Shown here piece by piece: positions 1 through 64,000 of a stretch of DNA of 64,000 bases. Source of the stretch: Fimbriimonadaceae bacterium (GTDB taxonomy: Bacteria; Armatimonadota; Fimbriimonadia; Fimbriimonadales; Fimbriimonadaceae); NCBI GenBank assembly GCA_026129685.1, contig JAHCHO010000001.1, positions 124,001 through 188,000 of the forward strand, read 5' to 3'. The stretch's first letter is position 1. Each line of letters begins with the position of its first letter. The notes beneath the pieces are model-generated. The model saw only the letters and a list, made by a program, of their open reading frames with translations, did not search any database and was not told the DNA's origin. The position numbers and the translations under genes are program-made.

Positions 1-1
1 C

Positions 2-343
2 GACGCCAAGCCCACGCCACTTGCAGCGACCCCCGCTCCCATCGCGTCCGTTCCGACGCCGGTTCAGCATCGGCTCATCCTGCCGAGCGGCCACCCGTTC
101 GTGCTCGAGGAGGGCACGACGACCGTCGGCCGCGAGTTTGCGAGCACGCTCGCATTCGGCGACGAGTCGAGCGTCTCGCGACGCCATGCCCAACTCGTTC
201 GGTCGGCTGGCCTCGTGACGGTTCGCGATCTGGGCAGCCGCAACGGGACGTTCGTGAACGGCGTCAAGGTGGATGGCGACATCCCTCTCCGGCCGGGCGA
301 CTTCCTGCAGTTCGGCACGGTTCGGTGTCGTTATGAGGTTTGA
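2..343 (+). CDS. FHA-domain protein, 3' fragment
   Basis: Only the C-terminal 113 residues are in the window; the reading frame is open to the left edge. A Pro/Ala/Thr-rich linker is followed by one forkhead-associated (FHA) domain. The phosphothreonine-binding landmarks are visible: VGRE on the first strand, SSVSRRHAQ, and the DLGSRNGTFVNG turn. FHA domains read Ser/Thr phosphorylation, so a signalling or assembly role is likely, but the rest of the protein and its cellular location are unknown. The stop lies 3 nt before the start of a second FHA protein, so the two are almost certainly co-transcribed. The pairing with a membrane-anchored FHA partner suggests both act at the envelope (inference). 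Confidence 0.85.
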   Translation, partial: DAKPTPLAATPAPIASVPTPVQHRLILPSGHPFVLEEGTTTVGREFASTLAFGDESSVSRRHAQLVRSAGLVTVRDLGSRNGTFVNGVKVDGDIPLRPGDFLQFGTVRCRYEV

Positions 344-346
344 TTC

Positions 347-1702
347 ATGACGGCGGTGCTCTTCTTGGCGTTTGCGGGAGGCTTGGCCGGCTTGGTCGCG
401 TGGATGATCATGGAGCCGTCCGCGCCCGCCCACTTTGCCGATCCTCGCTGGGTGCAGTGGAGCGGGATGTTCACGCTTCTCCTCGGTGCGTTGGTGGGCG
501 CAAGCATTGGAGCGGCGTACGGCAAAATGCTCGGGAGCCGGCGGCACCTCCTCAACGGCCTTGGGGGAGGCGTCGTGCTAGGGGCGATCGGTGGTTCGCT
601 CGGCTACCAGATCGGCGGGGCGATCGTAAAGGCCCTGATGCCGATGGCCCTGCAACCCAGTTCTCCGTTGCCGCTGAACGTTCTCGCGAGAACGATCGCC
701 TTCGCCCCCCTGGGCGCGCTCATCGGCGTGGTCATTGGCATCCCCTCGCGATCCAAGGTGCGCGCGGTGCAGGGGCTGATCGGCGGCGCGATCGGCGGCG
801 CGATCGCCGGGGCGACCTTCGACATCGTCAGCATCGTCGTCTCGGCGCCGCGTCTGGCGATGGCGGCCGGCGAAGGAACCGTCGAAATCGGCGGGCCGGG
901 ACGAGCGGTGACGAGCGTGATCATCGGTGCGGCGATCGGCCTGTGCGCGGCGATCTTCGAGCGTCTCGGACGCAAGGCGTGGATTCGGCTCGTGCTCGGG
1001 CGCAACGAGGGCAAGGAGTGGGTCGTGGACACGGGCCAGGCCTACCTCGGTTCGAGCGAGACCGCCCACGTCCCGCTCTTCGGCGACCCGAACGTCATCC
1101 CCTACCACGCGTGCGTCGTGCGGCAAGGCGGCGGCTATTCGCTGGTGGACGGCGGATCGCCCGCCGGGACCTACGTCAACGGACAGCGGGTCGCCCAAGT
1201 GGCCCTCGCGGGCGGCGAGCAGATCCAGATCGGCGGCTTCCTGCTTCAGTTTCTGCTCCGTTCGGGGACGGCCCCCGCCCGTGCGGCAGAGGGTCGGACC
1301 GCACCCATACCGATGTCCCAACCCGTTCAACTCGCCGCGATGGCGCCGACTCCGATCGGGCCTCCGACGACGAGTGCCACGATCTCGGCCTCGGGGATGA
1401 CGGCGGCCACTCCGTCGATGGGAACGCCGACGCTCGTCGCGCTGGACGGTCCCCTCGCCGGCCAGCGATTCCCGGTGTTCGCGATGCTCGAGATGGGGCG
1501 GGAGAGCCGGGCGGTTCCCCTGGGCTTCGACAGCATGGCCTCGCGCCGACACGCGAGTTTTGGCCCGGCTTCCGGTGGTCTTCAGGTTCAGGACCTGGGC
1601 TCGACAAATGGCACTTTCCTGAACGGCCAGCGGGTGACGACCGCCCTCGCGAGGGCCGGGGACGTCGTCCGGGTCGGCGCAACCAGCTTTCGGGTCGAGT
1701 GA
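347..1702 (+). CDS. membrane protein with glycine-zipper segments and two FHA domains
   Basis: This is a 451-residue protein. Residues 1-200 hold an N-terminal membrane segment and then several Gly/Ala-rich hydrophobic stretches with GxxxG spacing (GGAIGGAIAGA is typical), so this half is a glycine-zipper membrane module. Two FHA domains follow: one around residues 215-305 with an imperfect signature (YVNG present, but the Ser-Arg-His core reads PYHACVV), and a canonical one around 360-451 with SRRHASF and DLGSTNGTFLNG. The first FHA may have lost phosphothreonine binding, while the second should retain it. It starts 3 nt after the upstream FHA gene. A scaffold that couples a membrane assembly to Ser/Thr kinase signalling is plausible; no kinase is in view. 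Confidence 0.8.
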   Translation: MTAVLFLAFAGGLAGLVAWMIMEPSAPAHFADPRWVQWSGMFTLLLGALVGASIGAAYGKMLGSRRHLLNGLGGGVVLGAIGGSLGYQIGGAIVKALMPMALQPSSPLPLNVLARTIAFAPLGALIGVVIGIPSRSKVRAVQGLIGGAIGGAIAGATFDIVSIVVSAPRLAMAAGEGTVEIGGPGRAVTSVIIGAAIGLCAAIFERLGRKAWIRLVLGRNEGKEWVVDTGQAYLGSSETAHVPLFGDPNVIPYHACVVRQGGGYSLVDGGSPAGTYVNGQRVAQVALAGGEQIQIGGFLLQFLLRSGTAPARAAEGRTAPIPMSQPVQLAAMAPTPIGPPTTSATISASGMTAATPSMGTPTLVALDGPLAGQRFPVFAMLEMGRESRAVPLGFDSMASRRHASFGPASGGLQVQDLGSTNGTFLNGQRVTTALARAGDVVRVGATSFRVE

Positions 1703-1750
1703 CCCGGCCCGCGACGCGCAGGTTCGTAAGGGCTATCCTGGGTTCGAACC

Positions 1751-3040
1751 ATGGGAACGATGCTGACCCTCTCCTTGGCGTTCACCCTCCTGGGGCCGAA
1801 TCTCGCGCCGACCAAGCCCCTGATGCGCGACTTCATTGGGCTGAACGTGCACACCGTTCTGTTCAAGCCCGACCTCTACGCACCGGTCGCCCGCGTACTC
1901 CGGAACTACCACCCTGTCGAGTGGGACCTCGGTCAAGATCCTGGCCAACCCACCACGTTCCCGATGGCGCGCAACGGCGTGGATTGGGCCTCCCTCTATG
2001 GCGGATGGGCGAAGGCGGGCTACACGATCCACGCGACCCTACAGGTTGAGAGCGTTCCCGCCACCAAGTGGAGCGACCCCGCCAAGCAGGCTTTCGCTTA
2101 CGGCAGAGCCTTCGCGGAGACGTTCGGCCCCTCGGGCAAGGTGCCGTCCATCGCGTCGGTCGAGATCGGGAACGAACCCGTCGAGTTCGACGACGCGACT
2201 TACCGGACGGTGTTCGAGAGCATGGCGAAGGGCGTCCACGCCGGCGATCCGAAACTGAGGATTCTGCCCTGCGCGGTGGCCCTCGGCAAGGAGGACAAGT
2301 ACGCGCGGGACATCGCGGCGCTGAAGGGCCTGGAGGGGCTCTACGACGCCCTGAACCTCCACGTTTACGCGTTCAAGGAGCTTTGGCCCAAGTGGACCCG
2401 CAGTTTCCCCGAGGACCCGTCCATCGACTACCTGAAACGGGTTCGGGCGATGATCGCTTGGCGCAACAAGAACGCATCCGGCAAGCCGGTCTGGGTCACC
2501 GAGTTCGGATGGGACGCGAGCACGCAGTCGCCGCCCGGAACGGGTGAAGGCAGCGGGTTCGTGCAGAACACGGACCTCGAGCAAGCGCGCTACCTCGTCC
2601 GTTCGCTCCTCGTGTTCTCGGCGATGGACGTCGAAAGGGCGTTCGTGTTCTTCTTCAACGACGACGACGCGCCCTCGCTGCACGCGGCGTCGGGAATCAC
2701 CAGGAAGTTCGTGCCCAAGCCTTCTTTTCACGCCCTTGCGCACCTTCAGCAGACTCTGGGCGATTACCGGTTCCACGCCAAGGTAGCCGAAACGCCGAAC
2801 CAAGTCTATGCCTACGAGTACCGCGCCCCGGGGAAGGACGCGGTTCTCGCCGTTTGGTCGCCGACCGGATCGGAGCGTACGGCGGAAGTCAGGCTCAACA
2901 TAGGGAAGCGCAAGGTGGTGCGGGCCGAACGGATGGCCCTCCGGGCGGGCGAACCGGAGCGGGTCGAGGCGAAGGTCCTCTCGGACGGGCGCGTTCTGAT
3001 GGTTGCCGGCGAGTCTCCCATCTTCCTCTGGGTTCGGTGA
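1751..3040 (+). CDS. secreted clan GH-A type glycoside hydrolase
   Basis: This is a 429-residue protein with a short hydrophobic N-terminus that looks like a signal peptide. It has the (beta/alpha)8 glycosidase pattern of clan GH-A. The general acid/base Glu is in VEIGNEP (E142) and the nucleophile Glu in VTEFGWD (E251), at the usual spacing of about 110 residues. A C-terminal beta-sandwich-like stretch (about 345-429) ends in SPIFLWVR. The exact GH family (39-, 5- or 30-like) and the substrate cannot be told by eye. A -10-like TATCCT lies at 1734-1739, 11 nt before the ATG, so the leader would be very short. The gene is followed by an oxidoreductase and isomerase group, which fits a sugar-catabolic neighbourhood. 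Confidence 0.75.
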   Translation: MGTMLTLSLAFTLLGPNLAPTKPLMRDFIGLNVHTVLFKPDLYAPVARVLRNYHPVEWDLGQDPGQPTTFPMARNGVDWASLYGGWAKAGYTIHATLQVESVPATKWSDPAKQAFAYGRAFAETFGPSGKVPSIASVEIGNEPVEFDDATYRTVFESMAKGVHAGDPKLRILPCAVALGKEDKYARDIAALKGLEGLYDALNLHVYAFKELWPKWTRSFPEDPSIDYLKRVRAMIAWRNKNASGKPVWVTEFGWDASTQSPPGTGEGSGFVQNTDLEQARYLVRSLLVFSAMDVERAFVFFFNDDDAPSLHAASGITRKFVPKPSFHALAHLQQTLGDYRFHAKVAETPNQVYAYEYRAPGKDAVLAVWSPTGSERTAEVRLNIGKRKVVRAERMALRAGEPERVEAKVLSDGRVLMVAGESPIFLWVR

Positions 3041-3122
3041 GGCGAGGTCCCAGGTTGGGGTCTCGCCCCAGCGGTCAGAATGGGGATGGTGACGGTAGGT
3101 CCGTCGCAAAGGAGTCGTTGAT

Positions 3123-4262
3123 TTGAGTATCGGTGCCGCCATCATTGGCGCGGGGTTTATGGGCCCCGCCCACCTCGAAGCCCTCCGCCGCCTGAACATC
3201 GACGTGCGCGGCATCCTCGACATCACTCCCGAGAAGTCGCTCGAAGCCGCCGCCAGGATGGGGCTTCGTCAAGGCTATCCGGACTTGGAGGCGCTCCTTG
3301 CGGACGACGCGGTCCAGGCCGTCCACGTCACCTCCCCGAACCGTTGGCACCACGGACACGTCCTCGCGTGCCTTGCCGCCGGAAAACACGTTTTGTGCGA
3401 AAAGCCCCTTTCGATGAACTCCACCCAGTCCGCCGAGTTGGTGGCGAAAGCCGCGTCGACGGACCGGGTCTGCGCGGTGAACTACAACATGCGCTTCTAC
3501 CCACTCTGCCTCGAGGCGAGGGAGAGGGTGCGCTCGGGTCAGATCGGACTGGTCCATGCGATCCAAGGATCCTACGTCCAGGATTGGCTGCTCTTTCCGA
3601 CCGATTACAACTGGCGGGTTCTGGCCGAGGAGGGGGGTTCTCTGCGCGCGGTCGCCGATATCGGCACTCACTGGCTGGACCTCGTCCACTCCATCACCGG
3701 CCTGGAAGTGGCGGGGGTGTTCGCCGAACTGACGACCGTCCACAAGACGCGCCTTCGGCCCACCGGCGAGGTCGAAACGTTCAAGAGCAAGGAATCGGGC
3801 GCACCCGCCGCGACCGAACCGATCGCGATCACGACGGACGACATCGGCGCGATCCTCTTCCGGTTCCGGGGCGGCGCGACGGGTGTCCTGTGGGTTTCGC
3901 AGGTGACCGCCGGCCGCAAGAACCGGCTCACCTTCGAGATCAGCGGCGCCTCGAACGCCCTGTTCTGGGACAGCGAGTCGCCGAACGCTCTTTGGATCGG
4001 CTCGCGAACCGCGCCCAACCAGGTGCTGGTCAAGGACCCGAGCCTGCTTGGCGACCTTGCCCGAACTTCGGTCGGCTATCCGGGCGGTCACGACGAGGGC
4101 TATCCCGACTCCTTCAAGCACAGCTTCAAGGCGTTCTACGCGGCGGTGCGCGGCGACGCGGGCGGCCCTTACGCGACGTTCGAGGACGGCCATCGCGAGG
4201 TCGTCCTCTGCGAGGCGATTCAGCGCAGCGCCGCCACCGGGCAGTGGGTGAGCGTGGCATGA
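3123..4262 (+). CDS. Gfo/Idh/MocA family NAD(P)-dependent oxidoreductase
   Basis: The 379-residue protein has an N-terminal Rossmann motif, GAGFMGPAH, within the first 20 residues, then the family hallmark CEKPLS near residue 94. The C-terminal alpha/beta substrate domain contains DIGTHWLDL, whose Asp and His fit the catalytic positions. Such enzymes oxidise or reduce sugars and inositols in the cytoplasm. The start is a TTG with GGAG at 3111-3114, 8 nt upstream; the TTG just before it is followed by a stop in that frame. The stop overlaps the next ATG (ATGA), so it is translationally coupled to the isomerase-like gene. The pair resembles inositol or uncommon-sugar catabolism, but the substrate is unknown. 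Confidence 0.9.
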
Positions 4263-5176
4263 AGCTCGGCTTTGTCAGCGCGATCCTGCCCGACCTTACC
4301 CTCGAAGAGGTTTTCGCCTTTGCGGCGGACACGGGTTACGACTGCGTCGAGGTGATGTGCTGGCCCATCGGCAAGGCAGATCGACGCTACGCCGGCGTGA
4401 CCCACCTCGACGTCACTGACTTGGTCTCGGCGGGAGTCGCGCGAGTGCAGCGCCTGGTCGCCGAGACGGGTGTTTCGATCAGCGGCCTCGGTTACTACCC
4501 GAATCCCCTTTCGTCCAATCCGGAGGAAGCCAGAATCGCGGTGGACCACCTTGGGAAGGTTATCGAGGCGAGCGCGGCGTTGGGCGTTCGGGTGGCGAAC
4601 ACGTTCGTCGGCCGCGATCCCGCCAAGACGGTTGAGGCCAACTGGCCCAGATTCCTCGAAACGTGGCGACCGCTGGTCGCCCACGCGGAGACCCTCGGCG
4701 TGAGGATCGGGATCGAGAACTGCCCGATGCTGTTCACGAACGACGAGTGGCCGGGTGGAAAGAACCTCGCCCATTCTCCCGCCGTGTGGAGGCGGATGTT
4801 CGCCGCCATTCCGTCTAAGAATTTTGGGTTGAACTACGATCCATCGCATCTCGTGTGGCAACGAATGGACCCGATTGCCCCGCTATGGGAGTTTCGAGAC
4901 CGGCTCGTCCACGCCCATGCGAAGGACGCGCGGGTGGATGCCCATCGCCTGAACGAAGAAGGAATCCTCGCGACCCCCCTTCAGTACCACACCCCGAAGT
5001 TGCCCGGCCTCGGCGACGTGGATTGGGGCCGGTTCTTCTCCGTCCTTCAGGATTCCGGTTACGGCGGTCCGGTGTGCGTCGAGGTCGAAGACCGCTCGTA
5101 CGAGGGTTCGCTCGAGGGGCGCAAGGCGGCGCTACGCCAGAGTCTGGCGTATCTGCGTAACTTTGTTGCCCGATAG
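4259..5176 (+). CDS. sugar phosphate isomerase/epimerase (xylose isomerase-like TIM barrel)
   Basis: A 305-residue TIM barrel of the AP-endonuclease-2/xylose-isomerase-like superfamily. Metal-ligand candidates are visible in the expected order: the Glu in IGIENCPM, the Asp and His in NYDPSHL, the His pair in LVHAHAKDA, and the Glu in [13 protein letters not shown]. Enzymes of this type isomerise or epimerise keto-sugars or process inositol derivatives. The start at 4259 is fixed by its ATGA overlap with the preceding dehydrogenase and by the typical [17 protein letters not shown] opening; longer upstream frames are shadows of that gene. It lies 14 nt before deoC and is probably in the same transcript. 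Confidence 0.88.
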
Positions 5177-5190
5177 TTGGAGACAAGACC

Positions 5191-5943
5191 ATGGTCTGGA
5201 CTTACCGCGACTTTGCGAAAATGATCGACCACTCGTTGTTGCACCCTACGATGACGGATGTTGAGATCGCCGACGGTTGCGACCTGGCGCGCCGTTACGA
5301 CGTCGCGACGGCCTGCGTCAAGCCTTATTCGATTGCTCAGGCGGGCGAAATCTTGGCGGGTTCGGACGTTCTCGTGTGCGCGGTGATCGGCTTCCCTCAC
5401 GGGAACTCGACCACCGCCATCAAGGTGGCGGAAGCGCGGGCGGCGGTAACGGCGGGCGCACCGGAGATCGACATGGTCGTCAACGTCGGGAAGGTCCTCG
5501 GTGGCAACTGGCCCTACGTCGCCGACGAGATTCGGGCGATCAACGAGGCGGTCGTCGCGGAAGGCGGACTCCTCAAGGTGATCTTCGAGAACGACTACCT
5601 CGGCGATGCCGAGATCGTCCGCCTCTGCGAAATATGCTCCGAGGTCGAGGTGGCCTACGTGAAGACGTCGACCGGATACGGCTTCGTGAAGCAGAGCAAC
5701 GGCATGTACTCGTACCAGGGGGCGACGGAACATCACCTGCGGCTGATGCGCGCCTATTGCGCCGACACGGTGCGGATCAAGGCGGCGGGGGGGGTGCGGA
5801 CCCTCGATGATTTGATCAAGGTGAAAGGATTGGGAGTTTCACGAATCGGCGCTACCGCGACGCAGACGATGCTCGAGGAGGCCAAGCGGCGCCTTGGCCT
5901 TGCACCCGATGGGGCGCCGGCTGTGCCCCCGCCCGGATACTGA
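5191..5943 (+). CDS. deoC: deoxyribose-phosphate aldolase
   Basis: The 250-residue protein matches class I DeoC along its whole length. The Schiff-base lysine is K158 in YVKTSTGYGF, the proton-relay lysine is K197 in RIKAAGGVRT, and D94 in EIDMVVNVGK completes the active site. It cleaves 2-deoxyribose 5-phosphate to glyceraldehyde 3-phosphate and acetaldehyde, for deoxynucleoside catabolism in the cytosol. It opens with the family's usual IDHSLLHP. The gene follows the sugar isomerase-like gene by 14 nt. The proline-rich tail after residue 238 (PAVPPPGY) is not typical and may simply be an unstructured extension. Confidence 0.97.
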   Translation: MVWTYRDFAKMIDHSLLHPTMTDVEIADGCDLARRYDVATACVKPYSIAQAGEILAGSDVLVCAVIGFPHGNSTTAIKVAEARAAVTAGAPEIDMVVNVGKVLGGNWPYVADEIRAINEAVVAEGGLLKVIFENDYLGDAEIVRLCEICSEVEVAYVKTSTGYGFVKQSNGMYSYQGATEHHLRLMRAYCADTVRIKAAGGVRTLDDLIKVKGLGVSRIGATATQTMLEEAKRRLGLAPDGAPAVPPPGY

Positions 5944-6096
5944 TGGCGCACCCGCCCGGCGAGAGTTGGCGCAAAGCCGCACGGGGTGCGGGACGAGGAG
6001 TTCGCGAACAGGCCGGCTGCGCCCCGAGGTGTTCGCCGAGTACCTCGCTTGGCCTCTGCGGGCGTTTCCACCCTTCGAGGGGGAGGTCGAAGCAGG

Positions 6097-7020
6097 CTAA
6101 CTCCTGCGGACGATGAGCACCGAGCAAGGGGCTTCGGTCGCCACCTCGTAGCTGACGCTTCCGATCAGGAACCGCTCGATGGCACCGTGCCGAGTGGCAC
6201 TCATCACCACCAAATCTGCGTGCGTCCTCTCCGACACCTCGATAATGCCGTGGGCCGGCCGGGCGAGGATCGTTTGAGATTCCACCATGTCGGCCATGCC
6301 CATTAAGGCTTTCGCGGCGTTTTCGGAGATCTTGAAAGCCCGCTTTTCGTCGTCGTCGTAGGCGTCTTCGAACACCGCCGGCTCGATCCCCGCCGGAACG
6401 ACCACCATCGGATGGACGCAGAGCGTCGTGATCTTGTCGAACGCCCCATGGCCGTTTGCCTTGATCCACTCGAGCGTGAGTTCGGACCCGACCGAGCCGT
6501 CGGCGGCCACCAGGACGGTGACCTTCGTCCTCGACTCCAGGCGATTCCAAGCGACGTTCGGGTCCTCGTCCGGACGCGCCCTCGCCACTAGAACCGGGCG
6601 GGGGCAGTGGGCGATAAGCTTGCGCGCGACCGACCCGAGGACCAAGCTGCGGAACGCGCCCTCGCCCCGGCTCCCGACGGCGACGAGGTCGTAGGCTTGT
6701 TCGGCGGCACGGTCGAGGATGGCGTTGCCGGGGTCACCCTCGATCACGGCGGCGCGAGCGTCGAACCCTTGGCTTCGCAGGCGGGCAGCGGATTCCTCCG
6801 CGATCGCCCGGCCGGCTTCCCGCGCCGACTCCCAGAGCGCGGTCGCCTGGTTGGCGATCGCCACGCCGCCCAAAGGGGGCGACATCCCCAGCAGGCCAAA
6901 CGGTGGCGCGACGGCGTGGACGCAATCGACCTTGGCCGAACCATAGACCGGGAGTTTGGGGAGCATCGCCTCGGCGAGTCGCGCGCTCGGAGATCCGTCG
7001 GATGCCAGCAGTACTTTCAT
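6097..7020 (-). CDS. universal stress protein, tandem UspA domains
   Basis: A 307-residue protein of two fused UspA domains (about 1-150 and 155-307). Both carry an ATP-binding style G-x2-G-x9-G-S loop: GSRGEGAFRSLVLGS in the first, and a partly degenerate SATRHGAIERFLIGS in the second. Tandem Usp proteins are cytosolic stress-tolerance factors. The start chosen is the ATG at 7020 (MKVLLASDGS), which opens the first beta strand and overlaps the stop of fahA by 4 bp; the longer frame adds an Arg-rich leader that does not belong to the fold. It is the last gene of a minus-strand unit: unknown 294-aa protein, fahA, usp. Confidence 0.92.
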   Translation of the reverse strand: MKVLLASDGSPSARLAEAMLPKLPVYGSAKVDCVHAVAPPFGLLGMSPPLGGVAIANQATALWESAREAGRAIAEESAARLRSQGFDARAAVIEGDPGNAILDRAAEQAYDLVAVGSRGEGAFRSLVLGSVARKLIAHCPRPVLVARARPDEDPNVAWNRLESRTKVTVLVAADGSVGSELTLEWIKANGHGAFDKITTLCVHPMVVVPAGIEPAVFEDAYDDDEKRAFKISENAAKALMGMADMVESQTILARPAHGIIEVSERTHADLVVMSATRHGAIERFLIGSVSYEVATEAPCSVLIVRRS

Positions 7021-8294
7021 CGCTCGATTCCTGGGGCGGGCGTGACGCGGCCGCGACACTCGCCGAATCCGATTCGGAAACCGTCACCCTGACCATAGCC
7101 GGTCATGACGACCTCGTCTCCATCAATTAGGAATACGCGCGTTTCGCCTGAATCGCCCACCGAAACGGGACGCTCGCCGCGCCAGGCCAGTTCTAGCAAC
7201 GAACCATACGAGTCCGGCGCGTCGCCGCTGATCGTCCCGCTGGCGTAGAGGTCACCCACCTGGACGTTCGTGCCGTTCACGCCTTGGTGGGCCAGTTGCT
7301 GGGCGCACGACCAGTACAGGTGACGGGAGTTTGTGCGCGAGGTCGGGTAGCGCGCGCCCGAGACCTCTAGGTCCACTCCCAGATGCAGGTCGAAATGCCA
7401 GGGAGTCGGCGTCCGCAGGTAGGGAAGGGGCAACGGGTCCTGGGTTGGACCCGCAGTGCGGAAGTAGGAGAGGGCGTCGACCGGAACGACCCACGGGCTC
7501 ACCGTCGTGGCGAACGTCTTGGCGAGGAACGGTCCGAGCGGGGCGTACTCCCACCGCTGGACGTCGCGCGCGGACCAATCGTTGACCAGCGAAAAGCCGA
7601 AGACGAAGTCGCCCGCGTCCGCGATCGCCAACGGCTCGCCCAACGGGTTGGCGCGACCGGTGTAGAAGCCCATCTCCAACTCGAAGTCCAGTTGACGGCT
7701 GGGTCCGAAACTGGGCGGCCCCTCGGCGGCCTTGACGGTCTGGCCGTTGGGCCGACGAATCGGGGTACCGGATACGACGACGCTGGAGGCGCGCCCGTTG
7801 TAGCCCACCGGAAGGTGCTTCCAGTTCGGCAAGAGGGGGTTGTTGGGGTCGCGGAACATCCGGCCGACGTTCGAGGCGTGTTGTTCGCTCGAGTAAAAGT
7901 CGACGAACGCGCCGATCTCAACCGGAAGGTGCAACCTGGCTTCCGCAAGCGGCACGAACGCCGCGCTGGCTAGGATGTCATCGTCCCGCAATCGCGGACA
8001 ACTCGCGTCGAGCAACTCAGCAATCCGTCCGCGCAGTTCCGTCCAGTACGGCCGCCCCCGCGACATCAGGGAGTTCAGCGAGGACCGATGGAACACGTCC
8101 GGCCCGGGTAGGAAACCGGCGTCGAAGAGCACGCTCAGGTCGAGGAGGCGGTCGCCAATCGGCACGCCGACCCGAGGTTCTGGAGTCCGTGCGGTCGAGA
8201 AGATCCCATAGGGCAGGTTTTGGATGGGGAACTCGCAGTCCGCCTCGTAATCCACCCAGCTTCGCCGATCGAGGGGGACGAGGTGCTCGCTCAT
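7017..8294 (-). CDS. fahA: fumarylacetoacetase
   Basis: The 425-residue length suits the bacterial and eukaryotic FahA family. An N-terminal SH3-like domain opens with NLPYGIFST, and a C-terminal FAH fold carries FVDFYSSEQHAS and FELEMGFYTG plus NDWSARD, which supply the Asp/Glu/Glu/Asp calcium ligands and the catalytic His. It hydrolyses fumarylacetoacetate to fumarate and acetoacetate, the last step of tyrosine/homogentisate breakdown. The ATG at 8294 overlaps the stop of the upstream gene by 4 bp. No homogentisate dioxygenase is visible in the window, so the rest of the pathway must be elsewhere. Confidence 0.96.
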   Translation of the reverse strand: MSEHLVPLDRRSWVDYEADCEFPIQNLPYGIFSTARTPEPRVGVPIGDRLLDLSVLFDAGFLPGPDVFHRSSLNSLMSRGRPYWTELRGRIAELLDASCPRLRDDDILASAAFVPLAEARLHLPVEIGAFVDFYSSEQHASNVGRMFRDPNNPLLPNWKHLPVGYNGRASSVVVSGTPIRRPNGQTVKAAEGPPSFGPSRQLDFELEMGFYTGRANPLGEPLAIADAGDFVFGFSLVNDWSARDVQRWEYAPLGPFLAKTFATTVSPWVVPVDALSYFRTAGPTQDPLPLPYLRTPTPWHFDLHLGVDLEVSGARYPTSRTNSRHLYWSCAQQLAHQGVNGTNVQVGDLYASGTISGDAPDSYGSLLELAWRGERPVSVGDSGETRVFLIDGDEVVMTGYGQGDGFRIGFGECRGRVTPAPGIER

Positions 8295-9175
8295 AGAAGC
8301 CCCGCCGCACGCAGGTCGGCGATCGGCTCGTCGATGGAGCACGATCCGATGCTTCGGAACAACTCTCGGGTCGCCTCGAACTGCTCTGCGGTAAGGGCGA
8401 TGTCGCCGTTGCCGCCCATATCGCCGACGAACTCGAAGGGGGCCACACGTTCGAGCACCCGACAGGCTTCCTCGCGGGTGTAGTCGGCGTGGTCGAGAAG
8501 CGCGGTCGCCATCACGACGTTCAAGAACCCGTGCATTGTCGCGGTCTCCGAGCCTGGCCCGTCCGTCGAGTAGACCCCGCGCGCCAAGTGGTGAAGGCCG
8601 GCGGTCATCTTGAACTCGAGGGCCAGATCGACGGCTTCGGCAAGGAAGTCGGCGAGGTCGAGAGCGGTGGGAAAGGCCGCCGCGCGCAGGCCACCGGTTC
8701 GAACCTTGGCCCCCGCTCCGGCGTCGACGAGGGCGTCCATCGCCTCACGCATGGCGTCTCCGCCGATAGGGATCTCGAAGAAGACTTCGATCTCTGGCAG
8801 TTGTCGTCCGACCGACTGGGGGGTAAGGGAGGGGGCGTATGGGCGCTCGTAGGCCTCGATGGCGACCCGGTCGTCCCCCGCGAATTGGGCGATCGCCTCG
8901 GCGTCCCGCTTGAAATCGAGCTTAGGACCTTCATCGACGGTGCCGATCGCCGCGAGTCGCAAGGTCTCCTCCGGGTCGAGGCGCTCCCAAGCTTCGGCAA
9001 CCTCGGCGATCTGGAGTGTGGGACACACGAATCGATCCACGAGGTGCGCGGCGACCAGATCGTCCTCCATCGCTCGGTAGCGGCCAAGCGCCTCCACCAC
9101 CGAGAGCCGGGCGGGTGGGAACAGCCCCGCGTAGTCGAACAGCCCCTCCGAAAGGGAGCGCAGCGCCGCGTTCAT
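8291..9175 (-). CDS. conserved protein of unknown function, first gene of the fahA unit
   Basis: This 294-residue soluble protein was not recognised. There is no signal peptide or membrane segment. The N-terminus FDYAGLFPPARL is distinctive. The body alternates predicted beta strands and helices (VFFEIPIG, AKVRTGG, LEFKMTAGLHH), which would suit a small TIM barrel. AKVRTGG and FKMTAGLHH look like active-site loops with basic residues. A 4-bp overlap with fahA implies tight coupling and a role connected with fumarylacetoacetate or its products (inference). A -10 box sits 6 nt before the ATG, so the transcript is probably leaderless. Confidence 0.75.
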   Translation of the reverse strand: MNAALRSLSEGLFDYAGLFPPARLSVVEALGRYRAMEDDLVAAHLVDRFVCPTLQIAEVAEAWERLDPEETLRLAAIGTVDEGPKLDFKRDAEAIAQFAGDDRVAIEAYERPYAPSLTPQSVGRQLPEIEVFFEIPIGGDAMREAMDALVDAGAGAKVRTGGLRAAAFPTALDLADFLAEAVDLALEFKMTAGLHHLARGVYSTDGPGSETATMHGFLNVVMATALLDHADYTREEACRVLERVAPFEFVGDMGGNGDIALTAEQFEATRELFRSIGSCSIDEPIADLRAAGLL

Positions 9176-9181
9176 GCGGTC

Positions 9182-9187
9182 AGTGTA
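9182..9187 (-). promoter_or_regulatory. -10 box of the fahA unit, leaderless
   Basis: On the minus strand TACACT ends 6 nt before the ATG at 9175. That spacing would place the transcription start at or next to the A of the start codon. No Shine-Dalgarno sequence can fit. No clear -35 element is seen. Confidence 0.5.
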
Positions 9188-9372
9188 TCCGCATTGAAGG
9201 GCCCTGGCCCGTATGGCCCGAACCCCAACTCGCCGAACGATCCATCGCTTGAGGCTGGCTCGCCATGCCTAAGGGGAGGTCCCCGCCCGAAGCTCGGACC
9301 GGCCACATCCGGCCCACACGATAGGATCCATGACGTCGTCCGTGGTTCGCCGGACGGCACAATGGAAACGCA

Positions 9373-9831
9373 ATGGCGTGCGAGGAGCGCAAACTCTACG
9401 GGCTAGACCGTCTGCGCGAGACCTTGGTGGTCGCGGAAGCGACCGCCAAAACGATGCGGGCGAACCGTTCCGAGGAAACCGGCCTCGAACTGCGCCTTCG
9501 CCGGGCACTCTGGGCGGCTGGCCTGCGCGGCTACCGCAAGAACGACCGCCGGCTTATCGGGAAGCCGGACGTCTATGTGCCGAGAGCGCGGCTCTGCGTG
9601 TTCGTCCACGGTTGCTTCTGGCACGGTTGCGAACGGTGCGCTCGGAAACTGAAGCCTGCCACCAACCGCGCCTTCTGGGAGGCAAAGATCACGCGCAACC
9701 GGACGCGCGACGCCGAGGTGCGCTCGATGCTGGAGGCCGACGGCTATCGGGTCCTCGTTTACTGGGAGTGCGAGGTCAAAGAACGTCTCGAAGCCATCGT
9801 CGCCGAAGTTCTGACGGCTACGGCGGGGTGA
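9373..9831 (+). CDS. vsr: very short patch repair (Vsr) endonuclease
   Basis: The 152-residue protein has the Vsr fold signature: MRANRSEETGLELRLRRALW near residues 28-47, then GLRGYR, the metal-binding Asp in GKPD (D66), and VFVHGCFWHGC with H79 and H84 at the active site. Vsr nicks next to T:G mismatches that arise from deamination of 5-methylcytosine. It is normally paired with a Dcm-type cytosine methylase, but none lies in this window. A CACAAT box lies 9 nt before the ATG. Its 3' end overlaps the end of the convergent aldo/keto reductase by 14 bp. Confidence 0.93.
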   Translation: MACEERKLYGLDRLRETLVVAEATAKTMRANRSEETGLELRLRRALWAAGLRGYRKNDRRLIGKPDVYVPRARLCVFVHGCFWHGCERCARKLKPATNRAFWEAKITRNRTRDAEVRSMLEADGYRVLVYWECEVKERLEAIVAEVLTATAG

Positions 9832-10843
9832 TCTCGCCGTGGGGGTCCCAGAGGTCTTCCCAGGTCTGGCCTTCCTTCCATAGGAACACCTGGCCCTTGA
9901 TGAGGCGGCACCCACGGTCGATCGCCGCCAGGGCCGCCATCTCGCCCTCTGAAAGGGGGTCGGCGATCGCCGCCCGAAGGCTGTCGAGATACTGAGCGCG
10001 CTTCACCGAGAACGGGATCGGCACCTGCCCTCGCTGGATCGCCCATCGCACACAGACCCACGCCGGGGTCACGCCCCGTCGGTCGGCGATCTCGAGCACT
10101 GCCGGGTCGTCCATGTCCGAGGTGTCGTTCGGGGTGCGGTCGCGCTCGGGTCGGCTCGGTGACCCAAGCGGGCAGTACCCGACGGGCAGAATCCCCTCGG
10201 AAACGACGTAGTCGAACAACTCCGGTTGCTGGAAGTGAGGGTGCAGCTCCATCTGATCGACCACCGGGCGGATCGCCGCGTCGCGCAGAAGGAGACGCAA
10301 CTTCGGGATCGTCATGTTGGAGGTCCCGATGTGGCGAACCAGGCCCGACGCCACGAGTCGCTCCATCTGCCGCCAGGTCGCCATGAAGGCCTCGTGACGG
10401 TAGGGTTGGGCGTGGGGGTCTCGGGCCGAGACGTCCACCCCAGGCGCGTGGTAGTTCGGGAAGGGCCAGTGCACCAGATAGAGGTCGAGGTGGTCGAGGC
10501 CCAAGTTCGCCAACGTCTGTCGGCAAGCGGGCACCACGTCCTCTTCCGCGTGGCGGTCGTTCCAGAGTTTGGAGGTCACCCAGAGGTCGTCGCGGCGCAC
10601 GCCTTCGGCGGCCAGATCGCGCAGAGCGCCCCCGATCTCCCGCTCGTTGCCGTACACGGCGGCGCAATCAACGTGCCGATAGCCAGATCGGACGGCGTCC
10701 CGGACCGCGTCCGCGATCTGCTGGGGCGAATACTTGTCCGAGCCGAAGGTGCCAAGGCCGATCTTGGGCATCGTGGCCTCCGTTGGGAATCGGTAGACGG
10801 GAACAAGGGTCGGATCGATGGAGTCGGGCACGAAGCCACTCAT
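9818..10843 (-). CDS. aldo/keto reductase
   Basis: The 341-residue NAD(P)H-dependent TIM barrel shows the aldo/keto reductase tetrad: the Asp in HVDCAAVYGNE, the Tyr in the same motif, the Lys in TSKLWND, and the His in LVHWPFP. GLGTFGSDKYS opens the barrel and GTSNM follows the standard strand. It reduces carbonyl substrates in the cytosol; the physiological substrate is unknown. The ATG at 10843 gives a typical N-terminal hairpin before strand 1. The gene is convergent with vsr and lies 45 nt downstream of the end of topA on the same strand. Confidence 0.94.
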   Translation of the reverse strand: MSGFVPDSIDPTLVPVYRFPTEATMPKIGLGTFGSDKYSPQQIADAVRDAVRSGYRHVDCAAVYGNEREIGGALRDLAAEGVRRDDLWVTSKLWNDRHAEEDVVPACRQTLANLGLDHLDLYLVHWPFPNYHAPGVDVSARDPHAQPYRHEAFMATWRQMERLVASGLVRHIGTSNMTIPKLRLLLRDAAIRPVVDQMELHPHFQQPELFDYVVSEGILPVGYCPLGSPSRPERDRTPNDTSDMDDPAVLEIADRRGVTPAWVCVRWAIQRGQVPIPFSVKRAQYLDSLRAAIADPLSEGEMAALAAIDRGCRLIKGQVFLWKEGQTWEDLWDPHGEITPP

Positions 10844-10888
10844 ATCGTCCTAGTTGGCGAGCGGGCAGGCGAATTCCTGTCCCGTCCC

Positions 10889-13549
10889 CTACCTGGTCTT
10901 CTTCCGAGCACGACCGGCGAAGCGCCCCTTCTTCGGGCTCGGCCCCCTTTCGATTTTCGCCTGAATCAACGCCCGGGCTTGTTCGACCGAGAGCGCTTCG
11001 ATGTCTTGGCCCTTCGGGATCGTCGCGTTGTGCTTCCCGTCAGTGACGTAGGGACCGTAGTACCCGGTCAGCACCTTGAGGGCGGGGGCCTCGCCAACCG
11101 CGGCGAACTCGCGCAAGACGGTCTTCACGGTCGACGCGCCACGGGTCGGCGCTTGGGCGAACACCGTGAGAGCCCCATTCAAGTCAATGTCGAAAGCACG
11201 ATCCCAGGGCTCCAAGGTCCGGTTCGTTTCGCCTCGCTTGAGGTAAGCGCCGTAGCGCCCCACGTTTACGGTCACGTCCTCACCGGTTTGCGGATCGACC
11301 CCCAACGATCGTGGCAACGTCAGCAACCGCTCCACCGTCTCCTGGTCCAGATCCTCGGGATTGAGGGCGGGAGGCACGGTCACTCGTTTCGGGGTCTTGG
11401 CACCGGGCGCTTCGGTTTCGAGGTAGGTCCCATACGGGCCCTTCTTGATGAAGACGTCTTCACCCGTGGTCGGGTTGACGCCGACCCTTTGCGGTCCTTC
11501 CGCCTTGCGCGCCAAGATTTCGAGGGCCTTCTCGAGGCTCAGGTCTCCCGGCACCGTCTCGTTCGGGATCGTGGTGCGGTTGCCTTCGCCACCTTCTCCC
11601 CGCTGGACGTAGGCGCCGAACTTGCCGACGCGCACCGTCACCGGTTCCCCGGTGACCGGATCGGTGCCGATCTCGATTCGGGGATAGGGAATGTCGTTCT
11701 TGCGCTGCTCGACGGCGAGCGAGATGCCGGGCTTGCCCTCCGTTCCTACGTAGAACGCTTCGAGGTAAGGCACCGACTCGCGGCTGCCGTTGGAGATTTC
11801 GTCCAGTTCCTCCTCCATGCGGGCGGTGAACTTGAGATCCACGAGATCGCCAAAGTGGTTCTCGAGCAAGGCGATCACGCTAAAAGCGGAGAACGTCGGG
11901 ACGAGCTCCGCGCCCGCTTTGAAGCAATAACCGCGATCTTGGATCGTGCCGATGATCGAGGCGTAGGTGCTGGGGCGGCCGACGCCCTCTTCTTCGAGCT
12001 TCTTGACGAGCGACGCCTCGGTGTACCGGGCGGGCGGCTTGGTGGTGTGCCCGTTTGGCACAACCTCCTTGGCCTTGAGGTCCACGTACTGCGGGGCCAC
12101 CGCCTGATCGTCCATCACCAACTTGGGCAGGATTCGCTCCCGTTCGTCGAGATCCGCTTCGGGGTCGTCGGAGCCCTCGACGTAGGCGCGCAGGAACCCG
12201 GGGAACACGATCCGCTTGCCTCCGGCGGCGAACACCGCCTCACGACCTTGAACCAGGACGGTGACCTCGACCTGCGTGCGCTCGACCCGCGCCGGCACCA
12301 TCTGGCAGGCGATCGTTCGCTTCCAGATCAGCTCGTACAGCGCGAACTGGTCGCTCGTGAGATAGCGCTTGACATCTTGGGGCCGCCGGCCGAGGTCGGT
12401 CGGACGGATCGCCTCGTGGGCCTCCTGGGCATTCTTCGACTTAGTCCGGTACCGGACGGGCTTCTCGGGCAAGTACTCCGGCCCGTACAGGTCCCGGATC
12501 ACCTCGCGCGCTTCGCTCAGGGCCCTTTCGGCAAGGGTCAGACTGTCCGTACGCATGTAGGTGATCAGGCCGACGCGCTCCCCGTCCAGGTCCACGCCCT
12601 CGTAAAGACCCTGGGCCACCTGCATGGCCTTGCGCGCGGGCATCCGCAACTTGCGGTTCGCCTCTTGCTGAAGGGTGGAGGTCATGAAGGGCGGGGGGGG
12701 CGACTCCTTGCCCGGATTGGTCTCCAGCTTGGTCACGCGCCACGGCTCGGATTCTTCCGCGGCCGGGGCGAGCGCCCTGGCCTCCGGCTCGAGCAGGTGG
12801 TACTCGTTCTTGGCCCTCAGGGTTCCGGTCTCCGGGGCGAAGCTCTTGCCGGTGGCGAGTCTTCGACCGTCGAGCCGGGCCAGCGTCGCGATGAACGTCC
12901 CTTCGGGCGCGGCGAGCGTCGCCTCGAGGTCCCAGTAGGTGGAGGGCACGAAGCGCATCCGTTCCCGCTCCCGCTCGACGAGCAAGCGAACCGCCACGCT
13001 CTGGACTCGACCTGCGCTCAGGTTGGGCGCGATGCGTTGCCAAAGCACCGGCGAAAGCGTGTATCCGTACAGGCGGTCCAAAACTCGGCGCGCCTCTTGG
13101 GCGCGAACCAGGTTCTGGTCCAAGTCGCGAGGATTGCGGAGGGCGGCCTGGATCGCTTCCGGCGTGATCTCGTGGAACACGATGCGACGTACCGGGACGC
13201 TTTTCTTGGGCTTGAGCAGCTCGAGGACGTGCCACGAGATGCTCTCCCCCTCCCGGTCTTCATCCGTGGCGAGCAACAGGGTGTCGGCGTCCTTCGCCGC
13301 CTTACGCAGGTTCGCGACGCTGCGCGACTTGTCGCCGGGCACGATGTACAACGGCTTGTATCCCTCGGCCACGTTGACCCCGAGCTTGCCCCAGGCGGTC
13401 TTTTTGAACTCCTCGGGTACGTCCTTTGCGCTCTCGGGAAGGTCCCGAACGTGGCCGAAGGTGGCCTCGACCGCGTAGCCGGAACCGAGGAACCGAGCGA
13501 TGGTCTTCGCTTTCGCGGGGGATTCAACAATGACGAGGGTTTTGCCCAT
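10889..13549 (-). CDS. topA: DNA topoisomerase I (type IA)
   Basis: An 886-residue type IA topoisomerase that relaxes negative supercoils. The Toprim domain opens with VIVESPAKAKTIARFLG and carries the metal-binding TDEDREGESISWH. FHEITPEAI follows, and the catalytic tyrosine is Y331 in GLITYMRTDS. The C-terminus has no Cys4 zinc ribbons. Instead it has at least four GxYGxY-type repeats (GKFGAYVQRG, GPYGTYLE, GRYGAYLKRG, GYYGPYVTDG), as in many non-enterobacterial TopA proteins, and a basic tail. The ATG at 13549 (MGKTLVIVE) was chosen because it starts the Toprim strand; the 18 extra upstream residues are Arg/Pro-rich and unlikely. Confidence 0.97.
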   Translation of the reverse strand: MGKTLVIVESPAKAKTIARFLGSGYAVEATFGHVRDLPESAKDVPEEFKKTAWGKLGVNVAEGYKPLYIVPGDKSRSVANLRKAAKDADTLLLATDEDREGESISWHVLELLKPKKSVPVRRIVFHEITPEAIQAALRNPRDLDQNLVRAQEARRVLDRLYGYTLSPVLWQRIAPNLSAGRVQSVAVRLLVERERERMRFVPSTYWDLEATLAAPEGTFIATLARLDGRRLATGKSFAPETGTLRAKNEYHLLEPEARALAPAAEESEPWRVTKLETNPGKESPPPPFMTSTLQQEANRKLRMPARKAMQVAQGLYEGVDLDGERVGLITYMRTDSLTLAERALSEAREVIRDLYGPEYLPEKPVRYRTKSKNAQEAHEAIRPTDLGRRPQDVKRYLTSDQFALYELIWKRTIACQMVPARVERTQVEVTVLVQGREAVFAAGGKRIVFPGFLRAYVEGSDDPEADLDERERILPKLVMDDQAVAPQYVDLKAKEVVPNGHTTKPPARYTEASLVKKLEEEGVGRPSTYASIIGTIQDRGYCFKAGAELVPTFSAFSVIALLENHFGDLVDLKFTARMEEELDEISNGSRESVPYLEAFYVGTEGKPGISLAVEQRKNDIPYPRIEIGTDPVTGEPVTVRVGKFGAYVQRGEGGEGNRTTIPNETVPGDLSLEKALEILARKAEGPQRVGVNPTTGEDVFIKKGPYGTYLETEAPGAKTPKRVTVPPALNPEDLDQETVERLLTLPRSLGVDPQTGEDVTVNVGRYGAYLKRGETNRTLEPWDRAFDIDLNGALTVFAQAPTRGASTVKTVLREFAAVGEAPALKVLTGYYGPYVTDGKHNATIPKGQDIEALSVEQARALIQAKIERGPSPKKGRFAGRARKKTR

Positions 13550-13775
13550 AGGAGAGATTGGGGTCGGACGGCGCCGATGCCGCTCCGGCCGGGGCCACGG
13601 CATCCTACCTAAAGACGACTCCCGACTTGGAGCCTAGCAGGCGATTCCGATCGGCAAGCGCACCCTATCCGTGTCAAACGTACTTGGACTCGGCGACGTT
13701 CGGGACTTTAGTCTCGTTTCTTGGCCGACGCCATGGAGTTGCCGAACTGGCCACGACGCCATCACCATGTGCGAC

Positions 13776-13804
13776 TTGCATTTTCGCTGGAGATGAGTTA
13801 GAAT
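13776..13804 (+). promoter_or_regulatory. sigma-70 type promoter for the SLH porin
   Basis: The -35 TTGCAT (13776-13781) and -10 TAGAAT (13799-13804) are separated by exactly 17 bp. The predicted start near 13811 leaves a leader of about 165 nt before the ATG at 13977. AGGAG lies at 13956-13960, 16 nt before the ATG, which is longer than usual for a ribosome binding site. Confidence 0.6.
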
Positions 13805-13812
13805 GGCGGTGG

Positions 13813-13829
13813 CTCGGAGTACGTCCGAG
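13813..13829 (+). promoter_or_regulatory. 5'-terminal stem-loop in the porin leader
   Basis: A perfect 6-bp stem, CTCGGA / TCCGAG, encloses the loop GTACG. It begins within a few bases of the predicted transcription start. A hairpin at the very 5' end is known to stabilise abundant porin mRNAs such as ompA; the same role here is inference. Confidence 0.45.
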
Positions 13830-13976
13830 TCTGGAACGCGCAGGAAGCAAACGCAGAGGCTAAGGACTAGCATGGCGGTCGCAGGAAACTCAAGGATAGT
13901 TGCGGCGCCGGGCGACGTTCAAGCCCTCGCAGAGGCTTCGTGACGCGATTCTCACAGGAGAAAGCTGAACGGAATC

Positions 13977-16019
13977 ATGAAGCGAACGCTAAAGTACGCG
14001 CTGAGCGCGGCTCTCTGCTTTGGTATCGTTGCTCCCGTGCTCGCTCAGGAAGGACGCCCGGTTCCGCCGGACGTCGCCGAGACGCACTGGGCCTACGATG
14101 CCCTCAAGAACCTTTTCGAGAAGGGCCTGCTGAAGGGCTACCCGGATGGATTGTTCCGCGGTCCTCGCCCGGCCAGCCGCTATGAACTGGCGGTTGCGGT
14201 CCACTCGGTCTACCAGTACCTGATGGGCCTCCACGGCGCCCAGCAGTCCCAGATCGACGACCTGATCGCCCGAGTCAAGAAACTCGAGGGTCAGGGCGGC
14301 GACGACATGTCCGGTTTCGCGACCAAGGCCGAACTGCGCGCCCTCCAGGATCAACTCAACCAGTTGAAGAACCAGGTCGGCGACATTGCCAAGTGGCGCG
14401 GCGAGATCGACACGGTGAAGCGCATGGCGACCACGTTCGAGCGCGAACTGAGCCGCCTCGGCGTCGACACCGAGCAGATGAAGAAGGACCTGAGCGGCTT
14501 GGCCGGCCGGGTCACGAAGCTCGAAGAGATGATGAAGGTCGCCATCAGCGGCCAGATCGACTTCGCGCTCTTGTCCGGCGAGAGCCAGAGCGGCTTCATG
14601 CCGATCGGCGTCGACGGTCGCATGCCGGGTCGGGTCGGTACCGTTCCTTCCGCCACGGGTTACATCCGCAGCGCGGTGGCCTTCCATGAAGCCGCCATCA
14701 CGCTCAAGGGTGTGAACGAGGAGGGTCCCAAGTGGACCGGCACGTTCGTCCTCGGCAACATGCTGAGCGCGCCTCGCGTGCAGAGCGGCGTGGTCGTCAA
14801 CGGCCTCGGCAGCCAGTCCGGCCTCACCCCCGGCGCGGGTTACCGTGAGGGCGCGGGCGACGTGTACATTCAGGATCTGAACGTCACGTTCGACCTCTCC
14901 GTCCTCGGCAACAAGTCGACCGCGAAGGTCGGCCGCATGGGCTACAAGATCAGCCCCCTGGTCTTCCAGCGCGGCGACAACACCCCCTACTTCTCCAACG
15001 AGCGGTGGGACAACGGCGACTACACGATCACGGGCACGATCCTGGGCTTCAAGTTCGGCGGCGTGAACCTTGATTTCGTCTTCGGACGGACGAACGACCA
15101 ACTGAGCACCAACGGCGTCGAACTGACCCCGATCTTCGCGGGCCAGGTCGGTCACGCGGTGGCGGGTGCGACCCGGCCGCGTGGTTACACGCGCTACAAC
15201 GAGGGCGGCCTGCCGATCGATCGGATGATCGCCGCCAACGTGAACTTCCCGCTCTCCGACAAGGGCAAGGTCAACCTCGCTTACGCGATCCTGACCAGCA
15301 ACACCGTGCTCTACGGCGGCACCAACAACATGATGAACACCGTTCACGTGTTTGGCGCCGATGTGGACTACAAGTTCGGCGACCTGAAGTTCGAGGGCGC
15401 GTACGCCAAGTCGGTGAACGCCTACAACAACACCAAGAAGTTCGACACGCAGAACCAGGCCTACAAGGCCGGCCTGTCCTATGGTAAGGACAAGTACGGG
15501 CTGTACGCCAACTACATGCGCATCGAGCCGCAGTTCGGCGCTCCGGGCGACTGGGGACGAATCGGCATCTGGTGGAACCCGACGGACGTTGACGGCTTCA
15601 CCGTCGGCGGTAACCTGAAGGTCTCCGAGGATGTCTCTTTGGACGCGTCGGGCACCTTCCTGAAGGGCCTCGGCAAGGCCGTCAACACGCCTGCCGGCGG
15701 CACGACGGGTATGCCGACCAACGCCAAGGTCAGCAGCCTCAAGGCGGGTGCCAAGTGGCACTTCGCCCCGAACTGGAGCCTCATGGCGGGCGTCGAGCGC
15801 GTCGAGTGGAACATCACCGGTCTCGGTGTGAAGCCCCTTGAGCAGTGGTACAACGTGGGCGTCGGCCTCCGGCTGAGCGACAGCGCCAAGTTCTCGCTCA
15901 TGTACCAGTACAGCGACTACGACAGCAAGGGCGTCGGCTACTTCAACCCGTTCGCGGGCAGCGCCGCCACCCGCGCCAAGGGCGGCTTCATCTCGAGCCA
16001 ACTCTCGGCGAAGTTCTAA
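13977..16019 (+). CDS. outer-membrane porin with N-terminal SLH domain
   Basis: A 680-residue exported protein. The signal peptide (about 1-23, cut after VLAQ) is followed by an SLH domain (about 30-85; HWAYDALKNLFEKGLLKGYPDG and the RYELAVAVH helix). Next come a heptad-rich coiled coil (about 85-180) and a long stretch of alternating aromatic and polar strands that should form a beta-barrel, ending in Phe (SSQLSAKF). This is the OmpM-like design in which SLH grips peptidoglycan-linked polymer and the barrel spans the outer membrane. Codon use looks highly biased, as expected for an abundant protein. It has its own strong promoter and an intrinsic terminator. The substrate is unknown. Confidence 0.9.
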   Translation: MKRTLKYALSAALCFGIVAPVLAQEGRPVPPDVAETHWAYDALKNLFEKGLLKGYPDGLFRGPRPASRYELAVAVHSVYQYLMGLHGAQQSQIDDLIARVKKLEGQGGDDMSGFATKAELRALQDQLNQLKNQVGDIAKWRGEIDTVKRMATTFERELSRLGVDTEQMKKDLSGLAGRVTKLEEMMKVAISGQIDFALLSGESQSGFMPIGVDGRMPGRVGTVPSATGYIRSAVAFHEAAITLKGVNEEGPKWTGTFVLGNMLSAPRVQSGVVVNGLGSQSGLTPGAGYREGAGDVYIQDLNVTFDLSVLGNKSTAKVGRMGYKISPLVFQRGDNTPYFSNERWDNGDYTITGTILGFKFGGVNLDFVFGRTNDQLSTNGVELTPIFAGQVGHAVAGATRPRGYTRYNEGGLPIDRMIAANVNFPLSDKGKVNLAYAILTSNTVLYGGTNNMMNTVHVFGADVDYKFGDLKFEGAYAKSVNAYNNTKKFDTQNQAYKAGLSYGKDKYGLYANYMRIEPQFGAPGDWGRIGIWWNPTDVDGFTVGGNLKVSEDVSLDASGTFLKGLGKAVNTPAGGTTGMPTNAKVSSLKAGAKWHFAPNWSLMAGVERVEWNITGLGVKPLEQWYNVGVGLRLSDSAKFSLMYQYSDYDSKGVGYFNPFAGSAATRAKGGFISSQLSAKF

Positions 16020-16045
16020 GGCCCTCACGGTCCTCTGAACGAAAG

Positions 16046-16078
16046 AACCGGCCCGCTTCGGCGGGCCGGTTTTTCTTT
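16046..16078 (+). terminator. intrinsic terminator after the SLH porin
   Basis: A perfect 11-bp stem (AACCGGCCCGC / GCGGGCCGGTT) with a TTCG tetraloop is followed directly by TTTCTTTT. It lies 26 nt after the porin stop codon. It is the clearest rho-independent terminator in the window. Confidence 0.93.
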
Positions 16079-16184
16079 TGGGAGGCGTTGCATGGTGCTC
16101 GGGTCGGGTAACGTGCCGAGGAATCCACCCGGTGGGGTCCGGAATCCCTCCCGGGTGTGAGGCCGTATGGAGGCAAATTCACAG

Positions 16185-17285
16185 ATGAACCACGGTCTTC
16201 GAACCACCCGTTTCCTGGTCGTGGCGATGTGCCTGCAGGCCGTCGCCGCCAACGCGGACGTTGTCCTTGGAGGAAGCCGGTCCGCCGGTATGGCCGGGGC
16301 CGGACTCGCCCTGCCCGGCTACGGCGGCTTGTCGGGGCAGGTGAACCCTGCGGCCTTACCGGGCTATCCCAACAACCGTCTCTCCCTCGGATCCATCGGC
16401 CTTCACGTGAGCGGTCTCGACTTCGGAGACCTGCGCGATCGTATGAAAGGTGGCAGCGGCAACGACAAGAACGACTTGGGCAAGTTCGCTCGGGAGTTCG
16501 GCGGCGGGAACACCGAGTTTGGGGCCAACTACGACCTGGGAATTCCCGTCGGACCGGTGACCATCGGCTTTTCAGCCCAAGCTCGCGTTCGCTCGATCCC
16601 GAACGCCTCGTTGCGGGCCGACGTCGCGCGGAACGACGGGACCTACGGCGCGGGTTCCCAACTCGACGCTTACGGTTTCGGATACCACTCGCTAGATATC
16701 GGTTACTCGAAAGCCCTTCCCAAGTCGCCCACCGGCGACTTCGCCGTTGGCGCGCGCGCCCGGTTCATGCGGGGCTACTTCGCGCACCATATCGCGAATT
16801 CGGGGACGATCGCCGCGGGCGGCGACGGCGCGCCCGCCCCGGAGATGAACGGCGACAACGTGATCTCGCACAACGGCTTGGCCTTGGACCTCGGGCTCCA
16901 GGGCGTCGTCGGCGCCGAGAAGAACGTGTTCGTCGGGGCAGTGATCGAGAACGCGATCCGGCCCAACCTCGGGTTCAACGCGACCGAGCCGGCGGACATG
17001 GCGCCCGGTCGTTCGTCGGTCGATCCGTTCCGCCGTCGTCTCAACCTCGGCGTGGGCACGATGACAAAGACCGGCACCACCGTCGCCTTCGACATCGCCG
17101 ATACCTTCGGGGGACGAAGCCGAGAGGCTCGCTTTGGCGTGAACCAGGTCCTCGGCAAGGGGTTTGAGGCGCGTCTCGGGTATTCCTCCGCGACCAAGTT
17201 CACCTTGGGATTCACCGTCCTGGGGATGAACATCGCGTTCTCGCGCGACACGCCCTTCACGGTCAGCAAGTCCTTCCCCTTCTAG
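16185..17285 (+). CDS. putative outer-membrane beta-barrel protein (TraF/UPF0164-like)
   Basis: A 366-residue exported protein. A signal peptide (cut near ANA-D) precedes a Gly/Ala-rich N-terminus (SRSAGMAGAGLALPG) typical of the long-chain-fatty-acid-transporter/TraF-like barrel group, in which early residues form a plug. The rest shows alternating strands ending in Phe (SKSFPF), the usual outer-membrane insertion signal. The start at 16185 is supported by GGAGG at 16169-16173; an ATG at 16167 overlaps that site and is less likely. It follows the porin terminator by about 100 bp and ends just before a strong hairpin. Substrate and exact family are unknown. Confidence 0.72.
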   Translation: MNHGLRTTRFLVVAMCLQAVAANADVVLGGSRSAGMAGAGLALPGYGGLSGQVNPAALPGYPNNRLSLGSIGLHVSGLDFGDLRDRMKGGSGNDKNDLGKFAREFGGGNTEFGANYDLGIPVGPVTIGFSAQARVRSIPNASLRADVARNDGTYGAGSQLDAYGFGYHSLDIGYSKALPKSPTGDFAVGARARFMRGYFAHHIANSGTIAAGGDGAPAPEMNGDNVISHNGLALDLGLQGVVGAEKNVFVGAVIENAIRPNLGFNATEPADMAPGRSSVDPFRRRLNLGVGTMTKTGTTVAFDIADTFGGRSREARFGVNQVLGKGFEARLGYSSATKFTLGFTVLGMNIAFSRDTPFTVSKSFPF

Positions 17286-17308
17286 GGCGGTCCTTCTCCA
17301 CCGCGTTT

Positions 17309-17341
17309 CGCCCGAACCCGCACCGCACGCGGGTTCGGGCG
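17309..17341 (+). terminator. terminator-like hairpin after the outer-membrane protein
   Basis: A perfect 13-bp stem (CGCCCGAACCCGC / GCGGGTTCGGGCG) with a 7-nt loop starts 23 nt after the stop codon. No long T run follows, so termination may be inefficient or factor-assisted. Confidence 0.65.
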
Positions 17342-17392
17342 ATGCGCTTTACGGCATCGCCATTGGTACGGCCCAATGCGCGCTCAATCCCG

Positions 17393-17398
17393 TAGAAT
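17393..17398 (+). promoter_or_regulatory. -10 box of ribBA, leaderless
   Basis: TAGAAT ends 6 nt before the ribBA ATG at 17405. The transcript would start at the start codon. This also leaves no room for an FMN riboswitch, which is common upstream of riboflavin genes elsewhere. Confidence 0.6.
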
Positions 17399-17404
17399 AC
17401 GACT

Positions 17405-18604
17405 ATGAGTTTCTCGACCATTCCGGAAGCCTTGGCCGATCTCAGGGCGGGCCGGATGATCGTCGTCGTGGACGATCCCGACCGGGAGAACGAGGGAGAT
17501 CTCGTCGTCGCGGGCGAGGCGTGCACCCCCGAAATCATGAACTTCATGATCGTTCACGGGCGCGGGGTCCCGTTCATCCCTACGACCGCCGAGCGCCTGA
17601 TCGAGCTTGGGATCCCGATGATGACCAAGCAGAACACGGCAAGGCACGGGACCGCCATGGCGGAAACGGTGGATGCCATCGTTGGCGCCACCACCGGAGT
17701 CTCGGCCTTCGACCGGGCGCGAACCGTCGAGGTGTTCTGCGATCCTCTCGCCCGTCCGGAGCATCTTGCTCGACCCGGCCACATTATCCCCTTGCGAGCC
17801 GAGAAGGGCGGTGTGTTGCGCCGGGCCGGCCACACCGAGGCCATCGTGGACCTCTGCGAGCTTGCCGGGTTCATGCCCGTCGGCGTCGGTTGCGAGATTC
17901 TTGCCGACGACGGGACAATGCTCCGGATACCCAAACTGCTTGATTTCGCCGATCAGCACGGCCTTCGCATCGTGACGATCGCCGATCTGATCGCCTATCG
18001 CCGAAAGACCGAAAAGTTGGTCCGCCAGATTGCCGGGCCCATCCACTTCCCGACGCGGTACGGCGAGTTCTCGCTCTACGCCTACGAGCCTTCCGTGGAG
18101 CCGACGCCCTACATCGCGATCGTCAAGGGCGATGTCTGCACCGAGGACCCCGTGCTGGTGCGGGTGCATTCGAGTTGCCTGACGGGCGACCTGATGGGTT
18201 CCTTACGCTGCGATTGTGGCGATCAGTTGGCGATGGCGCTCGAAGCCATCGAGCGGGCGGGTCGTGGGGTCGTGCTCTACGTCGCCCAAGAGGGACGCGG
18301 CATCGGCATCCTCAACAAGCTGCGAGCTTACGAACTGCAAGATCAGGGACTCGATACCGTCGAGGCCAACCAGGCGCTCGGCTTCAAAGCCGATCTTCGA
18401 GATTACGGCCTTGGCGCCCAGGTGCTGGCGGACCTGGGGCTGCGCCGCCTGCGTCTGATGACGAACAACCCGGCGAAGGTCGCCGGTCTCACGGGCTACG
18501 GGCTCGAGATCGTCGAACACGTTCCGCTCGTAGCCGCTCCGAGCAAGGAGCGCCGCCGCTACCTGGAGACGAAGCGGGACAAGATGGGCCACCGTCTGCC
18601 GTGA
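17405..18604 (+). CDS. ribBA: bifunctional DHBP synthase / GTP cyclohydrolase II
   Basis: This 399-residue fusion begins riboflavin synthesis. Residues 1-200 are RibB: DDPDRENEGDLV holds the metal and substrate acidic residues, HGTAMAETVDA and GHTEAIVDL complete the site. Residues 205-399 are RibA: the zinc triad is in CLTGDLMGSLRCDCG and the catalytic region in AQEGRGIGI. RibB makes 3,4-dihydroxy-2-butanone 4-phosphate from ribulose 5-phosphate, and RibA opens GTP. No other rib gene is adjacent. The HGRG segment is followed by VPFIPTTAER, where most RibB proteins read LICVPMTAER, a mild deviation. The gene is preceded by a leaderless-type promoter. Confidence 0.96.
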   Translation: MSFSTIPEALADLRAGRMIVVVDDPDRENEGDLVVAGEACTPEIMNFMIVHGRGVPFIPTTAERLIELGIPMMTKQNTARHGTAMAETVDAIVGATTGVSAFDRARTVEVFCDPLARPEHLARPGHIIPLRAEKGGVLRRAGHTEAIVDLCELAGFMPVGVGCEILADDGTMLRIPKLLDFADQHGLRIVTIADLIAYRRKTEKLVRQIAGPIHFPTRYGEFSLYAYEPSVEPTPYIAIVKGDVCTEDPVLVRVHSSCLTGDLMGSLRCDCGDQLAMALEAIERAGRGVVLYVAQEGRGIGILNKLRAYELQDQGLDTVEANQALGFKADLRDYGLGAQVLADLGLRRLRLMTNNPAKVAGLTGYGLEIVEHVPLVAAPSKERRRYLETKRDKMGHRLP

Positions 18605-18678
18605 ACGACCAGGGAGGACCGGCGACGGGCCCGGGCGCTGTGCTAAAATGGTCTTTCGCTACCCGGTAGCGGAGGACA

Positions 18679-19104
18679 ATGAGCGAAACCCCTGACAAGT
18701 CGATGATGGACGACAAGGCGTCGACAGCCGCCGTCCTGCGTGAGAAAGAAGAGCCGAAGACCCGTGGCCGTCGGCGACGCAAGGTCAGCTATCTCACCAT
18801 CAACAAGATCGAGTACGTCGACTACAAGGACGTGCAGACCCTGCGCCGCTTCATCAACGATCGCGGCAAGATCATCCCCAGCCGGCAGTCGGGCAACACC
18901 GCCAAGCAACAGCGGATGATCGCTCGCTCGATCCGCCGAGCCCGGGAGTTGGCGTTGTTGCCGTTCGTGGTCCGCGAGCAGGTGGATCGTGGTGGCGGGC
19001 CGCGTCGCGAGCGCTACCAGGGCTATGACCGTCGCGAGCGAGCGCCGCAGCCGTCGCAGGCGCCTCAGGAAGCCCCCGCCGCGACCGAGTCTTCCGCCGA
19101 ATAG
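18679..19104 (+). CDS. rpsR: 30S ribosomal protein S18 with long N- and C-terminal extensions
   Basis: The 141-residue protein contains the S18 core around residues 35-105: KVSYLTINKIEYVDYKD, LRRFINDRGKIIPSR, then TAKQQRMIARSIRRAREL and LLPFV. S18 sits on the 30S platform next to S6. S18 proteins are usually 75-90 residues. Here about 33 acidic/basic residues precede the core, and a 35-residue Arg/Gln/Pro-rich tail (ending TESSAE) follows it. GGAGGA at 18671-18676 is the ribosome binding site, and TAAAAT at 18644-18649 may be the -10 box. Unlike the usual rpsF-ssb-rpsR cluster, it stands alone. A 21-bp hairpin follows. Confidence 0.95.
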   Translation: MSETPDKSMMDDKASTAAVLREKEEPKTRGRRRRKVSYLTINKIEYVDYKDVQTLRRFINDRGKIIPSRQSGNTAKQQRMIARSIRRARELALLPFVVREQVDRGGGPRRERYQGYDRRERAPQPSQAPQEAPAATESSAE

Positions 19105-19116
19105 TCTCAGCAAGGA

Positions 19117-19164
19117 CGTACGCCAGAACGGGTCGGCCCGAAAGCCGACCCGTTCTGGCGTACG
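19117..19164. terminator. bidirectional terminator between rpsR and the convergent gene
   Basis: A perfect 21-bp inverted repeat encloses the 6-nt loop CCGAAA. It fills the gap between the stop codons of rpsR and the minus-strand isomerase-like gene, so it can end transcription from both sides. No strong T run follows on either strand. Confidence 0.85.
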
Positions 19165-19170
19165 GGTCTT

Positions 19171-20040
19171 TCAGACGGTGCAGAGTTCGTAGGCGCGCGC
19201 CAGCGAGGCCATAGGGTCTTTTTTCGGGATGAACTCGTGGGCGAAGTAGCCGGTGAAGCCCGTTTCAGCGATCGCTTCCGCGATGCGGCGGTAGTTCAGC
19301 TCTTGCGTTTCGTCGATCTCGTTGCGACCCGGGTTGCCGCCCGTGTGGAAGTGGGCGAGCGACTCCTTGTTGCGTTGGATGGTGCGGATGACGTCGCCCT
19401 CCATGATCTGCATATGGTAGATGTCGTAGAGCAAGCGGAAGCGCGGAGACCCGACCTTCTGGACCAGTTCGACGCCCCACGGGGTGCGGTCGCACTGGTA
19501 GTCGCCGTGATCGACCCGGCTGTTCAGGAGTTCCATGATCACGGTGACGCCGAGCTTCTCGGCAAGGGGCGTGATCTGCCGAAGACCCTCGGCGCAGTTG
19601 GCGAGGCCCTCGGGGTCCGGTAGGCCACGGCGGTTGCCGGAGAACACGATCATCTGGGGAATCCCGGCGGCGGCGACGAGGGGAAGCAACCGTTCGGACT
19701 CTTTGATCAGCCGTTCGTGGTTCTCCTTTCGGTTCCAGCCTTCGGTGATGCCGCCGGGGCCGTTGGCGATGGCGCAGGTCAGCCCGTGCGCCTTGGTCGT
19801 CGCCCACTCGTTCTCGCTCAGAAGTTCGACCGACTTCAGGCCGATGCGGGCGGCGTTGGCGCAGAGGTCCTCGAGGCTCATGCCGCCGTAGCACCAACGG
19901 CAGACCGATTGGTTGAGACGGCCCTTGGGCGCGGGCACGGCGACCAGTTGGCCGCGCGACTGGGCCGTAAGCCCCACAGTAACGGCGGTCGCCGCCGCCA
20001 ATGCGATCGCTTCTCGACGGGATACGCGTTCGTTCGCCAT
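19171..20040 (-). CDS. hydroxypyruvate isomerase-like TIM barrel with Tat-type signal
   Basis: A 289-residue protein. Residues 1-32 resemble a twin-arginine signal (VSRREAIALAAATAVTVGL), so it may be exported folded. The rest is an AP-endonuclease-2/Hyi-like barrel: QSVCRWCYG on strand 1, the metal-site Glu in VIMELLNSRVDHGDYQ, YDIYHMQIMEGD, AHFHTGGNPGR and YFAHEFIP supply the usual Glu/Asp/His/Glu ligands. These are Hyi signatures. Known Hyi enzymes interconvert hydroxypyruvate and tartronate semialdehyde in the cytosol, so an exported form is unusual, though Tat-signal Hyi-like proteins occur in several environmental phyla. A -10 box is 6 nt before the ATG. Confidence 0.87.
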   Translation of the reverse strand: MANERVSRREAIALAAATAVTVGLTAQSRGQLVAVPAPKGRLNQSVCRWCYGGMSLEDLCANAARIGLKSVELLSENEWATTKAHGLTCAIANGPGGITEGWNRKENHERLIKESERLLPLVAAAGIPQMIVFSGNRRGLPDPEGLANCAEGLRQITPLAEKLGVTVIMELLNSRVDHGDYQCDRTPWGVELVQKVGSPRFRLLYDIYHMQIMEGDVIRTIQRNKESLAHFHTGGNPGRNEIDETQELNYRRIAEAIAETGFTGYFAHEFIPKKDPMASLARAYELCTV

Positions 20041-20046
20041 GTCGCG

Positions 20047-20052
20047 AGTCTA
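20047..20052 (-). promoter_or_regulatory. -10 box of the Hyi-like gene, leaderless
   Basis: On the minus strand TAGACT ends 6 nt before the ATG at 20040. It forms half of a compact divergent promoter pair only 64 bp wide, sharing the gap with the GNAT promoter. Confidence 0.5.
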
Positions 20053-20069
20053 GCCGACTCGGGAGGGTC

Positions 20070-20098
20070 TTGTCGCATCGTGGAGAACGTCGTATGAT
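20070..20098 (+). promoter_or_regulatory. promoter of the GNAT gene, leaderless
   Basis: The -35 TTGTCG (20070-20075) and the -10 TATGAT (20093-20098) are spaced by 17 bp. The -10 ends 6 nt before the ATG at 20105, so transcription should start at the start codon. Confidence 0.6.
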
Positions 20099-20104
20099 CT
20101 AGGC

Positions 20105-20593
20105 ATGAGGCCGACGATTGGCGTCGTTCCCTTGCGGGATCCGGCCCGGGCATGGGCCAACGACCTGTTGGCGCACCGATGGGGCGGGCCGCGGATCGAA
20201 CGGTTGGGAGAGCTGATCGACGCCTCCACCCTACCGGCCTTTGTGGCGTTGCTGGAGGACGAGCGCGTGGGGCTCGTCACCTATCAGATACGGCCGGACG
20301 AACTGGAGGTCGTGACCTTGGACAGCCTGGTGCCGGGATGCGGGATCGGGTCGGCGTTGTTGCACGCGGTCGAGGGGGTGGCCCGGTCGTCGGGTTCGCG
20401 GCGGGTGTTCCTCTACACGACGAACGACAACCTGCCCGCCATGCGGTTCTACCAGCGACGGGGCTACCGGTTCGTCCGGGTGTTCCACGACGCGATGACG
20501 AAGGCACGGGAACTCAAGGCCTCGATCCCGGCGATCGGCCTGCAGGGCATTCCGTTGCTCGACGAGATCGAGTTCGCCAAGTCGCTCGACTAG
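20105..20593 (+). CDS. GNAT family N-acetyltransferase
   Basis: A 162-residue acetyltransferase fold. The acetyl-CoA pyrophosphate loop is GCGIGSALL (consensus Q/RxxGxG/A), preceded by VVTLDSLVP on beta 4. NLPAMRFYQRRGYRFVRVF is the typical alpha 4-beta 7 segment. It should acetylate a small molecule or protein N-terminus in the cytosol; the target is not predictable. Its stop codon shares the palindrome CTAG (20590-20593) with the stop of convergent selD, so the two mRNAs overlap at their 3' ends. Confidence 0.92.
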   Translation: MRPTIGVVPLRDPARAWANDLLAHRWGGPRIERLGELIDASTLPAFVALLEDERVGLVTYQIRPDELEVVTLDSLVPGCGIGSALLHAVEGVARSSGSRRVFLYTTNDNLPAMRFYQRRGYRFVRVFHDAMTKARELKASIPAIGLQGIPLLDEIEFAKSLD

Positions 20594-21603
20594 CCGTTCG
20601 GCCCGGTCGTTCCGGACCGCACGACGATCCCCGGTTCCCCGGACACCACCCGGCCGATCCGCACCGAGCCTTCGATCGGGGTTGCCGAGAACAAGGCCAG
20701 CCCTCCGCTCGTCTGCGGGTCGAGCACCACGTCGCGCAACCACGGGGGCACGTCGTCGTCGAAGGCGAGGGCCTCGCCGAGGAACTCCTCGTTGCGCCCG
20801 GCGCCGCCGGTCATCATGCCCTCCGCGACCATGCGTTCGACTCCAGGCAAGACGGGGAGGCGACCCGCTTCCACCTCGATGCGGACTTTGGAGGCTCGCG
20901 CCACGTTGAACAGGTGGCCGGCCAGTCCGAAGCCGGTGATATCGGTGGCGCACCGAACGCCCGCTTCGAGGCCCTGGTCGGCCGCTTCGCGGTTGAGGGC
21001 GGACATCGCGGCGATCGCCGCCGACAGTTCGTCCTCGGAGCAGCGATCGAACTTGGCGGCGGTGGTGACGATGCCCGTCCCAAGCGGTTTGCTCAGGTAC
21101 ACCCCGTCGCCCGGTTGTGCGTTCGTGTTGGCGAACATCCGGGACGGGTTCACGATGCCGGTGACGCTCAGACCGAATTTCGGCTCGTTGTCCTCGACGC
21201 TGTGCCCGCCGACGACGACGGCGCCGGCCTCGGTGACCTTGTCGTAGCCTCCCCGCAGGACCGCGGCCCAGACTTCGGGGGGAGCGGCCGCCGGGTTGAA
21301 GCAGGCGATGTTCATCACGGTCAGGGGCCGGCCCCCCATGGCGTAGACGTCGCTCAGGGCGTTGGCGGCGGCGATCGCGCCGTAGGCGTAGGGGTCGTCC
21401 ACGATGGGGGTGAAGAAGTCCATCGTTTGAACCAGGGCTTCGGTTTCGTTCAGGCGAAAAACCCCGGCGTCGTCTCTGGTCTCAAAGCCGACGAGCAGGT
21501 TCGGATTGGCCGAACGGGGTATGGCGCGGAGAACCTCCGCAAGCTGGGTGGGTCCCAGTTTGCCGGCTCAACCCGCGCAGTGAACGAGGTGCGTCAGTCG
21601 CAT
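20590..21603 (-). CDS. selD: selenide, water dikinase; selenoprotein with in-frame UGA (Sec12)
   Basis: SelD makes selenophosphate from selenide and ATP. Conventional reading begins at MDFFTPIVDD (21423) and lacks the catalytic N-terminus. Reading upstream in the same frame across a UGA at 21568-21570 restores it: ATG at 21603, then HLVHCAG-U-AGKLGPTQLA, LLVGFETRDDAGVF, and TMDFFTPIVDD. Family motif is AGC/UxxK, so the UGA sits exactly at the catalytic Cys/Sec position and K15 is the essential lysine. Full length is 337 residues, normal for SelD. DVYAMGG and the DITGFGLAGH segment are also intact. A hairpin follows the UGA and a -10 box precedes the ATG by 7 nt. Implies that the cell has SelA, SelB and tRNA-Sec elsewhere. 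Confidence 0.93.
21526..21558 (-). promoter_or_regulatory. candidate bacterial SECIS element in selD
   Basis: Starting 27 nt after the UGA, the minus strand has a perfect 6-bp stem GCGGAG / CTCCGC with the loop GTT (21526-21540). The loop begins with G about 33 nt after the UGA, which fits the bacterial SECIS distance rule. A second small stem CTGGG / CCCAG (21544-21558) lies between it and the UGA and could stack below it. Confidence 0.65.
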
Positions 21604-21610
21604 CGGGAAG

Positions 21611-21616
21611 AGTGTA
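21611..21616 (-). promoter_or_regulatory. -10 box of selD, leaderless
   Basis: On the minus strand TACACT ends 7 nt before the ATG at 21603. This independently supports the extended selD start upstream of the UGA rather than the internal Met at 21423. Confidence 0.5.
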
Positions 21617-21662
21617 CCGGCGGGTCGGGGCGGGGGCCGGTGGGCAGCCCGTCCCGGCGGAT

Positions 21663-21717
21663 CCCGTCATTCCCGTCATTCCCTTGTGTCCCCCTTCCCG
21701 TCATTCCCGTCATTCCC
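21663..21717. repeat. CCCGTCATT short tandem repeat
   Basis: Two adjacent pairs of the 9-bp unit CCCGTCATT (21663-21680 and 21697-21714) are separated by 16 bp. The array lies at the 3' end of the AAA ATPase gene and supplies its stop codon (GAATGA on the minus strand). Its complement, GAATGACGGG, resembles GAATGACAGGG in the repeats on the other side of that gene. Confidence 0.85.
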
Positions 21718-22846
21718 AACTCCTCGTGCGCGCCCCTCGCACGCCCGGCCCCAAGGCCACGGTCACGGCCGGTTCAGGCCGGTCCAGTTCGCGCGTTCCC
21801 GATCCGTCCCGATCGGCAGGGAGGCGGTAGTGCGCGCAGCCGTTCCGGACGGCATGGCAGAGAACCCGTTCCTCCCGGTACAAGCGGGTGAGGCCGTTGC
21901 GGACGGTGCCGACGCGTGCGCCGATTCGGTCGGCGATCTCCTGGGCGGTGAGGGGACCCGAACGTCGGAGGCAGTCCACGATCTGGGCGGCGACGGTGTT
22001 TGGCCAGGTCGGCTGGGGCCGGCCGGGATCGAGACGGTGCACGCGTTCTTCAAGGTCCACCTGGTAGTCCAAGGGGCCAGTGCTGAAGAGGCGGACGCAC
22101 TGGTTGCCGTCGGGCCGACGGCTCCGGCAGTCGAGGGTGACCAAGCGTCCGGACTCGCGCCCGGACTCGTTCGCGAGGGTCGCGGGTTGGGCGGCCATCA
22201 CGATTCCCGTGGTGCAGACGGCCTCCAGTTGGGCGCTGCCCGCGATGCGGCCTCGTTGCCCGGCGCGAGCGCGGGACTGCTTGTGGTGAAGGACGAGGGT
22301 GGTGGCGGCGCGCGAAACCTCGCGGAGGTTCTGCATCACGCGCCGGGCGGCGGCGGGGCGTTCCAGGTTGCAGTTGGCGGCGGCCTGGAGGGGGTCCAGG
22401 ACGACGAGGCGGGCCTCGGTTTCGGCGATCCAGGTCGTGATCGCGCCGACGAACCGATCGTCGTCGATGGGGATGCGTTCGAAGCAGGAATAGAGGGGGA
22501 GGTGAGCCTGAGCGAGGGGCGAGGACCACAGGAGCCGGCATCGTTCGGCGAAGTCCTCTTCGTAGCATAGCCAGAGGACGGCGCCTTGGACGGTGGGCAT
22601 CCCGGCGAAGGGGGTTCCGGTGGCGACGGCAAGGGCGATGGCGCTGGCGAGGCAGGTTTTGCCCTCTTTGGGGTTCGCGCCGATCAGGACGAGTTCGCGG
22701 GTTTCGAGGAGGCCTTGGACCACCCACTCGCGGGAGGCGATGCAGGGGAGTTGGTCGAGGGGCAGGAAGAGGCGACCGACATAGGCCTGCCAGCGCTCGA
22801 CCCGCTCGTCGAGGGTCTCGCGTTCGTCGGGCGATTGTTGACGCAT
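21710..22846 (-). CDS. RecA-fold AAA ATPase (RepA-like) with C-terminal winged helix
   Basis: A 378-residue P-loop protein. Walker A is GANPKEGKT (about residue 76), Walker B is ARLVVLDPL (about 150), and LVLHHKQSRA resembles the sensor strand of the AAA_25/RepA hexameric helicase group. Residues 295-350 look like a winged helix-turn-helix (GPLTAQEIADRIGARVGTV). Proteins of this type come from plasmids, phages and integrated elements, where they unwind origins. The start at 22846 is chosen because AAAGGA precedes it on the minus strand; a TTG 33 nt upstream is possible. Short repeats lie on both sides, and no integrase or transposase is adjacent. It may be a relic of an integrated element. 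Confidence 0.8.
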   Translation of the reverse strand: MRQQSPDERETLDERVERWQAYVGRLFLPLDQLPCIASREWVVQGLLETRELVLIGANPKEGKTCLASAIALAVATGTPFAGMPTVQGAVLWLCYEEDFAERCRLLWSSPLAQAHLPLYSCFERIPIDDDRFVGAITTWIAETEARLVVLDPLQAAANCNLERPAAARRVMQNLREVSRAATTLVLHHKQSRARAGQRGRIAGSAQLEAVCTTGIVMAAQPATLANESGRESGRLVTLDCRSRRPDGNQCVRLFSTGPLDYQVDLEERVHRLDPGRPQPTWPNTVAAQIVDCLRRSGPLTAQEIADRIGARVGTVRNGLTRLYREERVLCHAVRNGCAHYRLPADRDGSGTRELDRPEPAVTVALGPGVRGARTRSWE

Positions 22847-22906
22847 CGTTCCTTTGGCGGAGGGGGAGCGGTTCGTCAACCGCTTTCGGGTCGAGCGGCG
22901 CTCGCG

Positions 22907-23032
22907 GGGGTTCTTCGCTTTGCTCCGTACGATGGGGCTTACCGGACGGGGTTCTTCGCTGCGCTCAGAGTGACAGGGTGGGGGTTGTCGGCCGGGATTC
23001 TTCGCTGCGCTCAGAATGACAGGGTGGGGGCG
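22907..23032. repeat. three imperfect copies of a GC-rich dispersed-type repeat
   Basis: The core TTCTTCGCTGCGCTCAGAAT occurs near 22952 (one mismatch) and near 22998, each followed by GACAGGGTGGGG. A weaker copy begins at 22911. Spacing is 41 and 46 bp. Spacers are short and unequal, so this is not a CRISPR. The elements fill the gap between metH and the AAA ATPase gene. Confidence 0.85.
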
Positions 23033-23036
23033 GCAC

Positions 23037-24704
23037 TCAGCGGATGTTGAAGTACTTCGCGTCCGGGTGGTGGACGATAATGGCGGAGGTGGACTGTTCG
23101 GGGACGAGCATGCACTCCTCGCTGAGTTCGACGCCGATGTCCTGCGGCTGGAGGAGGTCCATCAGCATGCGCTGGTCCTCGAGGTTGGGGCAGGCGGGGT
23201 AGCCGAAGGAGTAGCGGGCGCCGTGGTACTTGGCGGAGAAGAGGAGGCGCATCTGGTCCGGCTCCTGGTCGGCGATGCCCATCTCGAGGCGGATTTGGCG
23301 GTGCCAGTATTCGGCGAGGGCTTCGGCGGTTTCGACGCCCATGCCGTGGATGTAAAGGTAGTTCTGATAATCGCCGGCGGCGAACAGGCGTCGTTCGTGC
23401 TCGGAGACCTCGGAGCCGACGGTGACGATGTGGAATCCGACGACGTCCATCACGCCCGACTCGACGCTTCGAAAGAAGTCGGCGAGGCAGAGACGGCGGT
23501 CGGTGGACTGGCGGGGGAAGCGGAACCGGCAACGCTCGGTGCGGGCGTCCTCGTGGTAGGCGATCAGGTCGTTGCCCTCGCTCTGGCACCAGAAGTAGCC
23601 CCACTTCACGCGCGGTTTCAGGACGGAGGCGAGTTCGCGCTGCATCCGCTCGAAGACGGGACGCGCGTTCTCCTCGAGCCACGCGTCGAAGGCTTTGTTG
23701 TCCATCCCCTCTTGGCGGCGAAACTGCCACTGGCCTCGGAAGAGGGCGATGGGGTTGACGTACTTGTAGAGTTCGAAGACGTCGAACTTGGTGTGCCGAC
23801 GCGCGCCGTAGAACGGGAGGGCGGGGACGGGGGCGTCGGTTCGGACGTCGCTCTTGGCGCCGTCGAAGACGTAGAGGTCGGGGGGCGTGTCGCCGAGGCG
23901 GTGGCTCGTCGCGCGCGGGACGGCCGGTGGCTCTTCCTCGACCTGCGCGTCGTCGCCGCAGAGCTTGCCCATCAAGGCGAGTCCCTCGAAGGCGTCCTGA
24001 GCGTAGAAGACGCGCCCGTTGTACAAGGCGCGAAGGTCCTGCTCGACGTAGGCGCGGGTGAGGGCGGCGCCGCCGAGGATCACCGGGTAGTCGTGGAGTC
24101 CGCGCGCGTTCATTTCGAGCAGGTTGTCGCGCATAACGAGGGTGCTTTTGACGAGCAGACCGCTGAGGCCGATGACGCGGCAGTCGTGGGCCTTGGCCTG
24201 GTCGAGGATGGCGTTGATGGGTTGCTTGATGCCGATGTTGACGACGCGGTAGCCGTTGTTGGTGAGGATGATGTCGACGAGGTTCTTGCCGATGTCGTGG
24301 ACGTCGCCGGCGACGGTGGCGATGAGCATGGAGCCCTTCGCGTCGCCGTCTGACTTTTCCATGAACGGTTCGAGGTGGCGGACGCTCGCCTTCATCACCT
24401 CGGCGCTTTGGAGGACGAAAGGGAGCTGCATTTTGCCGGCGCCGAAGAGCTCGCCGACGGTCTTCATTCCGTCGAGGAGGACGTCGTTGATGATGGAGAG
24501 GGGGGACCGGGCGGCGCGGGCCTCGTCGAGGTCGGCCTCGAGGTTCTTCTTGATGCCGTCGACGATGTGCTTCTTGAGCCGCTCCTCGACGGAGAGTCCG
24601 GCGAAGGGGTCGGCGGCGGCGTCGGCGGCCTTGACGTTCTCGAACCGCGCCATCAGTTCGATGAGCGGGTCGTACTCGATTTCGCGGTTCGTTTCGTCGT
24701 TCAT
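23037..24704 (-). CDS. metH: methionine synthase, B12-binding and reactivation modules only
   Basis: The 555-residue protein equals the C-terminal half of cobalamin-dependent MetH. Residues 1-105 are the helical cap. Residues 110-240 bind cobalamin (GDVHDIGKN, with the axial His136, then GLSGLLVKS and VILGGAALT). Residues 300-555 are the AdoMet-binding activation domain (VNPIALFRGQWQ, YIHGMGVETAEALAEYWH, GARYSFGYPACPNLEDQ). The homocysteine and methyl-folate domains are absent, so a separate partner protein must supply them. The start is ATG 24704 (MNDETNREIEYDP), which precedes the cap domain. No cobalamin or SAM riboswitch was seen upstream. Confidence 0.93.
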   Translation of the reverse strand: MNDETNREIEYDPLIELMARFENVKAADAAADPFAGLSVEERLKKHIVDGIKKNLEADLDEARAARSPLSIINDVLLDGMKTVGELFGAGKMQLPFVLQSAEVMKASVRHLEPFMEKSDGDAKGSMLIATVAGDVHDIGKNLVDIILTNNGYRVVNIGIKQPINAILDQAKAHDCRVIGLSGLLVKSTLVMRDNLLEMNARGLHDYPVILGGAALTRAYVEQDLRALYNGRVFYAQDAFEGLALMGKLCGDDAQVEEEPPAVPRATSHRLGDTPPDLYVFDGAKSDVRTDAPVPALPFYGARRHTKFDVFELYKYVNPIALFRGQWQFRRQEGMDNKAFDAWLEENARPVFERMQRELASVLKPRVKWGYFWCQSEGNDLIAYHEDARTERCRFRFPRQSTDRRLCLADFFRSVESGVMDVVGFHIVTVGSEVSEHERRLFAAGDYQNYLYIHGMGVETAEALAEYWHRQIRLEMGIADQEPDQMRLLFSAKYHGARYSFGYPACPNLEDQRMLMDLLQPQDIGVELSEECMLVPEQSTSAIIVHHPDAKYFNIR

Positions 24705-24926
24705 TCCGGAGGACCGAGGGGACGATACCTGCCCTTCGGCGGCACGATTCTGCGGGGAGGGGCGGCGGCGAGCTGAACGCGCAGTGAATACGCGGTGAAT
24801 ACGTATGCGGATCGCCCTGGCGTGCCGATACCTAACGGTAACGACGAGGCGTCCGTTCACGGGAGCGCCTCGCGAGACGGGTGGCCAGCGTGGGCCTGCC
24901 CGCGACGGATTCCGGAATCGTGCGCT

Positions 24927-25919
24927 ATGGGGCTTTTTGACGTTTCCTGTTTGTGCAACCCGCTCTACGACATCCAGGCCGAAGTGTCGGAGGCGCTGCT
25001 CGGCTCGCTCGGCTTTGCGAAAGGAGGGACGTACCTGGTGGACCACGGTCGCCAACGCGAGCTCGTTTCGCAAGTGTACGAGCACATCGTGAACGCGGAG
25101 CCGGGGGGATCGGGCGCGAACACGGCCATCGGGGTCTCCCTGCTCGGCGGCAAGGCGAGTTACACCGGACGGGTGGGGAACGACGAGCACGGGCGCCTGT
25201 ACCGTGAGGGCCTTTCGCTCAAGAAGGTGAAAGCCAACTTGGGGGAGAGCGAGGGCGACACCGGCATTTGCATCGTGCTGGTCACCCCCGACTCGCAACG
25301 CACGATGGTGACGTACCTTGGGTGCGGGTTGGAGCTGAGCCCGACCGACCTGGTTGAGGACGACCTTGGCCGATCGCGCTTCGTCCACGCCACCGCCTAT
25401 CTGTGGGACAGCCCCGGCCAGCGGGAGACGGTGGAGCGGGCGGCGACGATCGCGAAAGCGCGCGGCGTCCGCGTGGCGCTCTCCCTGTCCGAGTCGCGCT
25501 GCGTGGGTCGGCACGCGGAGGACCTTCGCCGCTTTGTGGCCACGCACGCGTCGGTGCTGATCGCCAATCTGCCGGAGGCGACGGCCCTGACGGGCGAGAC
25601 GGAGCCCAGGTCGGCGGCCCTCGCGCTCGGGCGGGACGTCGAGACGGTGGCGTTGACGCTTGGCTCCGAGGGTTCGTTGCTCGTTGCGGGCGACGTGGTC
25701 ATGGAGGTTCCGGCCCACCCGGTTCGCGTGGTGGATCGGACGGGGGCGGGGGACATGTACGCGGCGGCGTTGTTGTACGGGATGGCGAAGGGGTACGACC
25801 TAGGCCGAACGGGCCGGCTCGCGTCGGTGGCGGCGGGCAAGGTGGTCGCGAACCTGGGGCCGCGTCTGGCGGACCTCGATTCCGAGATCAAGCAGGCACG
25901 AACGCAACTGGCGGCGTAG
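24927..25919 (+). CDS. PfkB family carbohydrate/nucleoside kinase (adenosine kinase-like)
   Basis: A 330-residue ribokinase-fold enzyme. GGSGANTAIGVSLLGG is PfkB signature 1, and VVDRTGAGDMYAAALLYG near the C-terminus is signature 2 with the catalytic Asp and anion hole. NPLYDIQAEV at the start and the overall spacing are closest to adenosine kinase-like members. It would phosphorylate a sugar or nucleoside with ATP in the cytosol; the substrate is uncertain. The ATG at 24927 (MGLFDVSCLCNP) begins at the first beta strand; the frame is open further upstream but without plausible domain sequence. It is divergent from metH. Confidence 0.92.
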   Translation: MGLFDVSCLCNPLYDIQAEVSEALLGSLGFAKGGTYLVDHGRQRELVSQVYEHIVNAEPGGSGANTAIGVSLLGGKASYTGRVGNDEHGRLYREGLSLKKVKANLGESEGDTGICIVLVTPDSQRTMVTYLGCGLELSPTDLVEDDLGRSRFVHATAYLWDSPGQRETVERAATIAKARGVRVALSLSESRCVGRHAEDLRRFVATHASVLIANLPEATALTGETEPRSAALALGRDVETVALTLGSEGSLLVAGDVVMEVPAHPVRVVDRTGAGDMYAAALLYGMAKGYDLGRTGRLASVAAGKVVANLGPRLADLDSEIKQARTQLAA

Positions 25920-25936
25920 AGACTGGGGCTTGGGCC

Positions 25937-25971
25937 TTGCATGTCGCGCGGATAAATGCAATACTATTGCA
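25937..25971 (+). promoter_or_regulatory. promoter with 7-1-7 palindromic operator before the MerT-like gene
   Basis: TGCAATA-C-TATTGCA (25957-25971) is a perfect 7-1-7 palindrome. It contains the -10 TACTAT (25962-25967), which ends 8 nt before the ATG at 25976. A -35-like TTGCAT lies at 25937-25942 with a 19-bp spacer. The 7-1-7 shape is typical of Fur-family (Fur/Zur/PerR) operators, so a metal-responsive repressor probably blocks RNA polymerase here. Confidence 0.65.
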
Positions 25972-25975
25972 AGAT

Positions 25976-26362
25976 ATGAGCGCATCGCACGGTACCGTCG
26001 AGAACAGCCCTTCGCCCGGCCTGGGCGGGGTTATCCGTCCCGCGTTGACGGCCCTGGCGACGGGTCTGCTCTGCAACGCGTGTTGTTGGTTGCCGCCGTT
26101 GGCGGTGGCGGTCGGCGGGGCAACGGCGACGGGCTTCGCGCACGCATTCGAGCCTTGGCGACCGTTGTTCTTGGCGGTGGCGGCGGTTCAGTTGTTCTTC
26201 GGCTTTCGCACGGCGTACCGGCCGGTCGGGGCCTGTTGCCATCGTCACCACGGAGATCACGCCGGGCACGACCCCCGCGTGTTGCGGCGGGTGAACATCG
26301 GGGTGTTGTGGACGGTCGCGGTGCTCGTCGTCGTCCTGAACCTTCTCCCGACGCATCACTGA
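25976..26362 (+). CDS. MerT-like small metal transporter with His-rich loop
   Basis: A 128-residue protein with three predicted membrane helices. The first helix carries CNACC (C33, C36, C37), where MerT proteins have a vicinal Cys pair for Hg(II), and FEPWRPLFLAVAAVQLFFGFR-type sequence follows as in MerT helix 2. A cytoplasmic or periplasmic loop, CCHRHHGDHAGHD (87-99), adds two Cys and five His, which suggests zinc or another soft metal rather than only mercury. No merR, merP or merA is adjacent. The start is fixed by the very close -10 box. The gene converges on the degenerate ABC gene, with 7 bp of 3' overlap. Confidence 0.75.
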   Translation: MSASHGTVENSPSPGLGGVIRPALTALATGLLCNACCWLPPLAVAVGGATATGFAHAFEPWRPLFLAVAAVQLFFGFRTAYRPVGACCHRHHGDHAGHDPRVLRRVNIGVLWTVAVLVVVLNLLPTHH

Positions 26363-27174
26363 TCCAGCAGGTCGAGGAGGACCTCTTCGAAGGGGGGCCG
26401 CCGAAGGACGGCGTATTCGACGTCGCCGTATCCCTGGATCAGCAGACGGGCGGCGAGTTCTTGGCCCTTGGGGGCGACGAACTCCATTCCGTCCGGTAGT
26501 TCCTTGATCTGGATCGCGAACGGCTCGACGAGGGCGCGAACGTCCGGGGCGTGGGCGGTGCGGACCCTCACGACGGCGGGGGCGCTTTCGGGCAGTTCCG
26601 AGGGTCGGCCGACGAAACGGAGGTCGTCCCGGTCGCCGACGAGGAGGCGATCGCACGCGGCGGCGAGTTCGAGGCGATGCGTGTGGAGGAGGACGGTGCG
26701 TCCGCGAGCGACCTCTAGGGAGAGGGCTCGCCAGACTCGGCGGGTGGCCCACGGGTCGAGACGATCCAGGGTCAGGGGTAGCGCGACGATCTCCTCGGGA
26801 CCGAGAAGGGCCGCCAGCACGGGCGCCAGCGCCTCGTGGTCGGTCGCCCGCGCGGACCGCTGCTCCCAAAGACCCAACTCGGTGAGGGCGGCGGCGATGC
26901 GGGTGGGGTCGCCGTCGCCGAGGAGGGATCGGCAATAGGTTTGGAGCGACTCGCGGCGCCGGGGCGGGGGACCGGGAGGATGCGAGACTCGCCCACGGCG
27001 TTCGACCGTTCCTCGCCGAAACGTCGAGGTTCCGCGTAGGAGTTCGAGGGTCGGCGGCACGACGCGGTCCGGCTCGATCACCGCGACGGTTTCACCCGGG
27101 AAGAAGGCGGCGTCGAAGGTCGGACCGCGCTCGCGTCGCGAGCAACCCTTCAGTTCGACGAGCGGCTCATGCAT
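26356..27174 (-). CDS. degenerate ABC-type ATPase lacking nucleotide-binding motifs
   Basis: A 272-residue protein whose layout follows an ABC-2 transporter ATPase, but the key residues are gone. The Walker A position reads VAVIEPDRVVPPTLELL, with no GxxGxGKT. The Walker B/D-loop region reads EIVALPLTLDRLDPW, lacking the DEP of a normal site. The LSGGQ helix is unrecognisable. The H-loop HTHRLE and the flanking GRTVLL survive, and the C-terminal about 75 residues resemble the regulatory domain of such ATPases. It is the last gene of the Trm112-aroQ-peptidase unit (6 nt after the peptidase). It may be a non-catalytic partner or a decaying gene; the frame is intact. Confidence 0.65.
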   Translation of the reverse strand: MHEPLVELKGCSRRERGPTFDAAFFPGETVAVIEPDRVVPPTLELLRGTSTFRRGTVERRGRVSHPPGPPPRRRESLQTYCRSLLGDGDPTRIAAALTELGLWEQRSARATDHEALAPVLAALLGPEEIVALPLTLDRLDPWATRRVWRALSLEVARGRTVLLHTHRLELAAACDRLLVGDRDDLRFVGRPSELPESAPAVVRVRTAHAPDVRALVEPFAIQIKELPDGMEFVAPKGQELAARLLIQGYGDVEYAVLRRPPFEEVLLDLLDQ

Positions 27175-27180
27175 GGCGCT

Positions 27181-28254
27181 TCAGCGCGGGAGGACGAGCA
27201 GCTCGCGGTCAAAGTGGGTGAGGATTTCGGGGCCGGATTCGGTCACCAGCACGTCGTCCTCGATGCGGACGCCGCCGAAGCCCTCGATGTAGACGCCGGG
27301 CTCGACCGTCCACACCTGACCGACCTCGATGGGCTGGTCAGAGGTGGGGCCGAGGCGGCCGGAGTCGTGGACCAGGCGTCCCAGGCCGTGCCCGAGTCCA
27401 TGGCCGAAGTAGCGGGCGAGGTCCTTTTCGTCCAGGATGCGGCGGGCCAGGGCGTCCACGTCCTTGCCGTTGGCGCCGGGAAGGAGGGCGGCGCAACACT
27501 CTTGCTCGGCGCGGAGGACCTGGGCGTAGATCTCGCGGTGGCGATCGGTGGCTTCGCCGACGACGAAGGTGCGCGTCACGTCGCCACAGAATCCGTCGAC
27601 CATGGCGCCGAGGTCGAGGGTGACGAAGTCGCCGACGGCGAGGGTCTTGTCGCTCGCGTGGCCGTGGGGGCGGGCGCTGCGCTCGCCGCTGACGACGATC
27701 GGCTCGAAGGCTTTGTCGGCGCCTTGGCGTCGGAAGAAGAACTCGATCTCCATCAGCACGTCCCACTCGCGCACGCCGGGCTGGATCAGGCGGACCACGT
27801 GCTCGAGGCAGGCGTCGGTGAGGGCGCAGGCGCGGCGGATCTTGGCGATCTCGTCGGCGGACTTGACGGCACGGAGGGAGGCGACGAGGTCTTCGGCCGG
27901 GTAAAGCTCGATCTCGGCGAAGGCGCGTTGCCAGTCTTGGTACGCGCCGTAGGTGACGAACTCTCGCTCGAAGCCGACACGGGTGAGGCCAAGGTCGTGG
28001 GCGTTCTTGGCGAGGAAGTCGGCCTGGCGGACGGGGTTGGCGAAGGTTCTGACCGGAAGGTCGGACACTTCCTCGGCGGCTTGGAGGGTGTACCGACTAT
28101 CGGTCATGAACACGCCGTCGGTCTCGGTCAGGAGCACGCTTCCCGCCGAGCCGGTGAAGCCGGTGAGCCACTGGACGTTGGGGACGTGGCTGAGGAGGAG
28201 GGCGTCGACTCCGGCGTCGGCCATGCGCTCGCGGAGGCGGTCGACGTTGTTCAC
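27181..28254 (-). CDS. Xaa-Pro aminopeptidase (M24 family)
   Basis: A 357-residue creatinase/prolidase-fold peptidase. The N-terminal creatinase-like domain has [13 protein letters not shown] and VFMTDSRYT. The C-terminal pita-bread domain has all five dimetal ligands: the Asp in VTLDLGA, the Asp in CGDVTRTF, the His in GHGLGHGLG, the Glu in TVEPGVY, and the Glu in GVRIEDD. It removes residues N-terminal to proline in cytosolic peptides. The start overlaps the aroQ stop by 4 bp. Pairing of aroQ with an M24 peptidase is common in many bacteria, often followed by efp, which is not present here. Confidence 0.95.
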
Positions 28255-28709
28255 GAGAAGGTCTCCCGGACGATGGTGTTGAGGGCCTGGATGGCCAGCA
28301 GGTAACCCGCGTGGCCCAAGCCGACGATCTGGCCGACGGTGACGGGGGCGATGACGGAGTGGCGGCGGAACTCCTCACGGGCGTGGACGTTGCTCAGATG
28401 GACCTCGATGACGGGCAGCCGCACGGCGACCAGGGCGTCGCGCAGGGCGATGGAGTAGTGGGTGAGACCGCCGGGGTTGATGACGATGCCGTCGGCCCAG
28501 GAACGGTGCTCTTGGATGGTATCGATCAGGATGCCTTCCGAGTTGGATTGGAGGATTCGAATCTCGCACTCGAGGGTTTCGGCGAGGGCGCGTATCTCCG
28601 CGTCCACTTCGTCGAGGGGCTTTTTGCCGTAGACGTCCGGCTCGCGAAAGCCGGTCATGTTCAGGTTGGGTCCGTGCAGGACGAGAATGCGCAAGCCTCT
28701 ATCGGCCAC
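28251..28709 (-). CDS. aroQ: 3-dehydroquinate dehydratase, type II
   Basis: The 152-residue protein is a standard type II dehydroquinase of the shikimate pathway. [19 protein letters not shown] holds the catalytic Arg and Tyr, [17 protein letters not shown] forms the substrate loop, and [16 protein letters not shown] brings the catalytic His and Arg. It dehydrates 3-dehydroquinate in the cytosol as a dodecamer. The start is GTG at 28709, overlapping the Trm112-like gene by 11 bp; translation coupling replaces a ribosome binding site. The 3' end overlaps the peptidase gene by 4 bp. Confidence 0.97.
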
Positions 28710-28893
28710 TCAGCAACTCCTTGAGACGTTCGGGCGGGATGGCGTCCTCCGGCAACAGGTCCGGGATGCCGTCGACGATGGCGAAGCCGTGCCCACATTG
28801 GTCGCAGACGAGGTAATGGCCCTCGAGCCGCAAGGGCGGCCGATCGTCGTCGAGCGGGCAGGCGAGGATGGCGAGCAGGTCGGGATGGATCAC
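28699..28893 (-). CDS. Trm112/YcaR family small zinc-ribbon protein
   Basis: This 64-residue protein matches the Trm112-like family: [19 protein letters not shown], then [25 protein letters not shown]. Three of the usual four zinc-site positions carry Cys (ACP, CDQC). In bacteria such proteins are associated with methyltransferases or LPS enzymes; the partner is unknown. The start is a GTG at 28893 (VIHPDLL); a longer frame adds 80 Arg/Pro-rich residues that do not belong. It is the first gene of the minus-strand unit leading into aroQ. Confidence 0.85.
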
Positions 28894-29009
28894 GGGCGAG
28901 TCTCGGGGACCCCCGAAAGGATACACCGGTCGCCCGGTTCGCGGTCGCCGCTCGACCGTTCTGTTCCCGAAGGACCGCCGGGTCTTTCGCCCCAATCCCA
29001 TCGCGTCTC

Positions 29010-29038
29010 TTGACAAAGGTGGTCGGGGGGGGTAGGAA
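29010..29038 (+). promoter_or_regulatory. sigma-70 type promoter of the transglutaminase-like gene
   Basis: A perfect -35 TTGACA (29010-29015) is followed after 17 bp by the -10-like TAGGAA (29033-29038). GGAGGG at 29054-29059 lies 6 nt before the ATG at 29066. So this gene has a classical promoter and ribosome binding site, unlike the leaderless genes nearby. Confidence 0.6.
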
Positions 29039-29065
29039 CGCGTCGTATTTGGTGGAGGGACGCCG

Positions 29066-30316
29066 ATGAATCGTTGCTCTGGGGCTTTGAGATGGTTGTT
29101 GGCGGCGGTGGCCCTGGGCCAGGCCGCCCTCGGCTCGGCGATCACCGTCGCGCTCTGGGAGCGCGACTATTCCGACAACACCGTCGCGGCGGATCGCGTC
29201 TGGTTCTACAAGAACCAGGACGGGAGCGCGCGGCCCGCAGGGGGCGGCCAGTACCCCGCCGTCGAGTGGACGACGACGACGTCCTTCCCGGTCGTGTACC
29301 AACGGGGGGACTCGATGACGATCGTCCTGAAGTTCTACAACCCGAACTGCACAGCCGTGAGCGGAACGCTGACCCTCAACGGGGCGCGGCTCTACGCGCC
29401 CGAACCGCTGGCGCCCCTCGGCCAGACGCGGTACTCCTCGCCGTCCGTGAGCGGGGGCGGGAGCATGACGGTCCCGGCCACGCAACTCTTCCCGACCTAC
29501 ATCCCGGGCTACGCGACCAAGACGATCACGGTGAGCGGGCTGCCCGACGCCGTGACCCACGGCCAACTGCAGGTGGACGCGACCTTCGTCGCGAACGGCC
29601 AGACCGCCTGGACGACGGGCGGGTACCAGACCTGGGAGACGGTCTACGAGACGCAGAGCGACCCGGTGGGTCTCCAGGCGATCCCCTGGACCGACCTGCT
29701 CGCGCTGGCCTGTACCTGGGCCCACGCCGAGGACGGCGACGACGCGGACGTGCTGAAGGAACTCACCTTCGGGCTGTTCTGGTCGGCGCTTTGGGTTTAC
29801 GACTATTATGAGACCTACTACACGGACATTGATACCGAAACCGGGGCCGTCTCTTACGATTTGACCCATGCCGTTCAGCATTCGATCTACAACATGGATT
29901 GCCAGGACGCTTCCGGGTTGCTGCACCTTGCAGCGGCGGCTAATGGCATCGAGTCGGAATTGACGGTACTCACGTCGGATGACGAGGGCTTCTGGTCCAA
30001 CCTCCTTTGCGGACTGGGCAACGACGCGAGTCAGATCGGGCCCTATGAGAACTTCCCGTTCGCCTTTCACCAGGTCCTGGTGGCCGAAGACGCCGTCTTC
30101 GACGCTGCGTGCGCCCAACTTACGGACTGGTCCGGAGATTGGTACCGTAATCCGCCCGCCGGACCGGGATGGGACCTCGCCGGGTTTTGGCAGACCGAGG
30201 TTTCCAGGGGCGTCTTCTACGGACTTGCCTACAGCTACTACGCCGACCCGATGCCGGAAGATCCGGAGGAAGTCGGCCTCTACTACGGAGCGCGCGAACT
30301 GAGCGCGATCTTCTGA
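29066..30316 (+). CDS. secreted protein with transglutaminase-like fold (putative)
   Basis: A 416-residue exported protein with a clear signal peptide (about 1-24). Residues 25-200 look like an immunoglobulin-like beta domain rich in Thr/Ser/Gly. Residues 205-400 contain MDCQDASGLLHLAAAANGI, which resembles the Cys helix of transglutaminase-like proteases (C279), followed at the right distance by FHQVL (H335) and VFDAA (D346), a possible Cys-His-Asp triad. Overall similarity to known families is otherwise weak, so function is inferred only from this triad. The next gene starts about 8 nt downstream and is also exported, so the two may work together. Confidence 0.6.
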   Translation: MNRCSGALRWLLAAVALGQAALGSAITVALWERDYSDNTVAADRVWFYKNQDGSARPAGGGQYPAVEWTTTTSFPVVYQRGDSMTIVLKFYNPNCTAVSGTLTLNGARLYAPEPLAPLGQTRYSSPSVSGGGSMTVPATQLFPTYIPGYATKTITVSGLPDAVTHGQLQVDATFVANGQTAWTTGGYQTWETVYETQSDPVGLQAIPWTDLLALACTWAHAEDGDDADVLKELTFGLFWSALWVYDYYETYYTDIDTETGAVSYDLTHAVQHSIYNMDCQDASGLLHLAAAANGIESELTVLTSDDEGFWSNLLCGLGNDASQIGPYENFPFAFHQVLVAEDAVFDAACAQLTDWSGDWYRNPPAGPGWDLAGFWQTEVSRGVFYGLAYSYYADPMPEDPEEVGLYYGARELSAIF

Positions 30317-30323
30317 GGTGCCC

Positions 30324-31091
30324 ATGTTTCTCACTCTCACCCTTATCGTGTGTTCGGCGCATGCACCGGGCGTCCCGCAGCAGTCGCCCTGCACTTGGGC
30401 CCCGCCGGAACTGAGGGAAGCGCGCTTCAACATGATCAGCGATACCGACCGCTCAGTGCTCGTTGAACGTGCGGCTGATCGCGTACGCCTGCTCATTAGG
30501 GCCACGCCCTCAAGCCCCGAAGCCGCGTCCAGGCGAATCCCGACCAGCGGAATCAACGAGCCGTTGGAGACCGTGCCCTTCTCCGGGATGCCCTTCGGCC
30601 GTCAACTGATCTGCCCGAGGCGACCGGGCGGTCTCGGCATTTGGACGGTCGGGACACGGGAGAGCGTTCACCTGTCCATGGATTCCCCGCTCGTCCGCGA
30701 GGGTCGGAACAACCGCAACCGTCCGGACGACCTTGCGGCGGAAGGCCGGTGGGCGGAGGCGATCGCCCGCAAGGCGTTCGCGACCTACGCCTCGCGTCGT
30801 CTCGGTCCCGCCGAGACGATCTCGGTGAACGGCCGCTCGGTCGCGAGCCGAAGGGCGGAGAGGTCGAACGCCGAGATGGTGGACCTGGGCGAATGGGCGT
30901 CGGCCGTCGGGACGGCGGTAACCCGCGACCCGAACGGCGACGCCTGGACCTTCGTCCGAGGCGGCGCCTTGCACACTCTCGCGCTCGGCGCGGACAAGGT
31001 CAAGGTCGGAACCGTCTGGAGACCGATGCCCGACGCGCCGATGCTCAAGGATGGCCGCGTCTTCGTCCCTCGCTCGGCGTTGCCGAACTGA
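30324..31091 (+). CDS. secreted protein with copper amine oxidase N-terminal-like domain
   Basis: A 255-residue protein with a short signal-like N-terminus. The last 90 residues (SVNGRSVASRRAERSNAEMV onward, through AVTRDPNGDAWTFVRGG and DGRVFVPRSALPN) match the small beta-rich domain called copper amine oxidase N-terminal-like, widespread in secreted proteins of Firmicutes and Armatimonadota and not itself an oxidase. The middle part is not recognised. GAGGTG precedes the ATG at 30324; a GTG at 30318 is an alternative start. It directly follows the transglutaminase-like gene. Confidence 0.6.
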   Translation: MFLTLTLIVCSAHAPGVPQQSPCTWAPPELREARFNMISDTDRSVLVERAADRVRLLIRATPSSPEAASRRIPTSGINEPLETVPFSGMPFGRQLICPRRPGGLGIWTVGTRESVHLSMDSPLVREGRNNRNRPDDLAAEGRWAEAIARKAFATYASRRLGPAETISVNGRSVASRRAERSNAEMVDLGEWASAVGTAVTRDPNGDAWTFVRGGALHTLALGADKVKVGTVWRPMPDAPMLKDGRVFVPRSALPN

Positions 31092-31250
31092 GACCAGGCG
31101 GCGCGGACGCCCCTTCGGGTTTGGGACGACAGGCCAGACAGCGGGACGTCGAAGCCCCGGGAACCCCGGCGCAACGACCGCCCACCGACCGTCGTACCTA
31201 CAGGCAAGCGGACTCCCGAACCGGAGCCCGCCGACCGGAGCCGATTCCGC

Positions 31251-32330
31251 TTGTCCGCCGCCCCATCTACCATCCCGAACTACCGCCAAACGTTGCGCCG
31301 CGCGCTTCCCGACCGGCTTTTTCAGCCCAGCGCCCGGAGCCTCTGGTGGGTGCCGTTCCATCTCGCCGTCATCGTCGGCGGATACGTCTTCCTGAGCCGC
31401 TGGTTCCAGCCCTGGCTCGCGCCCCTGGTCGCCCTCGCGATCGGGCACTCGTTCGCCTGCCTCGGGTTTCTGGCGCACGACGTTTCGCACGGGGGGGCCT
31501 TCCGCAACCGGACCGCACGGGACCTGTTCACCCTCGCCGCCTTCAGCCCACTTTGGATCGGACCGCTGCTCTGGCGCAAGTGGCACAACGCCGAGCACCA
31601 CAACAACACCCAGATCGAGGGGGTCGATCCGGACCACCTGTTCACAATCGAGCACTACAAGCACAACCCCGTGCTGCGGTTCCTGTACCGGCTCTCGCCC
31701 CTGGCCCGCAACCTGGTGGTGTTCGGATCGTTCACGTTTCGCATGACCCAGCAGACGATCCGGATGCTCATCGCCTACGTCCGCGACCCGGCGACCCCGG
31801 TCCGCGAGAAGTCGAGAATGCTCGCCGAGACGGTCGGCCAGGCGGCTTTCTGGATCGGGTTGTCCCTGACCCTCGGAGGGACGGTGTTCGTGTGGGGCTA
31901 CGTCGTGCCCCTGCTCGTGGCGAACACGGTCGTGATCTCGTACATCGCGACGAACCACTTCCTGAATCCCCTCGCCGACGAGCGGGACGTGCTCGCCTCC
32001 TCCCTGTCGGTGAGCCTGCCGAAGTGGCTCGGTTGGTTGGACGCGATGCACCACTACTTTGGCGCCCATGTGGCGCACCACCTGTTTCCCGCCGCACCTC
32101 CCCACCACGCGCGCGAAATCGAGCGGAAGGTCGCCGAGCTCTACCCCGACCGGTTCTACACGATGCCGCTCTTCACCGCTCTGCGTCTGCTCTGGCAGAC
32201 TCCCTGGGTGTACGAGGACGGCGTGAACCTGGTCGATCCGCATCGCGGCGAGCGCCACCCGACGCTAGGGCACGGACTCGAGCGGCAGATCGAGCCCACG
32301 GTTGGCCGGTCGGTAGAATCCAAGTCGTGA
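31251..32330 (+). CDS. membrane fatty acid desaturase
   Basis: A 359-residue membrane enzyme with the three His boxes of acyl-lipid desaturases: HDVSH (76-80), HNAEHHNN (112-119) and HVAHH near residue 278. Four hydrophobic segments lie between them. It would introduce a double bond into membrane fatty acids using a di-iron centre. The start is a TTG at 31251; no better start precedes the first hydrophobic segment. The stop overlaps the GTG start of the glycosyltransferase by 4 bp (GTGA). Its 160-bp upstream region holds no other gene. Confidence 0.93.
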   Translation: MSAAPSTIPNYRQTLRRALPDRLFQPSARSLWWVPFHLAVIVGGYVFLSRWFQPWLAPLVALAIGHSFACLGFLAHDVSHGGAFRNRTARDLFTLAAFSPLWIGPLLWRKWHNAEHHNNTQIEGVDPDHLFTIEHYKHNPVLRFLYRLSPLARNLVVFGSFTFRMTQQTIRMLIAYVRDPATPVREKSRMLAETVGQAAFWIGLSLTLGGTVFVWGYVVPLLVANTVVISYIATNHFLNPLADERDVLASSLSVSLPKWLGWLDAMHHYFGAHVAHHLFPAAPPHHAREIERKVAELYPDRFYTMPLFTALRLLWQTPWVYEDGVNLVDPHRGERHPTLGHGLERQIEPTVGRSVESKS

Positions 32331-33337
32331 CTCGCTATTGCGGCGATCCGGTTCGGCCCGGCGGTCGGATCGCGGTCGTGTCGAACGACGCGCTCGGTAA
32401 CTTCGTGGCGGTAACCCCCCTTCTCCAGATGCTTCGGCGGGAGGTCTCGCCCGCCTGCGTGGACTACTTCGGGGGCCATCGAGTGCAGGAGATGGCGGGC
32501 GCTTCCGATCTGCCCACCCGGGCGTATCCGCTTCACGGGACGCCCCTTCGCGACGCCCTGTCCTGGTTGCCCTCGGACCCGTACGACCTGGTGATCAATG
32601 TCGAATGGACGGCTTGGCCAAAAGCGTTCGCGGGCCTGCTGGCGGGCGAGTCGACCCCCGTGTGCGGGCCGTCCGTCGGCGAGGGCGGACGGGGGGACCT
32701 GCCCTTCGCGGACGATCTCCGAGGCGCGTTGTGGCAGGACCAGGGCTGGATCGCCGAGAGCCTGCCGGTTCGCTACCCGTTCCTTCGCTCGGGGTTCATC
32801 GGCGAGATCTTCGCGCGGCTGGCCTACCTGGAAGGCGCGGTTCCCCGCTACCGGCTTCCCCAGGCCGAACCGGATGGGAACGTGCCGGACGTGCTGATCG
32901 CGACCGCCGCCAGTCTGCCGGAAAAGCTCTGGCCGATCGCGAAATGGGTCGCCGTGCTCGAGCGGTGTCGCGCCGAGGGCTGGTCGGTCGGGTTGCTCGG
33001 CGCGAAGCCGAGCGCCCAAGGCAGGTTTTGGATGGGCGCGGCGGAAGAGGAGACCCTTGTCGAACGTGGCTTGGTCCACGATTTGCGCGGGCGCTTCACC
33101 CTTCCTCAGGTCGTCGGGGCGTCGGCTCGCGCACGGCGGGTTCTGTCCCTCGACAACGGCATTCTCCACTTCGCCGTCGCGGCGGGAACCCCTACGGTCG
33201 GACTTTTCCGCCACGGCATTCACCGCCTATGGGCCCCGCCGTTCGATGGACTGACCGTTCTCACGCCGGGCGAGGGCGGCCAAGTGGCGGACATCGAAGT
33301 CGATCAGGTCTGGAACTCGCTCCGCGACGCCAGGTAG
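32327..33337 (+). CDS. glycosyltransferase family 9 (heptosyltransferase-like)
   Basis: A 336-residue GT-B enzyme. The N-terminal Rossmann domain opens with RIAVVSNDALGNFVAVTPLL, the GDAIVATP-like motif of heptosyltransferases, and the C-terminal domain has SLDNGILHFAVAAGTPTVGLF, the donor-binding signature (usually DSGxxHLAAALGTPTVGLF). It should add a sugar to LPS core or another envelope glycan at the inner membrane, consistent with kdsA in the window. The start is GTG overlapping the desaturase stop. A TAGAAT box lies 7 nt upstream inside the desaturase gene. Its last 34 bp overlap the convergent rdgB. Confidence 0.88.
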   Translation: MTRYCGDPVRPGGRIAVVSNDALGNFVAVTPLLQMLRREVSPACVDYFGGHRVQEMAGASDLPTRAYPLHGTPLRDALSWLPSDPYDLVINVEWTAWPKAFAGLLAGESTPVCGPSVGEGGRGDLPFADDLRGALWQDQGWIAESLPVRYPFLRSGFIGEIFARLAYLEGAVPRYRLPQAEPDGNVPDVLIATAASLPEKLWPIAKWVAVLERCRAEGWSVGLLGAKPSAQGRFWMGAAEEETLVERGLVHDLRGRFTLPQVVGASARARRVLSLDNGILHFAVAAGTPTVGLFRHGIHRLWAPPFDGLTVLTPGEGGQVADIEVDQVWNSLRDAR

Positions 33338-33909
33338 TCGCCGAGCGCGCGCAGCACCTTGCCCCGGTGGCTCCTGGCGTGTTTCTCGTCGGAGGTGAGT
33401 TGCGCCATCGTCCGACCCTCGGGCAACAGGAAGATCGGATCGTAGCCGAAGCCGCCCTCGCCGACGGGTGCGTGCGCGATCGTGCCCTCGCACGTCGCTT
33501 CAAACACGCGAGTCGGTTCGCCGGGGATCGCCAGCGCCACGAAGCAGCGGAACCGGGCGCCCCGCTCCCCAGCGGACGTTTCCGCCAGCCGGTCCAGAAC
33601 CATACGCATCTTCTCGGAGAAGGGAGCGTCCTCGCCGCCAAACCGCTTGGAATGCAAGCCGGGTTGCCCGCCCATCGCGTCCACTTCCAGCCCGGAGTCG
33701 TCCCCCACCGCCCATTCGCCGGTGAAAGCGGCGGCGGACTCCGCCTTGATGGTGGCGTTCTCGGCATAGGTCGCGCCCGTCTCGTCGGGCTCGGGCGCGC
33801 CGGGATAGTCGTCGAGCGTCGCCAGGACGAGCCCCGGAAATCGGGCGCCAAGAATCTGGCGCATCTCGTTGGCCTTCTTGCGGTTGTGGGTGGCGATCAC
33901 GAGGCGCAT
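33304..33909 (-). CDS. rdgB: XTP/dITP diphosphatase (RdgB/HAM1)
   Basis: The 201-residue protein cleans non-canonical purine nucleotides from the pool. ATHNRKKANEM at the N-terminus binds the triphosphate, GDDSGLEVDAMGGQPGLHS carries the catalytic Asp and substrate pocket, and GFGYDPIFLLPEG with SHRGKVLRAL completes the family pattern. Length is normal. The ATG at 33909 has GATAAT 8 nt upstream on the minus strand, again compatible with a leaderless message. The 3' end overlaps the end of the convergent GT9 gene. Confidence 0.97.
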   Translation of the reverse strand: MRLVIATHNRKKANEMRQILGARFPGLVLATLDDYPGAPEPDETGATYAENATIKAESAAAFTGEWAVGDDSGLEVDAMGGQPGLHSKRFGGEDAPFSEKMRMVLDRLAETSAGERGARFRCFVALAIPGEPTRVFEATCEGTIAHAPVGEGGFGYDPIFLLPEGRTMAQLTSDEKHARSHRGKVLRALGDYLASRSEFQT

Positions 33910-33917
33910 GGCTCGGC

Positions 33918-33923
33918 ATTATC
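33918..33923 (-). promoter_or_regulatory. -10 box of rdgB, near-leaderless
   Basis: On the minus strand GATAAT ends 8 nt before the ATG at 33909. It matches five of six bases of the consensus. No Shine-Dalgarno sequence fits. Confidence 0.45.
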
Positions 33924-33989
33924 GCCCCAAAGGGACCATCGTCGCGACTTTCGGCGCACGGCTAAGAAACCGAGACCCTGGTTCGGGCG

Positions 33990-33995
33990 TACAAT
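33990..33995 (+). promoter_or_regulatory. -10 box of the lipoprotein gene, leaderless
   Basis: TACAAT ends 7 nt before the ATG at 34003. No Shine-Dalgarno sequence is present between it and the start codon. Confidence 0.5.
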
Positions 33996-34002
33996 CGATG
34001 CT

Positions 34003-35313
34003 ATGCGAAGGCTCGTTCCTCTGTTGCTCGTCGCCGCTTTTGCCCTCGCAGGTTGCGGCGGGGGTTCGGGAACCACGAATCGAGTCGGTCAGATCGCGGG
34101 AAACGTCACGGACGCGAACGGAGACCCCGTCCGCGACGCCCTGGTTCGGACGGGGAGTCGCCAGGCGTTCACCAACCCCTCCGGCGCGTTCCTGCTCGAC
34201 GAGGTGCCCGAGGGCCAGGTCGTCGTACGCGCCGAGATCACCCAGGACGGGGTGCGTTTCAGCGGCCAGAACGTCGCGCAGGTGTTCGCGGGCGAGCGGA
34301 CCAAGAGCGTGAACCTGGCGGTCGTGCGCGATTCGCTTCAGGCCGCGGTGCGCGGCGCCGTCACCACCCGAGCGGGCGACCGGGTCAAGGGCGCCAAAGT
34401 TTTCGCGATCGGCGGAGGGCTGTCCAGCGCCATGGCGATCACCGATTCGGACGGACGATACCGGCTCGACGGCCTGCAATCCGGCATCGAGTACTACATT
34501 ATCGCCAGTGCCCCGACCTTCGCGTCGGACGACGCCTTCGCTACCCTCACCGCCGGGGAGGTCCGCACCCTCAACTGGGTTCTCGGCAACGGCGGCGACC
34601 CGCTCCTGCCGCCGCCGACCATGCGCGAAGCGGTCAGTTGGACGACGCCGCCTTCCGCGACCCGCCAACCGAACAAGCAGGCGGCGTTCGAGGCGATCAA
34701 GAACCTGATCCGACCCGATCGCGCCTACGCGCGCCGTGCCCGGTCCGACTCGCGGGTCATGCCGGACGTGTTCCATGAGATCGACCTCTATTGGGCCTAC
34801 GTGGACAGCCTGAACCTGCTCGGCTACGGCGTGTACCGATCCGGAGCGGCGGCCGGCCCGTTCACGGCGGTGGACTACTTGCGCGATCCGCTGGCGGAGT
34901 TCTACGCCGACTTCAGTGACGAACTGCGGGCCGGGTCTCGCTATTACTACCGGCTCACCTCGCTCAACACGCAGTACCCGGACAGCCGCAACGGCGAGAG
35001 CGACCCCTCCTCGGTCCTGAGCGGCCGTCTGCTCGGCGAGTTGGTCCTGCGTTCTCCGGACACCGGCCCCCTGTCCTTCCGATGGCAACCCGCCCAGGGT
35101 GCCGAGACCTACAAGGTCTACGTCTTCAACCGGTACCCGGGCGTGGGCGTGACCCCGTTTTGGGTCAGTTCGCCGACCACCTCGAACAGCCTCGCCTACG
35201 CGGGACCCAGTTTGGAGTTCGGGAAGGCGTACTACTACATCGTTCTGGGACAAGCCGACGGCGGGGCCGCGAACACTCTCAGCGACGTGGACATGTTCGT
35301 CAACGGAGGATAG
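34003..35313 (+). CDS. lipoprotein with carboxypeptidase-regulatory-like domains
   Basis: A 436-residue exported lipoprotein. The lipobox is ALAGC (Cys17), followed by a Gly/Ser linker. Residues 28-100 and 105-185 are two carboxypeptidase-regulatory-like (CarboxypepD_reg) beta sandwiches: AGNVTDANGDPVRDALVRT with GAFLLDEVPEG, and GAVTTRAGDRVKGAKVFAI with DGRYRLDGLQSG. The C-terminal half (about 255-436) resembles fibronectin type III repeats (RYYYRLTSLNTQ, YKVYVFNRYPG). Such proteins are extracytoplasmic binding or scaffold modules; no catalytic motif is seen. Confidence 0.82.
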   Translation: MRRLVPLLLVAAFALAGCGGGSGTTNRVGQIAGNVTDANGDPVRDALVRTGSRQAFTNPSGAFLLDEVPEGQVVVRAEITQDGVRFSGQNVAQVFAGERTKSVNLAVVRDSLQAAVRGAVTTRAGDRVKGAKVFAIGGGLSSAMAITDSDGRYRLDGLQSGIEYYIIASAPTFASDDAFATLTAGEVRTLNWVLGNGGDPLLPPPTMREAVSWTTPPSATRQPNKQAAFEAIKNLIRPDRAYARRARSDSRVMPDVFHEIDLYWAYVDSLNLLGYGVYRSGAAAGPFTAVDYLRDPLAEFYADFSDELRAGSRYYYRLTSLNTQYPDSRNGESDPSSVLSGRLLGELVLRSPDTGPLSFRWQPAQGAETYKVYVFNRYPGVGVTPFWVSSPTTSNSLAYAGPSLEFGKAYYYIVLGQADGGAANTLSDVDMFVNGG

Positions 35314-35341
35314 GCCATCCCCGACCTGCCAGACTGAACCC

Positions 35342-35947
35342 ATGGCCGCCTTTCGAGAGCACACCGGTACGCTCGCCGTCCTGAATCAGGACAATGTGGA
35401 CACCGACCGCATCATCCCGGCGCGGTTTCTCACGATGGTCACCCGTTCGGGCTATGGCGAACTGCTGTTCAAGGACGTGCGCGGGGTGGGTTGCCCGCTC
35501 GACGACCCCGCCGCAAAGGGTGCGACCGTCCTCGTCGTGGGCACGAACTTCGGGTGCGGTTCCTCGCGCGAGCACGCCGTCTGGGCGCTCCAACAAGCGG
35601 GCTTTCGCGCGATCGTCGCCAAACGGACGCCCAGCGCGCCGGGCTACAGCGACATCTTCCGCCAGAACGCCGAAAACTGCGGCCTGCTTCTGATCGAGGT
35701 CGCGGAAGCCCATCATGAGGTGCTCATCGAGATCGGCTCGGGGGCATCGGTCACCATTGACCTAGAGGCCCAGACGATTCGGGTGGACGGAACGAGCCTG
35801 GTGTTCGAGATCGATCCCGTCACCAAGCGCGCCATGCTCGAGGGGCGCGATCTCATCGGTCGCACCCTCGTCGCCGAAGCCGAGATCGACGCCTACGAGC
35901 GTCGGATGCCCCTCTATGTATCTCCCGGCGGTTCGCCGCGTCTATAA
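35342..35947 (+). CDS. leuD: 3-isopropylmalate dehydratase small subunit
   Basis: The 201-residue protein is the LeuD swivel domain of the leucine-pathway isomerase: NVDTDRIIPARFL near the start and NFGCGSSREHAVWAL around residue 70 are the signature. It pairs with LeuC, which carries the iron-sulfur cluster. No leuC, leuA or leuB lies nearby, so the subunits are encoded apart. LeuD from this type and the homoaconitase small subunit are hard to tell apart by eye. It starts 28 nt after the lipoprotein gene and is followed by a DUF192 gene. Confidence 0.95.
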   Translation: MAAFREHTGTLAVLNQDNVDTDRIIPARFLTMVTRSGYGELLFKDVRGVGCPLDDPAAKGATVLVVGTNFGCGSSREHAVWALQQAGFRAIVAKRTPSAPGYSDIFRQNAENCGLLLIEVAEAHHEVLIEIGSGASVTIDLEAQTIRVDGTSLVFEIDPVTKRAMLEGRDLIGRTLVAEAEIDAYERRMPLYVSPGGSPRL

Positions 35948-35964
35948 CCATTGCGAGAGGATCC

Positions 35965-36495
35965 ATGTCCAAAAAGCCCCACCTGTCCGTCTTCCTGGCG
36001 TTCGCGCTGTTGCTCGGTTGCGCCGTCGCGCCCACCCCCACCACCGCCCAAGGCCAAAAGCAGAGGGACCAGGATTTCGTGAAGAACCCCCACCGGATGT
36101 ACCAGCTCAATGAGCTCGCCCGGGTCGAGATTCAGATCGGAGATCACAAGCTCAAGACATGGGTGATGGACGAGAACTCCAAGCGCATGGAGGGGATGAT
36201 GTTCCTCACCAACAAGGAGGTCCAGCCCGACGAAGCGATGATCTTCGTCTTTCAGGACGAGGAACCGCTCAGCTTCTGGATGCGCAACACCCTCATCCCG
36301 CTCGACATCGCCTACGTGAACGCCAAGAAGCAGATCGTGACGACCGCCGCGATGCGCCCGCTCGATGAGACAGGAATCCCGAGCCGCTACCCGGCGAAGT
36401 ACGCGATCGAGATGAAGGCCGGCGCGTTCAAACGCCTCGGAATCAAGGCCGGAATGACGGTCAAAATCCCCGACACCCTCAAGGCCAAGGACTGA
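35965..36495 (+). CDS. DUF192 family exported protein
   Basis: A 176-residue protein with an N-terminal signal; LLLGCAV could serve as a lipobox. The DUF192 core covers about residues 50-170: ARVEIQIGDHKLKTWVMDE, KRMEGMMFLTNKE, SFWMRNTLIPLDIAYVN, and the C-terminal AIEMKAGAFKRLGIKAGMTV. Function of the family is not established; members are small extracytoplasmic beta-rich proteins. AGAGGA lies 9 nt before the ATG. It ends at a terminator-like hairpin opposite glgP. Confidence 0.92.
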   Translation: MSKKPHLSVFLAFALLLGCAVAPTPTTAQGQKQRDQDFVKNPHRMYQLNELARVEIQIGDHKLKTWVMDENSKRMEGMMFLTNKEVQPDEAMIFVFQDEEPLSFWMRNTLIPLDIAYVNAKKQIVTTAAMRPLDETGIPSRYPAKYAIEMKAGAFKRLGIKAGMTVKIPDTLKAKD

Positions 36496-36510
36496 TCCCG
36501 AACGCTCTGG

Positions 36511-36544
36511 CAAGACGGCCCGGCTCTGGGTCCCAGCCGTCTTG
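36511..36544. terminator. hairpin between convergent DUF192 gene and glgP
   Basis: CAAGACGGC (36511-36519) pairs with GCCGTCTTG (36536-36544). The 16-nt loop has further self-complementarity. It lies in the 58-bp gap between two convergent genes and could end transcription from both; no T run follows. Confidence 0.7.
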
Positions 36545-36553
36545 GGCGCGTGT

Positions 36554-39115
36554 TCAGTTCCAGGCCACGAGTGGCAGTTCGGTTGCGACGCGCACCGCGT
36601 CGTGCCGGGGGCGGACCCGGACGACATAGCCGCGCAGACCCGCCGTGCGCAGAGTTACGGTCGCTTCGTACCGGCCGATCGAGCCGTCGCGATGCGCAAG
36701 ATCGAGTTCGACGCGTTCCGCGTCCTCGAGTTCGCGGTTCGCGCCGACCCTTCCGACGAGCGCCTCGACCGCCACGTCCTCGGGCGTAAGCGAACCGAGC
36801 GACACTTCGGCGACAAGACGAAACGCTCCGCCCAGGGCGTTCTCCGCCCCAAGATCGTCGGTAACGGAGACGACCTTGACCGCGTCCCATTCCGCGCGAA
36901 CCTTCGCCTGCCAGTGGAACGCCTCCCAGGCCCGGGAAAGGTCGTCACTCGCCAGACGCATGTACGCGGCGTGGGCCGGCAAGTAGAACTTCGTGGCATA
37001 GTCCTTCACCATCCGATCGGTCGAGAACTGCGGCCCGAGGCGAGCCATGGACTCCTTGATCATCTCGACCCAGGCCCGCGGCGGATCGCCGTTCAGCTTC
37101 TGGTAGAAGCGGGGAACGATCTGATCCTCCAGCGTCCGGTAAAGGGCTTGGGCGTCGAGCCGATCTTGCTCGCCCTCGTCCCCGACCTGGCGCCGGTCGC
37201 CAATCGCCCAGCCGACGGCCGGGGAGTAGCCCTCGTCCCACCATCCGTCCATTACCGAGAAGTTAAGGCCCCCGTTCGGCACGACCTTCATCCCGCTCGT
37301 CCCGCTCGCCTCGAGGGGACGCCGAGGGTTGTTGAGCCAGAGGTCCACTCCTTGCACCATGTGCCGCGCAACCCCCATGTCGTAGTCCTCAAGGAACACC
37401 ATCCGCGCCCGAACGCCCCCCGATTCGATGAACCGGTAAAGCTCCTGGATGAACCGTTTCCCCCCGTCGTCCCGGGGATGGCTCTTGCCCGCCAGCACGA
37501 ACTGGACGCCACGGTCCCCGTTGAACAGAATCCGTTTGAGCCGGTCTCGGTCGGTCAGCAGAAGCGTCGCCCGCTTGTAGGTGGCGAACCGTCGCGCGAA
37601 ACCGATGGTCAAGACGCGAGGGTCCAAGATCTCGTCGTAGCTCTGAACGGACAGCCGACCGCCGCGCCGCTCGACGTCGCGCTGGACCCGTCGCCGAACG
37701 TAGCGGACGAAGTCGCCGCGCTGACGCTCGCGCACCGCCCAGACGTCCTCGTCGGGAATGTCGCGCACCCCCCGCCAAACCTCCGGATTCGACGGATCGT
37801 CCCGCCACGCTTCGCCGAGGTGCCGGTCGAGCAGGTCGCACATGCGCGCTCCGATCCAGGTCAGAGTGTGAACCCCGTTGGTGATCGGATCGATCGGGAC
37901 CTCGTTCTCGGGCACGTCGGGCCAACGCGCTTGAAACAGGCCTCGCGAAACTTGGGCGTGCAGCTTCGAAACACCGTTGATCCGATTGGCGGTGTTCATC
38001 GCCAGAACCGCCATGTTGAACCGCTCATCGCCCCCGTTCGGTTGCATGCGCCCCAGCTTTCCAAACTCTTCCGACCCCAGGCCGATCTCCGCCGCGATCG
38101 GACTCAGGTACTTGCGAACCAAGTCCTTGGAGAACACGTCGAAGCCGGCGGGAACGGGCGTGTGAGTCGTGAAAACGTTGCCGTTCAACGTGACCTGCCG
38201 CGAAACGTAGAACTCCGCGTTACGCTCGACCATGAACCGGCGGATGCGTTCGATCGCCAAAAACGCCGCGTGCCCTTCGTTCATGTGGCAAACCGTCGGC
38301 TTGCGCCCAAGGGCCTCCAGGGCCCGCATCCCGCCGATGCCCAGGATCATCTCCTGGCGGATGCGCATCTCCTCGTCGCCCCCGTAGAGGGTGTCGGTGA
38401 TCGTCTGGTCGTCCGGCGCGTTCTCAAGGACGTTGCTGTCGAGCAGGTACAGCGGCACTCGCCCGACGTCGGCTCGCCACACCTGGCACGTGATCGTGCG
38501 GTCCGGCATCTCGACCTCGACCCGCAACGGTTGCCCGTCGGCCCCCCGCTCGAGCACAAGGGGCAACTGGTAGAAGTCGTACTTCGGGTAGTGCTCCTCC
38601 TGCCAGCCGTCCGAATTCAGAAACTGACGGAAGTACCCCCGCGAATAGAGCAGACCGACGCCGACGAGGGGCAGACCCAGGTCGCTCGCCGCCTTCAGGT
38701 GATCGCCCGCCAACACCCCCAGGCCACCGGAGTAGATCGGCAGCGCTTCCGCCAAGCCGAACTCCGCGCAGAAGTAAGCGATCGAGAGTTCGGGATTCGA
38801 AGCGGCGTGCTCGCGTCCGTACCAGGTGTCCGCCACGAGGTAACCGTCGAGGTCCTCGCTCGCCACGCGGAGGCGGGCCAGCAACACCTCGTCCTCCGCT
38901 AAGCGCCGCATGTCCGCTTCGCTGAGCCGGCGCAGCACTTGGATCGGGTTGTGCTCCACCTCGTCCCACAGCCGCTTGTCGATCGAGCGGAAGAGTTGGC
39001 GGGTCTCGGGGTGCCAGGTCCACCGGAAGTTCATCGCCAACCGGCGCAAGGGTTCGAGCGGTTCGGGAAGCTTGGCGATCACTTCGAACGAACGCGTGTA
39101 TTTCGGGTATCGCAT
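36554..39115 (-). CDS. glgP: alpha-glucan (glycogen/maltodextrin) phosphorylase
   Basis: An 853-residue GT35 enzyme of the short-N-terminus (MalP-like) branch that starts with a DUF3417-type domain (LRRLAMNFRWTWHPETRQLF). YFCAEFGLAEALPIYSGGLGVLAGDHLKAASDLG cannot be quoted in full but spans about residues 105-140 and is diagnostic in its AEFGL and GGLGVLAGDHLK parts. CHMNEGHAAF and the PLP-lysine motif EASGTSGMK are intact. It releases glucose 1-phosphate from glycogen. The ATG at 39115 (MRYPKYTRSFEV) was chosen; the longer frame is unrelated sequence. An extra C-terminal beta domain of about 120 residues follows the catalytic core. Confidence 0.95.
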   Translation of the reverse strand: MRYPKYTRSFEVIAKLPEPLEPLRRLAMNFRWTWHPETRQLFRSIDKRLWDEVEHNPIQVLRRLSEADMRRLAEDEVLLARLRVASEDLDGYLVADTWYGREHAASNPELSIAYFCAEFGLAEALPIYSGGLGVLAGDHLKAASDLGLPLVGVGLLYSRGYFRQFLNSDGWQEEHYPKYDFYQLPLVLERGADGQPLRVEVEMPDRTITCQVWRADVGRVPLYLLDSNVLENAPDDQTITDTLYGGDEEMRIRQEMILGIGGMRALEALGRKPTVCHMNEGHAAFLAIERIRRFMVERNAEFYVSRQVTLNGNVFTTHTPVPAGFDVFSKDLVRKYLSPIAAEIGLGSEEFGKLGRMQPNGGDERFNMAVLAMNTANRINGVSKLHAQVSRGLFQARWPDVPENEVPIDPITNGVHTLTWIGARMCDLLDRHLGEAWRDDPSNPEVWRGVRDIPDEDVWAVRERQRGDFVRYVRRRVQRDVERRGGRLSVQSYDEILDPRVLTIGFARRFATYKRATLLLTDRDRLKRILFNGDRGVQFVLAGKSHPRDDGGKRFIQELYRFIESGGVRARMVFLEDYDMGVARHMVQGVDLWLNNPRRPLEASGTSGMKVVPNGGLNFSVMDGWWDEGYSPAVGWAIGDRRQVGDEGEQDRLDAQALYRTLEDQIVPRFYQKLNGDPPRAWVEMIKESMARLGPQFSTDRMVKDYATKFYLPAHAAYMRLASDDLSRAWEAFHWQAKVRAEWDAVKVVSVTDDLGAENALGGAFRLVAEVSLGSLTPEDVAVEALVGRVGANRELEDAERVELDLAHRDGSIGRYEATVTLRTAGLRGYVVRVRPRHDAVRVATELPLVAWN

Positions 39116-39290
39116 AGGACGTGTCGCCGGTAACGCGACCGCGTTGTCGGACCCGCGAACTCCTAGTATGGCAGGCGTCCGACGAAGCCCTCCTTGGCAT
39201 ATCGGTCGCGAACGGGCCGATCCGCGCCCTCCGGAACCCAAACTCGGCCCTTGGCGTTCTACACTTAGCTTTGGCGGACCCCCGACGACC

Positions 39291-41099
39291 ATGACCCAAG
39301 CCCCCTTCCTCGCGCGCTTCCCGATTCCGATCGCCCTTGTGGCCTGGCTGGCGCTGGGCGCCGTTGCCCAGAACGTTCCCCCGACGGTGACCGTCAAGCT
39401 CGACAAGCCGACGGTCTCGGCGGGCAAGGCGTTCCAAGGCACCGCCACCGTCACCTTCGGCCCCGGGTTGCACGGCTACCAAAACCCTCCAAGCCAGGAC
39501 TACATGATCCCGGTCTCCCTCACCCTGGCGAACAAAGAGTTCAAACTGGCAAAGGTCGCGTACCCAAAGGGGGTCGTGAAGTCGGTCGCCGGGGACCAAG
39601 CCGCCGTCTACGACGGGACGATCGCCATCGCCTTCCAGGGCACCGCCCCCACCAAGGTCGGCAAGTTCAAACTCAAGTTCGAACTGGGCTACCAGCAGTG
39701 CACGGACGAGAACTGCTTTCCGCCCGGAAGCGTGACGGCGGAGGTTCCGTTCACGGTGGTGAAGGCGGGTTCGGAGCCCGATCCCGAACCGGAACCCGCC
39801 GCCACCGTCGCCACTGAGAAACCGAGCGCGAGCCCGCCCACCGAGGGGCTCGCCGGATCGTTTCAGCGTTTCTTCTCCGAGGGCAACTACTTCCTGCTCT
39901 TTGGGGTGCTGTTCTTGGTCGGACTCGCCGTCAACCTGACGCCGTGCGTCTACCCGATGATCCCCATCACCCTGGGTTTTTTCTCCAATCAGGCGGCCGG
40001 TAGCCGGGCGACCCGAGTCCAACTCGGCCTGATGTACATGCTCGGCATTGGTGTGATGTACGGCCTCGTCGGCGGGATCGTCTCCGGACTCGGCCTCGGG
40101 TTCGGAACCCTCTTCACCCAGACCTGGTTCAACGTCGCTCTCGGGCTGCTGATGATCGTGCTGGCCCTGTCGATGTTTGGCCTTTACGAGATCGGGATTC
40201 CCGCCCCACTGCAGCGGCATCTGCACGGGCGTTCCGGCATCGTCGGCGCGTTCATCATGGGCATGCTGGTTGGGGTCGGGGCGGCGCCCTGCGCCGGCCC
40301 CGCGATCGCCGCCATCGCCGCGAAGGCCGCCGAACAGCGCAACGTCGTTCTCGGCACCGCGATGTTCACCACCGTCGGGCTGGGTCTCGGTCTCCCCTAC
40401 CTCGTGTTGGCGGGCACGGCGGCGGGCGCGAAAGCCCTCCCCCGCGCCGGCGGGTGGATGACGGTCGTGAAGTCCATTCTTGGCCTGATCGTCATCGGGG
40501 TCGGCCTCAACTACCTGCTCCAAGCGTTCGCCGCCAACGGGCAGGTCGTCACCCTCGTTTGGACCGGGTTCGGCCTCGCGTCCGCCCTCTATCTCTTCCT
40601 CTTTGACAAAACGGACCTGACCAAGGTCGTGCTCCGAATCAAAGGGGCGGCGATTCTCGGCTTCGGGCTCTTCGGCGGGATGGCGTTTCAGCAGTACCAG
40701 CAGGTCGTCAAGGACGCCGAGTTGGCCCGGCTTGGCGCGGTGACCCGGACCAACTGGATCCCGTTCGACGACGCCTCCTTCGAAGCCGCCAAGGCGAGCG
40801 GCAAACCGATCTTCATCGACGCCACCGCCAACTGGTGCGCGGAGTGCCGCCACATCGAACACACCATCTTCGATACCCCCCGGGGCATCGTCGCCCTCGG
40901 CAAAGCCGTCACGATGAAGATTGACTGGAGCACCGGCGCGGACCAAGCCTACGTCAAGAAGACCGCCGACCTGTTCGACATCTCCGGCCTGCCTCACTTG
41001 GTCGTCCTGAAGCCTGGCGGCGAAATCCACGCCGTCAAGAACCAACTGAAAAGCGTTGACGAACTCGAGGCGGTCCTACGCGAGGCGGGCGCCGAATGA
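39291..41099 (+). CDS. dsbD: thiol:disulfide interchange protein DsbD
   Basis: A 602-residue three-part electron carrier. After a signal peptide (about 1-27) comes the periplasmic N-domain with the redox pair C137/C142 (QQCTDENC). Eight hydrophobic segments (about 200-460) form the CcdA-like core, with Cys in [10 protein letters not shown] and GAAPCAGPA. The C-terminal thioredoxin-like domain has WCAEC (C516, C519). It passes reducing power from cytosolic thioredoxin to periplasmic proteins. The start at 39291 gives the signal peptide directly. The stop overlaps the kdsA start by 4 bp, so the two are translationally coupled although functionally unrelated. Confidence 0.96.
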
Positions 41100-41914
41100 A
41101 CCCGGTTCGGTCCTTCGCGGTTGGCGACGTGACCGTCGGGGGGCCGCGTCTGACTCTGATCGCCGGACCTTGCCTGGCGGAATCCTACGATGTCTGCGCG
41201 GGCGTCGCCGGGGTCGTCCGATCGCTGTGCGACGATCTTGGCTTCGGTTACGTGTTCAAGGCCTCCTTCGACAAGGCGAACCGCACATCCGCCGCTTCGG
41301 AGCGGGGAGCGGGGATCGACGCGGGTCTCGCGATCCTTGCCCGCATCCGGGACGAGTTCGGCGTTCCGGTGACCACCGACATTCACCTCCCCGACCAAGC
41401 CGCTCCCGTCGCCCAAGTCGCCGACATCCTCCAGATTCCCGCCTTCCTCTGCCGCCAGTCCGACCTCCTGGAGGCGGCCGCTGCGACCGGCAAGCCCGTG
41501 AACGTCAAGAAGGGCCAGTTCCTCGCTCCATGGGACGCCAAGAACATCGTCGAAAAGCTGGAGGCGTTCGGAGCCAAGGGCCTGATGCTCACGGAGCGGG
41601 GCACCACGTTCGGCTACAACGCGCTGATCGTGGACTTCCCCGGCCTCGAGACGATGCGCTCGTTCGGCCATCCCGTGTGCTTCGACGCGACGCACTCCGC
41701 GCAGCGCCCCGGTGGGGCGGGCACGGCGACGGGCGGAGTTCGCGAAAGCATCCCGGCGATGGTCCGCGCCGCCGTCGCCGTCGGGATCGACGCCCTGTTC
41801 CTCGAGATTCACCCCGATCCCGCCCGCGCGCTCAGCGACGCCGCCACCCAATGGCCCCTCGATCGGGCGCGAGACCTGCTCTCGGCGGCTTCGCGCCTGC
41901 GCTCCGCTCGGTAG
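41096..41914 (+). CDS. kdsA: 3-deoxy-8-phosphooctulonate synthase (metal-dependent type)
   Basis: The 272-residue protein condenses PEP with arabinose 5-phosphate to make KDO 8-phosphate, the first step towards the KDO of [46 protein letters not shown] and [13 protein letters not shown] are all diagnostic. The Cys in AGPC (C26), where E. coli KdsA has Asn, marks the metal-requiring class. It is strong evidence that this organism has an LPS-type outer membrane. It overlaps dsbD by 4 bp and ends 2 nt before the convergent peptidase. Confidence 0.97.
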
Positions 41915-41916
41915 GG

Positions 41917-44079
41917 TCAGTCGCCGCGCGGCTCGACCCCCAAGAGGTACCGGACGAAGTGGTCGAAGATGCGCCGATCCACGTACCAGCCGCCCAGGTT
42001 GTGGTTGCGACCCGGGAGCAGCATCATCTCGAACGACTTGTCCGCCTTCACGAGGGCGTCCACCAGGCGCATCGTCGCCGAGAACGGCGGCACGTTGTCG
42101 TCCTGCTCCCCGGCGATGAGCAGCAACTTCCCTTCCAGCTTCGCCGCGTTCGCGACGTTCGACTGGGCCTCGTACTCCGGCCCGACCGGATAGCCCATCC
42201 ACAGTTCGTTCCACCAGGTCTTGTCCGTGCGATGGTCGTGGTTGCCGCAGAGCGACACGGCCGCTTTGTAGAATTCGGGGTGGGCAAGGAGGGCGCGCGT
42301 CGAGTCGTAGCCGCCCGCCGAGTAGCCGAAGATGCCCACCCGGGAAAGGTCCATTTGCGGGACCTTCTCCGCCGCTGCCCGAATCCAGGCCATGTGATCC
42401 GGCAGTCCAGCGTCACCGAGATTCTTGTGCGAGACGTCGTGGAACGCCTTGCCCCGCCACGCCGTCCCCATCCCGTCCACCTGCACCACGATAAACCCGA
42501 GTTCCGCCAGCATCAGCGTCCGGTCGTAGGGCCGGTACGCCTTCGGGACGTGGGCCGAGCGCGGTCCGGCGTAGATGTACTCCACGACCGGGTAGCTCGC
42601 GAACGCCGAGAAGTTGGAGGGCAGGTAGATCACCCCGTAGACGTCGGTCTTGCCGTCACGCCCCTTCGCCGCAAAGGGAATCGGACGACGGAAGCCGAGG
42701 GCCTCGAACCGGGCTACGTCCGCACGTACGATCTCCATGACCGCTGAACCGTCTTTCGTTCGCCGGAGCGTGTGGACGGTCGGCGCGTCCACCGTCGAGC
42801 AGGAGTCGAGCAGCCACTTTCCGTTCGGCGACCGCTGGACCTCGTGCTGCCCGTAACCGGGGGTGAGGTCGGTTAGGCCAGACCCGTCGAAACGCGCGCG
42901 GTACAGGTGGGTGAGGTAAGGGTCGCCCGGCTCGTGCCCACCCGCCGTGAACAGCACCTCCCGGGCCTTCGCATCGACCGCCACGACCTCGCGCACGTCC
43001 CAGCTGCCGGACGTGATTGCGTTCAGGCGACGACCCGTCTTGGCGTCGTAGCGGAAGAGGTGGTTCCAGCCTTCCTGGTTCGAAAGGTAGAGGATCTCGT
43101 TGCCGAAGAAGCCGGTGTAGTCCATGCCCGGATGGAACCGGGTATCGGTCGTCTCCTCGAACACGGCGCGCGCCTTGCCGTCGGGGGCGACCTCCCAAAT
43201 GCGCTTCTTCTGGTATCCACGGCAAAGCTGTCGAAAGCGGAAGGCCCCGCTCGCCGTCCACGTCGGCTCGGGGCGGGACCAGTAGAACGGCTCCCACGGA
43301 TCGACCTCGGCCTTGATGCCGACCCCGCTCGTCGCGTCGAACACCCAGGTCTCGATCTGGTCGAGCTTGTCGCCCGGAAGGGCGTATTCGATTTCCCTCA
43401 CCTTGGCGCGCAGTCCCTCTCGCGGAACCGATTCCATCAGCGGCATCGTCAGCCGGTCGCCCGCCAGCACCCGAAACGCCACGAACCGCTTCGAGTCGGG
43501 GGACCAGGACCCCATCTCGTAGGCGGCCTTCTCGTTCCCGTCGGTGGTCAGGGGTCGCGTGGCGTCGCCCGCCTTCTCCCACAGGAACAGGTTGAAGTCC
43601 TTGGCGAACGCGCGCATCGCCCCGTTGGGCGAAATCCCTTCCGGCGAGCGCGTGGGGCGACCCTCGGCGGGAAGGGCGCTTACCGTGCATTCGGGCAAGG
43701 TCGCGCGCCACGTCTTGCCGAAGGCGCTGAACCGCATTCCGGCCGCTTCCATGGTCACGTCGTCGAACGGCAGATTCCTCGCGTCCACCTTCTGGTCCGC
43801 CGCCTTGGCGAGCGACTCCGCGAGCCGCTCGTGGTCGAAGAGTGCGGCCTTCGCCGCCCGGGCGGCGTCCACCACCACGAACGCCTTGGCCCCGGGCGAC
43901 CGCTCGAGGAACCAGAACCGGTCGCCATTGCCGAACCAGTTGGCCCGGATCGTCCAGTTGAACGCGGTGTCGCGCGCCACCAAGGGAAGGGTTCGGGCGC
44001 GCTCGTAGTCGGCTTTCGTTCCCTGTCCGAAGGTCAGCGTCGCGGAAAGCAGGAGGAGGGCGGCGGCGAATCGTCGCAT
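41917..44079 (-). CDS. S9 family (dipeptidyl peptidase IV-like) serine peptidase
   Basis: A 720-residue exported peptidase. A signal peptide (about 1-20) precedes a beta-propeller-like N-domain with DPP-IV style repeats (SWSPDSKRFVAF, EILYLSNQEGWNHLFRYD). The alpha/beta-hydrolase domain (about 480-720) has the nucleophile S587 in GIFGYSAGGYDS, the Asp in GEQDDNVPP and the His in GRNHNLGG. It should trim dipeptides or hydrolyse peptides in the periplasm. A CACAAT box lies 6 nt before the ATG on the minus strand. It is convergent with kdsA. Confidence 0.93.
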   Translation of the reverse strand: MRRFAAALLLLSATLTFGQGTKADYERARTLPLVARDTAFNWTIRANWFGNGDRFWFLERSPGAKAFVVVDAARAAKAALFDHERLAESLAKAADQKVDARNLPFDDVTMEAAGMRFSAFGKTWRATLPECTVSALPAEGRPTRSPEGISPNGAMRAFAKDFNLFLWEKAGDATRPLTTDGNEKAAYEMGSWSPDSKRFVAFRVLAGDRLTMPLMESVPREGLRAKVREIEYALPGDKLDQIETWVFDATSGVGIKAEVDPWEPFYWSRPEPTWTASGAFRFRQLCRGYQKKRIWEVAPDGKARAVFEETTDTRFHPGMDYTGFFGNEILYLSNQEGWNHLFRYDAKTGRRLNAITSGSWDVREVVAVDAKAREVLFTAGGHEPGDPYLTHLYRARFDGSGLTDLTPGYGQHEVQRSPNGKWLLDSCSTVDAPTVHTLRRTKDGSAVMEIVRADVARFEALGFRRPIPFAAKGRDGKTDVYGVIYLPSNFSAFASYPVVEYIYAGPRSAHVPKAYRPYDRTLMLAELGFIVVQVDGMGTAWRGKAFHDVSHKNLGDAGLPDHMAWIRAAAEKVPQMDLSRVGIFGYSAGGYDSTRALLAHPEFYKAAVSLCGNHDHRTDKTWWNELWMGYPVGPEYEAQSNVANAAKLEGKLLLIAGEQDDNVPPFSATMRLVDALVKADKSFEMMLLPGRNHNLGGWYVDRRIFDHFVRYLLGVEPRGD

Positions 44080-44150
44080 GGGCCGATTGTGCCACCCATT
44101 CGCTCAACCGCGCGGTGGGAGGTTACGGTAGACTCCCCGCGAACCCGGCT

Positions 44151-45371
44151 ATGAGCGCGCCCCACACCTTCATGCCCACCACCGAGACGGTCTTCCAGAG
44201 GACCGGCGAGAACACGATGATCGTGAACATGGGGCCCCAGCACCCCAGCACGCACGGCGTTCTACGCCTGATCTGCGAACTGGAGGGCGAGGTGATCGTC
44301 CAGTGCAAGTGCGTTATCGGCTACCTCCACACCGGCATGGAGAAGGAGGCCGAGTACCAGCAGTACCACAAGTGCACGGTCATGACCGACCGGATGGACT
44401 ACCTGAACGCCAACGGCACCAACCTCGCCCACGCGCTGGCGGTCGAGAAACTGCTCGGGTGCGAGGTCCCCAAGCGCGGGCAGTACCTCCGCGTCATTCT
44501 TGCCGAGCTCAGCCGCATCGCCTCCCATTGCGTCTGGCTAGGGACCCATGCCCTTGACCTCGGGGCGATGACCCCCTTCTTCTACATCTTCACCCAGCGC
44601 GAGCACATCCTGGACATGTTCGAGATGTTCGCCGGCGTCCGCATGATGCCGAGTTGGATCGTGCCGGGCGGCCTGCGCGGCGACATGCCGGACGGATTCG
44701 ACATCAAGCTGAACGCCTTCCTCAAGGACTTCGTCGGCGAGTTGGAGGTGGTGGAGAACCTTCTCGTCGAAAACCCGATCTGGAAGGAGCGCACGATCGA
44801 CGTGGGGGTTCTTTCCGGCAAGGAGGCCCTCGAACTCGGTTGCTCGGGTCCGATCGCCCGCGCCAGCGGCGTCGCCTGGGACCTGCGCAAGAGCAATCCC
44901 TACTCGAGCTACGAGGACTTCGACTTCCTCGTCCCGGTGGGTCGTACCGGCGACGTTTACGACCGCTTCCTCGTCCGGATCGCCGAGATGAAGGAGAGCT
45001 GCAAAATCCTGCGGCAGGCTCTCGACGGCCTCCCGGAGGGCGACTGGAACACCTCCGACCGAAAGATCGCCCCTCCGCCTCGCGCCGAACTCGACTCCTC
45101 GATGGAGTCCCTCATCCACCACTTCAAGCTGTACACCGAGGGCTATCGCCCGCCCGTCGGCGAGGCCTACGCGGGCGTCGAGGGCTCCAAGGGCGAACTC
45201 GGCTTCTACGTGATCAGCGACGGCACGAACCGTCCGTACCGCTGGCACTGCCGCCCGTCGTCCTTCATGAACCTCAAGACCCTCGAGGTCCTCGGCGTCG
45301 GGCGCCTGATCGCCGACCTGATCGCCATCATCGGCTCGGTGGACATCGTGCTCGGCGAGATCGACCGGTAG
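44151..45371 (+). CDS. nuoD: NADH-quinone oxidoreductase subunit D
   Basis: The 406-residue protein is the 49-kDa subunit of respiratory complex I, which helps form the quinone site. NMGPQHPSTHGVLRL and IGYLHTGMEKEAE at the start, PSWIVPGGLRGDMPDG, and the C-terminal GEIDR are diagnostic. The start chosen is ATG 44151; ATG 44172 is an alternative, and a GTG further upstream looks too early. TAGACT at 44129-44134 may be the -10 box. No other nuo gene is adjacent, so this subunit lies outside any complex I operon visible here. Confidence 0.96.
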   Translation: MSAPHTFMPTTETVFQRTGENTMIVNMGPQHPSTHGVLRLICELEGEVIVQCKCVIGYLHTGMEKEAEYQQYHKCTVMTDRMDYLNANGTNLAHALAVEKLLGCEVPKRGQYLRVILAELSRIASHCVWLGTHALDLGAMTPFFYIFTQREHILDMFEMFAGVRMMPSWIVPGGLRGDMPDGFDIKLNAFLKDFVGELEVVENLLVENPIWKERTIDVGVLSGKEALELGCSGPIARASGVAWDLRKSNPYSSYEDFDFLVPVGRTGDVYDRFLVRIAEMKESCKILRQALDGLPEGDWNTSDRKIAPPPRAELDSSMESLIHHFKLYTEGYRPPVGEAYAGVEGSKGELGFYVISDGTNRPYRWHCRPSSFMNLKTLEVLGVGRLIADLIAIIGSVDIVLGEIDR

Positions 45372-45429
45372 CTCGATCCCAGCGCCCGGCCATCTCCTAA
45401 GCGCAACGGCGAGGGCGGGCAGGATCGCG

Positions 45430-45594
45430 CTACACCTTGCCCGTACCCCGGCAGACGCCGCACTTCTTGATGCCGGAGCCCTCGCAGTGCTTGCACTCCT
45501 CCGAACTGAGGAATCCATAGATGCGCCCCTTCCCGTCGCACTTCGGGCACTTGACGTTGCCCGAGCCCTTGCACGTTTTGCACTCTTGAGCCAT
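45430..45594 (-). CDS. 54-residue DnaJ-type zinc-finger protein
   Basis: A very small gene that size cut-offs miss. The product has exactly four CxxCxGxG motifs: CKTCKGSG, CPKCDGKG, CKHCEGSG and CGVCRGTG (Cys at 5/8, 16/19, 34/37, 45/48). That is the cysteine-rich, two-zinc domain of DnaJ without any J domain. AGGAGA lies just upstream of the ATG at 45594. Similar stand-alone proteins are thought to bind unfolded proteins or partner proteins, but the role here is unknown. It is convergent with nuoD, 58 bp away. Confidence 0.88.
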   Translation of the reverse strand: MAQECKTCKGSGNVKCPKCDGKGRIYGFLSSEECKHCEGSGIKKCGVCRGTGKV

Positions 45595-45740
45595 CGCTCT
45601 CCTATCTTCGTCCGGGTCCTCGAGCCAACGGGACCTAATGCCCGCCGAACCCTCGAACGACGTCCCCGCCCCGTTCCCGTGGGCATGCCCATCGCCCGAC
45701 TCCCTGGATCGGCCAACCTCTGTCCTGGACCGAGGCCGAA

Positions 45741-46841
45741 ATGACCGGACGCGAACGCATGATGATCGCCTTGGAGGGGGGCAAGCCCGACCGCCTTCCC
45801 ATCACCGTCCACCAGTGGCAGGATTACCAACTCCGCCACCACCTACATGGTTGGGACCAGGTTCAAGCCTATCGCAACCTCGGCCTCGACGCCTCCGTGT
45901 GCGGCTACGACGCCTACTCGCTCGTCCCAAGCCCCGACTGGATCGAGTCGACCCGCGACCTGGGCCCTGTCCAGGGTGAACGTCATGTCCGACACACGAT
46001 CGCCACCCCGACGGGTGAACTGACCTGGGTCACCGCCCAGAACGCCACCACCACCTTCAAGGTCGAGCACCCGGTCAAGACCTTTGCCGACGCCGAGCGC
46101 TTCCTCGACCACTACCCGGATATCGTGTGCGACCGGGCCAAGGTCGTCGCATGGCGGGACCAGACGGGCGACGGCGGCATCGTGCGCGGGTTCCCGCCCC
46201 TCTTCGCGCAAGCGGGCGCCTGGCAAGACTTCTGCGAGTTGGTCGGAACGCAAGAGGCGATCTACTGGGCGCTCGACGAACCCGACGAAGCCCACCACAT
46301 CCTGGGTCGGCTCACGGACTACAAGGTCCGAAACACGCACCGCGCGCTGGCCGGCGTGCCGTGGGACCTGATCGAGTGCGGCGGCGGCGCGGCCAGTTCG
46401 ACCGTTATCAGCCCGGCCATGTTCAAGGAGTTCTGCCTTCCATACGACAGGCGCTTGAACGACGCCCTCCGCGAGGCCGGCCACCGGACCGTCTACCACA
46501 CCTGCGGCGGCATGATGGGCCTCCTCGATCTGATCCCTCTCAACGGGACCGACGCCTCCGAGACGCTGAGCCCTCCCGGGGTCGGCGGCGATATCCGTCC
46601 CGAAGACCGGGCGACGGTCAAAAGAACGCTCGGCGAGAAGGTGTCCTTGATCGGAGGGATCGACCAGCACCACGGCCTCGAACTCGGCACTCCCGAAAGC
46701 GTTCGGGCCGAAGTGCTGGCCTGCTTCGGGACGTTCGGCGCGGGCGGAGGCTACATCTGCTCGGCGAGCGACCACTTCTTTGGCGCGCCGGAGACGAACC
46801 TGCGCGCCCTCGCCGAAGCCGCCCGCGACTGCCTCTACTGA
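45741..46841 (+). CDS. uroporphyrinogen decarboxylase family protein
   Basis: A 366-residue TIM barrel of the URO-D superfamily, which includes HemE and the MtaA/CmuA-type corrinoid methyltransferases. TGRERMMIALEGGKPDRLPI at the start, TVISPAMFKEFCLPYDRRL and VYHTCGGMMGLLDLI in the middle, and VSLIGGIDQHHGLELGTPE later are typical of the methyltransferase-like branch. HxCGxx can bind zinc for methyl transfer. It is unlikely to be true HemE, because the HemE N-terminal R-Q-AGR motif is absent. The methyl donor is unknown. It is followed 14 nt later by the THUMP-like methyltransferase. Confidence 0.87.
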   Translation: MTGRERMMIALEGGKPDRLPITVHQWQDYQLRHHLHGWDQVQAYRNLGLDASVCGYDAYSLVPSPDWIESTRDLGPVQGERHVRHTIATPTGELTWVTAQNATTTFKVEHPVKTFADAERFLDHYPDIVCDRAKVVAWRDQTGDGGIVRGFPPLFAQAGAWQDFCELVGTQEAIYWALDEPDEAHHILGRLTDYKVRNTHRALAGVPWDLIECGGGAASSTVISPAMFKEFCLPYDRRLNDALREAGHRTVYHTCGGMMGLLDLIPLNGTDASETLSPPGVGGDIRPEDRATVKRTLGEKVSLIGGIDQHHGLELGTPESVRAEVLACFGTFGAGGGYICSASDHFFGAPETNLRALAEAARDCLY

Positions 46842-46842
46842 G

Positions 46843-46848
46843 TATCCT
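46843..46848 (+). promoter_or_regulatory. -10-like box before the THUMP-like methyltransferase
   Basis: TATCCT ends 7 nt before the ATG at 46856 and directly follows the stop of the previous gene. It repeats the leaderless spacing seen elsewhere in the window. The same hexamer precedes the DUF2237 gene at the same distance. Confidence 0.4.
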
Positions 46849-46855
46849 GCCGAAC

Positions 46856-47962
46856 ATGACCCCCGATCGACTCCGCGCCCTCGACTTGGCGCGCGGGCTC
46901 GAAGCGACCGCCGGGAACCTGGCAAAGGTCGGCGCCGTCGTCGGGCCGTCGGACGCCGCCTGGGCGTTCACCCAGTGGCGACTCCGCGCCCGGGCGAGGT
47001 CGAAGTTTTCGGAGGCCGATCGAATGCTGTTCGAAGCGGAGGCTCTCGAGCAGGCCACCCACGAGACGGTCGCCGCCTACCATGCCTCCCGCTTCCCGCA
47101 AGCGACTCTCGTCGCCGACCTGACCACCGGGATCGGGGGAGATCTGATGGCCCTGGCCCGTCGGGGTCCCGCCCTGGGCTATGACACGGACCCGTCGCGG
47201 GCCGAGTTGGCCGCGCACAACGCGGGATTGGTTCGGCCGACGGAGGTCCGAGTGGCGGACGCGCTCGGCGCGTGGAGCTTTGACCACGCCTTCGCCGACC
47301 CCGCGCGCCGCACGGGGGGACGCCGAACCCTCGATCCCAGCATGTTCGCCCCCGATCCTCTCGTCCTGGCCGCTCGCATGAGGGAGATTCGGCTCGGCGG
47401 CCTCAAACTCTCTCCCCTCCTGACCGACGCCTACCTCGCGTCCCTCGGCGGCGAGTTGGAGTTCGTCAGCTTCGGATGGGAGTGTCGCGAGGCCCTCGTT
47501 TGGCTGGGAAGTGGAGCCGGGGTGGGTCGCTGCGCCATCAAGGTGGAAACGGGGTTACGACTGGACGCCGCCCCGTCCTCCCGCTTCGCCGACGAGCCGG
47601 GCGCGTGGTTCTACGAAGCGGACCCCGCTGCCATCCGCGCCCACGCTCTCGGGTCGGTCGAGCAACTCGGCGACCTGGCGCAACTCGGCGAGTCCAACGG
47701 CTATCTGACGGGCGACGAACCCGCCGACTCGCCGTGGCTTCGCCGGTACCGAGTCTTGGAGACCGTCGCCGCCGACGCCAGGTCGGTCAAGGAGCGACTT
47801 CGTACGTACGACGCAAGGACCCCCGAGGTCAAGACCCGCGCGGTGAAGATCGACGCGGAGACGTTTCGCGACCGGATCAAACTCGCGGGCAAGCGCGATC
47901 TCGCCCTGGCCCTCTACCCCGCGAAGGGCCGCACCCGGTGCGCGATTCTCGAGCGGTCCTAG
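46856..47962 (+). CDS. class I SAM-dependent methyltransferase with THUMP-like domain
   Basis: A 368-residue protein. The SAM-binding core covers about residues 75-220: VADLTTGIGGDLMALARRG is motif I and GYDTDPSRAELAAHNA follows. HAFADPARRTGGRRT holds the DPAR-type active-site motif found in this family. The last 130 residues match the THUMP-like domain (SNGYLTGDEP and the RAVKIDAETFRDRIKL strand). Substrate is probably an RNA, but this family has no fixed assignment. Its stop codon shares CTAG (47959-47962) with the stop of convergent rseP. Confidence 0.85.
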   Translation: MTPDRLRALDLARGLEATAGNLAKVGAVVGPSDAAWAFTQWRLRARARSKFSEADRMLFEAEALEQATHETVAAYHASRFPQATLVADLTTGIGGDLMALARRGPALGYDTDPSRAELAAHNAGLVRPTEVRVADALGAWSFDHAFADPARRTGGRRTLDPSMFAPDPLVLAARMREIRLGGLKLSPLLTDAYLASLGGELEFVSFGWECREALVWLGSGAGVGRCAIKVETGLRLDAAPSSRFADEPGAWFYEADPAAIRAHALGSVEQLGDLAQLGESNGYLTGDEPADSPWLRRYRVLETVAADARSVKERLRTYDARTPEVKTRAVKIDAETFRDRIKLAGKRDLALALYPAKGRTRCAILERS

Positions 47963-49212
47963 CGCGCGGGCTCGGCGGGAGGCGCGTTCGCCCGCTGGGC
48001 GGCGTCCGCCCGAGGCTTGAGGACCAGGCGCTCCACGTCCACCCACACGACCGACACGATGAGCAACCCGACCAGCGCGAATCCAAGCCCGTAAACCAGG
48101 TTCTGAACCTTGAACGAAAGCCGGCGGTTGCGCCGCAACATTTCCGTGAACGCGATCACCATTTGGCCACCGTCGAACGGAGGGATCGGCAGGAGGTTCA
48201 TGAAGCCGAGGGACAAGCTGAGCAGCGCCGAGAACCGGAGCACCACGTCGAGGCCCCGCTTGGTGGCCTCCCCTGTGGCGGCGGCGATCGTGCCCGGGCC
48301 GCCCACGTTGTCCTTGAGTTCGCTCGGCCGAGCGAACATCGAGACCAGGCCGACCGCCATCTCGACGGGGGTGGTGACCGCTTGCCGAAGGGCCTCGCCG
48401 AACGGGACGCGCGTGTTCTTGACCTCGTAGAGCACGCCGAGCTTGGCCTGGACGCGTTTCTCCGGCGTGAGTTCCAAGTCCGGACCCATCACGGGCGTAG
48501 GCTCCTTCATCAGTTCCGGGGTGGCCACGACCGTCTGGACGGCGCCCGCCCGGTCGAAGGTGATCCGCAGGGGGGCTCCCTGCCCGTCGCGAACCGTGCT
48601 CAGCACCTCATAGAAGGTCTCGACTCGCCTCCCGTCCAGCGCCACGATGCGGTCGTTCGCCTTCAACCCCGCCTTCGCGGCGGGCGAACCTTCCACGACC
48701 AAGCCCAGCACGGGTTCGTTCGACGGCTTGGGCACACCCCAACCGAGGGTCACCCCGAGCAGAACGAGCGAGCCGAACAGAATGCTGAAGACCGGACCCG
48801 CGAAGAGGACGAGGAACCGCTGCCACGCCGGCTTGCTGTAGAAACCGCCGGGTACCGAGATCTCGCTGCCGTCCTGTTCGGGCACCATTCCCTTCACGCG
48901 CACGTAGCCCCCGAGCAGGATCGGGCGAACGGTGTAGACGGTTTCGCTCTGTCCGGGAGCGCGCGGCGGAATCCCTGGCCGGAGGTCTTGGCGAATCTCC
49001 TCATCCAGGTTGGCCGGCCCCTTCTGCCAAGGCCGGTGCGCCCAGATCGGCTTCTTGCCGAATCCGATCGCGAACTCCTCGACCGACATCCCGAACAGCC
49101 TGGCGGCGACGAAGTGGCCGTACTCGTGCGCCGCCACGAGGACGGAGATCATCACGAGGAACACGACGACGGCGAGGATCACGTTGGGATCGAATACGGC
49201 AAGCATCGGCAT
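47959..49212 (-). CDS. rseP: RIP metalloprotease RseP/RasP (site-2 protease)
   Basis: A 417-residue intramembrane zinc protease. The first helix carries HEYGH (H29, E30, H33). One PDZ domain spans about residues 175-255 (GLVVEGSPAAKAGLKANDRI). The last region has NLLPIPPFDGGQMV with the zinc-ligand Asp. It cuts transmembrane regulators such as anti-sigma factors in the inner membrane. A roughly 30-residue insert after the first helix (PWQKGPANLDEEIRQDL) is longer than in E. coli but seen in other phyla. It follows dxr by 12 nt, the usual dxr-rseP order. Confidence 0.95.
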   Translation of the reverse strand: MPMLAVFDPNVILAVVVFLVMISVLVAAHEYGHFVAARLFGMSVEEFAIGFGKKPIWAHRPWQKGPANLDEEIRQDLRPGIPPRAPGQSETVYTVRPILLGGYVRVKGMVPEQDGSEISVPGGFYSKPAWQRFLVLFAGPVFSILFGSLVLLGVTLGWGVPKPSNEPVLGLVVEGSPAAKAGLKANDRIVALDGRRVETFYEVLSTVRDGQGAPLRITFDRAGAVQTVVATPELMKEPTPVMGPDLELTPEKRVQAKLGVLYEVKNTRVPFGEALRQAVTTPVEMAVGLVSMFARPSELKDNVGGPGTIAAATGEATKRGLDVVLRFSALLSLSLGFMNLLPIPPFDGGQMVIAFTEMLRRNRRLSFKVQNLVYGLGFALVGLLIVSVVWVDVERLVLKPRADAAQRANAPPAEPAR

Positions 49213-49224
49213 AGGCGCTCTTCG

Positions 49225-50370
49225 CTACATTACGAACCGGGAACGCGCTTCGTGGCGCGCCCAAGCGTCGGTTTCCAGCAAATTGTCGAGGGTGGGGGCC
49301 ATCGGACGGTGAAGGTCCATCGTCCCCCCGACGACTTCGGCGATCGCGAGGAAGCCGCAGCGCCCCGCCAGGAACCCGTTCGCCGCCTCCTCGTTCGCGG
49401 CGTTGAAGGCGCAGGGCATCGTACCTCCCGCCGCCACCGCCCGGCGACCCAGGGACAAGGCCGGGAAGGTCTCTTCGTCGATCGGCTCGAACGTCAGGGT
49501 CGGCGAGTCGGTCGGGTTCCAGACGGGCCAGTCGCCTCCCACCCGCTCCGGATGCAGGAGCGCGATCTGGATCGGGAGGCGCATGTCGGGCCAACCCATT
49601 TGCGCCAGCACGCTTCCGTCGGCGAGCCGAACCATCGAGTGAACGATGCTCTGCGGATGCACGACCGCGCGCACCCGATCGATCGGCACATCGAACAGCC
49701 AGCGCGCCTCGATCGTCTCGAGCGCCTTGTTCATCAAGGTCGCCGAGTCCACCGTGATCTTCCCCCCCATGCGCCAGGTCGGGTGGGCCAGCGCCTGCGC
49801 GACCGTCACGTCGCGCAACGACTCTCGCGTCCGCCCACGGAACGGACCGCCGCTCGCGGTCAGTATCAGTTCCGATACCTGGTCGGGCCGGTAGCCGCGC
49901 AGACACTGGAAGATCGCGCTGTGCTCGCTGTCGATGGGCGTAAGGTTGACGCCGAACTCGCGCACCAGCGGCATGACGACCTCGCCCGCCGCCACGAGCA
50001 CCTCCTTGCTGGCCAGCGCGATGTCCTTGCCCGCGCGGATCGCCGCCAAGGTCGGCGCCAGCCCGATCACGCCCGCCACGCTGACCACCACCAGATCCAC
50101 GTCCGCCGAGGTGACAAGGTCCACCAGCGCCCCCATGCCGCCGGCCAGTCCGTAACGCGTCGCCGCCGACTCGTCGAACAGGGCAAGACGAGCGCCCGGG
50201 TGAGCCGCCCCCTGCTCATGGAGCTTGGGACCGTTCGACCGTGCGGCCAAGCCGACGACCTGCAAACGATCCGGGTGACGAGCGATCACGTCGAGGGTCT
50301 GGACGCCGATGCTGCCCGTCGCGCCAAGCACGACGACGCGACGCGGCCCGGGCGTTTCGGAAGGGGTCAA
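49225..50370 (-). CDS. dxr: 1-deoxy-D-xylulose 5-phosphate reductoisomerase
   Basis: The 381-residue protein makes methylerythritol phosphate in the non-mevalonate isoprenoid pathway. GATGSIGVQTLDVI binds NADPH, ALASKEVLVAAGE and PIDSEHSAIFQCL hold the metal and substrate residues, and ASGGPFRGR with HPTWRMGGKITVDSATLMNK completes the site. The start is taken as TTG at 50370, 2 nt after the stop of the Acb2/Tad1-like gene, because it gives the normal length and first strand; the frame is open further upstream without family sequence. Co-transcribed with rseP. Confidence 0.96.
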   Translation of the reverse strand: MTPSETPGPRRVVVLGATGSIGVQTLDVIARHPDRLQVVGLAARSNGPKLHEQGAAHPGARLALFDESAATRYGLAGGMGALVDLVTSADVDLVVVSVAGVIGLAPTLAAIRAGKDIALASKEVLVAAGEVVMPLVREFGVNLTPIDSEHSAIFQCLRGYRPDQVSELILTASGGPFRGRTRESLRDVTVAQALAHPTWRMGGKITVDSATLMNKALETIEARWLFDVPIDRVRAVVHPQSIVHSMVRLADGSVLAQMGWPDMRLPIQIALLHPERVGGDWPVWNPTDSPTLTFEPIDEETFPALSLGRRAVAAGGTMPCAFNAANEEAANGFLAGRCGFLAIAEVVGGTMDLHRPMAPTLDNLLETDAWARHEARSRFVM

Positions 50371-50372
50371 AC

Positions 50373-50681
50373 CTAGCGGCTCTTGTGGGCCGTCTGCGTG
50401 CCCAGGACGCTCTGCTGTTCGCGCCGGCGACGGCGAAGCACAAGGGCCTCGCGGGCGATGTTCAGATGATAAAGAGCGGTCGCGTTCTCCTCGCAACTCA
50501 GGTCGCGACCCTGGAAGTCGAGCAGTCGCTCCACCAGCACGTCGATCACGTCCTCGATCCGGCACCCGTTGATCCCCACCGCGTCGGGCCGTCCGTGCTG
50601 GAACACGATCTTGATGTACGGCTTGTCGACCAGCGCCTCGCTACCGTCGAGGCTTCGGAATTTGTCCATCTCTTCGCTCAT
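50373..50681 (-). CDS. small Acb2/Tad1 hairpin-domain-like protein
   Basis: A 102-residue protein. Residues 22-63 (YIKIVFQHG, DAVGINGCRIEDVIDVLVER, LLDFQ) and 63-99 (CEENATALYHLNIAREAL, then a basic run and VLGTQTAH) follow the order seen in the Acb2/Tad1 fold: a GVNG-like turn, an RLEGFQ-like helix, C-x-EN-x-AL helix, and a GxxGTHxxH-like tail. Phage Acb2 and Tad1 sequester cyclic nucleotide or cADPR-type immune signals. Here the tail reads LGTQTAH and the basic stretch is RRRRR, so ligand specificity may differ. It ends 2 nt before dxr. The assignment rests on recollection of the motif order, not on a search. Confidence 0.68.
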   Translation of the reverse strand: MSEEMDKFRSLDGSEALVDKPYIKIVFQHGRPDAVGINGCRIEDVIDVLVERLLDFQGRDLSCEENATALYHLNIAREALVLRRRRREQQSVLGTQTAHKSR

Positions 50682-50745
50682 TTTGGGAATGCTCCGGGCG
50701 CGGCGGGCGCGCTTGGGTGTGTCCTAGTTTATCCTACGCCGACCC

Positions 50746-51132
50746 TTACGCCTCCTCGGCCCCCACCGCGTGCGCAAGCAAGGCGTCCAGATCGACGAAC
50801 TCGAGGGTCGCCTCGTGGCTCGCTGCCAGCACCACCGGCGGCGCGTACCCCGCGAGGAACGCTTCCGCCCATCGGGCGGCGCACAGGCACCATCGGTCGC
50901 CCGGGACCAAGCCCGGGAACCCGTAGTCCGGTTCCGGGGTGGAAAGGTCGTTCCCAACGGACTTCGAGTACTCGAGGAATTCCTCCGTCATCACCGCGCA
51001 GACCGTGTGGACGCCAAGATCGTCCGGGCCGCTGTCGCAACACCCGTTTCGGTAGAACCCGGTCACCGGGTCCTCGCTACAGGGCAACAGGGGTCCACCG
51101 AACACGTTTCGTGCGGGTCGCCGACCGTTCAT
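50746..51132 (-). CDS. DUF2237 family protein
   Basis: A 128-residue cytosolic protein that matches DUF2237 over its whole length: ARNVFGGPLLPCSEDPVTGFYRNGCC is too long to quote fully but its GCC and FYR parts, the segment DDLGVHTVCAVMTEEFLE, then PGDRWCLCAARWAEA and APPVVLAASHE are diagnostic. Four conserved Cys (GCC, CLC) may bind metal or a cluster. The family has no known function. ATG 51132 (MNGRRPARNVFG) is chosen over a longer frame because a -10 box lies 7 nt upstream of it. Confidence 0.92.
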   Translation of the reverse strand: MNGRRPARNVFGGPLLPCSEDPVTGFYRNGCCDSGPDDLGVHTVCAVMTEEFLEYSKSVGNDLSTPEPDYGFPGLVPGDRWCLCAARWAEAFLAGYAPPVVLAASHEATLEFVDLDALLAHAVGAEEA

Positions 51133-51139
51133 GCGCTCT

Positions 51140-51145
51140 AGGATA
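51140..51145 (-). promoter_or_regulatory. -10 box of the DUF2237 gene, leaderless
   Basis: On the minus strand TATCCT ends 7 nt before the ATG at 51132. No Shine-Dalgarno sequence is present. Confidence 0.45.
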
Positions 51146-51228
51146 CGCGGTTCGTCGAGGATAGGTGCCAAGCGGTCCGCGCCCAAGGACCCTCCGCTTT
51201 CTTCCCCGGGTCGCTTAGCCGCCGGCGA

Positions 51229-51234
51229 TATAAT
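51229..51234 (+). promoter_or_regulatory. -10 box of the YbjN-like pair
   Basis: A perfect TATAAT lies 30 nt before the GTG at 51265. GGAGGT at 51253-51258 gives a normal ribosome binding site. No clear -35 element is seen. Confidence 0.55.
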
Positions 51235-51264
51235 GCGATTGGGTCGAACCGTGGAGGTGGGACC

Positions 51265-51834
51265 GTGGATTTCAAGGTCACGACGGAGTTGATCGGCGAG
51301 TACCTCAAGCGCTTCGGGTTCCCGAAGTTCGAACTTGAGGAGGAACAGGACGAGCAGGTGGGACTTGTCCGGACGGGTTGGACGGGCGACGCGGGCGTCT
51401 TCCTAGCCTTCATCGATCCGCAAGAACAACCGGGGCTGGTGAGGATGGTCGTGCCCACCGTGCATGTCGTCCCGGCCGACGCCGAGCCGGAGAGGGTCGG
51501 TGAGTTGTGCCGCTACCTGCTGCATCTTAACTCGACCATGCTGATCGGGGCGGCTTCGCTCCACGCGCCATCGAATCGGATCGCCTTCTCGATCCCCCTC
51601 GTTCTGCGCGAGACCGAGCTATCGTACGAGGTGTTCGAGTTCGCCTTCCGCGGAATGCTGCACATCACCGAGGACATCGCCAAGAACGCGCGCAAAATCC
51701 TCGCCGGCGAGGCGGATTTCGACGAAGGCTCGGGCGAACTGCAACGGATGGCGCCCCCCGAGATTTCACCCGAGTTGATGAAGGAGTTTCAGGCGTGGCT
51801 CGCGCGCCAAAATCGAGGCGAACATGACGCTTGA
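51265..51834 (+). CDS. YbjN / T3SS-chaperone-like protein, first of a pair
   Basis: A 189-residue soluble protein. The N-terminal helix FKVTTELIGEYLKRFGFPKF is followed by alternating strands and two long helices (GELCRYLLHLNSTMLIGAASL, ELSYEVFEFAFRGMLHI), the layout of the YbjN and type III secretion chaperone-like fold. There is no type III system nearby, so it is more likely a general small-protein chaperone or regulator. GTG start with GGAGGT 6 nt upstream. The 3' end overlaps the second member of the pair by 11 bp. Confidence 0.72.
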   Translation: MDFKVTTELIGEYLKRFGFPKFELEEEQDEQVGLVRTGWTGDAGVFLAFIDPQEQPGLVRMVVPTVHVVPADAEPERVGELCRYLLHLNSTMLIGAASLHAPSNRIAFSIPLVLRETELSYEVFEFAFRGMLHITEDIAKNARKILAGEADFDEGSGELQRMAPPEISPELMKEFQAWLARQNRGEHDA

Positions 51835-52387
51835 CGCCCTTTCCGACCTCCTGAACCGCTTTGGCTGGCGCGACCACAAACGCTTCGATCAGAAGGGCGA
51901 GCGTGAGGGCTACCTGAGCGCCGGCTGGTCCAACGGACCGCTCGACAACGGCTTCACCCTCTACGTCGATCCCGTCGTCGAACAGGGGCTACTCGTGTTC
52001 AGCGTGCCCCGGCTGGCGTTCCTGCCGCGCGGCCTCAAGGACGACCTCAAGCTGAAAGCCCTCCAGGAGATCGCGGCGCGCAACCGCACCCTCCCCCTTG
52101 GCGGCTATTCCTACGACCCGGCGGACGGGGAGGTCGTCTACCGGCTCGGCGTCCCCCTCCCCTCGACCGAGTCGCTGAGTTACGAGCAGTTCTCGCTCTG
52201 CATGAGGGTCTGCGCATCGGCCGCCGAAGCCTGCGGATCGAGCGTTTTTGGGGTGCTCGACGAAGCGGGTCCGCGCCTTGCCGAGGCCGGCTCGGAAGTG
52301 GCGGACGGCTCGGCCGAGCTTTTCGACCAGTTCCAGCGGTTTCTGGCCGAACGCAAAGGTCGGTCGAAGGAGGGCCCCCCCGGCTAA
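51824..52387 (+). CDS. YbjN-like protein, second of a pair
   Basis: A 187-residue protein with the same general plan as the gene before it: LSDLLNRFGWRD, a strand-rich middle (GFTLYVDPVVEQGLLVFSVPRL), then the helix ESLSYEQFSLCMRVCASAAE. Similarity to the first is low but the order of elements agrees, so the pair is probably an old duplication or a heterodimer. It overlaps the upstream gene by 11 bp, implying coupled translation. Function unknown. Confidence 0.68.
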   Translation: MTLDALSDLLNRFGWRDHKRFDQKGEREGYLSAGWSNGPLDNGFTLYVDPVVEQGLLVFSVPRLAFLPRGLKDDLKLKALQEIAARNRTLPLGGYSYDPADGEVVYRLGVPLPSTESLSYEQFSLCMRVCASAAEACGSSVFGVLDEAGPRLAEAGSEVADGSAELFDQFQRFLAERKGRSKEGPPG

Positions 52388-52525
52388 CGCGCCCGCCTCC
52401 CCGCCCCCAACTCACCCTTTCCGCCTTGTTGGGCGCATTCGGTCCCTCAGGCCCCCGTCCTCGTCGGCGCGCTTTCCCGTTCCCACTGCCTAAATCTGCG
52501 GTCCATCCTCTACAATGGCGTCAAG

Positions 52526-53728
52526 ATGCCCGACCACGCCAAACTCCGCGCCTGGTGGGCGCACCGTCAAGGCTTGATCGAGCCGCTCGCCGCCGACCCG
52601 AGGGCCGTCCTGGGTCGTTGCGGGTGGGTGCGCTCGGTGGGGAGCGTCAACCCCTACCTCACCTTGTTCAGCCGGGCCGGGATCGGGCGGATTCGGGCCG
52701 AGTCCGCCGTGGCCGACCAGACCGTTCACGAACTGCCCGCCGCCCGGGGATGCGGCTACTACGTCCCGGCGGAAGACTTCGCCATCGCCCTGCGGCTCGG
52801 GGCGCGCTTCCACGAGAACTCCGCGATCCGTGTTGCGAAGCAGCATCTTGGGGTCACCGAACCGGAACTCGATCGCCTCTGCGAAGCGATCCTGCGCGCC
52901 GTCGAGTCCGGACCCCTTACCCCGGCCGAGATGAAGCCCATCCTCGGCGACGCCGTCCGTCACTTGGGCGACGAGGGCAAGAAGCGGGGCCAGACGACGA
53001 CCCACTCGCTCGGGATCGGGCGCCTTCAGGCCCAGGGTCGCCTGCGGCGCGTGCCCGTCGATGGACGACTCGACCATGAGCGTTACGCCTACGCCGCATG
53101 GGGAAACGGACCCCTCAGCGACGGGGGTCCCACCGAGGACGAGGCCCTTCGAGCCCTGGCCCACCGCTTCTTCTCGTGGATCGGGCCGGCTCGCCTGTCG
53201 GAGTTCAGGGGGTTCGCCGCCGCAACGGTGAAGGACGCTCAGGCCGCCGTCGCCGACCTCGGTCTGGTCCCCCTGGACGAGGACTTCCTCGTTCTGCCGG
53301 AGGACCGGGACGCCTTCGAGGCGTTCGTTCCGCCCGCCGAACCCGCCTACCGCCTTGTCGCCTCCCTCGACTCCCACCTCCTGCACCGCCGCGACGCCGC
53401 TTCGCTTGTGGACCAAGCCGACGCCCAGCGCGCGATGTACGGCGAGCACGGGCCGGTGCTCATCGGCGGCGTTCAGGAGCTCTCGAACCACGCCATCCTG
53501 GATCGGGGCCGGCTGGTTGGGCTCTGGGAATACGACCCCGAGGCGCGCGAGATCGTGTGGGCCTCGTTTGTCGGCGTGAGCGAGCCGCTCCGCGAAGCGG
53601 TCGCCCGCACCGAGCGCTTCATCCGCGACGAACTCGGGGACGCCCGCTCCTTCAGCCTCGACAGCCCGAAATCGCGCCGCCCTTCTCTGGAAGCGTTGCG
53701 CGCGGCGGGCGAAGGCACAACGGCCTGA
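52526..53728 (+). CDS. winged-helix DNA-binding protein of the YcaQ/AlkZ-like group
   Basis: A 400-residue protein whose C-terminal half follows the HTH_42 family (LSEFRGFAAATVKDAQAAVADL, LVASLDSHLLHRR, GPVLIGGVQELSNHAILDRGRLVGLWEYD). Members include AlkZ and YcaQ, which unhook DNA interstrand crosslinks, but the N-terminal glycosylase motif of those enzymes is not obvious here, so activity is uncertain. The first 60 residues are arginine-rich (GWVRSVGSVNP, SRAGIGRIRAE). TACAAT at 52511-52516 lies 9 nt before the ATG, giving at most a 2-nt leader. Confidence 0.7.
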   Translation: MPDHAKLRAWWAHRQGLIEPLAADPRAVLGRCGWVRSVGSVNPYLTLFSRAGIGRIRAESAVADQTVHELPAARGCGYYVPAEDFAIALRLGARFHENSAIRVAKQHLGVTEPELDRLCEAILRAVESGPLTPAEMKPILGDAVRHLGDEGKKRGQTTTHSLGIGRLQAQGRLRRVPVDGRLDHERYAYAAWGNGPLSDGGPTEDEALRALAHRFFSWIGPARLSEFRGFAAATVKDAQAAVADLGLVPLDEDFLVLPEDRDAFEAFVPPAEPAYRLVASLDSHLLHRRDAASLVDQADAQRAMYGEHGPVLIGGVQELSNHAILDRGRLVGLWEYDPEAREIVWASFVGVSEPLREAVARTERFIRDELGDARSFSLDSPKSRRPSLEALRAAGEGTTA

Positions 53729-53765
53729 CGGGCGTGGTCGCGGCGGACCGCCTCTCGGAAACCCA

Positions 53766-53786
53766 GTTCATCCTTGCAGGATGAAC
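53766..53786 (+). terminator. stem-loop after the winged-helix gene
   Basis: GTTCATCCT pairs perfectly with AGGATGAAC across the 3-nt loop TGC. It lies 38 nt after the stop codon. No T run follows. The rest of the 280-bp gap to 54008 holds no gene; near 53883-53970 it has degenerate pieces resembling the GAATGACAG-type repeats at 23 kb. Confidence 0.55.
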
Positions 53787-54008
53787 ACCAGACGTTCAGA
53801 ATGCGAGGAGGATCGCCCGTCCCCATGCTTGCGCTTCGCCGGTTCGGCCTCGGTCCCAATGCCGATTCCGGGAGACTTCCTTCGTCAGAGTGACGAGTCT
53901 TGGGGCGTTGACATCCTGAACGCAGTGGCTAATCCCGGCACGGTCGCTTCTGAGCGGTCGCAATGAGCGGGACGTCGAGCAGATGAGTCCGGGTGTTCCC
54001 CCGCCGAG

Positions 54009-54659
54009 TTACTTCTCCACGAACCGGTAGCTCGCGTGGCAATCGTAGTCCATCCCGTGCTTCACCTTGAGCTCCTGGATGTGGCGCAAAGTGCTCAAGG
54101 TATGCGGGCTCGCGACCCCGTCGCCGAACGGCTCACAGGTGTGAAGCAGAATCTCCTCCAGGCAACTCGAGAGGCTCATCCGCTTGTGCTCGGCAAGGTC
54201 GTGCAGAAGCCCCGCAAGGCGCCTCTCCAGCCGCACCGGCACGTCCACGCGCTCGATCTCGACCTTCGGGCCGACGCCGTAGATATAGTGCCCGAATCCC
54301 AGATCGTTTCCGTCCAGGTCGCGGACTCGGTAGTCGCGCATTTCGTAATCGCGGTCGCCCAGCGGCTCCAGGATCTCGACGCCGTTGGCGCGCTGAAACT
54401 CGAACAACTCGTCGGCATCGCCGACCACGAAAAACACGCGGGCGCCTCCGGGCGGCGGACCCTCGAACAGGTGTACCGACGTGCTGCCGAGCGTGACTCC
54501 CGCCATCGTCGGCGGCTCGCCCCACGTGAACTCAAGGCGAAAGCCAAGTTTCGAGGTGTAGAACGCGACGGCCACGGCGAGGTCGGCAACGGCCAACCCC
54601 GGGTGCAGTCTCTCGCAGTTAACGCGCGGGGCTTCTCGCCCGGTGATGGTTCCATCCAT
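54009..54659 (-). CDS. glyoxalase/VOC domain protein with C-terminal helical domain
   Basis: A 216-residue protein of two parts. Residues 10-115 are a VOC (glyoxalase/bleomycin-resistance) fold: RLHPGLAVADLAVAVAFYTSKLGF, FEFQRANGVEI, YRVRDLDGNDLGF. Residues 120-216 start VDVPVRLERRLAGLLHDLAEHKRMS and continue with SSCLEEILLHTCE and TLRHIQELKVKHGMDYD, which looks like a ribbon-helix-helix-type segment plus a longer helical tail. Such fusions might combine ligand sensing with DNA or protein binding. The start is ATG 54659; a GTG 9 nt earlier is possible. Confidence 0.75.
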   Translation of the reverse strand: MDGTITGREAPRVNCERLHPGLAVADLAVAVAFYTSKLGFRLEFTWGEPPTMAGVTLGSTSVHLFEGPPPGGARVFFVVGDADELFEFQRANGVEILEPLGDRDYEMRDYRVRDLDGNDLGFGHYIYGVGPKVEIERVDVPVRLERRLAGLLHDLAEHKRMSLSSCLEEILLHTCEPFGDGVASPHTLSTLRHIQELKVKHGMDYDCHASYRFVEK

Positions 54660-54743
54660 ACAACGCACCGTTCGTCGGGCGGCGAGACACGGGTGCCGAC
54701 CGACCTGATCGGCAATCTACCTAAAACCGTAGAGTATCGCGTC

Positions 54744-56060
54744 TCAGCCGCCCGTTTCGAGCAAGAGCAGGGCGTCCTCCCAGCCCTCGGGCGTTCGGTA
54801 TTCGGCCGTACCCCGATTCGAGACCTTGCCGATCGGCCGGCCGGCGCCGGTTCGCGGGTCCAACCAGAGCGCCGTGCCCGGCGCCGCCAGTTTCCCGAGG
54901 TCCACCGTGACCGTCGCCGGTTCGGCCAAGTACACCATCACCCACTTGCCGTCTTTGTGCCTCGCCGCCAGGTTCAGGATGCGACCCTCCGTCCTACCCC
55001 CCGCGACGAGGGCGCTTTGGTCGGGGACCAAGTACCACCACTCTTTCCGTTCTTCGAAGATCTTCCTCAACACCCCCATCTGGGTCGCGCCGGGGGCGTC
55101 CAAGGCAGCCTTCCAGGTCGGGAGGACTCGCCAACTGTCGTTGTGCCCGTAGGTGTGGTGCGCGCCCGCGAGGTAGGAGTACCAGGCCTGCCGACGCACC
55201 CAAAGAGGGGTCACCTCGAACCCATACTCCGACCCGCTCTCGTACGCGCCTTCCGCCATCAGCACGGGCTTGGTCGGTTGTAGGCCGTAGTCCTTGGTTA
55301 TGAACGGGTAGATCAGGTCCACGCTCGCCCAGGTCTGCATCGAGTCGAAGTCCAACCACTTCTCGTCGTGGATAAAGCTCGAGGAGTACGGCGCCGGATC
55401 GGGCTTGAAAGTGATCAGGTGCGCGCCGCCATCCCCCTCGCGCAAACCCGCCGCAAGCTCGCGCAACACGGGCACGTATTCCTGGTTGGCTTGCGGGGTC
55501 ATCGACCAGACGATGTTGGGGGTCGCCCGGTAGCGTTGCGCCAGCCACCGGGCCCACGTGCGTGCGTTCCTCACCGTGATGAGGTTGCGCCAGTTCTGGT
55601 GGTAGAGGGTGAGCGAGATCACCACGTCGTTCGCGCGGGCCATCTCGAGGACGGAGTCCACGTTCTGGAAATAGGCCTCGTTCGGAGTGAGCGGGTCGTG
55701 GCTCGTCCAGGGACTCGCCCCGTAAACGTTGGGTTGGCTCCCATCGCCGACGCCGAGGAGCATCACTTGCGCGAAGGCGAATCCGTGCGCCTTAGACCGC
55801 TCGAGGATCGTCCGGGCATCCTCGCGCTTGTACTCGCGGAAGAGTTGCCACTGCGTCGTGCCGAGCCAGAAGACGGGCTTACCGTCCTGATCGGTCAGGT
55901 ACCGCCCGTTCGGGCTCACTTTGGGTCGCATGGTCCCTCCGTCGCGTCTGGAGGTGGGCCCGGCCAGCGCACAAGCCAGGACCGTGCAACCGATCCCAAC
56001 CAGAAGCCCTGCTCTGAGTGCGTTCGCGAAGCGTCGAGAACCCGTGAACTGCGAATCCAT
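54744..56060 (-). CDS. exported glycoside hydrolase of the DUF4038 type
   Basis: A 438-residue exported protein. Residues 1-34 form a signal (LLVGIGCTVLACALAG; the Cys may make it a lipoprotein). The TIM-barrel-like DUF4038 domain spans about 45-345: NGRYLTDQDGKPVFWLGTTQW, HGFAFAQVMLLG, NDVVISLTLYHQNW, NIVWSMTPQANQEYVPV and PVLMAEGAYE. Glu in MAEGAYE and the Asp/Glu around TPQANQEY are candidate catalytic acids. A C-terminal beta domain (about 355-438) resembles the collagen-binding-like domain often paired with it. Related GH140 enzymes cut apiose from pectin; substrate here is unknown. Start at ATG 56060 precedes the signal. Confidence 0.83.
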   Translation of the reverse strand: MDSQFTGSRRFANALRAGLLVGIGCTVLACALAGPTSRRDGGTMRPKVSPNGRYLTDQDGKPVFWLGTTQWQLFREYKREDARTILERSKAHGFAFAQVMLLGVGDGSQPNVYGASPWTSHDPLTPNEAYFQNVDSVLEMARANDVVISLTLYHQNWRNLITVRNARTWARWLAQRYRATPNIVWSMTPQANQEYVPVLRELAAGLREGDGGAHLITFKPDPAPYSSSFIHDEKWLDFDSMQTWASVDLIYPFITKDYGLQPTKPVLMAEGAYESGSEYGFEVTPLWVRRQAWYSYLAGAHHTYGHNDSWRVLPTWKAALDAPGATQMGVLRKIFEERKEWWYLVPDQSALVAGGRTEGRILNLAARHKDGKWVMVYLAEPATVTVDLGKLAAPGTALWLDPRTGAGRPIGKVSNRGTAEYRTPEGWEDALLLLETGG

Positions 56061-56158
56061 GGCGGACCACCTCCGGTGCCGGTGCCCTGGGCGCGCCAAG
56101 GCACCGGGTCTAATTTCCTTGGTGCTGGTGCGGTTCCTGCCGGCACGACGAGCCAGTC

Positions 56159-56632
56159 CTAGGCCCCGTCGTACGCCCGCTGGAGCGCCGCGATGTCGAA
56201 CTTCACCATGCTCATCATCGCCGCCATCGCCCGCTTGCCGGCCTCGCTCTCCAGGTCGCGCAACATCTCCATCAGGCACGTCGGGTTGATCTGCCACGAA
56301 AGGCCGAACCGGTCCTTCAGCCAGCCGCAGGCTTGGACCTCGCCCCCCTCCGCGAGCGCGTCCCAATAGCGATCGATCTCCTCCTGGGTCTCACAGGCGA
56401 CGGAGAGCGAGACGCCTTCCGAAAACGAGAAGCTCGGCCCACCGTTCAGGGCCACGTACGGTTGCCCGAGAAGCTCGAAGTTGACGACCAGAACGCTGCC
56501 GACCGGCCCCGGGCCCTGCTCGCCGCACCGGACGACCCTCACGACGCGCGAGTTCGGGAACAGCGAAACGTAGAGGTTAACCGCCTCCTCGGCTTGGTCG
56601 TTGTAGGTGAGGAAGGTCGTGATGCTCGGCAT
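56159..56632 (-). CDS. PhnB-like VOC family protein
   Basis: A 157-residue protein of the PhnB/3-demethylubiquinone-methyltransferase-like VOC group: PSITTFLTYNDQAEEAVNLY, VNFELLGQPYVALNGGPSF, ETQEEIDRYWDALAEGG, CGWLKDRFGLSWQINP. These are small cytosolic proteins of unclear activity, some of which use a metal. The ATG at 56632 gives the standard opening. It is divergent from the GH16 gene and about 100 bp downstream in the map from the DUF4038 gene start; not clearly co-transcribed. Confidence 0.93.
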   Translation of the reverse strand: MPSITTFLTYNDQAEEAVNLYVSLFPNSRVVRVVRCGEQGPGPVGSVLVVNFELLGQPYVALNGGPSFSFSEGVSLSVACETQEEIDRYWDALAEGGEVQACGWLKDRFGLSWQINPTCLMEMLRDLESEAGKRAMAAMMSMVKFDIAALQRAYDGA

Positions 56633-56708
56633 GCGCGCATCCTACCCCCCGCTCCGCGTTCGGCCGGTCCACGAACGCCAACCGCACCCCGGGTAAGGTC
56701 GGATCGCC

Positions 56709-57479
56709 ATGCTGATCGCAATCCTCCTTGGCACCACCCTCGCGACCCAAGCCTCCGCGCCGCACGGCTGGACCCTCGTCTGGGGAGACGAGTTCGACCG
56801 CACCGGGCTTCCCGACGCCAAAAAGTGGGACTACGAGACCGGCCTCGTCCGCAACAAGGAACTGCAGTTCTACACCGCCCGTCGGAAGGAGAACGCCCGC
56901 GTCGAGGACGGCAAACTGATCGTCGAGGCCCGTAAGGAGCCGTTCCAAGGCGCGACCTTTACCTCGGCAAGCCTCATCACCCTGGGCAAGTTCGCCTTCC
57001 AGTACGGGCGCGTCGAGGTCCGCGCCAAGCTCCCGAAGGCGCTCGGAACTTGGCCGGCGATCTGGATGATGGGCGCCGACCGCTCGATCGTCGGCTGGCC
57101 CCGTTGCGGCGAGATCGACGTCATGGAGCACGTCGCCCACAACCCGGGGGTGATCCACGGCACCGTCCACCAACTCAAGGCCGAGGGCGCGGGGTACTGG
57201 AGCAAAGGCGACAAAACCGAGGTTCCCGACTGCATGGACGCCTTCCACGTCTACGCTCTCGAATGGAGCAAGGACGGTCTCGATTGGTTCGTCGACGGCC
57301 GGAAGTACTTCTCCTTCCCCTATGAGGGGCCCGCCAAGTGGACGTTCGACCGTCCCATGTACCTGCTGATCAACCTCGCCGTCGGCGGCACCTGGGGCGC
57401 GGCCAAAGGGGTGGACGAAGCGGCCTTTCCCCAGCGCTACGAAGTGGACTACGTACGAGTCTTCCAGCGGCGCAAATAG
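56709..57479 (+). CDS. secreted GH16 family endo-beta-glucanase
   Basis: A 256-residue exported GH16 enzyme. A short signal (about 1-18) precedes the jelly-roll fold: LVWGDEFDRTGLPDAKKW, NKELQFYTARRKENARVE, FQYGRVEVRAKLPKALGTWPAIW. The catalytic motif is GEIDVMEH with E135 (nucleophile), D137 and E140 (acid/base). The extra Met in E-I-D-x-M-E marks the beta-bulge subgroup that includes laminarinases (beta-1,3-glucanases), so that substrate is likely. TFDRPMYLLINLAVGG follows, also typical. It lies 4 bp from the end of convergent ppc. Confidence 0.95.
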   Translation: MLIAILLGTTLATQASAPHGWTLVWGDEFDRTGLPDAKKWDYETGLVRNKELQFYTARRKENARVEDGKLIVEARKEPFQGATFTSASLITLGKFAFQYGRVEVRAKLPKALGTWPAIWMMGADRSIVGWPRCGEIDVMEHVAHNPGVIHGTVHQLKAEGAGYWSKGDKTEVPDCMDAFHVYALEWSKDGLDWFVDGRKYFSFPYEGPAKWTFDRPMYLLINLAVGGTWGAAKGVDEAAFPQRYEVDYVRVFQRRK

Positions 57480-57483
57480 CGCG

Positions 57484-60276
57484 TTACCCTGTGCTTTGCA
57501 TGGCGGCGGCGACCCCGGCGATCGTCTGTTGCACGGCGGGCAGATAGCGCTCGTCTTCTCCGAGCCTTTCCCGTAAGGCTACTTGGAGCCGGTTGAGCGG
57601 AAAGACGACCGGGTTGCGCAGCGCGATTGTCGCGCGAACCACCCGACCCGAATGCAGCAGGTCTTCCTGCCCGGAGAGGGCCAAGATGGCGGAGCGGGTG
57701 CGGTCGAACTCCTCGGCGATCCTCCGGTGGAACCGTTCCCCCAACTCGACCGGCCGAACCGTCGCGGCGTAACGGGCGGCGGTTTCAAGGTGGGTCCGCG
57801 CCAGCTCGAGCTCGGCGTTTTCGAGGAGGTTGCGGAAGAAGGGCCAGTTCTCCGCCATCTCCCGCACCACGTCCGGGTGTTCGGCCATGGCCCGAGAGAG
57901 CGCGGAACCCAACCCATACCAGCCGGGCACAAGGTAACGAGACTGCACCCAAGCGAAGTTCCACGGAATGGCCCGGAGGGCGTCGAGACCGGTGATCGTC
58001 GACCCGCTCCGCGAAACCGGTCGGCTCGCGATCGGCAGGCTCGAAATCTGCCCGATCGGCGTCGCCTGCACGTAGAAGCGAAAGAATTCCGCGTCCTCGT
58101 GCACGAGCCCTCGGTAGGCCGCCCGCGAGTCGTCCGCCAGCCGTTCCATAGCCCCCCGCCATGCCTCCGGAATGGGAGGCTCGTCCTCCCGGGACGCGGA
58201 CACGATCACCGCGTTGACGATCTGCTCCAGGTGACGGTGGGCGATGGGAGAGAGGCTGTACCGGAAGCTGATCACCTCGCCCTGCTCGGTGAACCGGATC
58301 GATCCGTCAAAGGAGCCGGGCGGTTGGCAGAGGATCGCCCGATTCGCCCGGCCGCCCCCCCGCCCGACCGTCCCTCCACGACCGTGGAAGAAGCGGAGGC
58401 GAACACCGTGCCGCCGCGCCAGCTCGCCGAGGGTCTCCTGGGTGCGGTAGAGCGCCCAGTTGGCGGCAAGGTAGCCACCGTCTTTGCTCGAATCGCTGTA
58501 GCCGAGCATCACCTCTTGCCGGTCGCCCCGGCCCCGCAGGTACCCCCGATAGGCGGGCGACGCGAAGAGCCCCTCCAGCAAGTCCCGAGCGTGTTGGAGG
58601 TCCTCGATCGTCTCCAACAGGGGCACCAGGTCGAGCGAACCCACCGGCCCGCCATCCGCCACACGGACGACCCCCGCGTCCTTCGCCAGGAGGAGCACCT
58701 CGAGGACGTCGCTCGCATGGTGGGTCATGCTCACGACGTACGCGCGGATCGATTCCTGTCCCAACGATTCGTGGGACCGACGGATGACGCGGAACACGTC
58801 GCGGATCGCTTCGACGTCGGCGGCGGCGCGCCACCGCTCGTCCGCAAGCGGGCGCGGGTTGCTGAGTTCGGCCTCTAGGACCGCACCCTTGTCCGCTTCC
58901 GAAAGGTCTGCGTATTCCGGTTCCACCCCTGCCTCGGCGAGCAGCGCGGCCACTGCGGGCGCGTGCGCGTCGCTGTGCTGGCGCACGTCGAGCGAGGCGA
59001 GGTTGAACCCAAATGCGGCCGCTTGGCGACGCAAACGGACCAGCGCCCCGGTCCCCGCGGATTGCGCGCTTCGGCTCGTGAGCAACGAGGCCGCGAGCAC
59101 GTCGAGGTCGTCGCGGAAGTCGCGCGCGCCCGGGTAAGCCACGGCATCCGGGAGAGCGTTTCCACCCGCGATCAGGTCCTCGATGCGCGCGAGGTTCGCC
59201 TCCAGCCGGCGCGCCATCATGAGGCACTTTCGGGCGAGCGGTTCGGCGGCATACCGCGCCGCTTGACGGTCGCTCAGCCGGATCGCCTCCTCGTCCCGCC
59301 GTAGGGACTCCCATACCGGTGCCTCCGGCGGAATCCGGCTCGCATGATGGGTCAGTTGGCGTCGCAGCGCCCGCACGCTCTCGAGGTGCAGGCTGATGGC
59401 TCGGCTGGCGTGCCACCGAACTGTCGTCCACGTCAGGTCTGGCGTCACGCGCGGGTTGCCGTCGCGGTCGCCACCCACCCAGGATCGGTAGTGCAGACCG
59501 ATCTTCGGCGCGTCCGTCGCGTCGGGATAGGCCTCGGTCCAAGCCACCGCGAGGTCCCGCTGCAGCCACGAAACGACATCGAAGATCGAGTGCTCGAAGA
59601 AGAAGAGCACGTTCTTGACCTCGTCCTCGACCGTCAGATTCGACTCGCGGAGTTCATCCGTCAACCACAAAGCCGCCAGATTGCGGCGCACGTTGACCAG
59701 CGCCAGGTCGGCATTGTCGAGCGGGCGATCGAGCCCGAAGTCTTCGTTAGCGCGACCGACCTCTCCGAGGGCCAAGGCGATCGCGTCGAGCTTGTCGAGA
59801 ACCGCTCGCCGGCGCGCCTCCGTCGGATGAGCGGTCAGCGTCGGACAGACGAACAAGCCCTCCACGAACCGCGCCGCCGCCTCCCCATCCGCGAAGATCC
59901 CGTGGAGGTGACGCACCGCTTCGCGAATGGACTCCTTCCGGTCGGGACGGGAACGATTCACGCGCACGATCTCCTTCTGCTCGGCGATGTTCAGGAGCTG
60001 GAAGAACACCGTGTAGGCCCGCGCGACCCTTCGGGCGACCTCCGGGTTGGCCAGCGTGGGCACCGCTTCAAGGAGGTCCCCGTCTTCGTGAGCGTGGGCG
60101 AGCAGTGCCCGCACCGTCGCCAGCACTTCCGGACCCTCTTGCTCGACCAACGTCTCGCCGAGCAGACGGTCCAGCAATCGGATGTCCCGGCATAGCGGCT
60201 CGGCCAACCCGAAGGCCTCGGGTTCCACGCCAAGAAACGCCCGGGACGATTCCATCGTCTCCATGCTAGCCGACAT
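57484..60276 (-). CDS. ppc: phosphoenolpyruvate carboxylase
   Basis: The 930-residue protein makes oxaloacetate from PEP and bicarbonate, refilling the TCA cycle. TAHPTEARRRAVLDKLD (catalytic His), GGDRDGNPRVT, the GYSDSSKDGGYLAANWALY block and FHGRGGTVGRGGG are all present. The C-terminal residues read QSTG, whereas the family ends in an almost invariant QNTG (plant) or RNTG (bacterial-type) that shapes the active site. The start is taken as ATG 60276, 6 nt after hisD; later Met codons (60264) are possible. Probably the third gene of gltX-hisD-ppc. Confidence 0.96.
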   Translation of the reverse strand: MSASMETMESSRAFLGVEPEAFGLAEPLCRDIRLLDRLLGETLVEQEGPEVLATVRALLAHAHEDGDLLEAVPTLANPEVARRVARAYTVFFQLLNIAEQKEIVRVNRSRPDRKESIREAVRHLHGIFADGEAAARFVEGLFVCPTLTAHPTEARRRAVLDKLDAIALALGEVGRANEDFGLDRPLDNADLALVNVRRNLAALWLTDELRESNLTVEDEVKNVLFFFEHSIFDVVSWLQRDLAVAWTEAYPDATDAPKIGLHYRSWVGGDRDGNPRVTPDLTWTTVRWHASRAISLHLESVRALRRQLTHHASRIPPEAPVWESLRRDEEAIRLSDRQAARYAAEPLARKCLMMARRLEANLARIEDLIAGGNALPDAVAYPGARDFRDDLDVLAASLLTSRSAQSAGTGALVRLRRQAAAFGFNLASLDVRQHSDAHAPAVAALLAEAGVEPEYADLSEADKGAVLEAELSNPRPLADERWRAAADVEAIRDVFRVIRRSHESLGQESIRAYVVSMTHHASDVLEVLLLAKDAGVVRVADGGPVGSLDLVPLLETIEDLQHARDLLEGLFASPAYRGYLRGRGDRQEVMLGYSDSSKDGGYLAANWALYRTQETLGELARRHGVRLRFFHGRGGTVGRGGGRANRAILCQPPGSFDGSIRFTEQGEVISFRYSLSPIAHRHLEQIVNAVIVSASREDEPPIPEAWRGAMERLADDSRAAYRGLVHEDAEFFRFYVQATPIGQISSLPIASRPVSRSGSTITGLDALRAIPWNFAWVQSRYLVPGWYGLGSALSRAMAEHPDVVREMAENWPFFRNLLENAELELARTHLETAARYAATVRPVELGERFHRRIAEEFDRTRSAILALSGQEDLLHSGRVVRATIALRNPVVFPLNRLQVALRERLGEDERYLPAVQQTIAGVAAAMQSTG

Positions 60277-60282
60277 CGACGC

Positions 60283-61698
60283 CTACCGCTCGAACCGGAT
60301 GGACGATCCCCTCCCGTGCATCGGGAACCCCTCCAAGCTCCCGAACGTCTCGATCGTGTCGCGCAACTTCCTCAGATCGGCATGCGTCAGGGCGCTCACC
60401 GACTGGAATTTGAGGAAGTCCATAACGTTGAGCGGGCTCCCGAACCTCGCCGCCCGGCCTGTGGGCAACGTGTGAGAAGGACCGGAGACGAAGTCGCCCG
60501 CGCTCTGGGGCGTGTCGTTCCCGATCAAGATGCAGCCCGCGTTCTCCATCCGCTCCAGCCACCACGCGGGTTCCCGAACCATGAGCGTCAGATGCTCGGG
60601 CGCAAAGGCGTTCACGGCGGCGACCAGTTCATGGGGCCGGCCGACGACGACCTCCCCGTGCGCCTTGAGCGCCTCCCGCATCGTGCGCTCGCGCGGCGAC
60701 CCTTCGAGCAGGCGCCCCGCGGCTCCCACGATCGCCTTCGCAACCGGAATTGAGGTGGCGTACAGCTTGCCGACGTTGTCCTCCGCGTGTTCGACCTGCG
60801 TCAACCAGTCGGCCGCCGCATACGCGGGGTTCGCACCCTCGTCCGCCACAACGGCCACCTCGCTCGGACCGGCGAACGTGTCCAATCCCACCTCGCCCCA
60901 AAGCTGCCGTTTCGCCTCATTGACGTACCGATTGCCCGGCCCGACCACCTTGTCCACTGGATTGAGGCCGCAACCCGAATCCCCAAAAGCCATCAGCGCG
61001 ATCGCCGAGGCGCCGCCCGCCTTGGCGATGACCCGAATCCCTAGTTCGCGGGCGGCGACGAGAATGGCGGGCGAGACCGACCCGTCCCCACGGGGCGGCG
61101 TCGCGATCATCAGTTCGGACACGCCCGCGACCAGCGCAGGAACCGCCGTCATGATCACCGTGCTGGGGTAGCTCGCCTTCCCACCGGGGACATAGAGGCC
61201 GACCGATCGCAACGGTACGAGCCGCTGCCCTTCCTTCCCTTTTGAGCCAGGGTGAGCAGGCATCGTCCAAACGTAGGCCCGCCGATCGTGAACCGAGGTC
61301 TCGTCCCACCCTTGGGTGAGGGCGTCGAGTTGCCTTAAGTGAAACTCGCGGACGCGGGCGATGCTGTGGCGGATGGCGCGCAGTTCCTCGTCCTCGACCT
61401 GCGCCGATTCGATCTCGTCGTCCGTAACCAGAAAGCCCGCGTACCTGAGGTCCGGCGCGTCGTACTTTCGTGTCGCGCGCCAAGCCGCCCTGGCCCCGCC
61501 CTTCCGAACCGCCGCCATCTGCCGAGCGACGATTCGGGTCGGGCTCGGGGCACCCTCGCGCGTCGCGCGTTCGTTTGCGGCCGCGGTCGACAGCCACGCG
61601 AGGCCGCCCTCGCCACGGATCAGGAAAAGGGTGCTCGCGCAAAGCCCGTTGGCGGCCTCCAGTTCTACGAAAGCGCCGCTAACATCAAGATCGTTCAT
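60283..61698 (-). CDS. hisD: histidinol dehydrogenase
   Basis: The 471-residue enzyme performs the last two oxidations of histidine synthesis. VGLYVPGGKASYPSTVIM, GPGNRYVNEAKRQLWG, IDTFAGPSE-like (LDTFAGPSEVAVVAD), WLTQVEHAED with zinc-ligand Gln and His, and SGPSHTLPTG are diagnostic; FAPEHLTLMV carries the catalytic Glu/His. The N-terminus has about 25 residues more than most HisD (VSGAFVELEAANGLCAST), which do not match the usual first helices. The ATG at 61698 overlaps the gltX stop by 4 bp. Confidence 0.96.
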   Translation of the reverse strand: MNDLDVSGAFVELEAANGLCASTLFLIRGEGGLAWLSTAAANERATREGAPSPTRIVARQMAAVRKGGARAAWRATRKYDAPDLRYAGFLVTDDEIESAQVEDEELRAIRHSIARVREFHLRQLDALTQGWDETSVHDRRAYVWTMPAHPGSKGKEGQRLVPLRSVGLYVPGGKASYPSTVIMTAVPALVAGVSELMIATPPRGDGSVSPAILVAARELGIRVIAKAGGASAIALMAFGDSGCGLNPVDKVVGPGNRYVNEAKRQLWGEVGLDTFAGPSEVAVVADEGANPAYAAADWLTQVEHAEDNVGKLYATSIPVAKAIVGAAGRLLEGSPRERTMREALKAHGEVVVGRPHELVAAVNAFAPEHLTLMVREPAWWLERMENAGCILIGNDTPQSAGDFVSGPSHTLPTGRAARFGSPLNVMDFLKFQSVSALTHADLRKLRDTIETFGSLEGFPMHGRGSSIRFER

Positions 61699-63242
61699 GG
61701 CGCGATCTCGGCCAACGCCCGATCCAGCCGGCGAGTCATCCGCTCCGGCCCGAGCAGGCTCATGAGTTCGAACAGCCCGGGTCCGACCGTTTTGCCGGTC
61801 AACGCGACCCGCGTCGGATGCACCACCGGGCCGATCTTCTCCAAACCCAGCCGTTCGCCGAACGCCCGGAGAAACGCCTCGCACTCCTCCACGGTCACCG
61901 ACGAACGTCCCCCGAGCCACGCCTTGAGCTCGGTGAACAGACCCGCCGCGTGGGGCACGGCGAACCACTTGGCGACCGCCTTCTCGTCCATCGGCGGCTC
62001 TTCCTGGAAGAAGAACGCCGTCGCCTCGCCGAAGTCGGCCAAGGTGACCACCCGCTCTTGGTCGAGGGCGATCGCCCGGTCCGCGTACTCCCGGTCCGAC
62101 GTGATACCCCCCCGGAGTAACGCCAAGGCGCCCCACGTGGCCTCGTTCTTCTTCCGACCCTCGTCGTCCGCCACGTCGCGAAGCCAGTACGCCTCGGTCT
62201 CGGGATGCCCCACGTAGGCCTCGACCGCCGAAACCAGGTCGGGCACCGAGAGTTGCCGGATGTAGGTTCCGTTCATCCAGCGCAACTTCTCCATGTCGAA
62301 GACCCCCGGGGCGGGCTGAAGACCGGGAATGTCGAACGCCTCGACGATCTCCTCGTCCGTCATCAGTTCACGGTCGCCCCCCGGTGCCCACCCGATCAGC
62401 ACGATGAAGTTCTTCAGCGCCTGGGCGAGGTACCCGGCGCTCCGGTAGTCGAGGCACCTGGTGTCGCCGTGGCGCTTGCTCAGCTTCTTGCCGTCCTTGC
62501 CGTTGATGACCGGGCAATGGACGAAAACCGGTCGTTCCCAGCCGAATGCGTCGAACAGCACGGCGTGCTTGGGGGCGCTGCTGATCCACTCCTCGCCGCG
62601 CATGATGTGGGTGATCCCCATCAGGTGGTCGTCCACCATGGCCGCGAAGTGGTAGGTCGGCATCCCGTCCCCTTTGATGAGCACCGGATCGTCCACCGTG
62701 TTCGAGTCCCACTCGATCCGGCCACGGATCGCGTCCTGGATCACGATCGTCTCGTTACGCGGGATCCGTAGCCGCACGACCATCGGCTTCCCTTCCCGTT
62801 CCGCCGTCTCGACCTGGGCGGGCGTCGCGTCGCGCCACATCCCGCCGAAGTAGCCGATGGGCCGCTTGTTGATCTGCTGGAACTCGCGCATTTCGGCGAG
62901 TTCCTCGGACGTGTCGAACGCTTTGTAGGCCGCTCCCTTGTCGAGCAGCACCTGCGTCCAATGGGCATAGATGCCCTGCTCCTTGCGCTCGCTTTGTCGG
63001 TACGGCCCGAGGTCCCCGCCGATCCCGTAGCCTTCCTGGAACTCGATTCCCAGCCAGTTCAGGCTCTCGACGATCTCCTCCTCGACCCCGGGCACGTACC
63101 GCGTGCGATCGGTGTCCTCGATGCGGAGAATGTTCACGCCCCGATGGTGTTTGGCGAAGTAATGCTTGAAGAGCGCGTCGCGGATGTTGCCGACGTGCGG
63201 ACTCCCGGTGGGGCTGGGCGCGTAACGAACTCGAACGGACAT
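61695..63242 (-). CDS. gltX: glutamyl-tRNA synthetase
   Basis: The 515-residue class I synthetase charges tRNA-Glu. The HIGH-type motif is APSPTGSPHVGNIR near residue 8, and the KMSKS-type motif is KKLSKRHGD near 245. HHRGVNILRIEDTDRTRYV and GDGMPTYHFAAMVDDHLMGITHIMRGEEW lie in between as usual. ATG 63242 (MSVRVRYAPSPTG) was chosen because it opens the Rossmann fold; an ATG 9 nt earlier is possible, and a TACCCT box lies 10 nt before it. It may also be a non-discriminating enzyme that charges tRNA-Gln; this cannot be told by eye. Confidence 0.96.
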   Translation of the reverse strand: MSVRVRYAPSPTGSPHVGNIRDALFKHYFAKHHRGVNILRIEDTDRTRYVPGVEEEIVESLNWLGIEFQEGYGIGGDLGPYRQSERKEQGIYAHWTQVLLDKGAAYKAFDTSEELAEMREFQQINKRPIGYFGGMWRDATPAQVETAEREGKPMVVRLRIPRNETIVIQDAIRGRIEWDSNTVDDPVLIKGDGMPTYHFAAMVDDHLMGITHIMRGEEWISSAPKHAVLFDAFGWERPVFVHCPVINGKDGKKLSKRHGDTRCLDYRSAGYLAQALKNFIVLIGWAPGGDRELMTDEEIVEAFDIPGLQPAPGVFDMEKLRWMNGTYIRQLSVPDLVSAVEAYVGHPETEAYWLRDVADDEGRKKNEATWGALALLRGGITSDREYADRAIALDQERVVTLADFGEATAFFFQEEPPMDEKAVAKWFAVPHAAGLFTELKAWLGGRSSVTVEECEAFLRAFGERLGLEKIGPVVHPTRVALTGKTVGPGLFELMSLLGPERMTRRLDRALAEIAP

Positions 63243-63640
63243 GGGGGCCATCAGGGTACCCGCCTGCTCCCTCTCTGGCGAGGCCGGTCCGACCCGACAC
63301 CCCGTATCGCTGAACCGCGCGACAGTGCTCTCGTGAGGGACCACCCAACATGAACGGGCTCGTTGTCCTGCAGTTCGACGAAGTGTCCGACGTCATCGCC
63401 GACGTCTAGGCGATGGTTCGCAGCTACCGGTTCCTTTGCGAACGAGTGGCGAGCGTGTTTCAGGCAAGAGCAAACACATTCCGTGTCCATCGGGGGTGGC
63501 GGTCGTCCCCGAGTAACCGTCGGCAACGGGCCATGACCCGGATTGGCAGGGCACTCTGCGGGTTACCGCCTCGGCGAACGCCCTCGAACCGTCGGACGAG
63601 CTTGCGGGCTCGTTGCGAAAGAAGGCCAGCCGAGGCCCGC
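63243..63640. other. 398-bp region without a convincing gene
   Basis: The gap between gltX and the antitoxin. A 19-codon frame at 63351-63410 (MNGLVVLQFDEVSDVIADV) and longer open frames on both strands have no recognisable domain and no ribosome binding site. It probably contains the gltX promoter on the minus strand (TACCCT at 63253-63258). Confidence 0.6.
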
Positions 63641-63646
63641 TACAAT
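63641..63646 (+). promoter_or_regulatory. -10 box of the toxin-antitoxin pair, leaderless
   Basis: TACAAT ends 6 nt before the GTG at 63653, so transcription should start at the antitoxin start codon. It supports this GTG over earlier in-frame starts. Confidence 0.5.
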
Positions 63647-63652
63647 GCCGTT

Positions 63653-63901
63653 GTGAAGATCGTTGCCGCTGACGAGGCCGAGGCCAGGTTCGCACGAATC
63701 TTGACCGAGGTGCGCGCGGGCGAGTCCTACACCATCACGCTCGACGGCGAGCCGGTGGCGATCCTTGGACCGGTTGCCGAACCCTTGTCCCGTCGCGACG
63801 AGCTTCGGGCAGCGATTGGACGACTGATCGAGTTTGGCCAATCGCATCCGTGCCCGCGCGAGGAACTCAAGGGCCTCATCGAGGAGGGCCGTCGCTTCTG
63901 A
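63653..63901 (+). CDS. Phd/YefM-type antitoxin
   Basis: An 82-residue protein. VKIVAADEAEARFARILTEV followed by GESYTITLDGEPVAILGPV is the Phd/YefM DNA-binding fold, where the first strand and two helices bind the operator and the short TLDGEPVA strand pair is the hallmark. The C-terminal helical tail (RDELRAAIGRLIEFG onward) would block the toxin. The start is the GTG at 63653. It directly precedes a PIN-domain gene, the usual VapBC-like order. The antitoxin should also repress its own promoter. Confidence 0.9.
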   Translation: MKIVAADEAEARFARILTEVRAGESYTITLDGEPVAILGPVAEPLSRRDELRAAIGRLIEFGQSHPCPREELKGLIEEGRRF

Positions 63902-64000
63902 CCGCCTTCGTGCTGGACGCGTCGGTTGCGTTAGGAATCTTCTTGCCTGACGAGACCGACGATTATGCAGTTCGGGTCGCCGAGTCCATGGTAGAGTGCC
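63898..64000 (+). CDS. PIN-domain toxin (VapC-like), 5' fragment
   Basis: The first 34 residues are visible before the window ends: TAFVLDASVALGIFLPDE is the classic PIN opening, with the first metal-binding Asp in LDAS. VapC-type toxins are Mg-dependent RNases, usually of tRNA or rRNA. The natural start would overlap the antitoxin stop at 63898, but that codon is CTG rather than ATG or GTG. A GTG at 63910 would remove four residues. It extends past the right edge. Confidence 0.85.
   Translation, partial: MTAFVLDASVALGIFLPDETDDYAVRVAESMVEC

Follow-up and report, generated by a model that had tools for sequence, protein, structure and literature searches.

Does the reading frame on the minus strand between positions 21603 and 20590 of a 64,000-nucleotide stretch of a Fimbriimonadaceae genome (hereafter the window) encode a selenophosphate synthetase that is itself a selenoprotein, or is it a gene broken near its start? 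The frame comprises 337 codons and is interrupted by a single TGA, at codon 12 (21568-21570), before it terminates with TAG. The first-pass annotation read it as selD with selenocysteine (Sec) at the catalytic position, and we have followed up this reading through homologue alignment, RNA structure analysis and searches of the source genome and its relatives.

The selD gene and its in-frame UGA

The protein is SelD, selenide water dikinase, with a predicted activity as selenophosphate synthetase. It scores 362.4 bits against TIGR00476 (cut-off 125), covering model positions 1-303 of 311, and aligns to E. coli SelD (PDB 3u0o) with an E value of 2.7e-68. When TGA is translated as U, the N-terminus reads MRLTHLVHCAG-U-AGKLGPTQLAEVLR, and U12 and K15 of this N-terminal loop fall on Cys17 and Lys20 of 3u0o. 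The TGA therefore occupies the place of the catalytic cysteine, and the codon at 21559-21561 specifies the conserved active-site lysine (Lys15), which reading through the UGA had been expected to restore. Without recoding, the next ATG lies at 21423, where automated annotation had been predicted to begin the gene, and yields a product of 277 residues; ordinary annotation of selD would thus cut off the N-terminus and lose the active site.

That 277-residue frame is also what would be expected if the TGA were a sequencing error or a nonsense mutation, leaving either a pseudogene or a shortened protein made from 21423. A product from 21423 would have neither the catalytic residue nor Lys15, and the frame upstream is preserved in relatives together with the TGA. 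Among 127 SelD N-termini read from Armatimonadota, the same column carries TGA in 108 (near-duplicates included; 103 are distinct over the 57 nucleotides used for the tests below) and Cys in 19, with no other residue present, so that the UGA aligns with the Cys of homologues and cannot be there by chance. Since the UGA is kept in approximately 100 other genomes, an error at this position, which the first-pass annotation had named as a possible refutation, is excluded in practice, and we give a damaged or shortened gene practically no credence. A SelD match was found in 143 of 291 genomes of the phylum. The UGA, almost certainly read as Sec, is thus a trait found across the phylum Armatimonadota; assignment to this phylum rests on the nearest named relatives, e.g., Uphvl-Ar1, which agree with the earlier guess.

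A -10-like box, TACACT, is present on the minus strand at 21611-21616, 7 nucleotides before the selD ATG and at the place previously noted. In most family members, a similar TAnnnT box precedes the start codon by approximately 6 to 9 nucleotides, and this position suggests that the selD mRNA is leaderless. Immediately upstream of the gene, at 21660-21720, are the short repeats GGGAATGAC and GAATGACGGG. At its other end, selD overlaps by 4 bases (20590-20593) with a convergent plus-strand frame (20105-20593), which by eye looks like a GNAT acetyltransferase.

An RNA hairpin downstream of the UGA

The hairpin GCGGAG-GUU-CUCCGC (21526-21540, minus strand) has a stem of 6 base pairs that begins 27 nucleotides after the UGA, where the first-pass annotation had placed it, and a GUU loop with G first, 33 nucleotides after the UGA; its folding energy is -8.2 kcal/mol. 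These values satisfy the published model for bacterial SECIS elements (bSECIS; PMC13188914), which specifies a loop of 3 to 9 nucleotides with a G in the first two loop positions, 16 to 37 nucleotides from the UGA, and an energy of -7.5 kcal/mol or lower. The model is likewise satisfied by 93 of the 108 UGA-type selD genes, compared with 3 of the 19 Cys-type genes. When the window's gene is recoded synonymously, with its own codon usage as weights, all six pairs survive in only 1.8% of cases. Taken as a whole, the 57 nucleotides after its UGA show no excess stability over synonymous recodings (z = +0.07), and a competing hairpin is present directly upstream of the stem. The argument for a SECIS in the window's gene therefore draws on this particular stem and on the related genes, and not on the stability of the whole region.

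Counted over the phylum's UGA genes, the six stem pairs give 618 cells, of which 513 are Watson-Crick. When synonymous codons are permuted within columns, the expectation is 432.6 ± 6.5, and 513 was reached in none of 2,000 permutations, a statistic which, like the folding scores below, ignores the phylogeny of these related sequences. At one stem position, 46 sequences have C-G and 41 have G-C, the switch being made through coordinated changes in a Glu or Gln codon and a Leu codon; this covariation backs the original SECIS proposal. In the Cys-type genes, only 49 of 114 pairs are Watson-Crick, compared with a mean of 40.2 in permutations of these genes; this excess may be remnant structure. 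The folding energy of the 57 nucleotides after the codon, relative to synonymous recodings, has a mean z of -1.65 in the UGA genes and -0.03 in the Cys genes (ten loci in this set, nine of the Cys type, come from other phyla), while z ranges from -0.07 to -0.68 in windows placed further downstream in the UGA genes. These comparisons of aligned genes show the hairpin to be under selection where the codon is UGA.

The selenocysteine machinery and its probable clients

An open frame alone does not give the identity of the inserted residue, and UGA could conceivably have been reassigned in this lineage to another amino acid, such as Trp or Gly. TGA is, however, the terminator of 14 of the 34 long non-overlapping ORFs in a mechanical list for the window. 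In addition, the source genome (3.94 Mb, 99% complete) contains selA (contig C13, position 125663; 484 bits), selB (C15, 173607; 353 bits) and a tRNA-Sec (C12, 276525; 76 bits) to which ARAGORN assigns the anticodon TCA, which argues against reassignment. Absence of these genes had been put forward as the other possible refutation. Inside the window itself, Rfam gave no match and ARAGORN no tRNA. Given also that relatives replace the UGA by Cys only, and that the constraint on the hairpin tracks UGA and not Cys, reassignment has next to no chance of being correct. By contrast, it is very nearly certain, from the sequence evidence combined, that selD is a genuine selenoprotein gene with Sec inserted at codon 12, because the family match, the column with UGA and Cys only, the sel machinery, the stem pairing and the other UGA/Cys redox proteins of the lineage all favour this reading.

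The distribution of selB follows that of SelD. Of 41 genomes examined, 29 have a full SelD match, and 27 of these also have selB over the cut-off; the other 12 genomes all lack a selB match of this strength. The remaining two genomes with SelD-UGA, G022 and G036, are assemblies with a completeness of 92% and 88%. Three genomes (G003, G007 and G028) have a Cys-type SelD and yet retain selB, implying that they have other selenoproteins; they form a natural experiment on how the Sec trait is maintained.

Could SelD be the sole selenoprotein, so that the Sec system only makes its own supplier? A single-selenoprotein role for SelD has been reported for some species that contain YbbB (PMC1794560), and neither the FdhA matches in 25 genomes nor the PF00578 and PF02627 domain matches of the source genome have an in-frame TGA. 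The first of these results speaks against FdhA as the main client. YbbB, however, is over the TIGR03167 cut-off in 0 of the 41 genomes, which also disfavours a selenouridine trait. The retention of selB in the three relatives with Cys-SelD, in-frame UGA redox proteins in relatives, and a second UGA gene in the source genome itself speak against a self-serving system as well, making it very unlikely overall.

This second gene lies outside the window (C16, 147443-148003; locus L147, 1244-1807, and L156) and encodes an AhpC/TSA-type redoxin, P0002. It ends with GGNTFG-TGA-GGC-TTC-TAG, i.e., FG-U-GF-stop, with the UGA three codons before the stop and a bSECIS-type hairpin located around and past the stop codon, while its paralogues end in or contain SGCSF. 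The protein has an N-terminal hydrophobic stretch and an invariant cysteine (Cys66 of P0002), and the ending G-U-x-[FYIL]-stop recurs in relatives from many Armatimonadota genera. A hairpin of 6 to 10 base pairs with G in the first two loop positions is present in all 16 UGA members tested, 19 to 23 nucleotides after the UGA and mostly past the stop codon (shuffle p 0.003 to 0.043). No comparable hairpin is present in any of 13 Cys paralogues, three of which have weak ones of -0.4 to -3.5 kcal/mol. The phylum search yielded further members that fit this pattern; the hairpin of one is weaker, at -6.1 kcal/mol. Searches with NCBIfam returned only generic thioredoxin and peroxiredoxin families, all below their cut-offs.

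Based on these features, P0002 is a probable selenoprotein. There is a good chance that the Armatimonadota Sec system has among its clients an undescribed family of AhpC/TSA-type redoxins with a C-terminal G-Sec-x-[FYIL]-stop and a bSECIS located at and beyond the stop codon instead of within the coding sequence. Such a family is easily overlooked, since annotation drops three residues only. At four redoxin loci (L166, L169, L171 and L305), the real stop appears to be another UGA, located four codons further on, so that within 12 nucleotides the same codon would have both meanings, Sec and stop.

Sampling of the selenoproteome covered FdhA, PF00578, PF02627 and proteins related to the redoxin. 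When TGA read-through frames in the sel gene neighbourhoods were compared all against all, the result was mostly other-frame noise, with only SelD prominent among the matches listed. Redox proteins with an in-frame UGA were also seen in relatives: in G028, one TlpA-like protein contains UGPC and a further protein contains a CU motif (L136 and L137), and G012 (L138), G014 (L139) and G020 (L140) contribute AhpD-like CHYU proteins and one with UVFC.

Comparison with known selenoprotein systems

The complete gene, its UGA at the catalytic column, the conserved RNA structure and the Sec machinery are read directly from the DNA, and by analogy with the established pathway we infer SelB-dependent insertion and the selenophosphate reaction. 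SelB carrying Sec-tRNA-Sec would bind the hairpin 3' of the selD UGA, and Sec would then be inserted at codon 12, the catalytic position. The resulting SelD would make selenophosphate, which SelA would use to charge tRNA-Sec, so that SelD would depend on its own product.

Sec-containing SelD is a well-known selenoprotein (PMC1794560, PMC13188914). The window's gene shares with known examples the N-terminal catalytic Sec, the conserved Lys, the in-frame bSECIS and the genomic selA, selB and selC, and differs in lineage only; its UGA-to-loop spacing of 33 nucleotides falls close to the upper limit of the published range. E. coli SelD (3u0o) belongs to the same fold family and agrees in catalytic position and in Lys20, but carries Cys17 where the window's SelD has Sec, and has no UGA. 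We found no mention of Armatimonadota among reported Sec users, or with Sec-SelD, in the literature surveyed, which is part of what is published. Our data establish Sec use across a poorly studied phylum, and Sec-SelD leads in turn to a family of candidate selenoproteins whose Sec is C-terminal. That redoxin is more novel than Sec-SelD, and it is not obviously present in the portion available to us of the table of a 2026 review. The UXX-star selenoprotein families NF041114 and NF041211, named in PMC13188914, are absent from the redoxin matches up to E = 1 for P0002 and 0.01 for the 16 members. Judged by their names, these families resemble the redoxin in having Sec near the C-terminus, whereas the redoxin is of the AhpC/TSA type.
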